Origin: Rhodocyclales bacterium
GTDB lineage: Bacteria > Pseudomonadota > Gammaproteobacteria > Burkholderiales > Rhodocyclaceae
Length of the DNA: 37,183 nucleotides
Reading direction: 5' to 3'
Assembly: GCA_016214175.1 (NCBI GenBank)
Contig: JACRPB010000124.1
Span: forward strand, 1-37,183
Part shown: positions 1-37,183 of the stretch, in pieces
How positions within the stretch are numbered: the stretch's first letter is position 1
Layout of the letters: each line of letters starts with the position of its first letter
Made by a program: the position numbers and the translations under genes
Notes under the pieces: generated by a model
What the model was told of the DNA's origin: nothing
The model's database searches: none
Seen by the model: the letters and a program-made list of their open reading frames with translations, nothing else

Positions 1-424
1 CCTCCTGGTTGGTCTCGGCGAAGATCTGCAGCCAGCCGGCGTCACGCTGCGAAAGCGCATCGGAATGATCGTTCCAGATGTTGATCGGCGCGCCGATGGC
101 GCGATTGGCAACGGTCATGACGATGGGCAAGCCGAGGCCGGACGCGTTGTACACCGCCTCGGCCATGAACAGCAAGCCTTGCGACGCGGTCGCGGTGTAG
201 GTGCGCGCGCCGGCCGCCGACGAGCCGATGGCGACGCTCATCGCCGCGAACTCGGACTCGACGTTGATGAATTCGCAATTCTTCAAGTCGCCGCTTTTCA
301 CCATTTCGCCGAGGCCTTCGACGATGTGGGTCTGCGGCGAAATCGGGTAGGCGCAAATCACTTCCGGCCGGCACAGCGCGACGGCTTCGGCGACGGCGTG
401 GGAACCTTCGCATTGCTTAAGCAT
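1..424 (-). CDS. porA: 2-oxoacid (pyruvate):ferredoxin oxidoreductase alpha subunit, N-terminal part, truncated by window edge
   Basis: Reverse-strand reading from ATG at 424 gives [141 protein letters not shown], the classic POR alpha N-terminus. It is open at the window edge, so it is absent from the ORF track. Confidence 0.93.
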
Positions 425-1079
425 GATCGTGTCCTCCGAAGGGCCGCCCCGAGGGGACACCGCCCCCCGTGGGGGCAGCGAGCGAAGCGAGCGTGGGGGC
501 CAATTTTCCGGCCTCCTCGATCTCACGCATGACGTTGTTGTAGGCGGCGGTGGCGGCGGCGATGTTGCCGGCCGCGACCTTCCCCGCGAACTTGTCGTTG
601 ATGGCCTTGATCACCGATTCGAGTTTCAGCAGTTGCGAGATGGCGGCAAAGCCGCCGAGCAAGGGCACGTTGGGTACCGGCCGGCCGACGCACTTGATGC
701 TGATGTCGGTGGCCGACACCGTGCACAGGCGTTCCGGGCGATGGTTCCTGAGAAAGTCGCCGAGACCCAGCTCCTCGAAGCTCTTGTTGGTATTGATGAG
801 AACGTAGCCGTCGGGCTTGAGACCGGCGAAGACGTCGACCTGATGCAGCAGCGTCGGGTCCTGGATGATCAGCGCGTCGGGCGCCATGATCGGCTCGCGC
901 AAGCGTATCTCCTTGTCGGCGATGCGGCAGAAGGCGACCACCGGCGCGCCGGTGCGCTCGGAACCGAAGCTCGGAAAGGCCTGGGCGTGGCGCCCTTCCT
1001 CGAAGGCGGCGATGGACAGCATTTCGGCGGCGGTTACGACGCCCTGTCCTCCGCGGCCGTGGATGCGGACTTGGAACAT
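417..1079 (-). CDS. porG: 2-oxoacid (pyruvate):ferredoxin oxidoreductase gamma subunit
   Basis: [53 protein letters not shown] is the POR gamma signature. The start is placed at 1079 rather than the longer ORF start. The stop overlaps the alpha subunit ATG. Confidence 0.92.
436..500. repeat. GC-rich palindromic intergenic-type repeat (CCCCCACGCTCGCTTCGCTCGCTGCCCCCACGGGGGGCGG...)
   Basis: gggccgccccgaggggacaccgccccccgtgggggcagcgagcgaagcgagcgtgggggc has several internal inverted repeats. I recall similar elements as dispersed intergenic repeats in betaproteobacteria (not checked). It lies inside the 3' end of the gamma subunit ORF. Confidence 0.6.
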
Positions 1080-1321
1080 TTGCCTTCTCCTCCTGTAAGC
1101 CGATTCCCGCGCAACTCTACTCCGAGCGCGCGGGGCAGTCATCAGGGTTTTCCCCAATCCTGTCGCGGAGTCGTCACAAGACGGTCATGAGTAGTGCCAC
1201 TGCCGACAAGGGCATTGCGGTAATCCGATATTACTTTCGGCGGGAGCACCGCCTATTCTGCGAGTCTGGCATCCGGTCTGCCCGACGAAAATCCAATAAT
1301 CCGGAGCCCAAGGAGACAACC

Positions 1322-3349
1322 ATGCCCGTCCTGTTCGCGCCTGCCGTGGCGCTGATGAAGAATCTCAAGTATCCCTACAAGTTCGCACTGATCGGCCTGG
1401 TCGCCGCCGTGGCCGTCGGTTTCCTGCTGATCGGCATGCTCGCGAACCTGAAGGGGGCGATCGACCTGGGCGAACGCGAAATCGGCGGCATCCGGATCAT
1501 CAAGCCGACGCTGCATCTCGTGCGCGCCTTGCAGCAGCATCGCATGCTGACCTCGGGCGCGCTGACCGGCCTCGAAGAGCTCAAGACCAAGGCGCCGGCC
1601 AAGGCGGCCGAAATCGACCAGGCGATCGCCGCCGTCGACGCCGCGCTGGCCGCGCACGGCAAGGCTTTCGGCGTCGGCGGCGAATGGACCGGCATCAAGA
1701 AGGAGTGGACCGACCTCGCCGGCGAGTGGGCCGACCTGACGCCGCCGGCGAACATCAGCGCCCACAACGCCCTGATCGAGCATGTGCTGCAAGTGAACGC
1801 GGCGGTAAACGACGCCAGCGGCCTCGTCGTCGATCCGGCGCTCGATTCCTACTATCTGGTCAGCACCGCCGTCACCACCCTGCCCGACCTGCTCGAACGC
1901 GTCGGCAAGCTGGGCGCCGCCGGCATGAGCGTGCTCTCGCGCAAACTCGTCACCGACGACCAGCGCTTCGGCTTCACCCGCGACCTCGGCAACCTCGACA
2001 AACTGAAGGCGGATGTGCTCACCGGCCTGGATCGCTCGGGCAAGTACAACGCCGCCATCAAGCCCAAGCTCGACGACTTCCACCAGAAGTTCGGCGCCCG
2101 CGTCGGCGAAATCATTTACGTCGTCGAATACGAAATCGCCACCGGACGCCTTAACTCGACGCCCGCCTACTTTTTCGGCAAGGCCGCCGATGCCATCGAC
2201 AGCGGCTATGCCGAACTCGGCGCCACCCTGTTCCCGACCGTCGAAACGCTGATCGGCGACCGCATCGCGCACAACCAGGCTCTGCTCGCGCTCGACCTCG
2301 GCATCGCCGTCGCCCTGCTGCTCGCCTTCGCCTATCTGTCGATCGGCTTCTACCTTTCCATCATCGACGGCGTGCGCCACTTGTCGACCGGCGCGCAACG
2401 CATCGCCGCCGGCGACCTCACCGCACGCGTGCCGATCGAGACCAAGGACGAACTGGCGCAGGTCGGCGCCGGCTTCAACACCATGGCCACGGAACTGGGA
2501 TCCCTGATCGGAAAGATCCAGGCCAGCGCCGGCAACGTCACCGCAGCGGCAACGCGGCTGGCGCAGTCGTCGGCGCATATCCAGGAAAGTTCGCAGCGGC
2601 AGAGCGAATCGGCCGCAGCAATGGCGGCCAGCGTCGAGCAGACCACGGTCGGCATCGGCCAGATCGCCGACTTCGCCCACGAGGCGCAAGCGATTTCGAG
2701 CGAATCCGGTGCGCTGTCCGAAGAGGGCGGCGTGATCGTGCAGAACACCGTCGCCGAAATGAAGCAGATCGCCGAAACCGTGCGCAGCTCGGCCGGACTC
2801 ATCGAGAAACTCGGTCACCAGTCGGAGAGCATCTCGGCCATCGTCAACGTCATCAAGGACATCGCCGACCAGACCAATCTGCTCGCGCTCAACGCCGCCA
2901 TCGAGGCGGCGCGCGCCGGCGACCAGGGCCGCGGCTTCGCCGTCGTCGCCGACGAAGTGAGAAAACTCGCCGAGCGCACCACCAACTCGACCAAGGACAT
3001 TTCGACCATGATCGCCGCCATCCAGGACGGCACCCACCAGGCCGTCAGCAGCATGCAGGCCGGGGTCGACAGCGTCAGCCAGGGCGTCGTCCTCGCCCAG
3101 CGCGCCGGCGAGGCCATGGAAAAAATCAAGGCCGGCACCGCCCGCGTCGTACGGTCGGTGAACGACATCTCCTACGCCCTCAAGGAACAGAGCGCGGCCA
3201 GCAACGAAATCGCCCGCAACGTCGAGCGCATCGCCCAGATGGCCGACGAGAACAGCGCCGACGTCGCCAGCTCGACCGCCACCGCGCGCGAACTCGAAAC
3301 CCTGGCGACCGTCTTGCAGGACGAGGCGCGGCACTACCGCGTGCGCTGA
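1322..3349 (+). CDS. methyl-accepting chemotaxis protein (TM - helical periplasmic sensor - TM - HAMP - MCP signalling domain)
   Basis: AAGGAGACAACC-ATG at 1322. HAMP region [33 protein letters not shown] and signalling hairpin [40 protein letters not shown]. Confidence 0.95.
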
Positions 3350-3350
3350 C

Positions 3351-3713
3351 TCACTGCGCCAGCGCGTAGGCGGCCATCGCCGCAATCACCTCCGGCACCG
3401 TGCCGACGGCTTCGGCCAGTTCGATTTCGAGGCCCGCATGCCGCTCCATGGCCGCGGCAGCGCGCTCGGGCAAATCCTTCAACACGTGCTTGCCCGGCGC
3501 GAAGAAGATCGGCACGACGCGAATGCGGCGCGCACCCCGGGCCTGCAGCGCCGCGATGGCGTCTTCCAGCGTCGGCTGCGACAGCTCCAGAAAACCGATT
3601 TCCACTTGCGCTTGCGGATCGCTGGCCAGCATGGCGGCGCGGATGCGCCGGAAGGGCTCGGCATATTCGGCGTTGCGGGCGCCGTGGCCGAAGAGAACGA
3701 TGGCGGGATTCAT
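3351..3713 (-). CDS. cbiX: CbiX-type sirohydrochlorin cobaltochelatase/ferrochelatase (single domain)
   Basis: MNPAIVLFGHGARNAEYAEPFRRIRAAM...RIRVVPIFFAPGKHVLKDLPE, with both metal-binding His contexts (HGAR, GKHV). ATGA overlap with the upstream MFS gene. Confidence 0.88.
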   Translation of the reverse strand: MNPAIVLFGHGARNAEYAEPFRRIRAAMLASDPQAQVEIGFLELSQPTLEDAIAALQARGARRIRVVPIFFAPGKHVLKDLPERAAAAMERHAGLEIELAEAVGTVPEVIAAMAAYALAQ

Positions 3714-4954
3714 GGCACGGGTTTCCAGATGTTGCGGCAACCGGTTTCCTTGACGAACAGGGCGGCGACCCAGCCCAGTATCGCGGCGCCGGCCAGCAGT
3801 TGCAAGCCCGCGGCGTAATCGGCGGCGGCGTAAATGCGGACGCCGTCTTGCAGCCGGCCGTCCCAGTGGCGTTCCATCACCCAGCCGACCAGCGGCTGCA
3901 AGATGGCCGGGCCGAGGAAGACGCCGACGTTGACGACGCTGGTGGCCATGCCGGCGAGCGGCGGCGGATTGACTTCCTTCGCCGCCGCCCAAGACAGCGT
4001 GAAGCCCGCCGTCACCAGTCCCATCGCACCGCACAGCGCGAAGGTCGCGGCCAGCGGCAAGGCGTCGACGGCGAGCCAGACCAGCCAGCCCAGCACATGC
4101 ACGCCCGACACCGCCAGCATCACCGGCTTGCGGCGGCCGATGGCGTCGGAAAGGCGGCCCCAGACCAGGCAGCCGAGGGCGAAACCGAGAAAGTAGACGC
4201 TGACGTGGGTCGAGGCCGTGTTGCGGCTCATGCCGTGGACCTGGGTCAGGTAGGGCACGGCCCAGAGGCCGGCGAAACCGAAGAAGGCGCCGGCCAGCCC
4301 CGTGTTCATGAAGAAGCCGGGCCAGGTGCTGCGGTTTTTCAGCACGCCGATCAGGCCGCCCAGCCAGGCGGTGCGATCGACCTTGCCGGCCGGCGTCTCG
4401 GCCACCCAGACGCGGCTGCCGAGGGCGATGGCGAAGGAAAGCACGCCGACGACGACGAACACCGCGCGCCAGCCCGCCGCCTGCGCCGCCCAGGCCAGCG
4501 GCGCGCCGGCGAGGATGGAGCCGAAATTGCCGATCAGCATCGAGAAGCCGACCAGGGTGGCAAAGCGGCCTTCCTCGAAGCCGGTGGCGATGAGCTTGAG
4601 CATGGCGATGAAAGTCACCGAGACGCCGAGCCCGACCAGGGTCCGGCCGGCGAAAGCCAGCTCGAAACTCGGCGCGAGGCCGAACAGCAGGCTGCCGCCG
4701 CCCGCCACGAGCCCGCCCCAGACCAGCAGCCGGCGCGGCCCGAGGGTGTCGGCGAGAACGCCGGTGGGCACCTGCATCAGCGTGTAGATGTAGAAGTAGG
4801 TCGCCGCCAGGGAACCGAGCTGGGCGCCGCCGATGGCGAAGCTCGCTTGCAGGTCGCCGGCGATCGCGGCCGGCGCGACGCGATGGAAGAACGACAGCAG
4901 ATAGGCGGCGATCGCCAGGGTGAGGCCGAGCACGGCCGCGCGCTTGCCCTTCAA
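3710..4954 (-). CDS. MFS transporter
   Basis: 12-TM-like protein from LKGKRAAVLGLTLAIAAYLLSFFHRVAPAAIAGDL. TTG start at 4954 preceded by GGAGGAAAGACC. The longer ORF-track start (6235) reads antisense to the glycerate kinase. Confidence 0.87.
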   Translation of the reverse strand: MKGKRAAVLGLTLAIAAYLLSFFHRVAPAAIAGDLQASFAIGGAQLGSLAATYFYIYTLMQVPTGVLADTLGPRRLLVWGGLVAGGGSLLFGLAPSFELAFAGRTLVGLGVSVTFIAMLKLIATGFEEGRFATLVGFSMLIGNFGSILAGAPLAWAAQAAGWRAVFVVVGVLSFAIALGSRVWVAETPAGKVDRTAWLGGLIGVLKNRSTWPGFFMNTGLAGAFFGFAGLWAVPYLTQVHGMSRNTASTHVSVYFLGFALGCLVWGRLSDAIGRRKPVMLAVSGVHVLGWLVWLAVDALPLAATFALCGAMGLVTAGFTLSWAAAKEVNPPPLAGMATSVVNVGVFLGPAILQPLVGWVMERHWDGRLQDGVRIYAAADYAAGLQLLAGAAILGWVAALFVKETGCRNIWKPVP

Positions 4955-5025
4955 GGTCTTTCCTCCGGTTTCCGCGCGAGGACGGCGGAATAGTCGTTTT
5001 CGGCCGCCATCATAACAGGCGGCTT

Positions 5026-6330
5026 TCAGCCCTCCGCCGCCGCCGCGGTGATCAGGATGGCGCGGAAATCGTTGACGTTGGTCAGCGTCGGCCCGGTCAC
5101 GACGGCGTCGCCGAGCGCGCCGAAAAAGCCGTGGCCGTCGTTTTGCGCCAGGCTCTCCTGGGGGCGCAGGCCCAGCGCCCACGCCCGCGCCAGCGTGTCC
5201 GGCGCCAGCACCGCGCCGGCGATTTCCTCCAGGCCGTCGACGCCGTCGGTGTCGCCGGCGATGGCATGGACGCCGGGCAGGCCGTCGAGGGCGATGCCCA
5301 GCGCCAGCAGGAATTCGACGTTGCGGCCGCCGCGGCCGTTGCCGCGCACCGTCACCGTCGATTCGCCGCCCGAGAGCAGCACGCAGGGCGCGCCGAAAGG
5401 CTGGCCGTGGCGCGCCACCTGGCGGGCGATGCCGGCCAGCGTCTTGCCCATGTCGCGCGCCTCGCCTTCGAGGCTGTCGCCAAGGATGTGGGCAGCGATG
5501 CCGGCGTCGCGGGCGACCGCCGCCGCCGCTTCGAGCGCCGCTTGCGGCCGCGCCACGATGCGGGTTTCGGCCCGTGCCAGGCGCGCATCGCCGGGCTTGA
5601 CGCTCTCGCCGGCGCCGCTTGCGAGCAGATCCCGCACCGGCGGCGGCAGGTCGATGCCGTAGCGGGCGACGATCGCCAGCGCGTCGGCGCAGGTGGTGGG
5701 GTCGGCCACGGTCGGCCCCGAGGCGATGTCGACCGGATCGTCGCCCGGCACGTCCGAGATCAGCAGCGTCAGCACCCGCGCCGGATGGCAGGCTGCCGCC
5801 AGGCGCCCGCCCTTGAGCGCCGAGAGATGGCGACGCACGCAGTTGATTTCCGCAATGGTGGCGCCGCTCTTGAGGGGGGCACTGCTCACCGCCTGCTTGT
5901 CTTCGAGCGTCAGCCCCGGCGCCGGCGCGGCGAGCAGCGCCGAACCGCCGCCCGAGATCAGGCACAGCACGAGATCGTCGGCGCTCAGGCAGGAGACGAG
6001 GTCGCGCACGCGCCGCGCCGCCGCAATGCCGGCGGCATCGGGCAGCGGATGCGCCGCCTCGACGATCTCGATGCGAGCGCAGGGCACGCGGTAGCCGTAG
6101 CGCGTCACGACCAGGCCGCTCAGCGGACCGGGCCAGTGGTCCTCGACCGCGCGCGCCATCGCCGCCGACGCCTTGCCGGCACCGACGATGATCAGCCGCC
6201 CCGCCGGCGGCGCCGGCAAATGCGGCGGCACGCACAGCGCCGGCTGCGCCGCGGCGACGGCGGCGGCGAACAGTTGGCGCAGGAAGGCGGCGGCCGGAAC
6301 GGCTGAGGGGGCGCTGCGTTCGAGACTCAT
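5026..6330 (-). CDS. ttuD: glycerate 2-kinase, MOFRL family (often annotated hydroxypyruvate reductase TtuD)
   Basis: GRLIIVGAGKASAAMA, LISGGGSALLAAPAPGLTLEDKQAV, SGATIAEINCVRRHLSALKGGRLA, LLSGGESTVTVRGNGRGGRNVEFLL, GDTDGVDG. Confidence 0.92.
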   Translation of the reverse strand: MSLERSAPSAVPAAAFLRQLFAAAVAAAQPALCVPPHLPAPPAGRLIIVGAGKASAAMARAVEDHWPGPLSGLVVTRYGYRVPCARIEIVEAAHPLPDAAGIAAARRVRDLVSCLSADDLVLCLISGGGSALLAAPAPGLTLEDKQAVSSAPLKSGATIAEINCVRRHLSALKGGRLAAACHPARVLTLLISDVPGDDPVDIASGPTVADPTTCADALAIVARYGIDLPPPVRDLLASGAGESVKPGDARLARAETRIVARPQAALEAAAAVARDAGIAAHILGDSLEGEARDMGKTLAGIARQVARHGQPFGAPCVLLSGGESTVTVRGNGRGGRNVEFLLALGIALDGLPGVHAIAGDTDGVDGLEEIAGAVLAPDTLARAWALGLRPQESLAQNDGHGFFGALGDAVVTGPTLTNVNDFRAILITAAAAEG

Positions 6331-6444
6331 GACGGCCTTTCGGAATGCCGGCTTGCGGGGGTATCGCACAGTCTACCCGGATCGCATCCGGCCTCGACGC
6401 AGATTGGCGGCAGCAAACGCGGCCGGGCTGTTAGACTATTACTT

Positions 6445-8718
6445 ATGACTAATCCATTGCGCCTGCTGCTGCTGGAGGACAATCCCGACGACGCCCTGCT
6501 CAACCAGCAGGCGTTGCGCAAGGCCGGCATGGACTTCACCGCGCTGCGCGTCGATTCGCGCGCGGCCTTCGTCGCGGCCCTGGTGGACTTCAATCCCGAC
6601 ATCGTGCTCGCCGACTACAACCTGCCGACATTCGACGGCCTCGACGCCCTGGCGCTCGTGCGCCAGCATGCGCCAGACCTGCCGTACATCTTCGTTTCCG
6701 GCGTCATGGGCGAGGAGTTCGCAGTCGACAGCATCAAGCGGGGCGCCACCGATTACGTCCTCAAGGACCGGCTGGCAAGGCTGCCGGTCACCGTGCAACG
6801 TGCCCTGGAGGAAGCGAAGCTGCGCGCACAACGCCGCGAGGCGGAAAAGATCCTGCACGAACAATCGCTGTTCCAGGCCTCCTTGCTCGACAGCATTCCG
6901 GTGCCGGTCTTCTACAAGGATCGCGACGGGCGCTACCTCGGCTGCAACCGCGCCTACGAGGAACTGCTGGGCGTCACGCGCGCCGAAATCATCGGCAAGA
7001 CGGTCCGGGACCTGGCGCCGCCCGCGATCGCCGAAAAGTACCTCACCATGGACGAGGAACTGTTCGCGCATCCGGGCCGCCAAGTGTATGAATGGATCAT
7101 CTGCCGGCCGTCGGGCGAGAAGCGCAACGTGGTCTTCCACAAGGCGACCTTCCCGCACAGCGACGGCAGCATCGGCGGCCTGATCGGGGGCATGGTCGAC
7201 ATCACGGAGCTGAAACGGGCGGAAGCCGAATTGCGCATCGCCGCCACCGCCTTCGAAGCGCAGGAAGGCATGGTGATCACCGACGCCGCCAACGTCATCC
7301 TGCGCGTCAATCAGGCCTTTACCGAGATCACCGGCTACACCGCCGCCGAAGCGGTCGGCCGGACGCCGCAACTGCTGAAGTCCGGCTGTCACGACGCGGC
7401 CTTTTATGCCGCGATGTGGCACGCCATCCGCGATGCCGGAGCGTGGCAGGGCGAAATCTGGAATCGGCGCAAGAACGGCGAGGTGTATCCGGAATGGCTG
7501 ACCATCACCGCCGTCAAGGACGCCGGCGGTGCGGTCTCCCACTACGTCGGCACGCTGACCGACATCACGTCGCGCAAGTCGGCGGAGGAGGAGATCAAGA
7601 ACCTCGCCTTCTTCGATCCCCTCACCCACCTGCCCAATCGCCGGCTGCTGCTCGACCGCCTGCAGCAAGCGGTCGCCTCCAGTTGCCGCACCGGCAAGCT
7701 CGGCGCGCTGCTGTTCATCGACCTCGACAACTTCAAGACGCTGAACGACACGCTCGGCCACGACGTCGGCGACCTGCTGTTGCGACAAGTGGCGCAACGC
7801 CTCGCCGGCGGCATGCGCGAAGGCGACACCGTGGCCCGCCTCGGCGGCGACGAATTCGTCGTCATGCTCGAAGATCTCAGCGACAACGCCCAGGAGGCCG
7901 CCAACCAAACCACGGTCGTCGCCGAAAAAGTGCAGGCGACGCTGAACCAGCCTTATCAGGTCGCCGGCAACGAGCACTACAAGGAGTTCCTGCTCCACTA
8001 CCAGCCCCAGGTCGACGTCGCAGGCCGCATCACCGGCGTCGAAGCGCTGGTGCGCTGGCAGCATCCCGTGCGCGGGCTGCTGTTTCCCGCCGAATTCATC
8101 TGCCTTGCCGAGGAAACCGGCTTGATCCTGCCCCTGGGCCACTGGGTGCTGGAGACCGGCTGCGCCCAACTCGTCGCCTGGGCCGCGCAACCCGACACGG
8201 CGCACCTGACGCTGGCAGTCAATGTCAGCGCCCGGCAGTTTCACCGGCCGGATTTCGTCGCCCAGGTGCTGACGGTGATCGAGCGCAGCGGCGCCGATCC
8301 CTGCAAGCTCAAGCTGGAGCTGACCGAAAGCCTGCTGCTGGAGGACGTGGAAGACATCATCGCCAAAATGACGGCGCTGAAGGCCCACGGCATCGGCTTC
8401 GCCCTCGACGATTTCGGCACCGGCTACTCGTCGCTGTCCTATCTCAAGCGCCTGCCGCTGGACCAGATGAAAATCGACCGCTCATTCGTGCGCGACATCC
8501 TCACCGACAACAACGACGCGGCGATCGCGCGCACCATCGTCGCCCTCGCCCGCAGCATGGGCCTCGACGTCATCGCCGAAGGCGTGGAGACCGAGGCCCA
8601 GCGCGAGCTGCTGGCCGACCACAACTGCCACGCCTACCAGGGCTACCTGTTCAGCCAGCCGGTGCCGGCCGAACAGTTCGAGTCCTGGCTACCGGCCGCC
8701 GCCAGCCGTCCCAATTGA
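6445..8718 (+). CDS. response regulator with REC-PAS-PAS-(truncated GGDEF)-EAL domains
   Basis: REC: LLLEDNPDDALLNQ...DIVLADYNLP...YVLKDRL. Two PAS domains. GGDEF: DPLTHLPNRR...REGDTVARLGGDEFVVMLED. EAL: VEALVRWQHP...NVSARQF...LELTES...DDFGTGYSSLSYLKRLPLDQMKIDRSFV...AEGVET. The C-terminal part of GGDEF is missing (see findings). Confidence 0.93.
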   Translation: MTNPLRLLLLEDNPDDALLNQQALRKAGMDFTALRVDSRAAFVAALVDFNPDIVLADYNLPTFDGLDALALVRQHAPDLPYIFVSGVMGEEFAVDSIKRGATDYVLKDRLARLPVTVQRALEEAKLRAQRREAEKILHEQSLFQASLLDSIPVPVFYKDRDGRYLGCNRAYEELLGVTRAEIIGKTVRDLAPPAIAEKYLTMDEELFAHPGRQVYEWIICRPSGEKRNVVFHKATFPHSDGSIGGLIGGMVDITELKRAEAELRIAATAFEAQEGMVITDAANVILRVNQAFTEITGYTAAEAVGRTPQLLKSGCHDAAFYAAMWHAIRDAGAWQGEIWNRRKNGEVYPEWLTITAVKDAGGAVSHYVGTLTDITSRKSAEEEIKNLAFFDPLTHLPNRRLLLDRLQQAVASSCRTGKLGALLFIDLDNFKTLNDTLGHDVGDLLLRQVAQRLAGGMREGDTVARLGGDEFVVMLEDLSDNAQEAANQTTVVAEKVQATLNQPYQVAGNEHYKEFLLHYQPQVDVAGRITGVEALVRWQHPVRGLLFPAEFICLAEETGLILPLGHWVLETGCAQLVAWAAQPDTAHLTLAVNVSARQFHRPDFVAQVLTVIERSGADPCKLKLELTESLLLEDVEDIIAKMTALKAHGIGFALDDFGTGYSSLSYLKRLPLDQMKIDRSFVRDILTDNNDAAIARTIVALARSMGLDVIAEGVETEAQRELLADHNCHAYQGYLFSQPVPAEQFESWLPAAASRPN

Positions 8719-8728
8719 CGTTCCGCGA

Positions 8729-8750
8729 CCGGCCGCCGGCCGGCCGGCTT
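8729..8750. terminator. possible bidirectional terminator hairpin between convergent genes
   Basis: accggccgccggccggccggcttt: self-complementary GC run in the 32-bp gap between two convergent stop codons. There is only a very short T-tract. Confidence 0.3.
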
Positions 8751-9629
8751 TCACTTCATCGCGGCGAGCGCGGCGATGCGCTCTTCCATGCTCGGATGGG
8801 TCGAGAACAGCGACGACCAACTGCCTTGCCCGGCGATGCCGGCGCTCGCCATGTTCTGCGGCAGCGGCCCGGCGGCGACCCCGCTCAGGCGCTGCAGCGC
8901 GTTGATCATCGGCTGCGGCGTACCGAGCAGCCAGGCCGCGCCGGAGTCGGCACGGAACTCGCGCTGGCGCGAGAAGTACATGACGATGATGCTGGCAAGG
9001 ATGCCGAAGACGAGATCGCAGACGAACACCGTCACCATGTAGCCGATGCCGGGGCCGGAGGCCGCCTCGTCGTTCCGGCGCAGGAAGCTGTCGACGAAAT
9101 AGGCGACGACGCGGGCGATGAAGAAGACGAAGGTATTCACCACGCCCTGGATCAGCGTCAGCGTCACCATGTCGCCGTTGGCGATGTGGGCTATCTCGTG
9201 CGCCAGCACGGCTTCCGCTTCTTCCTTGCTCATGCTCTGCAACAGGCCGGTCGACACCGCCACCAGCGAATTGCTCTTGCTCGGGCCGGTGGCGAAGGCG
9301 TTCGGCTCGCCCTCGTAGATCGCCACCTCGGGCATCGGCAGACTGGCCTTCTGCGCCAGGCGGCGCACGGTTTCCACGAGCCAGAACTCGGTCGAGGTTT
9401 CCGGCGAAGCGATGACGCGGGCGCCGGTGGACCAGTTGGCCATGGCTTTCGACATCCACAGCGAAATGAAGGCGCCGCCGAAGCCCATGAGGCCGGCGAA
9501 AACCAGCAGCATGCCGAGATTCAGGCCGCCGGCGGTCAGGTAGCGGTTGACGCCGAGCAGGCTGGCGGCGATGCCCAGCACCAGCATCACGGCGAGGTTG
9601 GTCACGATCAAGAGAACGACACGTGTCAT
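8751..9629 (-). CDS. htpX: HtpX family M48 zinc metalloprotease
   Basis: HEIAH zinc motif, N-terminal TM pair, [54 protein letters not shown]. Confidence 0.95.
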
Positions 9630-9662
9630 AGCATTACCTCCAAGTGGAACAGTGACACAAAA

Positions 9663-9700
9663 CGAATTACGAAGTTCGCGCCGAATTACGAAGTTCGCGC
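9663..9700. repeat. perfect 19-bp tandem duplication (cgaattacgaagttcgcgc x2)
   Basis: 9663-9681 and 9682-9700 are identical. The unit contains the stop codon and last codons of the DUF475 gene. Confidence 0.95.
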
Positions 9701-10705
9701 CGCCTTGCGGTTGGCGCGGATGGAACTGCCGAGCGAGCCGACGATCAGCACGGCCCCGGCCAGGCCGGTGACGGCCTCGGGAATATGGAAACCGACGCCG
9801 ACGAACATCACCGCCGCCAGCGCTCCGATCGCCCAGAAGGCGCCGTGTTCGAGGTAGCGGTAAGTATCGAGGGTGCCGCGCTCCACCAGCAGCAGGGTGA
9901 AGCTGCGCACGAACATGGCGCCGACGCCCAGGCCCAGCGCGATCACCAGCAGGTTGCTGGTCATGGCGAAGGCGCCGATGACGCCGTCGAAGGAGAAGCT
10001 GGCGTCAAGCACTTCGAGGTAGAGGAAGCCGCCGACGCCCTGGCTCACGACATGGTGCTCGGCTCCTTCTTCGTTGTGACCGAGCAGGGCGGCGAGGCCC
10101 TTGACGAGGATGAAGGCGACGACGCCCCAGATGCCGGCGACGATGAATTCGCTTTTCTCGCTTCCCTCCAGCAATTCCGCCATCAGCAGCACGATCATCA
10201 GGGTCAGTGCCGCTTCGATCGCCTCCATCTTGCCCAGGCGCGTCAGGGGCTTTTCCAGGACCTCGAACCAGTGCTCGGTCTTGTGGCGCGCGACGAAGAA
10301 CTTGAAGAACACCATCATCAGGAAGGCGCCGCCGAAGGCCGCGATCTGGTGATGGGCGGAAGCGAGCACGCGGCCGTACTCGACCGGATCGTTCACCGCC
10401 AGGTCGAGCACCGCGAGGGGCCCCAGGCTGCCGGCGACGCCTACGATCAGCAGCGGAAACACCAGGCGCATGCCGAAAACCGCGATCAGCATGCCCCAGG
10501 TCATGAAGCGGCGGCGCCAGACTTCGTTCCAGCCTTTCAGCACCGTCGCATTGACCACGGCGTTGTCGAAGGAGAGCGAGGTTTCGAGCGCGCCGAGAAA
10601 CAGCACCGTCACCGCCGCCGCCGGCCCGGCGATCGCCCAGGCCGCGACCACCGCAAAAGCGGTGAAGGCCAGGGAACCGGTGAAGTGAGTCAACATTGCT
10701 TTCAA
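9686..10705 (-). CDS. DUF475 family (TerC-like) integral membrane protein
   Basis: [42 protein letters not shown]...[21 protein letters not shown]: paired TerC-like acidic SFDN/SFDG motifs. TTG start at 10705 is 7 nt after AGGAGG; ATG at 10696 is the alternative. Confidence 0.9.
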
Positions 10706-10784
10706 GGCGAGACCTCCTGACGACGAAGCCCGTATGCTACGCATCCGTCTTTACAGATTAAACCGAATAAAACCTTATAGTTCT

Positions 10785-10799
10785 TTCGTAAAATACGAA
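10785..10799. promoter_or_regulatory. inverted repeat TTCGTA-AAA-TACGAA immediately upstream of nhaR-like start
   Basis: Perfect 6-bp palindromic arms with a 3-bp spacer, ending 2 bp before the ATG at 10802. Confidence 0.5.
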
Positions 10800-10801
10800 G
10801 C

Positions 10802-11701
10802 ATGAAACCCACAGCCCTGAACTATCGGCATCTCCATTACTTTTGGGTCGTCGCCCATGAGGGCAGCGTGACGCGCGCGGCCGAGCGGCTGGGCGTCGCC
10901 GTGCAGACCATCAGCGCCCAGCTCGCCCTACTGGAGCAGTCCCTCGGCAAGACGCTGCTGGCGCCGCAGGGGCGGCGGCTGGTGCCCACCGAAGCCGGCC
11001 GCCTGGCGCTCGGCTACGCCGACCAGATCTTTCTGCTCGGCGAGCAAATGGCCGCCACCCTGGCGCGCGGCGAGACCGACCGCGGCCTGCGCCTGGTGGT
11101 CGGCATCGCCGACGCCCTGCCGAAGCTGACCGCCTACCGCCTGCTGGAACCGGTGCTGACGCTGCCGGAGCGCGTGCGCCTGGTCTGCCACGAAGGCAGT
11201 TTCGATGCCCTGCTCGCCGACCTCGCCCTGCACAAGCTCGACGTCGTGCTCACCGACCGGCCGGCCGGCGCCCATGCCAGCCTGCGCGTGTTCAACCATC
11301 CGCTCGGCGACTACGGCATCGCGCTGTTCGGCACCCAAGCGCTCGCCGCGCGCTACCGGCCCGATTTCCCGGCCAGCCTCAACGGCGCGCCCCTGCTGCT
11401 GCCGACCCGCAGCAACGCGCTGCGCGGCCGCATCGACCAGTGGCTCGCCGCCAACCAGATCCGCCCCGACGTCGTCGGCGAATTCGCCGACAGCGCGCTG
11501 CTGAAAACCTTCGGCCGCTCGGGGCTCGGCCTGTTTCCGGCGCCGACGGTGCTCGAAGCCGAAATCGCCGCCCAGTTCGATGCCGTGCGCATCGGCGAAC
11601 TGCCGGAAGTCACCGAGCAGTACTACGCGATCTCGAACGAGCGGCGCATCCGCCACCCGGCGGTGGAAGCGATCCGCACGGCGCCGGTGAACTGGAAGTA
11701 G
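10802..11701 (+). CDS. nhaR: LysR-family transcriptional regulator, NhaR-like
   Basis: NYRHLHYFWVVAHEGSVTRAAERLGVAVQTISAQLALLEQSLGKTLLAPQGRRLVPTEAGRLALGYADQIFLLGEQM aligns by eye to NhaR N-termini. Confidence 0.85.
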   Translation: MKPTALNYRHLHYFWVVAHEGSVTRAAERLGVAVQTISAQLALLEQSLGKTLLAPQGRRLVPTEAGRLALGYADQIFLLGEQMAATLARGETDRGLRLVVGIADALPKLTAYRLLEPVLTLPERVRLVCHEGSFDALLADLALHKLDVVLTDRPAGAHASLRVFNHPLGDYGIALFGTQALAARYRPDFPASLNGAPLLLPTRSNALRGRIDQWLAANQIRPDVVGEFADSALLKTFGRSGLGLFPAPTVLEAEIAAQFDAVRIGELPEVTEQYYAISNERRIRHPAVEAIRTAPVNWK

Positions 11702-11785
11702 TCCGCGGCAGCGTGCCTCAAAGGAGTCCTCCGGCCGCGGTGCTCGGGACCACCATCGCTCCTCAACTCGGTCGGCATGCTGCCG

Positions 11786-12310
11786 TCAAATATCGGCCAG
11801 CGGCGTCGACTTCCCCGAATTGTCGCGCACCTTCATCTTGCCGACGAGACGCGCAAGCAAGCGGCTCAGTTCGACGAGTTCCGTCGCCGACATTCGGCTC
11901 AGCGCATCCGGCAGCACCCCTTGCAGGGGCTTCGGCGCACACGCGATCAACTCGATCCCTGCCGCCTCCGCCAGCAGATGCACGATGCGCTGATCTTCGG
12001 CGCTGCGCTCGCGGCGGATCAGTCGCTGCTTGACGAGGCGGTCGACGAGATTGCTGGCGGTCGACTGGTGGATGGCAAGCGTCTTGGCCAGATCCTTGAC
12101 CATGATGCCCGGCCGGTCGACGACGACGGCAAGAACCCATAACTGGGCTCCGCTGACGCCGGTCTGCCGCTCGACCCATTGAAAATGCTTCTTGACGGAT
12201 TTGAAAATCAGCCGAAAAAGCTGAAGTGCCTCCATCGCCGGGTCCGGGGTTCCGCGGCCGGCTGGCTTTGCTTTGACGGGAGTGCTGGCGGATTTCGCGA
12301 CCATCGTCAT
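11786..12310 (-). CDS. MarR-family winged-helix transcriptional regulator
   Basis: SGAQLWVLAVVVDRPGIMVKDLAKTLAIHQSTASNLVDRLVKQRLIRRERSAEDQRIVHLLAEAAG: MarR wHTH with DQR wing. Confidence 0.9.
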   Translation of the reverse strand: MTMVAKSASTPVKAKPAGRGTPDPAMEALQLFRLIFKSVKKHFQWVERQTGVSGAQLWVLAVVVDRPGIMVKDLAKTLAIHQSTASNLVDRLVKQRLIRRERSAEDQRIVHLLAEAAGIELIACAPKPLQGVLPDALSRMSATELVELSRLLARLVGKMKVRDNSGKSTPLADI

Positions 12311-12335
12311 ATGATAACGCGGTCATGATGCGGCC

Positions 12336-13073
12336 TCAGGCGCCGGTCGCCAGGGTCCACGCCCGGTAAGCCGCCGTCGCGGCAACGACGACGAAAAACG
12401 TCCACTTGAGCAGAGTCGGCGACAGCCGGTAGCTCGCGAGCCATGCACCTGCCAGCCCGCCGATGGCTCCTGCCGCCAGCAAGGGCGCGAGAAAATTCTG
12501 AGGCAAGGACATGTGCGCCAGATGCGGCACGGCGGCAAGCAGGGATGCGGGCGTGACGGCAAGCGCATTCAAGGCGGCTGCCTGCTTGATGCCGATGCCG
12601 TAGTGGAGCATCAGCGGAACGAGCAGAAAGCCGGGACCGACGCCGATCAGGCCGCTGAGCACCGACGCCGGCACCGCCAGCCACAACACGCGCGAAAACC
12701 TCACCCGGCTCGGGTCTTCATGCGGCGCGACGACGGGGTGCAGCAAGCGAGTGAGCAGGAAGATCACCGCCGCGAAATAGAGCGTCCAGATTGCGGCGGC
12801 GGGAACGCTCCGCGCCAGCCACGCCCCCGTGGGGGTCGCTGCAGTCGCCACGAAAAGAAGCTGCGTGGCGCGCGGCCATTCGATCAGCCCGGCCCGGCCG
12901 AAGCTGAGGGCCGCAAACAAAGCAGTGACGCCGTTGAGCAGCAGGCTGACCGGATGCACCTGATTGACCAGATCGTCGAGCGACAGCGATAGCACCGGCA
13001 CCGCCGCCAGCGCAACGCCGATGCCCAGCATGCCCGAGACGACGGACAGCGCAAAGATGGCGAGGATCAGCAT
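12336..13073 (-). CDS. sulfite exporter TauE/SafE family membrane protein
   Basis: MLILAIFALSVVSGMLGIGVALAAVPVLSLSLDDLVNQVHPVSLLLNGVTALFAALSFGRAGLI...SGLIGVGPGFLLVPLML: TauE/SafE internal-repeat signature. Confidence 0.87.
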   Translation of the reverse strand: MLILAIFALSVVSGMLGIGVALAAVPVLSLSLDDLVNQVHPVSLLLNGVTALFAALSFGRAGLIEWPRATQLLFVATAATPTGAWLARSVPAAAIWTLYFAAVIFLLTRLLHPVVAPHEDPSRVRFSRVLWLAVPASVLSGLIGVGPGFLLVPLMLHYGIGIKQAAALNALAVTPASLLAAVPHLAHMSLPQNFLAPLLAAGAIGGLAGAWLASYRLSPTLLKWTFFVVVAATAAYRAWTLATGA

Positions 13074-13281
13074 CGCCAAACGTATAGGCGGATGCAACGC
13101 GAATCTTGCCCGCCGCGCGGGTCGCCGCCCCTCCCCGCTTGACCGTTCGCAGCCGCCATCGAGACCACCGCCGTTGCCATATCGCCCAGCCTCCATTATA
13201 TTTGTCCAAACACAATTTCATCGAGGAACCGCCTGTGCATCGAAAATTCTTCGGGTCGCCTGACGTCTTGGGAACCTGCCG

Positions 13282-13701
13282 TTGAAACGCTCGGCGTTCC
13301 TGCCGGCGATTCTGGCGTCGCTATCGCTCACGGCGCTCGCGAGTACCGAAGGGCATCCCGACCCCGCCGCAGCGATCCTCGACAGCGTTTATTTCGCCCC
13401 CGATTCCGCGGCGCTCGACGCGCGGACCGTCGCTGCCATCGCCAGCCGTTTCGGGCCCCTGCGAGACCATCCCGGCGTTGTTACGCTACGCGGTTACACG
13501 GACGAGCTCGGCAGTTCGTCCTATGAAGTCGCCCTCGGCCAGAAGCGCATCGATGCGGTGCGCTCGGTCCTGCAGGCGGCCGGATTCCCGGCGGGGAAAA
13601 TCCGGACGGAGATCGTCGCCGACGACGAAGCCGCCGCGGCAAGCTGCGGCGAAGACTGCGACAGGCAAGCGCGGCGCGTCGATATCGGCGTCTTGCAGTA
13701 A
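13282..13701 (+). CDS. OmpA-like domain periplasmic protein (small)
   Basis: Signal peptide MKRSAFLPAILASLSLTALAS, then SVYFAPDSAALDARTVAAIA...VTLRGYTDELGSSSYEVALGQKRIDAVRSVL...RQARRVDIGV. TTG start. Confidence 0.8.
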   Translation: MKRSAFLPAILASLSLTALASTEGHPDPAAAILDSVYFAPDSAALDARTVAAIASRFGPLRDHPGVVTLRGYTDELGSSSYEVALGQKRIDAVRSVLQAAGFPAGKIRTEIVADDEAAAASCGEDCDRQARRVDIGVLQ

Positions 13702-14204
13702 TGCGCATCCACTTGCCCGTGGCGCTGATTCTGCTCGCATCGGCGATCCCGGCAGTGGCCGATATGGAAACGCCGGCGGCATCAGTTCCCGGCGCGACGG
13801 CGCCCGCGGAGGACGGCCCCGGGTCCGCGAGCGACGACTCCCCGAGTTATCGCCTGCCACAAAGCCACGGCCGCAGCATCTATTTTCTGCCCGGCTCCGC
13901 CAGTCTCGACGAGTCCGCGGTCGCCAGCGTCGCCGCCGCCGCCGCGCGCCTGCAAGCGGACCCCGGCCTGCGGCTGACGGTGGTCGGCCTTGCCGACGAC
14001 CAGGGAGACGCCGGACAAGGCGACGAATTGCGCGCCGAGCGGGCGGCGGCGGTGGTGACAGCGCTACTGGAACTCGGTATCCCGAGCGAACGCATGTCGC
14101 CGACGGTCAGCCGCGACGAAGACGCACACCAGTGCATTTCCGAATATTGCCGCCAGATCTATCGGCGCGCTGCCCTCATTTTTTCCAGGTCGGCCAGCCG
14201 CTAG
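13701..14204 (+). CDS. second, divergent OmpA-like domain periplasmic protein
   Basis: Signal peptide MRIHLPVALILLASAIPAVA, then SIYFLPGSASLDESAVASVAAAAARLQADPGLRLTVVGLADDQGD...ELRAERAAAVVTALLELGI. TAATG coupling to the upstream gene. Confidence 0.75.
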   Translation: MRIHLPVALILLASAIPAVADMETPAASVPGATAPAEDGPGSASDDSPSYRLPQSHGRSIYFLPGSASLDESAVASVAAAAARLQADPGLRLTVVGLADDQGDAGQGDELRAERAAAVVTALLELGIPSERMSPTVSRDEDAHQCISEYCRQIYRRAALIFSRSASR

Positions 14205-14318
14205 ATTCGGTATTGCCGCGACGGCGTCTACGCGGAACTTGCTGCGCCGCGCCGATGTCAGCAGAAGGCAGGGCTCGACGAGAGCGGCGCCGATAACGAC
14301 TAACGACAAGGTGAGACC

Positions 14319-16553
14319 ATGAGACTTTCCCTGCGTTTCGTATTGCCCTTGCTGCTGGTCCTGGCCGCCTTCGCCTACGCCATGGTGCCGCTGGTCGATC
14401 AATTCACGCTGCGCTGGTTCGTGCGCGACCTCGACATCCGCGCCAACTTGATCGCCAACACGGTCCAGGAACCGCTCCAGGAACAACTGGCCGCCGGGTC
14501 GCGCGCCAAGACGATCAACTTCTTCAACCGCATCACCCAGGACGAGCGCGTGTACGCCGTCGGCTACTGCGCGTCGACCGACAGCAGGCCCCTGGCCTCC
14601 CGCACCCTGCCCGCGGAAATCCTCTGTTCCGATCTCGACCGCTGGCAGGCGCCGGGCGAGCACCTGCTGCACAGCACGCAGGGGCCGCTGCACGTTGCCG
14701 TCAAACCGCTCGCCAGCGAAGCCGCGCCGGCGGGGCAGCTCGTGCTGGTGCACGACATGAGCTTCGTCGCACGCCGCAGCGAGGAGACCAAGCGCTATGT
14801 CTTCTACGTTTTCATGGGCATCGCCGCCGTGGTCTCGATGATCACGGTGATCATCGCCCAGGTCTCCTGGCGCGGCTGGGTCGCCGGCATGCGCGCGCTG
14901 CTGCGCGGCGAAGGTCTGTTGCGCCAGCCGGTACCGCAAACCGCTTCGCCCGAGTTCCGTCCCATCGCCCGCGACTTGCAGCGCCTGGTGCGCGAACTGG
15001 AGGCCGACTACCGCTCGCGCGACGAAAGCCAGATGACCTGGACGCCGGAGACCCTGCGCGCCATCCTCCACTCCGAGCTCGCCGGCGAAGACGTGATCGT
15101 GGTCTCCAACCGCGAGCCCTACATCCACCAGCGCCAGGGCGAGCGCATCGAGGTGCAGCGCCCGGCCTCGGGTCTCGTGACCGCCCTGGAGCCGATCATG
15201 CGCGCCTGCTCGGGCACCTGGATCGCCCACGGCAGCGGCTCGGCCGACCGCGAGGTCGTCGACCGCCACGACCGCGTCGGCGTGCCGCCCGAGAAGAACG
15301 CCTACCAGTTGCGTCGCGTCTGGCTGACGCCCGACGAGGAATCCGGCTACTACTACGGCTTTTCCAACGAGGGTCTCTGGCCGCTGTGCCACATCGCCCA
15401 CGTGCGCCCGATCTTCCGCTCCGGCGACTGGAGCCACTATGTCGCCGTCAACCGCAAATTCGCCGACGCCGTGGTGGCGGAAGCGAAGACGCGCGCCCCC
15501 ATCGTGCTGGTGCAGGACTACCACCTGGCGCTGCTGCCGCGCTTGATCCGCGAGCGCCTGCCCGCGGCCACGGTCATTACCTTCTGGCACATCCCCTGGC
15601 CGAATCCCGAATCCTTCGCCATCTGCCCCTGGCGCGACGAGATCGTCGCCGGTCTCCTGGGCAGCAGCATCCTCGGCTTCCACACCCAGTTCCACTGCAA
15701 CAACTTCGTCGACACCGTGGATCGCTTTCTCGAAGCGCGCGTGGATCGCGAGAGCTTCACCGTCACCCTCGGCGGCAAGGCCACCGCGGTGCGCCGCTAC
15801 CCGATTTCCATCGCCTGGCCGCCCGACGCGGAAATGGTCGGCAAGCCGGTCGAGCAGTGCCGCGCCGAGATCCGTCAGGCCAACGGCCTGCCGGCGGACA
15901 TCGCCATCGGCGTCGGCGTAGACCGGCTCGATTACACCAAGGGCATCCTCGAACGCTTTCGCGCCGTCGAGCGCCTGCTGGAACTCAACCCGGAATGGAT
16001 CGGCCGTTTCTGCTTCGTCCAGATCGCCGCACCGAGCCGCTCGCGCATCGAGGAGTATCAGGACCACGAGGCTCGCGTGCGCGCTGCCGCGATACGCATC
16101 AACGAGCGCTTCGGCCGCGGCGGCCGCGACAGCGCGCCGCCCATTCTGCTCAAGGTGCAGCATCACGAGCCGCAGCAGGTGTACGAGTATTACCGCGCCG
16201 CCGCACTCGGCTTCGTCAGCAGCCTCCACGACGCCATGAACCTGGTGGCCAAGGAGTTGCTCGCCTCGCGCGACGACGAACGCGGCGTACTGATTCTCTC
16301 CGAGTTCACCGGCGCCGCGCGCGAATTGCCCGAAGCGCTGATCGTCAATCCCTACGACGCCGACCAGTGCGCCGCCGCCCTGCATCTGGCGCTGACCATG
16401 GCACCGGCCGAGCAGCGCGACCGCATGCGCCTGATGCGCGGCCTCGTCGGCGAGTTCAACGTCTACCGCTGGGCCGGCCGCATGCTGCTCGACGCCGCGC
16501 TGATGCGCCGGCGCGGGCGTCTGCTGGAAAAACCGGCGACCCGCAAAGCGTAG
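14319..16553 (+). CDS. otsA: GT20 alpha,alpha-trehalose-phosphate synthase with N-terminal two-TM sensor-like module
   Basis: Catalytic part: [112 protein letters not shown]. The N-terminal ~255 aa contain two TMs flanking an extracytoplasmic segment. Confidence 0.88.
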
Positions 16554-16561
16554 GAAATTCG

Positions 16562-17311
16562 ATGATCGCCGCACACCGTCAGCCACCGCCGCCGCGCCTG
16601 GAATGGGCGTACTTTCTCGACGTCGACGGCACGCTGATCGACATCGCCGCGACGCCGGATGCGGCGCGCGTGGATCTGCCGTTGCTGGCCCTGGTGCAGC
16701 AACTCCACCGCGCCAGCGACGGCGCCCTGGCGCTGGTCAGCGGCCGGACCCTGGCCGACCTGGAGCGGCGCCTCGGCGGTCTCGCCGTCCCCGTCGCCGG
16801 CCAGCACGGCATGGAGCGGCGCGACGCGAACGGCGACCTGCACTGCCACGGCGCCGCAGCGCCGGCTACGCGCGACATCCGCGTGCGCCTGGCCCCCGTT
16901 CTTGCGCGCCATCCCGACCTGCTGCTGGAAGACAAGGGATTGTCGCTGGCCTTGCACTATCGCCAGGCGCCGCAGCTCGCCGGCTACGTGCACCGGCTGC
17001 TGGGCAAGCTGGTGAGTGAAGCGGGAGACGGCCTGCTTCTGCAACGCGGCAAGCGTGTGCTGGAAGTCAAGCCGGCCGGCTGCGACAAGGGCACGGCCAT
17101 TGAGGACTACCTGGGCGAGATGCCCTTTCGCGGCCGGCGGCCGGTGTTCATCGGCGACGACGTCACCGACGAGCACGGCTTTGAAGTCGTGAATCGCCTG
17201 GACGGCATCTCGATCAAGGTCGGCGCCGGACGCAGTTGCGCCCGCTACCGGCTGACGGACGTCGGCACGGTCAGACAATGGCTGGCCGCCGCCATCGGAG
17301 AACACGCATGA
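16562..17311 (+). CDS. otsB: trehalose-6-phosphate phosphatase (HAD superfamily)
   Basis: FLDVDGTLIDIAATPDAARVD, LVSGRTLADLE, GQHGMERRD, VLEVKPAGCDKGTAIEDYL, VFIGDDVTDEHGFEVVN. Confidence 0.93.
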   Translation: MIAAHRQPPPPRLEWAYFLDVDGTLIDIAATPDAARVDLPLLALVQQLHRASDGALALVSGRTLADLERRLGGLAVPVAGQHGMERRDANGDLHCHGAAAPATRDIRVRLAPVLARHPDLLLEDKGLSLALHYRQAPQLAGYVHRLLGKLVSEAGDGLLLQRGKRVLEVKPAGCDKGTAIEDYLGEMPFRGRRPVFIGDDVTDEHGFEVVNRLDGISIKVGAGRSCARYRLTDVGTVRQWLAAAIGEHA

Positions 17312-19095
17312 ACAATCTGGACCTGGCCCTGATCGGCAACTGCACCGTCGGCGCCCTCGTGGACGCCCGCGCCGACATCGTCTGGAGCTGCTTTCCGCGC
17401 TTCGACGGCGATCCGGTGTTCTGCAGCCTGCTGCGCGAAGAACGCGGCGCCGACGACGCCGGCTTCTTCCGCCTCGAACTTGCCGACTTCGAGCGCGCCG
17501 AGCAGCACTACCTGGAGAACACCGCCATCCTCGTCACGCGGCTTTACGACCGTCACGGCGGCGCCGTCGAAATCACCGATTTCGCGCCGCGTTTCGGCCA
17601 GTACGGACGCATGTTCCGGCCCGTGATGCTGGTGCGCCAGGCGCGGCGTCTCGCCGGCAGCCCGCGCCTCACGGTGCGCCTGCGCCCGGCCTGCGACTAC
17701 GGCACCGGCCGTCCGACCGTGACCTGGGGCAGCCACCATATCCGCTACGTCGCTCCCGCATTGACGCTGCGGCTCACCACCAACGCCTCGATCACCGCCA
17801 TCCTCCAGGAGACGACCTTCTTTCTCGAAGACACGGTGACCCTGCTCCTGGGCCCCGACGAGACCGTGCCGGAAGGCGCCGGCGAAGTCGGGCGCCGCTT
17901 CTTCGATGAGACCGCTCTCTACTGGCGCGAGTGGGTGCGCTTCCTCGGCATTCCCTACGAGTGGCAGGACGCGGTGATCCGCGCCGCCATCACGCTCAAG
18001 CTCAACGCCTACGACGACAGCGGCGCCGTCATCGCCGCCATGACGACCTCGATCCCCGAGGCCGCCGGCAGCACGCGCAACTGGGACTACCGCTATTGCT
18101 GGCTGCGCGACGGCTATTTCGTCGTCAACGCCCTCAATCGCCTCGGCGCGACGCGCACCATGGAGCGCTATCTCGGCTACATCGTCAATACCGCGGCGAC
18201 CGCCGCCGACGGCCCGCTGCAACCCGTCTATGGCATCGACGGCCGCGCCGAACTGCCGGAGCGCGAAGTGGCGGCCCTGCCCGGCTACCGCGGCATGGGC
18301 CCGGTGCGCGTCGGCAACCAGGCCTACCGTCAGGTGCAGCACGACGTGTACGGGTCCACGGTCCTCGCTGCGACTCACATATTCTTCGACCGGCGTCTCA
18401 CCCGCCGCGGCGACGAAGCCTTGTTCCATCGGCTCGAACCGCTGGGCGAAAAGGCGGTGGCCTGCTTCGACCAGCCCGATGCCGGCCTCTGGGAGCTGCG
18501 CGGCGCGGCGCGCGTGCACACCTTCTCGGCCGTCATGTGCTGGGCCGCCTGCGACCGTCTGGCGCGCATCGCCGGCCACCTTGGACTCACCGGCCGCGCC
18601 GACTACTGGTGGCTCCACGTCCGGCGCCTGCACGCCGCCATCGTCGCGCGCGCCTGGAACCCTGCGCGCAACGCCTTCGTCGCCACCTTCGACGGCGCGA
18701 CGATGGACGCGAGCCTCTTGCTGCTGGCCGAGGTCGGCTTCCTCGACGCCGCCGACCCGCGCTTCGCCGCCACCGTCGCCGCCGTCGAACAGGATCTGAA
18801 ACGCGGCGACTTCATTTTCCGCTACGTCGAAAGGGACGACTTCGGCGAGCCCGAGAACGCCTTCCTGGTCTGCACCTTCTGGTACGTGAATGCGCTGGCG
18901 TCCGTGGGCCGGCGCGACGAGGCGCGGGCGCTGTTCGAGCGTCTGCTCGCCTGCCGCAATCGCCACGGCCTGCTCGCCGAGCACATCGACCCGAAGAGCG
19001 GCGAGCAGTGGGGCAACTTCGTCCAGACCTACAGCATGGTCGGCCTCATCAACGCCGCCATCCGTTTGTCGGTGAGGTGGGATCAGGCGTTCTGA
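17308..19095 (+). CDS. glycoside hydrolase family 15 (glucoamylase/trehalase-like)
   Basis: MNNLDLALIGNCTVGALVDARADIVWSCFPRFDGDPVFCSLL, GSTRNWDYRYCWLRDGYFVVNALNRLG, EHIDPKSGEQWGNFVQTYSMVGLINAAIRLS. ATGA overlap with otsB. Confidence 0.92.
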   Translation: MNNLDLALIGNCTVGALVDARADIVWSCFPRFDGDPVFCSLLREERGADDAGFFRLELADFERAEQHYLENTAILVTRLYDRHGGAVEITDFAPRFGQYGRMFRPVMLVRQARRLAGSPRLTVRLRPACDYGTGRPTVTWGSHHIRYVAPALTLRLTTNASITAILQETTFFLEDTVTLLLGPDETVPEGAGEVGRRFFDETALYWREWVRFLGIPYEWQDAVIRAAITLKLNAYDDSGAVIAAMTTSIPEAAGSTRNWDYRYCWLRDGYFVVNALNRLGATRTMERYLGYIVNTAATAADGPLQPVYGIDGRAELPEREVAALPGYRGMGPVRVGNQAYRQVQHDVYGSTVLAATHIFFDRRLTRRGDEALFHRLEPLGEKAVACFDQPDAGLWELRGAARVHTFSAVMCWAACDRLARIAGHLGLTGRADYWWLHVRRLHAAIVARAWNPARNAFVATFDGATMDASLLLLAEVGFLDAADPRFAATVAAVEQDLKRGDFIFRYVERDDFGEPENAFLVCTFWYVNALASVGRRDEARALFERLLACRNRHGLLAEHIDPKSGEQWGNFVQTYSMVGLINAAIRLSVRWDQAF

Positions 19096-19097
19096 CG

Positions 19098-19973
19098 ATG
19101 GATGGACTGCTCGACCGCTTCCTCGCCTGGCTGCCCGAGAATCTGGAGCGCCCGGCGCGCATCCTGCTGATCCTGGCGCTGGCGGGGTTCGCACTGCGGC
19201 TGATCCACCGCTTCATCCCCAAGCTGCGCGACGCCATTGCGGCGCGTCAGGGCAGCCGCGAAGACAGCCAACGGGTACTGACGCTCTCGCGCGTCGTGCG
19301 CTATGGGCTCACCGTGGCGACGACCGTGATCACCGGCCTGCTGATCCTCGGCGAATTCGGCATCTCGGTGGCGCCCATTCTCGGCGCCGCCGGCGTGGTC
19401 GGCATCGCCGTCGGCTTCGGCGCGCAGAGCCTGGTCAAGGATTACTTCACCGGCTTCTTCCTGCTGCTGGAAAACCAGATCCGCATCGGCGACGTCGTCG
19501 AAGCCGGCGGCAAGGCCGGCCTCGTGGAGGAACTGACGCTGCGCTACCTGCGCCTGCGCGACTACTCGGGCAACGTTCACTACATCCCCAACGGCAACAT
19601 CTCCGTGGTCACCAACATGAGCCTGGGCCACGCCTACGCGGTCATCGACGCCGACGTGGCCTACGGCGAGGACATCGACCGCGTGGAAGCCGTGATGCGC
19701 AGCGTCGGCGACGGCATGCGCCGGGACAATGTCTTTTCCGCCAAGATCCTCGAAGACCTGGAAATCGCCGGCGTGGACCAATGGGCCGATTCGGCCATCG
19801 TCATCCGCTGCCGCTTCAAGGTCCAGCCGCTGGAACAGTGGAACGTGCGCCGCGAATACCTGCGCCGGCTCAAGCAGGCCTTCGACCGCGAAGGCATCGA
19901 GATTCCCTACCAGCACATCCAGGTGGTCTACGACGCGCCGAAGAAAAATGGGAGCGCAGATGGAAACGCTTAG
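19098..19973 (+). CDS. mscS: MscS-family small-conductance mechanosensitive channel
   Basis: VAPILGAAGVVGIAVGFGAQSLVKDYFTGFFLLLENQIRIGDVVEAGGKAGLVEELTLRYLRLRDYSGNVHYIPNGNI. Confidence 0.93.
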   Translation: MDGLLDRFLAWLPENLERPARILLILALAGFALRLIHRFIPKLRDAIAARQGSREDSQRVLTLSRVVRYGLTVATTVITGLLILGEFGISVAPILGAAGVVGIAVGFGAQSLVKDYFTGFFLLLENQIRIGDVVEAGGKAGLVEELTLRYLRLRDYSGNVHYIPNGNISVVTNMSLGHAYAVIDADVAYGEDIDRVEAVMRSVGDGMRRDNVFSAKILEDLEIAGVDQWADSAIVIRCRFKVQPLEQWNVRREYLRRLKQAFDREGIEIPYQHIQVVYDAPKKNGSADGNA

Positions 19974-21387
19974 TTCGCGCATGCACGACATCGCCTGGCC
20001 CTTCGCCCCGGCGGACGCGGCGTTGCGGCGCCTCCGGGCCGGCGCGGCGCGCATGCTGCCGGGCTGCGTGCTGCTGGCCCTGCCGCTGTCCGCGTTCGCC
20101 GCGGGCAGCGCAGTGGTGGGCGAGAACCTGCTCTGGCTCGCCATCATCCTCATGGCGGCGCGGCTGTTCGCGCCGCTGGCGACGCGCGTCGGCGTGCCCG
20201 CCGTGCTGGGCGAGCTCCTGCTGGGGGTGGTACTGGGCAACCTCGGCCTGGCCGGGCTGCACTATTTCGAGAGCATTCCGGCCGACCCCATCATCGCCTT
20301 CATCGCCGAACTCGGCGTCATCGTGCTGCTGCTGCAGATCGGCCTGGAAACGCGCATCAAGGAGCTGGTCCAGGTCGGCGGCAGCGCCATGCTGGTCGGC
20401 AGCGGCGGCATCGTCGCACCCTTCGTGCTCGGCGCCTTCGTCGCCGGCCCGCTGCTGCTGCCGGGCATGGAGCGCAACGCCTACCTGTTCCTCGGCGCCA
20501 CCCTGGCCGCCACCTCGGTGGGCATCACCGGGCGCGTGTTCCGCGACCTGGGCAAGCTCGGCACGCCGGCCGCGCGCATCGTGCTCGGCGCCGCGGTGAT
20601 CGACGACGTGCTGGGGCTGGTGATCCTGGCCGCGGTCTCCAGCCTGGTCGAGTCCGGCAGCGTCGGCCTGGGCGAAGTCGGCTGGATCGTCGGCAAGGCC
20701 GTGCTGTTCCTCGGCGGCAGCATCTGGCTCGGTCGCATGATTGCGCCGCATTCCAGCCGCTGGCTGGCGCAGATCGACGCCGGCCCCTCGATGCTGTTCG
20801 CCCAGGTGTTGGCCGCCGGCCTGGCGCTGGCCTGGCTGGCCCAGGTCATGGGGCTGGCGCCGATCATCGGCGCCTTCGCCGCCGGCCTGCTGTTCGAGCC
20901 GGTATTCCTCAAGGACTTCGAGACCCCACGCATCGTGCGCGAAATCGAGCCGCTGATGCGCGATCCGCAAAGCCGTGGTCTCATCCAGGAACTGATGCCC
21001 ATCCTGGTCCGCCATACACGGCACCAGCACGAGCACATGATCGAGCCGATCGGCTACTTCTTCGTACCCGTGTTCTTCGTGCTGACCGGCATGCAGGTCG
21101 ACCTGCGCACGCTGGCCGATCCGGCCACGCTGGGTGTGGCGCTGGGACTCACCGCGGCCGCCATCGCCGGCAAGCTGGTCGCCGGCGTCTTCGCCCGCCA
21201 GGCCGGTGGGTGGATCGTCGGCTGGGGCATGGTGCCGCGCGGCGAGGTGGGCCTTATATTCGCCATGGTCGGCCGGCAACTGGGCGTCATCGACGAATCC
21301 CTGTTCTCGGTGCTCGTGATCATGGTCATCCTGACCACGCTGATCACGCCGCCGGTGCTCACCTGGCTGCTGAAGCGGCAGCCGTGA
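19960..21387 (+). CDS. cation:proton antiporter, CPA2-like (Na+/H+ or K+/H+)
   Basis: VGVPAVLGELLLGVVLGNLGL...AELGVIVLLLQIGLETRIKEL...LGAAVIDDVLGLVIL...PIGYFFVPVFFVLTGMQVDL...GWGMVPRGEVGLIFA. Start ATG at 19960 overlaps the mscS 3' end. Confidence 0.9.
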   Translation: METLSSRMHDIAWPFAPADAALRRLRAGAARMLPGCVLLALPLSAFAAGSAVVGENLLWLAIILMAARLFAPLATRVGVPAVLGELLLGVVLGNLGLAGLHYFESIPADPIIAFIAELGVIVLLLQIGLETRIKELVQVGGSAMLVGSGGIVAPFVLGAFVAGPLLLPGMERNAYLFLGATLAATSVGITGRVFRDLGKLGTPAARIVLGAAVIDDVLGLVILAAVSSLVESGSVGLGEVGWIVGKAVLFLGGSIWLGRMIAPHSSRWLAQIDAGPSMLFAQVLAAGLALAWLAQVMGLAPIIGAFAAGLLFEPVFLKDFETPRIVREIEPLMRDPQSRGLIQELMPILVRHTRHQHEHMIEPIGYFFVPVFFVLTGMQVDLRTLADPATLGVALGLTAAAIAGKLVAGVFARQAGGWIVGWGMVPRGEVGLIFAMVGRQLGVIDESLFSVLVIMVILTTLITPPVLTWLLKRQP

Positions 21388-21417
21388 GCACGCGCTAGCG
21401 CCACGCGCACCACCAAA

Positions 21418-23115
21418 ATGGGCAAGCTGCTGCAAACCGCGCTGCGCTGGACGCTGCGGCGCTTGGTCTGGTTCATGCTGATCGCCGCCATCCTGGCGGC
21501 GGGCAACGCGCTGCGGCAAGAGTTCGCGCAATTCGAGCTCCTCATCGAAGAACTGGCGATCCTGCGCAGCGGCGACCAGGAGCTCGACCGCCAGCGGCGC
21601 ACGATCGCGGCCGCCGCGGCCGAGCGCGTGCAGGCGCTGGAGAACGCGTCGCAGGAGCGCCTGACAGCGCGCGTGGCCGCGCTCGAACGCGAGCTCGAGC
21701 AGGAGCGCGCCAGCCTGCACGGGCAGGGCGTCGTCGGCCTGCTCGCCACGCCCATCGGCGCCGGGCTCGTCGAGCGCTTGAAGCAGGACCTGGCGATCGC
21801 CGTTCTCGAACAGGAACGCGACCATCTCCAGCGCCTCATCCGCTATGCCGATGCGCTGCGCGACAGCCGCGCGGCGCAGGCCAGGCTGGAAGCGCTGCGC
21901 CTGGCCCACGTTGCCGCCTATGCCGCGCTGGCGCAAGCCGAGCGCGAGTTGGCCGCCGCCGACGGCAGCAGCCTGTGGCGCGGCCGCTGGCTCTTCTGGT
22001 CGCCGGAATTCGCCGCCCGGCAGCGCCTGGAGCAAGCGCGCGCCGCGCAGGCGGCCGGCAACCAGGCGGCCTTCGAGCGCTACGAAGCGCAGCGCCGGCT
22101 GGTGGCCGGCCTGGCGCTGCCGGGGCTGCCCCGGTTTGAAATTCCGCCGCAGCGCCTCGACGCGGTGCTGCAGCCGCTGCGCCAGGCGCTGCGCCAGCGC
22201 GAGGAGCGCTACCGCGCCAACTGGGTCAGCCAGGCCGCCGGGCCGGTGATCGCGGTACTGCCCGCCGCCGCGCTGATCCTGCTGTTCGTCGTGCTGGTTC
22301 CCGTCGCGCTCAAGGCCGCGCTCTACTTCCTCGTCGCGCCGCTGGCCGCGCGCCTGCCCACCGTCCGCCTGATACCGCAGGCCGCGGCAATGCCGGTCCG
22401 GCAAGACGCCGACACGAAGATCTCTGCGGTGTCGCTACCGCTGGTGATCGGCCGGGGCCAGCAACTGCTGATCCATCCCGAGTATCTACAAAGTTCCTCG
22501 GTGCAGGGCAAGCAGGCCACCCAGTGGCTGCTCGACTGGTCGTATCCGCTCAGCAGCCTGGCCGCCGGCCTGTTCGCGCTGACCCGGATTCGCTGCGACA
22601 GCGCAGCGTCATTCGTGATCTCGGCCACCCGCGACCCCTTGAGCGAGGTCGGCATCGTTGCCCTGCCGGACGGGGCCGCGCTGGTGTTGCAGCCGCGCGC
22701 GCTGGTCGGCGTGGTAATGCAGGACGGCCGGCCGCTACGCATCTCGCGGCACTGGCGGCTGGGCAGCCTGCATGCCTGGCTGACGCTGCAACTGCGCTAT
22801 CTGGTGTTTCACGGTCCGGCCGAGCTGATCGTCACCGGCTGTCGCGGCATACGGCTCGAAGCGGCGGGCAGCGGGCGCAGCATCAACCAGGCGGCGACAC
22901 TCGGCTTCAGCGCCAACATCGACTACGCCACGCGCCGCTGCGCAACCTTCGGCGCCTACCTGATGGGCCAGGACGAGTTGTTCAACGACTGTTTCAGCGG
23001 CGACGGCGGCTGCTACGTCTACGAGGAAATGCCCGATCGCGGCCGGCGGCCGGGCATCACCGGGCGCGGCATCGAGGGCATCGCCGATTCGCTGCTGCGC
23101 GTTTTCGGCATCTGA
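21418..23115 (+). CDS. uncharacterised membrane protein: TM - coiled coil - TM - C-terminal AIM24-like beta domain
   Basis: N-terminal TM LVWFMLIAAILAAGNAL. Long Glu/Arg/Ala heptad region. Second TM VIAVLPAAALILLFVVLVPVALKAALYFLV. C-terminal segment ...INQAATLGFSANIDYATRRCATFGAYLMGQDELFNDCFSGDGGCYVYEEMP resembles AIM24 family ends by eye. Confidence 0.7.
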   Translation: MGKLLQTALRWTLRRLVWFMLIAAILAAGNALRQEFAQFELLIEELAILRSGDQELDRQRRTIAAAAAERVQALENASQERLTARVAALERELEQERASLHGQGVVGLLATPIGAGLVERLKQDLAIAVLEQERDHLQRLIRYADALRDSRAAQARLEALRLAHVAAYAALAQAERELAAADGSSLWRGRWLFWSPEFAARQRLEQARAAQAAGNQAAFERYEAQRRLVAGLALPGLPRFEIPPQRLDAVLQPLRQALRQREERYRANWVSQAAGPVIAVLPAAALILLFVVLVPVALKAALYFLVAPLAARLPTVRLIPQAAAMPVRQDADTKISAVSLPLVIGRGQQLLIHPEYLQSSSVQGKQATQWLLDWSYPLSSLAAGLFALTRIRCDSAASFVISATRDPLSEVGIVALPDGAALVLQPRALVGVVMQDGRPLRISRHWRLGSLHAWLTLQLRYLVFHGPAELIVTGCRGIRLEAAGSGRSINQAATLGFSANIDYATRRCATFGAYLMGQDELFNDCFSGDGGCYVYEEMPDRGRRPGITGRGIEGIADSLLRVFGI

Positions 23116-23118
23116 GGT

Positions 23119-26100
23119 TCAGTCGAAGCTGAAGCTGTAGAACACGTCGATCGCGCTGTCCGCGCCGGCGCGGGTGACCACGGAAATGCGCGGCGTCAGC
23201 GCATGGGTCAGCTTCAGCGCCGCCGTCGCGGCGCTCAGGCCCTGCTCGTAGCTGAGGTGGGTACGCGCCGACAGGCGCTTGCCGACGGTGAGTATCTGGC
23301 TGGCGAGGGTTTCGCCGCCGCTGGCTTGGCGCAGCCCGAACTCGTCGACGCCGATGGCGCGCGCCAATTGCTCGCCGGCGCCGTCCTGGCCCAGGAAGCT
23401 ACCAGCGGCGGCCAGCAGCAGCGAGGCGTCGGTGCCGGCGGCATCTGGCGCGCGTCCCAGAACGATCCACGACAGCTTTTCGGCATCCGGCACCAGCGGC
23501 GTCGAAACCAGGCGCACCACCGGCCGTTGCAGCGTGCCGCCGACGGCGACGCCGGCCTCGACCGCGCCGCCCTTGCGCAGCGCCAGCACATTCAGGCCGG
23601 GGTCGTCGAGCGCGCCCTGGAAGTTCACGATGCCGCGTTCGACCACAAGCTTCTGGCCGTAGGCCTCGAAAGTGCCGTCGCGCGTGGCGATGCTGCCGCT
23701 GGCGGCGAGCGGCGCCGCCCCCGCGCCGCCACCGCTGCGCAGCCGCAGTTGGCCGACCAGGCGCGCCGCCAGGCCGGCGGCACGCACGTGAAAGCGCTCG
23801 CCCAGATCGAGCACGATGTCGGCCGCGATAGGCGCCCCGCGCTGCGCCGGCGCTGCCCGGCCGCGCACGACGATGTCGCCGGCCAGCGTGGGACGGCCCG
23901 GCGCCGCGGCGGCGACGAGGCCGGCGTCGGCGACGAGCCGGGCGGCAAGATTCAGGCTACCGTCCCGGTAGTCCAGTTGCGCCGTGCCCGAAGCCACCAG
24001 CCAGCGATCCGGCTGCTGGGACAGCGGCAGGCGGACCAGCGTGGCGTCCAGATGCGCCTGGCGCCGCTGCAGATCGAGTTCGCCGCTGACGGCCAGGCGC
24101 CCCGGTTCGGCTGGCGCGGCAAAGCCCGCCAGGCGTGCGGCGCGGCCGGGCGGATCGTGCCGGGCGACGAAATCGAGGCGTTCCACTACCGCGCGCGCGC
24201 CGTCGAAGCGGATGACCAGCGTGCCCTCGCGCAGGTGCAGGTTCTGATCGATCAGGCCGAGCGCAAGGCCGCTGCCGCGCACCGACCCGTGCAGGCGGGG
24301 TGCGGCGATGCTGCCGGACACCGCGGCATCGATAGCGAGCGCGCCGGCGCTGCTGAGGTTGCCGTCGATGGCCGGGCCGAGCCCGCTCAGGTCGGGCACG
24401 CTCGCCCGCAAGTGGCCGGCGAGACTACCGTCCGTCTGGCCGGCCAGCGCCCAGTCGCCGTCGGCAAGGGCCGGCGCCGCGCGTTTGTCCGCGGCGCCGT
24501 TCAGGCGCAACGCGAGGGCGCTGAAACGGCCGCGGCTGGACCAGCGCTGCGGCGTCCACGTCGTCTCGGCCAGCTCCACGCGCCCGGCGGCGAGCGCCAG
24601 CACGCCTGCCCCGAGAACGAGCTCGCGCCGGCTCGCCGCAAGTTTCATCGGGGCGAGCAGCAGGACAGGCCAATCGCCCGTCACACTGAAGCGCTCCAGC
24701 GTGCCGCGCCAGGCGGTATCGCGCCAGTCCTGCGCCGCTTCGATCAGCCGGCCCGTTGCCGTCAGTTCGACGCCGCGCCCGGCCGGCAAGTCCGCCGTGG
24801 CGTGCAGCCGGTGCTGCGCCCGCGTGCCGGCGACCGTCAGTTCCGCGCGCGCCAGTTGCGGCCCCTCCGGCCGGCTCAGCGTTTCCGCCGTCAGCTTGAG
24901 CGAGAGCATTTCGCCTTGCAGCGAGGCCGCTGCGTCGAGCCGCGCGATGCGATCGCCGCCGGCCAGGACGAGCTTGCGGCCATGCACATCGAGAACGAGC
25001 TGCGGCTGCGCCGAAAAACCGCTGACGACCGCCGTCAGGTCGAGCGCTCCGGCCAGTCCCGGCAGCCACCGCCGATGCTGCGCGAGATCGGGCGCAGTGA
25101 GCTTCAGGCTGAGCCGTTCGGCGCGGCTGCCCCAGCCCCCTTGCACGCTCAGGCGGCTGGCGCCGAGCTGCAGCGCCAGCGCACCGTTCAACTGCGCCGC
25201 GCCGCCGGCGGCCAGCAGATCGTCCAGCAAATGCGCGGCGTCGCGGGCGGTGAAGGCCACATCGCCGTTGCCGGCCAGCGCCTGGCCGGCGTAGCGGCTG
25301 GCGCCGAGCACGAAGCGCAGCCGGCCGGCGAGGCGCGGCGCCAGCTCACCGGCGGTGTCGAAGCTGGCGTTGAGGTCCGCCGGCGGCAGCGCAGCGATGG
25401 CGGCCGGGTCGACATGCCGCAGCCGGCCGGCAAAGCGCCAGGCGCGCGCGGCATCGAGGCGCAGCTCGCCGCTGCCGGCCAGTTCGGCGCGGCCCTGCGT
25501 CAGCGTCAGGCCGTCGACGCGCAGCCGGCGCGGTACGCCGTCCCCATCGACCGTCAACGCGGCGGCGACGCGGGAAAACGGCAAGCCGCCCCGGTCCAGC
25601 GCGGCCGGCGCGGCGTTGGCGGCGCGCAGGCCGCCCGCCAGCGCACCGGCCGCGTTGCGCGCCAGATCGAGCTCCAGCGTCAACACGGCATGCGGCCCGT
25701 CCAGGTCCAGCGCAATGGCGTCGAGCGTACCCGCGGCGCGCGCCTTCACGCGCAGCGCCGGGGGGCCGGCGGCGGCAAGTTCCGCGGTGGCCGCCAGCGC
25801 GAAGGGCGCGACGGCGTCCAGCGTCCCTTGCCCCGTCAAGGTGCCGGCGCCGAGCCGCAGCGACAGCGCCGCGATCCGGTGCAGCTTGCCGTCGCTGGCC
25901 AAGACGGCGCGCAACTCGCTGGCCAGCGGGCGCGTCGCGCCGGCCGCGCCCTCGCGCACGTCGATGCGGCCGATTTCCAGCATCCCTACGCGCACCGCCA
26001 ACGGCAGTTGCAAGTCCTCGGGCGGCGCCGCCGCCGCGGCCGCGGCCAAGGTCAGATCGATGCGGCCGACGTGCAGCGCGTCGATCGCCAGTACGCCGTC

Positions 26101-26397
26101 GACCAGCGCCCGCGGCGTCCAGCGCAGAGCGACGTCGTGGGCGCTGTAGCGGGCGGCGCCGGCCGCGATGTCGACGCGCGCCAGCGTCAGCGGCCCGACC
26201 AGCCGCCCGCGCGCGCCTTCGATGCGCACCGCATCGTTGCTGAGCCGCGCCAGCGTGGCGGCGGCCCACGTCAGGCCCGACTCGGCGCACAGCAGCCAGG
26301 CGGCGGCGCCGGCCGCCGTCAGCAACAGCGAGACCAGGGTCGCCAGCAGCGCGCGCCCGATGCGGCGCAGCGGGCGCTTGCCGCGGTCGAGCACCAT
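23119..26397 (-). CDS. tamB: translocation and assembly module subunit TamB (inner-membrane AsmA-like/DUF490)
   Basis: N-terminal TM RRIGRALLATLVSLLLTAAGAAAWLL. Long repetitive beta-rich body. C-terminal ...TFEAYGQKLVVERGIVNFQGALDDPGLNVLALRKGGAVEAGVAVGGTLQRPVVRLVSTPLVPDAEKLSWIVLGR...LSYEQGLSAATAALKLTHALTPRISVVTRAG is diagnostic. Confidence 0.94.
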   Translation of the reverse strand: MVLDRGKRPLRRIGRALLATLVSLLLTAAGAAAWLLCAESGLTWAAATLARLSNDAVRIEGARGRLVGPLTLARVDIAAGAARYSAHDVALRWTPRALVDGVLAIDALHVGRIDLTLAAAAAAAPPEDLQLPLAVRVGMLEIGRIDVREGAAGATRPLASELRAVLASDGKLHRIAALSLRLGAGTLTGQGTLDAVAPFALAATAELAAAGPPALRVKARAAGTLDAIALDLDGPHAVLTLELDLARNAAGALAGGLRAANAAPAALDRGGLPFSRVAAALTVDGDGVPRRLRVDGLTLTQGRAELAGSGELRLDAARAWRFAGRLRHVDPAAIAALPPADLNASFDTAGELAPRLAGRLRFVLGASRYAGQALAGNGDVAFTARDAAHLLDDLLAAGGAAQLNGALALQLGASRLSVQGGWGSRAERLSLKLTAPDLAQHRRWLPGLAGALDLTAVVSGFSAQPQLVLDVHGRKLVLAGGDRIARLDAAASLQGEMLSLKLTAETLSRPEGPQLARAELTVAGTRAQHRLHATADLPAGRGVELTATGRLIEAAQDWRDTAWRGTLERFSVTGDWPVLLLAPMKLAASRRELVLGAGVLALAAGRVELAETTWTPQRWSSRGRFSALALRLNGAADKRAAPALADGDWALAGQTDGSLAGHLRASVPDLSGLGPAIDGNLSSAGALAIDAAVSGSIAAPRLHGSVRGSGLALGLIDQNLHLREGTLVIRFDGARAVVERLDFVARHDPPGRAARLAGFAAPAEPGRLAVSGELDLQRRQAHLDATLVRLPLSQQPDRWLVASGTAQLDYRDGSLNLAARLVADAGLVAAAAPGRPTLAGDIVVRGRAAPAQRGAPIAADIVLDLGERFHVRAAGLAARLVGQLRLRSGGGAGAAPLAASGSIATRDGTFEAYGQKLVVERGIVNFQGALDDPGLNVLALRKGGAVEAGVAVGGTLQRPVVRLVSTPLVPDAEKLSWIVLGRAPDAAGTDASLLLAAAGSFLGQDGAGEQLARAIGVDEFGLRQASGGETLASQILTVGKRLSARTHLSYEQGLSAATAALKLTHALTPRISVVTRAGADSAIDVFYSFSFD

Positions 26398-28157
26398 CAG
26401 AACGCCACCATCAGCGCGAAATGCAAGTGCCAGCGGCCGCCGCGCGTGCCGCGCGCAAGGTCGAGCGCGAGCGGGCCGACGGGGCTCTTCCAGCGCGCAC
26501 CCGCGCCGACGCCGGCGGCCGGCTTGATTTCCCGCCAGGAATCGGCGGCGTCGCCGGCATCGACGAAGAACGCGGCCCCCCACGGCCCGTCGAGCCAGTG
26601 CGTGTATTCGAGCGCCCCGGCGAGCAGCGCCCGGCCGCCGACGACGGCATTGCCCGCGCGCACGCCGAGACTCTGATAGGCGTAGCCGCGCACCGACTGC
26701 GCGCCGCCGGCGCGAAACAGGTAGTCCTGCGGAATGCCGCTGCGCGCCACAGCCGCCGTGTAACCCGCCTCGCCGCGCAGCATCAGGCTGTCGGCCGCGC
26801 CGAGTGGCCACCACTGCTGCACGCGCAGGTGGCTGCGCACGAAGTCGCGATCGGAAAGCAGGCGCTGCGCCGCGCCGCCCAGGCGCAGCTCGACGACATT
26901 GCCGCGGCGGGGATTGAGCGCATCGTCGGCCGCCCGGCGTATCCAGCGCCAGTCGAGCGTCAAGGCGCGCTTGCGCTCGGCGGCGGCGCCCGCGGTGCGC
27001 AGCTCCTCGCGCTGCCATTCGAGACCGAGCCGCGTCTCGATGCGTCCGGCGTTACGGCTGCGCGCCACGCCGAGCACCTGGCGCGTGCTGACCAGGCCCT
27101 GGATGTCGCTGGTCTCCAACTGGGCGCCGAAGGAAGGGCGATAGCCGCGCGCGTCGGCCAACAGCCCCAGCTCGGCCGACAGCGACTGGCGCCTTTCCTC
27201 CAGCCGCAGCCCGCTGTTCAAGTCCCAGGCGCGCCCGAGAAAGTCGTGGTGGCGATAGTTGAACTCGCCGCGGGCGCCGCTGTTGGTGCCATAACCCAGG
27301 CCGAAGCCGACGCGCTGCGCCGGCGCCTCGGCCAGCGTCACCCGTACCGGAATGGTTTCGGCGGCGGCGGTCGGCACGGCCTCGATCGTCACCGCACCGA
27401 ACCAGGGACTGTTTTGCAGGCGCGACTGGAACTCGAGCAAGGCGGCGCGGCGGTAGGGTTCGCCGGGGGCAAACGGGGCCAGCCCCGCGACCAGCGCCGC
27501 GTCGTAGCGCCGCAAGCCGGTGATGGCGAGCGCGCCGAAGCGATAGGCGGGACCGGAATCGAGCGTCACCGCGAGCTGGACCTCGGCGCGCTCGGGATCG
27601 ACATCGGCGCGGCTGGAGACGATGCGCGCGGCCGCATGGTCGGTGGCCGCCGCGTCGGCGAGCAGCGCGGCCTTGGCGGCCTGCCAGTCGGCCGAGCGGA
27701 AAGCCGCCCCGGCCTTGAGCGACCAGGCCGCGCGCAGGCGTTCGCGACGCTCGGCCATCTCGCCTTCTGCGGCGGCGAGATCGCCGAGAAACTCGATGTC
27801 GATGCGCGCGACGCGGGTGAGCGGCCCCGGCGCCACGACGATCGCCAACGCCTCCGCGGCATCGGCACGAGCATCGATCTGCGGCGAGAAATAGCCTTCG
27901 GTCGCCAGCAACTCGGCCGCCTCGCGGCGCGCACGGCGCACCAGCGCCGCGCCGGCGTCGGCGTCGACGAGCGTGGCGGGCAGGTCCAGATGCCGCAGCA
28001 GGAAGCTGCGCTGCGACTCGGGGGCCATCAGGATCAAGTCCCGGCTTCTGGTATCGACAGTCACGTCGCTTGCCGTCCATGCCGGAACGCCGGACAGAAC
28101 GGTCCAGCAGGCAAGAACCCGGCACGCGCTTGAGATGGGCTTGGTGATCGTCGCCAA
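26397..28157 (-). CDS. tamA: TamA/BamA-family outer-membrane assembly factor
   Basis: POTRA-like repeats then Omp85 barrel: GFGLGYGTNSGARGEFNYRHHDFLGRAWDLNSGLRL, RAGGAQSVRGYAYQSLGV, GGRALLAGALEYTHWL, WHLHFALMVAF*. A TTG start at 28157 gives a plausible signal peptide MATITKPISSACRVLACWTVLSGVPAWTA. Stop overlaps the tamB ATG. Confidence 0.9.
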   Translation of the reverse strand: MATITKPISSACRVLACWTVLSGVPAWTASDVTVDTRSRDLILMAPESQRSFLLRHLDLPATLVDADAGAALVRRARREAAELLATEGYFSPQIDARADAAEALAIVVAPGPLTRVARIDIEFLGDLAAAEGEMAERRERLRAAWSLKAGAAFRSADWQAAKAALLADAAATDHAAARIVSSRADVDPERAEVQLAVTLDSGPAYRFGALAITGLRRYDAALVAGLAPFAPGEPYRRAALLEFQSRLQNSPWFGAVTIEAVPTAAAETIPVRVTLAEAPAQRVGFGLGYGTNSGARGEFNYRHHDFLGRAWDLNSGLRLEERRQSLSAELGLLADARGYRPSFGAQLETSDIQGLVSTRQVLGVARSRNAGRIETRLGLEWQREELRTAGAAAERKRALTLDWRWIRRAADDALNPRRGNVVELRLGGAAQRLLSDRDFVRSHLRVQQWWPLGAADSLMLRGEAGYTAAVARSGIPQDYLFRAGGAQSVRGYAYQSLGVRAGNAVVGGRALLAGALEYTHWLDGPWGAAFFVDAGDAADSWREIKPAAGVGAGARWKSPVGPLALDLARGTRGGRWHLHFALMVAF

Positions 28158-28412
28158 TCGCTCAGACCTGGCTGGCCAACTATCGCGTGGCGTCGATCGT
28201 TCGCTTGCACGCCGCCTCGTTCGCCATCGGGATGGCAAGCGCGATGGCTGGACGCACGGATATTCTCCGCAGCGGCTGGGCGCGAAGCATCGCCCGACAG
28301 GCCGCGCGACGCAGCAGCCAAGCGACGACGACTGACCGCTTTGACGTACGCGCCGAGGAACTCACGCCCGAAGCGGTCGCCATGCTGCCGTCGTCGCCCG
28401 CCAAGGCCGCAT

Positions 28413-29255
28413 TCACGGCGCCCCCGTCCCGCCCGCCGCCGCCGGCGGTGGCCTCTCGTCGCGGACAATCTCGCGGCGGATGTCCGTCAGCTTGGCCTTG
28501 ACTGCACTCGCGTTGGCGACTCCCATGCGCAACAGAATCTTTTGTCCCGCCGAACGCGCCGCGAAATCCGCATCGGCATATTCGTAATGGCCGCCCACGC
28601 GCAGCAGTCGGACCGGTCCCGCCGGATCCGGCGCGGCGAGCATGTCGTCGATCGCTTCGACCAGTCGATCATTGAAATAGGCGTCGTTCCGATTGACCAG
28701 CTCTTCGTAGGTGCGCTGGAACACCGGGTAGAAATCGACATAAATGCCGACGAGCTTGTGCGCATCCATGGCGCGCACGATGCGCACGTACGCGGCGTAG
28801 CGCGCGGCATTGCGCCCGGCGATGACCAGCGTATCGCCCTTGCCCGCCGTGGCGAAGGCGCCGGGGACCGGCTTGAGCGGCAGCGACTCCGGGGGCAGCG
28901 ACACGCGCGGCAGGTTATCGACGGTCTTGACGATGCGATGGACGAGTTCGTCGCTGAAAAGCAGTGCCAGCACGCGTTGCCCCAACCACATGCGCAGCGT
29001 ATCGAGCAAGGAACCCGCACTGCCCCCGGGCGCGCCCGACGCCGCACTCCCGGTCAACGGATGGCGCGGCGTCGCGCGAGGTGCCGGGGGTGGAAGCGCG
29101 GGAACCTCCGTCTGCGCCGATACGGCGCCCCGCTCCGCCACCGGCACCGCCGGCTCCGGTGGCGGCATCGTTGCGGACCGTTGCCAGAAATACCATACGC
29201 CTACGACCGCTATCGCCAGCACCGCGAGAACGCTTCCCCAGAGCTTCTTGTTCAT
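28413..29255 (-). CDS. DUF3014 domain-containing membrane-anchored protein
   Basis: MNKKLWGSVLAVLAIAVVGVWYFWQ anchor, Pro-rich linker, then RMWLGQRVLALLFSDELVHRIVKTVDNLPRVSLPPESLPLKPVPGAF...NRNDAYFNDRLVEAIDDMLAAPDP...KILLRMG. Confidence 0.85.
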   Translation of the reverse strand: MNKKLWGSVLAVLAIAVVGVWYFWQRSATMPPPEPAVPVAERGAVSAQTEVPALPPPAPRATPRHPLTGSAASGAPGGSAGSLLDTLRMWLGQRVLALLFSDELVHRIVKTVDNLPRVSLPPESLPLKPVPGAFATAGKGDTLVIAGRNAARYAAYVRIVRAMDAHKLVGIYVDFYPVFQRTYEELVNRNDAYFNDRLVEAIDDMLAAPDPAGPVRLLRVGGHYEYADADFAARSAGQKILLRMGVANASAVKAKLTDIRREIVRDERPPPAAAGGTGAP

Positions 29256-29467
29256 GTTCGCTGTCCCAAGGGCCTGTGCCTGATGCGACAAGATTGCGGC
29301 GACGTAAGTTCCGCATCGGCGACGCGATCGCCTTCCCCTGCACAGGGTCGCCGCCACCGATTCCACGTTGCCGCGCCCCGGCCGCAAGGACGGCAGTTCG
29401 GGCGTTTCGCTGCGGCGCCGCAAAATGCCGCTGCCGCCATGCCGACGGCAATCCGTTGCGCGCGAAC

Positions 29468-29503
29468 GTAAGACTTTCGTCAGGCATGTAAGAAAGGCGT
29501 CAG
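29468..29503. promoter_or_regulatory. tandem 20-bp-spaced direct repeats GTAAGA-N4-CGTCAG, possible response-regulator box
   Basis: GTAAGACTTTCGTCAG (29468-29483) and GTAAGAAAGGCGTCAG (29488-29503), followed about 11 bp later by a -10-like CACAAT (29515-29520). Confidence 0.45.
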
Positions 29504-29700
29504 CATAGCTCAGGCACAATCCATGACAGGGAAAAGTCCGACCGTTGCATGGACGGTCTTTTGCCGGAACGGCGGGCACATAGAAGGGCGAGGATCATCG
29601 CAGTGGGAGTGGTAGCGTTCCATCGCCACGTGTCACCGTCATCAAGCGGGTTTCATCGCCTGCCGTTGCCCAAGCAACTATTTTTGGAGGAGACCGTTCA

Positions 29701-29964
29701 ATGCAGCTTTCACAAAAGCACCACGAGTACTGGGACCGGAACCTCAAGATCACCGCGATCTTGCTGGCCATCTGGTTCGTCGTCACGTTCGTGTTCGGCT
29801 GGTTCGCCCGCGAACTGAATTCCATCAACTTCATCGGCCCGCTGGGCTTCTACATGGGCGCCCAGGGCTCCCTCATCATCTACGTCGCCATCATCTGGTT
29901 CTACGCCCGCTACATGAACAACATGGACAAGGAATACGGCGTCCACGAAGGGGAGGAAGAATAA
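29701..29964 (+). CDS. DUF4212 sodium/solute symporter small subunit
   Basis: HHEYWDRNLKITAILLAIWFVVTFVFGWFARELNSINFIGPLGFYMGAQGSLIIYVAIIWFYARYMNNMDKEYGVHE. Upstream TTGGAGGAG. Confidence 0.95.
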   Translation: MQLSQKHHEYWDRNLKITAILLAIWFVVTFVFGWFARELNSINFIGPLGFYMGAQGSLIIYVAIIWFYARYMNNMDKEYGVHEGEEE

Positions 29965-31896
29965 TGGCTACCGTATCCCAATCACAGTTCACCGCCAACC
30001 TGAAGAAGTACTACACCTTCTACACCGGCGGTTTCGTCGCATTCGTCATTCTGGTCGCCATCCTCGAACAGATGGGTGTGCCGAACAAGATCCTCGGCTA
30101 CATCTTCCTCGCCGCCACCATCCTGCTCTACGCCGGCATCGGCTTCATGTCGAAGACGGCCGAGGTCTCGGAGTACTACGTGGCGGGGCGGCGCGTGCCG
30201 GCTTTCTTCAACGGCATGGCCACCGGCGCCGACTGGATGTCCGCGGCTTCCTTCATCGGCATGGCCGGCACACTGTATGCCACCGGCTATGACGGGCTCG
30301 CCTTCGTCATGGGCTGGACCGGCGGCTATTGCCTGGTGGCGCTGGATCACCAGCCGCTTCACCGGCCTGGAGTTCAGCATCGGGGTCTTCGTCGGTCTGG
30401 CCGGCATTCTGGTCTGCTCCTTCCTCGGCGGCATGAAGGCGGTGACCTGGACCCAGGTGGCACAGTACATCATCCTGATCGTTGCCTACCTGATCCCGGT
30501 GGTCTGGCTGTCGGTGAAGGACACCGGCAACCCGATTCCGCAGATCGCCGCCTACACCTCGGCCCTGCCGAAGATCGGCGCGCTGGAGAAGGAGTTCAAC
30601 GACAAGACCACGCCCAAGGGCGCCGCGGAGGAATCCGTGCGCGCAATCTACCGCGAGCGTGCCGCCGCCGCCGACGCCAAGCTCAAGGGCCTGGAGACGG
30701 GCGGTGCCGGTTACCTGGCAGAGGAAAAGAAGAAGCTGGAAGACAATGTCGCTGCGCTGAAAGCCGCCGCGACACCCGACGCCAAAGCGATCGAAGCCGC
30801 CGAGAAGCCCGTCGCCGGCTTCCCGGCCGACGCCGCTGCCGCCAAGAAGGCATGGACCGCGGCCAAGGGCATCGGCGCCAAGGCCGCTCCGGTTCTCGCC
30901 CATGCCGAGCCTTTCCCCGGCAAGGACGAGAAGGCCCGCGACATCAAGCGCAAGAACTTCCTGGCGCTGATTCTGTGCCTGATGGTGGGTACCGCGGCGC
31001 TGCCGCACATCCTGATGCGCTACTACACGACCCCCTCGGTCAAGGAGGCGCGCCAATCGGTGTTCTGGTCGCTGTTCTTCATCTTCCTGCTCTACTTCAC
31101 CGCACCGGCGCTGGGCATCCTGGCCAAGTACGAGATCTACAACAATCTCGTCGGCTCCAGCTTCGCGCAATTGCCGGCCTGGGTCTCGAACTGGGCAGCG
31201 GTGGACAAGACGCTGATGGCGATCGCGGACATCAACAAGGACGGCATCGTGCAACTGGCCGAAATCACCATCGGCGGCGACTTGATCGTGCTGGCAACCC
31301 CGGAAATCGCGGGCCTGCCCTACGTGATCTCGGGCCTGGTGGCGGCCGGCGGTCTCGCCGCGGCACTGTCCACGGCCGACGGCCTGCTGCTGACCATCGC
31401 CAACGCCATGTCGCACGACCTCTACTACAAGATGATCGACCCGCACGCCTCGACGGTCCGCCGTCTGGCCGTGTCCAAGGGCCTGCTGCTGGTGGTGGCT
31501 GCAATCGCCGCCTACGTCACCAGCCTGAAGCCGGGCGACATCCTGTTCCTGGTCGGCGCGGCCTTCTCGCTGGCGGCCTCGGGCTTCTTCCCGGCCCTGG
31601 TCTGCGGCGTGTTCTGGCGCCGCGCCAACAAGCTCGGCGCCATCCTCGGCATGCTCGGGGGCCTCGGCATCTGCATGTACTACATGTACATGACCTACCC
31701 CTTCTTCGGCGTCAATGCGCCGCTGTGGTGGGACATCGCCCCGATCTCGTCCGGCATCTTCGGCATCCCCGCCGGCTTCATCGGCGTGATCGTCGGTTCG
31801 CTGCTCTCGGCGCCGCCGAGCAAGGAAGTGCAGGAATTGGTCGACCATGTGCGCTATCCGAACCTGGAAGGCGACATCGACACCAAGGGCGTATAA
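29964..31896 (+). pseudogene. sodium:solute symporter (VC_2705-type large subunit), disrupted by an internal out-of-frame deletion near 30345
   Basis: Frame of 29964: MATVSQSQFTANLKKYYTFYTGGFVAF...GTLYATGYDGLAFVMGWTGGYCLVAL, then homology jumps frame to ITSRFTGLEFSIGVFVGLAGILVCSFLGGMKAVTWTQVAQYIILIVAY...LEGDIDTKGV* (ORF 30076-31896). TAATG overlap with DUF4212. Confidence 0.85.
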
Positions 31897-31934
31897 GTTT
31901 GGAGGAGTAAGGGGGAGGAGACAACCCCGTTCAA

Positions 31935-31961
31935 CCCGCCGCGCAAGCGGCGGGTTTTTTT
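31935..31961 (+). terminator. Rho-independent terminator
   Basis: CCCGCCGC-GCAA-GCGGCGGG-TTTTTTT: perfect 8-bp GC stem, GNRA-type tetraloop and 7 T, 38 bp after the symporter stop. Confidence 0.95.
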
Positions 31962-32006
31962 ACGTCCGGATTTCGGCGTCTTGCCCGAGCGGCAAAACGC
32001 CAGCGC

Positions 32007-32597
32007 TCAGAATGGCAGTTCGGGGATGTGCTTGGCGAGGTCTTCGCGTCCCGAGTCGCGCACCAGTTGGCGCGCCATTTTCGGGTCGAAGCTCACCAGG
32101 CGTTCGAGCACGGCTTCCGTGCGCGCGGCGTCGCCGGCCTTGTGGCAGGCCATGCCCAACTGGTAGAAGGCGATGGCGTTCATCGGCTGCAAGCGCGTCG
32201 CTTCGTCGAGCGCGGTCACCGCCTGAGCGTGTTCGCCGAGCGCGGCATAGGCCAGGCCCAGCCCGTACCAGGCACGATCGAGACTCGGGTTGAGGCGCGT
32301 CGCCTCGGCAAAAGAGGTGGCAGCATCGCGCGGCCGCCCCATCTGCTCGCGCACGTAGCCGAGGTTGAAGTGATTGTCGGCATCGTCGGGCGCCAGGCGC
32401 AAGGCGGTCTGGAACCAGTCTTCGGCCAGGTCGTAGCGCTTCTTCTGCGCGGCGATGAAGGCGAGATGGCGCGCCGCCTGGACGTTGGTCGGGTCGTGAC
32501 GGAAGGCAATCGCAAACTCGTTGAAAGCCTGTTCCTCGCGCCCGAAAAAATGCAGCAGCCAGGCGCGGGCATAGTGCCGCCATCGTTCATAATTCAT
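32007..32597 (-). CDS. tetratricopeptide-repeat protein
   Basis: MNYERWRHYARAWLLHFFGREEQAFNEFAIAFRHDPTNVQAARHLAFIAAQKKRYDLAEDWFQTALRLAPDDADNHFNLGYVREQMGRPRDAATSFAEATRLNPSLDRAWYGLGLAYAALGEHAQAVTALDEATRLQP: consecutive TPRs. Confidence 0.88.
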   Translation of the reverse strand: MNYERWRHYARAWLLHFFGREEQAFNEFAIAFRHDPTNVQAARHLAFIAAQKKRYDLAEDWFQTALRLAPDDADNHFNLGYVREQMGRPRDAATSFAEATRLNPSLDRAWYGLGLAYAALGEHAQAVTALDEATRLQPMNAIAFYQLGMACHKAGDAARTEAVLERLVSFDPKMARQLVRDSGREDLAKHIPELPF

Positions 32598-32634
32598 GAT
32601 TGATCCCGTTCCGAAAACATAACTTGACGATACC

Positions 32635-32937
32635 ATGAACCACATCGAACTCCTACTCGTGAGCAGCCTGCGCGCGCTGGTCGAAGTCGCATTGCTCACC
32701 CTGCTCGCGCAGGGCCTGCTGGCCTTGCTGGCCGGCGCCGGCCGGGCGCGGAATCCGATCTACCGGCTGTTCCAGATCGTGACGGCGCCGGTGTTGAAGG
32801 CGGTGCGCTGGCTGACGCCGAAACTCATCATCGACAAGCACATTCCCTTCGTCTCCTTCTTCGTCCTATTCTGGCTGTGGATCCTGCTCGCCTACGTCAA
32901 GCGCACGTTGTGCGGCATCGACGGTCTGGTCTGCTGA
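32635..32937 (+). CDS. small membrane protein, YggT-like
   Basis: LLTLLAQGLLALLAGAGRARNPIYRLFQIVTAPVLKAVRWLTPKLIIDKHIPFVSFFVLFWLWILLAYVKRTLCG: YggT-like NPIYRLFQIVTAPVLK motif between two TMs. Confidence 0.7.
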   Translation: MNHIELLLVSSLRALVEVALLTLLAQGLLALLAGAGRARNPIYRLFQIVTAPVLKAVRWLTPKLIIDKHIPFVSFFVLFWLWILLAYVKRTLCGIDGLVC

Positions 32938-32969
32938 TGGCCGCGCCTTAACCCGACTTCGGAGGCCTT

Positions 32970-33461
32970 ATGCGCCATCGCGTCATCCGTCTCTTGTCCT
33001 GCCTCGCCCTGATCGCGGTGGCCGCCGCGGCCGGCGCACAGGAACCGCCTGCGCCGTCGAAAGGCCAGCTCGTCTATCTGCCGGTGTACTCGCACATCTA
33101 CCACGGCAGCCTCGACCGCAAGGGCAAGCCGGGCAAGGTCATGCTCTCGGCCCTGGTCAGCATCCGCAACACCGATCCGCGCCGCGCCATTCGCGTTGCT
33201 TCGGCGCGCTACTTCGATACCGAGGGCAGACTGCTGCGCGAGTTCGTGCCCGTGGCGCGCAGCATTCCGGCCTTCGGCACCTTCGAACTGTTCGTCGAGC
33301 AGCACGACGATAGCGGCGGCTCGGGCGCCAATTTCGCGATTGCCTGGGACGCCGAGACGCCGGTCAATCCGCCGCTGATCGAAGCCGTGCACGCGACGAT
33401 CGAGGGCGCGCGCTCGCTGACCTTCACCACCACGGGCAGGCCGATCCGCGCGCCTGAATAG
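32970..33461 (+). CDS. DUF3124 domain-containing secreted protein
   Basis: Signal peptide, then GQLVYLPVYSHIYHGSLDRKGKPGKVMLSALVSIRNTDPRRAIRVASARYFDTEGRLLREFVPVARSIPAFGTFELFVEQHDDSGGSGANFAIAW. Confidence 0.85.
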   Translation: MRHRVIRLLSCLALIAVAAAAGAQEPPAPSKGQLVYLPVYSHIYHGSLDRKGKPGKVMLSALVSIRNTDPRRAIRVASARYFDTEGRLLREFVPVARSIPAFGTFELFVEQHDDSGGSGANFAIAWDAETPVNPPLIEAVHATIEGARSLTFTTTGRPIRAPE

Positions 33462-33464
33462 AGC

Positions 33465-35192
33465 TTGCACCAGGGCCTGCTCGTCATCCTGCTGCTGCTT
33501 TCCGGCGCGGTCGCCGCAGTGGCGGTGACGCGGCGGCTGCACCTGCCGGCGATACTCGCCTACCTCGCCATCGGCATCGCGCTCGGCCCCTATGGCGCCG
33601 GCATTCTGGCCGAGAACCACGACGTCCAGAATCTGGCCGAGTTCGGCGTCGTCTTCCTGATGTTTTCGATCGGCCTCGAATTCAGCCTGCCGCGCCTGAA
33701 GGCGATGCGTTCGCTGGTGTTCGGCTTCGGCGGCGCGCAGTTGTTCCTCACCGCCGGCGCCACGGCGCTCGCCACCTGGTTCGGCTACGGCCAGGGCTGG
33801 CGCGCCGGCGTCGCCGTCGGCCTTGCCGTCGCCATGTCGTCGACGGCCATCGTCGCGCGCATGCTCTCGGAACGCTTCGAGCTGCATTCGCGCTCGGGCC
33901 GCCAGACCATGGGGGTGCTGCTGTTCCAGGATCTCGCCGTCGTGCCCTGCCTGATCCTGTTTCCGGCGCTGGCCGATCCGGCTGGGCGCCTCGTCTATGC
34001 GCTCGGCGTCGGCGCCGTGCAGGCGGCTCTGGTGCTCACGGTTCTCATCGTCGCCGGCCAGTGGGCGACGAAACGGGTCTTCGACACGGTGTCGCGCCAC
34101 CGCTCCGAAGAGCTGTTCGTGCTGACGACGCTGTGGATCGTCGTCGGCCTCGCCTTCGCCACCCACGCCGCCGGCCTGCCGCTGGCGCTCGGTGCCTTCG
34201 TCGGCGGCATGCTGATTTCCGAAACCATCTACCGCCACCAGGTCGAGGCCGACATCCGGCCTTTCCGCGACATCCTGCTCGGCCTGTTTTTCGTCACCGT
34301 CGGCATGATGCTCGACGTCGGCTTCGTGCTCGCCAATGTCGACCGCCTGCTGCTCGCCGTGTTGCTGCTGGTCGGCGGCAAGGCCGCCGTCGTCCTGCTG
34401 GTGTCCGTGCTGGCGCGCAACTCGGCCGACACGGCGCTGCGCACGGCGGCGCAACTGGCCCAGGCCGGCGAATTCGGCCTGGTGCTGATCGAACTGGCCT
34501 TCAACCTCAAGCTGATCGCCGCCGACGTCTTCCAGGTGACGCTGGCGGCGATGCTGATTTCGATGTTCCTCGCGCCCTTCCTCATCGAGCGCGCGGCGCG
34601 GCTCGGCGGCGAAATGGCGAAAGGCGACTGGGCGCACAAGGCGAAGGCGATCCACGACGTCGCCGTCGGCGCCTTCGGCCTCGACCATCACGTCGTCATC
34701 TGCGGCTTCGGCCGCACCGGCCGCCGCATCGGCGAATTCCTCGCCGCCGAGGGCATCCCCTTCCTCGCCCTCGACGTCGATCCGCAGCAGGTCCGGCATG
34801 CTTCCCCGGTCGGCGGCAGAGTCGCCTTCGGCAGTGGCGACCGCGTCGAGGTGCTGAAGGCGGCCGGGCTGATGCGCGCCCGCGCCGTCGTCATCGCCTA
34901 TCCCGACGCTCATTCCGCCGAGCGCATCGCGCGCCTGGTGCGCAGCCTGCATCTCGCCATTCCGGTGATCGTGCGGGCGTCGGACGAGGTTCAGGTCGGC
35001 CGCCTCAAGGAGGCCGGCGCCACCGAGGTGATTCCGGAAGTGCTCGAAGGCAGCCTGATGATCGCCGCCGAAACCCTGGTCCAGTTGGGCGTTCCGGTCG
35101 AGCAGGCGATGGCGCGCGTGCGCAGCGTGCGCGCCGAGCGCTACGCCAGCCTGCGCGAGTATTACCGCGACAGTCTGAAGCCGCGCAAATGA
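33465..35192 (+). CDS. KefB/KefC-type monovalent cation:proton antiporter with C-terminal TrkA-N (RCK) domain
   Basis: LHLPAILAYLAIGIALGPYG...EFGVVFLMFSIGLEFSLPRL...LLFQDLAVVPCLI...GKAAVVLL; RCK: DHHVVICGFGRTGRRIGEFLAAEGIPFLALDVDPQQV. TTG start at 33465. Confidence 0.92.
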   Translation: MHQGLLVILLLLSGAVAAVAVTRRLHLPAILAYLAIGIALGPYGAGILAENHDVQNLAEFGVVFLMFSIGLEFSLPRLKAMRSLVFGFGGAQLFLTAGATALATWFGYGQGWRAGVAVGLAVAMSSTAIVARMLSERFELHSRSGRQTMGVLLFQDLAVVPCLILFPALADPAGRLVYALGVGAVQAALVLTVLIVAGQWATKRVFDTVSRHRSEELFVLTTLWIVVGLAFATHAAGLPLALGAFVGGMLISETIYRHQVEADIRPFRDILLGLFFVTVGMMLDVGFVLANVDRLLLAVLLLVGGKAAVVLLVSVLARNSADTALRTAAQLAQAGEFGLVLIELAFNLKLIAADVFQVTLAAMLISMFLAPFLIERAARLGGEMAKGDWAHKAKAIHDVAVGAFGLDHHVVICGFGRTGRRIGEFLAAEGIPFLALDVDPQQVRHASPVGGRVAFGSGDRVEVLKAAGLMRARAVVIAYPDAHSAERIARLVRSLHLAIPVIVRASDEVQVGRLKEAGATEVIPEVLEGSLMIAAETLVQLGVPVEQAMARVRSVRAERYASLREYYRDSLKPRK

Positions 35193-37183
35193 CGGACGCG
35201 AACGCCGACGCGGATACCCGCCCCTGGCATGCGCTTGCCGCCGCTGCGGCCGCCCGCCGCAGCGGCGTCGATGCGGCCGTCGGCCTCGACGAAGACGAAG
35301 CGGCCGCGCGCCTCGCCCGCTACGGCCCCAACCGGCCGACCGCGGCGGCGGGGCGCGGGCCGCTGTTGCGCTTCCTGGCCCAACTGACGCAGCCGCTGGT
35401 GCTGGTGCTGATCGCCGCCGGCATCGCCACCGCCTTTCTGGGCGAATGGGTCGATTCCTCGGTCATATTCGGCGTCGTGCTGGTGAATGCCGTCGCCGGC
35501 TTCGTCCAGGAAGGCAAGGCCGAGCAGGCGCTGGCGGCCCTGGCGCGCGCCGTCGCCACCGAAGTCACCGTGCTGCGCGCCGGCCGCCAGCGCCGCATCG
35601 ATGCCGCGGAACTGGTGCCCGGCGACGTCGTCATGCTGGCGGCCGGCGACAAGGTGCCGGCGGATCTGCGCCTCTTCGCCGCCAAGGAGTTGCGCGTCGT
35701 CGAAGCGGCGCTGACCGGCGAATCGCTGCCGGTGCCAAAACATAGTGCGGCCGTGCCGGCGGACGCGCCGTTGCCCGAGCGCAGCAACATGGCGCACGCC
35801 GGCACCAGCGTCGTCGCCGGTCGCGGCAGCGGTCTGGTGATCGCCACCGGCGACCACACGGAGACCGGTCGCATCGGCCGCCTGATCGCCGCGGCGCCCG
35901 ATCTCGCCACGCCGCTAACGCGCAAGATGGCGACCTTCTCGCAACAAATGCTGGTGGCGATCCTGCTGCTTGCCGGCTTGACCTTTGCAGTCGGCCTTTG
36001 GCGCGGCGAAGCGGCGGTCGACATGTTCATGGCCGCGGTGGCGCTGGCCGTCGGCGCCATCCCCGAGGGCCTGCCCGCCGCCATCACCATCACGCTCGCC
36101 ATCGGCGTCGGGCGCATGGCCAAGCGCCATGCCATCGTGCGCCAGTTGCCGGCGGTCGAGGCGCTCGGCAGCACGACGGTGATTTGTTCCGACAAGACCG
36201 GTACGCTGACCGAAAACGCGATGACGGTGCGCGACATCCTCGCCGGCGGACAGCGGCACGCGGTGACGGGCCAGGGCTATGTGCCGACCGGGCATATCGA
36301 CGGCGACGGCGCCGCCCTGCGCGAAGTGCTGCTGGCCGGCGCGCTGTGCAACGACGCCGGCCTGCACCGCAAGGACGGCCAATGGCAAATCGCCGGCGAT
36401 CCGACCGAGGCCGCCCTGCTGGTGGCGGCGCGCAAGGCCGGCCTCGACGAGGCGACGCTGCGGCAGGTGTTCCCGCGCCGCGACGAACTGCCCTTCGACT
36501 CGGCGCGGCAAACCATGGCGACGCTGCATGAGGTCGAGGGCCGCCGCATCGCCTACGTCAAGGGCGCCATCGAGAAGCTGCTGCCGGCCTGCGCGGACAT
36601 GCTGGGCGCCGACGGCCATGGCGGCGCCATCGACGCCGCGGCCATCGAAGCCGCCGCCGCCGCGATGGCGCGGGAGGGCTTGCGCGTGCTGGCCCTGGCG
36701 CGCTTCGCGCCGCCCGACGGCACGGCGCTCGCTGCCGGCCAACTGGACAGCGGACTGGTCTTTCTCGGCCTCGTCGGCATGATCGACCCGCCGCGCCGCG
36801 AAGCCGTCGCCGCGGTGCGCGCCTGCCACGCCGCCGGCATACGCGTCAAGATGATCACCGGCGACCACGCCGCCACGGCGCTCGCCATCGCCCGCCAACT
36901 GGGCATCGCCGACGGCGGGGCGCTGACCGGGCGCGAACTCGCGGCGCTGGACGACGCGGCGCTGCGACAGGCGGCGCGCGCTTGCGACGTCTTCGCCCGC
37001 GTCGAACCGGAGCAGAAGCTGCGCCTGGTGCGTGCGCTGCAAGCCAACGGCGAAGTCGTGGCGATGACCGGCGACGGCGTGAACGACGCGCCGGCGCTGA
37101 AGCAGGCCGACATCGGCATCGCCATGGGCCGCGGCGGCACCGAGGTGGCGAAGGAAGCCGCCGCCATGGTGCTGACCGACGAC
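35189..37183 (+). CDS. cation-transporting P-type ATPase (SERCA/PMR1-like P2), truncated by window edge
   Basis: Reading from ATG at 35189 (ATGA overlap with the antiporter): VNAVAGFVQEGKAEQALAAL, AALTGESLPVPK, VGAIPEGLPAAITITLAIG, SDKTGTLTEN, GDPTEAALLVAA, MITGDHAATALAIA, AMTGDGVNDAPALKQADIGIAMG. Open at the right edge, so absent from the ORF track. Confidence 0.94.
   Translation, partial: MTDANADADTRPWHALAAAAAARRSGVDAAVGLDEDEAAARLARYGPNRPTAAAGRGPLLRFLAQLTQPLVLVLIAAGIATAFLGEWVDSSVIFGVVLVNAVAGFVQEGKAEQALAALARAVATEVTVLRAGRQRRIDAAELVPGDVVMLAAGDKVPADLRLFAAKELRVVEAALTGESLPVPKHSAAVPADAPLPERSNMAHAGTSVVAGRGSGLVIATGDHTETGRIGRLIAAAPDLATPLTRKMATFSQQMLVAILLLAGLTFAVGLWRGEAAVDMFMAAVALAVGAIPEGLPAAITITLAIGVGRMAKRHAIVRQLPAVEALGSTTVICSDKTGTLTENAMTVRDILAGGQRHAVTGQGYVPTGHIDGDGAALREVLLAGALCNDAGLHRKDGQWQIAGDPTEAALLVAARKAGLDEATLRQVFPRRDELPFDSARQTMATLHEVEGRRIAYVKGAIEKLLPACADMLGADGHGGAIDAAAIEAAAAAMAREGLRVLALARFAPPDGTALAAGQLDSGLVFLGLVGMIDPPRREAVAAVRACHAAGIRVKMITGDHAATALAIARQLGIADGGALTGRELAALDDAALRQAARACDVFARVEPEQKLRLVRALQANGEVVAMTGDGVNDAPALKQADIGIAMGRGGTEVAKEAAAMVLTDD

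Follow-up and report, generated by a model that had tools for sequence, protein, structure and literature searches.

A trehalose-6-phosphate synthase with a receptor-like membrane N-terminus in a Rhodocyclales bacterium and its relatives

Introduction

The described trehalose-6-phosphate synthases (TPS) closest to the protein analysed here are soluble GT20 enzymes that start at the GT-B domain, such as OtsA of Escherichia coli, OtsA of M. thermoresistibile (5JIJ) and Tps1 of Candida albicans (5HUV). Accounts of osmotic trehalose control in bacteria usually invoke transcription, or regulation of the enzyme by intracellular ions and metabolites. On the sensory side, the closest described proteins are the Cache/PDC receptors, including the histidine kinases WalK, CitA and DctB and Cache receptors with cyclase outputs, in which a transmembrane (TM) segment, a single Cache-fold domain, a second TM segment and a helical linker precede a cytoplasmic enzyme. 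A survey of Cache proteins, whose search started out from proteins that have known signalling outputs, reported such outputs in all of them except the SMP_2 family (Upadhyay et al. 2016, PMC4822843).

Two further systems resemble the present locus in part. In Thermoproteus tenax the msc-gt-tpsp operon likewise unites a mechanosensitive channel gene with trehalose synthesis genes, an arrangement called unique to Thermoproteales, and the TPS activity needs a partner, the co-expressed GT; however, the T. tenax TPSP is reported to be a TPS-TPP fusion, and no membrane sensor is described for it (PMC3634074). The report on Arthrobacter A3 OtsA also proposes a link from osmotic stress to the cell response, but it presents the enzyme as a self-assembling morphogenetic protein and not as a transmembrane receptor (PMC5685639).

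Here we analyse a 37,183-nt stretch of DNA from a Rhodocyclales bacterium (the window). The TPS encoded in it shares the GT20 fold, the substrate residues and the clustering with TPP with the soluble enzymes, but 257 aa of TM-sensor-TM-linker sequence come first. It has the domain order of the Cache/PDC receptors; unlike theirs, its output is a metabolic biosynthetic enzyme. In the open-licence literature searched for membrane-, HAMP-, Cache- or periplasm-linked TPS, we recognised no paper describing this architecture. The receptor-like TPS family is real and apparently undescribed; the sensor fold and the enzyme are each known, and it is their combination that is apparently new.

Results and Discussion

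Layout and topology of the window TPS

The TPS gene (14319-16553; forward strand, as are all features below unless stated otherwise) encodes 744 aa from an ATG start and is preceded by the ribosome-binding-like stretch AAGGTGAG at 14308-14315. The coordinates and sequences given for the N-terminus in the first-pass annotation proved right. That annotation had described two TM segments enclosing an extracytoplasmic part of about 130 aa, all ahead of the GT20 domain. This order was borne out: in the N-terminal 262 aa only two segments exceed a Kyte-Doolittle hydropathy of 1.6 in 19-residue windows, aa ~1-31 and ~159-186, and they flank ~130 aa. TM1 (aa ~7-28, 14337-14402, with MRLSLR ahead of it) falls within a continuous AlphaFold2 (AF2) helix of aa 2-59, and TM2 (aa ~159-183, 14793-14867) within a helix of aa 148-195. 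The domain between them spans aa ~29-158 (14403-14792); behind TM2 a helical linker leads into an intact GT20 domain.

The position of aa 29-158 between two hydrophobic segments suggests that this domain is extracytoplasmic. UDP-glucose and glucose-6-phosphate are cytosolic substrates, so GT20 would lie inside and the domain between the TM segments outside. The positive-inside rule gives an unclean picture, with R/K on both sides of both TM segments. The presence of TM2 further along and the cytosolic location of the substrates ruled out a signal peptide and a secreted enzyme. A Pfam match to Adeno_E3B (E 0.01) was taken as noise from TM composition.

The catalytic domain

The GT20 domain (15090-16487) matches PF00982 over aa 258-723 (375 bits against a cut-off of 32.5, E 7e-112, profile positions 2-468 of 473). 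The best match among solved structures is M. thermoresistibile OtsA 5JIJ (E 2e-78), and the identity to E. coli OtsA is 34% in our alignment. In C. albicans Tps1 the residues Y89, D143, H171, R280, K285, R318, D379 and E387 bind UDP-glucose and glucose-6-phosphate (PMC5527307). All are present in the window TPS, as Y345, D400, H424, R536, K541, R574, D638 and E646, together with R265 of the SNR motif, and these residues, R265 included, are invariant in 86 aligned proteins.

At the same time, the protein stays below two NCBIfam cut-offs, scoring 379 bits against 565 for the OtsA equivalog (TIGR02400) and 449 against 634 for the TPS/TPP fusion model. By the first of these scores, it belongs among the relatives of GT20 TPS but not to the OtsA equivalog as curated. 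The low scores would also suit an enzyme that makes another product, for instance glucosylglycerol-phosphate, or a non-catalytic sensor of T6P or UDP-glucose. We consider this highly improbable: every UDP-glucose and glucose-6-phosphate residue is present, TPP starts 8 nt downstream, and the glucosylglycerol-phosphate synthase model scores lower still (257 bits), by which that particular identity was ruled out. The window is contig 77 of a fragmented host assembly, which comprises 368 contigs at 81% completeness and yielded this TPS as its only GT20 gene.

A separate observation concerns the donor-loop motif D-G-M-N at aa 638-640 (16230-16238), in which Gly occupies the middle position in 85 of the 86 aligned proteins and the window protein has Ala639 instead. 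This may reflect an error in the assembly, a polymorphism of the strain or a variant with altered kinetics.

Spread of the N-terminal module

Of 61 genomes searched, 13 apart from that of the query have the N-terminal module. Twelve of these relatives align nearly end to end, at 27-76% identity and with the TM-loop-TM and linker layout throughout; the thirteenth (L015) matches in the linker only. A pattern-limited scan of species-representative contigs, with matches confirmed by tblastn, gave 420 confirmed relatives, of which 80 were retained. The relatives come from Rhodocyclales/Burkholderiales-type Betaproteobacteria (Pseudomonadota), Geothrix and another member of the Acidobacteriota, Gemmatimonadota, and Myxococcota, to which the relatives labelled "Deltaproteobacteria" belong by taxonomy lookup. 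Named strains are among the carriers (Sulfurisoma sediminicola, Geothrix fuzhouensis, Propionivibrio soli). Plasmids yielded nothing that matches the N-terminus.

The first-pass annotation had named a non-conserved, filler-like N-terminus as a finding that would overturn its reading. The data go the other way: with 420 relatives and full-length conservation down to ~25% identity, across genomes and phyla, the N-terminus is not filler, and the recurrence of one layout from genome to genome rules out a chance origin as well. Neither is it universal. A sample of 321 genomes from the class contained 40 near-full-length GT20 matches, of which 12 (query included) carry an N-terminus of this type, one of them without TM2, so that the module marks a subfamily. 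Outside the class, a phylum sample contributed a further three complete modules and a reduced form (L132).

Two subtypes were distinguished. Type A, which includes the window protein, has two cysteines in the extracytoplasmic domain, whereas type B (L096, L097, L099, L102, L103 and L126) lacks cysteines in that domain and has the sequence ERPL..LA.WMRRLR behind TM2. In a tree built from the GT20 part only, all sensor-bearing proteins and three reduced ones form one clade, apart from the soluble OtsA/Tps1 enzymes (support 100/100), and type B is a subclade within it (SH-aLRT 98). Rebuilding the tree without L111, whose branch is very long, left the sensor clade intact.

Fold of the extracytoplasmic domain

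The AF2 model of the N-terminus, built with 71 sequences, has a mean pLDDT of 80 and ~90 over the extracytoplasmic part; the isolated domain was modelled with pLDDT 86 and pTM 0.79. In a Foldseek comparison with the PDB, nearly all of the best 39 matches of the isolated domain were extracytoplasmic sensor domains. WalK extracellular domains came first (4ywz, E 1.7e-3, probability 1.00, TM-scores 0.68/0.62), followed by KinD, CitA (1p0z, 0.56/0.57), DctB, Mlp24, CusS and a LapD orthologue, all Cache/PDC sensors or close relatives of them. The single stronger E-value (9a5d, 6.8e-7) belongs to an integrative deep-learning model of WalK, and the fold assignment therefore rests on the crystal structures instead. 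The model shows a long N-terminal helix and a central antiparallel sheet, the hallmarks of Cache domains, and matches solved ones. Thus, by structure prediction the domain belongs to the Cache/PDC sensor fold.

A Cache- or CHASE-type fold had been suggested as something that HMM searches might detect. The Cache fold was recovered by AF2 and Foldseek, but the sequence models did not detect it in type A. No Pfam Cache-family HMM scored above its curated cut-off on the window protein or the other type-A members scanned; a type-B member reached E 2e-5 with dCache_1, with 24.7 bits, under the cut-off of 45; and the CHASE models were without significant match (one member of the 13 reached E 0.016 with CHASE4). 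Searching PDB sequences with the N-terminus, as one sequence or as a profile, gave nothing beyond designed helical proteins and further chance matches, so the assignment comes from structure comparison only.

Exactly two cysteines occur in the extracytoplasmic stretch, Cys84 (14568-14570) and Cys103 (14625-14627), in fixed columns of all 71 aligned type-A sequences. The pair probably forms a disulfide, and its fixation fits the oxidising periplasm. The same invariance, which persists even in type-A members only 25% identical overall, would suit a redox sensor in which C84-C103 forms and breaks with the redox state of the envelope and so switches the TPS. Such a switch seems improbable to us, given that type B has the same architecture without either cysteine and that structural disulfides are common in periplasmic domains. 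The extracytoplasmic domain is also less conserved than the enzyme (mean identity of the aligned relatives to the window protein 0.63, versus 0.79 for GT20); such a difference could arise from a ligand pocket that diverges fast, but equally from an anchor under loose constraint.

The linker and the resemblance to true receptors

Behind TM2 the AF2 model places a helix (aa 184-195), a loop (196-210) and a second helix (211-232), encoded at 14868-15014, with a pLDDT of ~45 in the connector. W187 in the first helix is invariant across both subtypes. Directly before GT20 lies a further helix (aa 238-257, 15030-15089) with the pattern W-[ST]-x-x-x-L-[RK], here called the Trp helix; its W241 is invariant and retained even in sensorless relatives. 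The linker had been called HAMP-like. The helix-connector-helix topology after TM2 agrees with that description, but PF00672 (HAMP) does not match the window protein, and the best value among the relatives scanned was E 0.11. Profile-profile comparison with HAMP domains of the same genome gave E 0.0035 (probability 9%) for type B and E 0.06 (0.9%) for type A. The linker thus appears to be HAMP-like in layout only.

When 299 genomes of the phylum were searched with the family profile, one long non-GT20 protein, L131 (genome G626), was found at E < 1e-5. By Pfam it is a hybrid histidine kinase (PAS-HisKA-HATPase-REC), and the match lies in its N-terminus (E 3e-6, with ~0.001 chance occurrences expected in 299 genomes). 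In hhalign the TPS family and L131 align over 205 columns, from TM1 through the Cache domain and TM2 into the linker (probability 91, E 1.1e-6). A weaker match, L178, covers the TM2 region only (E 2e-4, ~0.07 chance occurrences expected in 369 genomes) and reads by eye as a HAMP-containing cyclase. The receptor-like anatomy proposed at first reading therefore stands with regard to the two TM segments, the Cache fold, the helix-connector-helix linker, the similarity to the input half of a kinase and the conservation; the HAMP label is supported by topology only. As a side observation, L131 may point to the kind of protein that supplied the input module of the TPS.

Reduced relatives and the anchor alternative

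Three reductions are found at separate points inside type A of the GT20 tree. L015 (G019) retains a two-TM hairpin and has no Cache domain, L132 (G603) retains a single TM segment, and L100 (also L173, G273:C53) has TM1 and the periplasmic domain without TM2. In L100 the enzyme would be stranded outside the membrane unless TM1 stays uninserted; its genome also carries a complete type-B copy (L099, L160). The simplest history is a single gain of the sensor followed by occasional loss. All three proteins keep at least one TM segment and the Trp helix directly before GT20. Having lost the sensor or TM2 while apparently retaining the enzyme, they suggest that gating is dispensable in some lineages.

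These relatives bear on the strongest rival explanation, that of a plain membrane anchor. The N-terminus would then serve as an anchor and oligomerisation module without gating. It would keep the TPS at the inner membrane, perhaps close to MscS and transporters, with the Cache fold as an inherited, non-sensing scaffold. The retention of a TM segment and the Trp helix in proteins without the Cache domain or TM2 speaks for this reading, and MscS genes do lie near TPS in some loci. Moreover, the extracellular domain of WalK, the nearest fold neighbour, is not known to have a settled small-molecule ligand. Against this, the conservation of fold-specific residues, linker and Trp helix across phyla exceeds the needs of an anchor, most members retain the complete sensor, and the profile matches input modules of real receptors. 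We therefore regard a mere anchor as unlikely, though less so than the other alternatives considered. L015 and L132 are natural anchor-only controls, and with L100 they form a set of natural sensor-loss controls; together with the size of the family and the named strains, they make the idea directly testable.

Gene neighbourhood and proposed mechanism

The TPS gene heads an operon with TPP (16562-17311; PF02358, E 5e-34, and TIGR00685 above cut-off), a GH15 family protein of trehalase-like/glucoamylase-like type (17308-19095; PF00723, E 3e-50) that overlaps TPP by 4 nt, an MscS-type mechanosensitive channel (19098-19973; PF00924, PF21082, PF21088) and a CPA2 cation:proton antiporter (19960-21387; PF00999, E 1e-59). 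The genes from 16562 to 21387 are separated by gaps of 2-8 nt or overlap by 4-14 nt. Of the 80 related loci, many of them cut by contig ends, 68 have TPP, 51 have GH15 and 13 have MscS; type-B loci also have GH15 and TPP. The nearest NCBIfam model of the GH15 protein is the archaeal trehalase TreH1, below cut-off, and its place beside TPS and TPP would unite the making of trehalose with its possible breakdown in the same operon. Two OmpA-family proteins (PF00691; 13282-13701 and 13701-14204) lie upstream of TPS; an OmpA match occurs in 5 of the 80 loci, and this pair is rarely kept.

We put the probability that the protein is an inner-membrane TPS driven by a receptor-type input module at about 0.6. 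In this model the N-terminus would lie in the cytoplasm and the Cache/PDC domain, with one disulfide (C84-C103), in the periplasm; TM2 would bring the chain back, and the juxtamembrane helix with W187, the connector, the second helix and the Trp helix with W241 would couple the sensor to the cytosolic GT20 domain of a protein that is probably a dimer. A periplasmic or membrane cue (a ligand, the ionic or osmotic state, the redox state or wall stress) would cause a conformational change that passes through TM2 and the linker and turns T6P synthesis up or down. Judging from the neighbouring genes for ions and solutes, our first guess is a cue of osmotic, ionic or wall-stress type. TPP, the GH15 enzyme, MscS and the antiporter would then serve the trehalose and ion sides of osmotic adjustment.

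With the input half of a receptor on a TPS, a single molecule would allow the envelope to set the level of solute synthesis, bypassing gene expression. For the wider proposal we see about even odds: that a class of transmembrane receptors in at least four phyla has compatible-solute synthesis as its output, rather than phosphorylation or a second messenger, and that a periplasmic Cache domain sets T6P and trehalose levels allosterically, without changes in gene expression. The range of Cache sensors would thereby grow beyond signalling outputs to include a metabolic enzyme, and an extracellular signal may then directly control the production of a protective sugar in the window bacterium and hundreds of relatives.

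Two further observations concern the DNA beyond the antiporter. Directly downstream and on the same strand, 21418-23115 encodes a 565-aa protein with a coiled-coil-like N-terminal half that matches no Pfam model at E 0.5 or below and no NCBIfam model at E 0.01 or below. The minus strand from 23119 to 28238 carries TamB and Omp85-family (TamA-like) genes of an ordinary kind.
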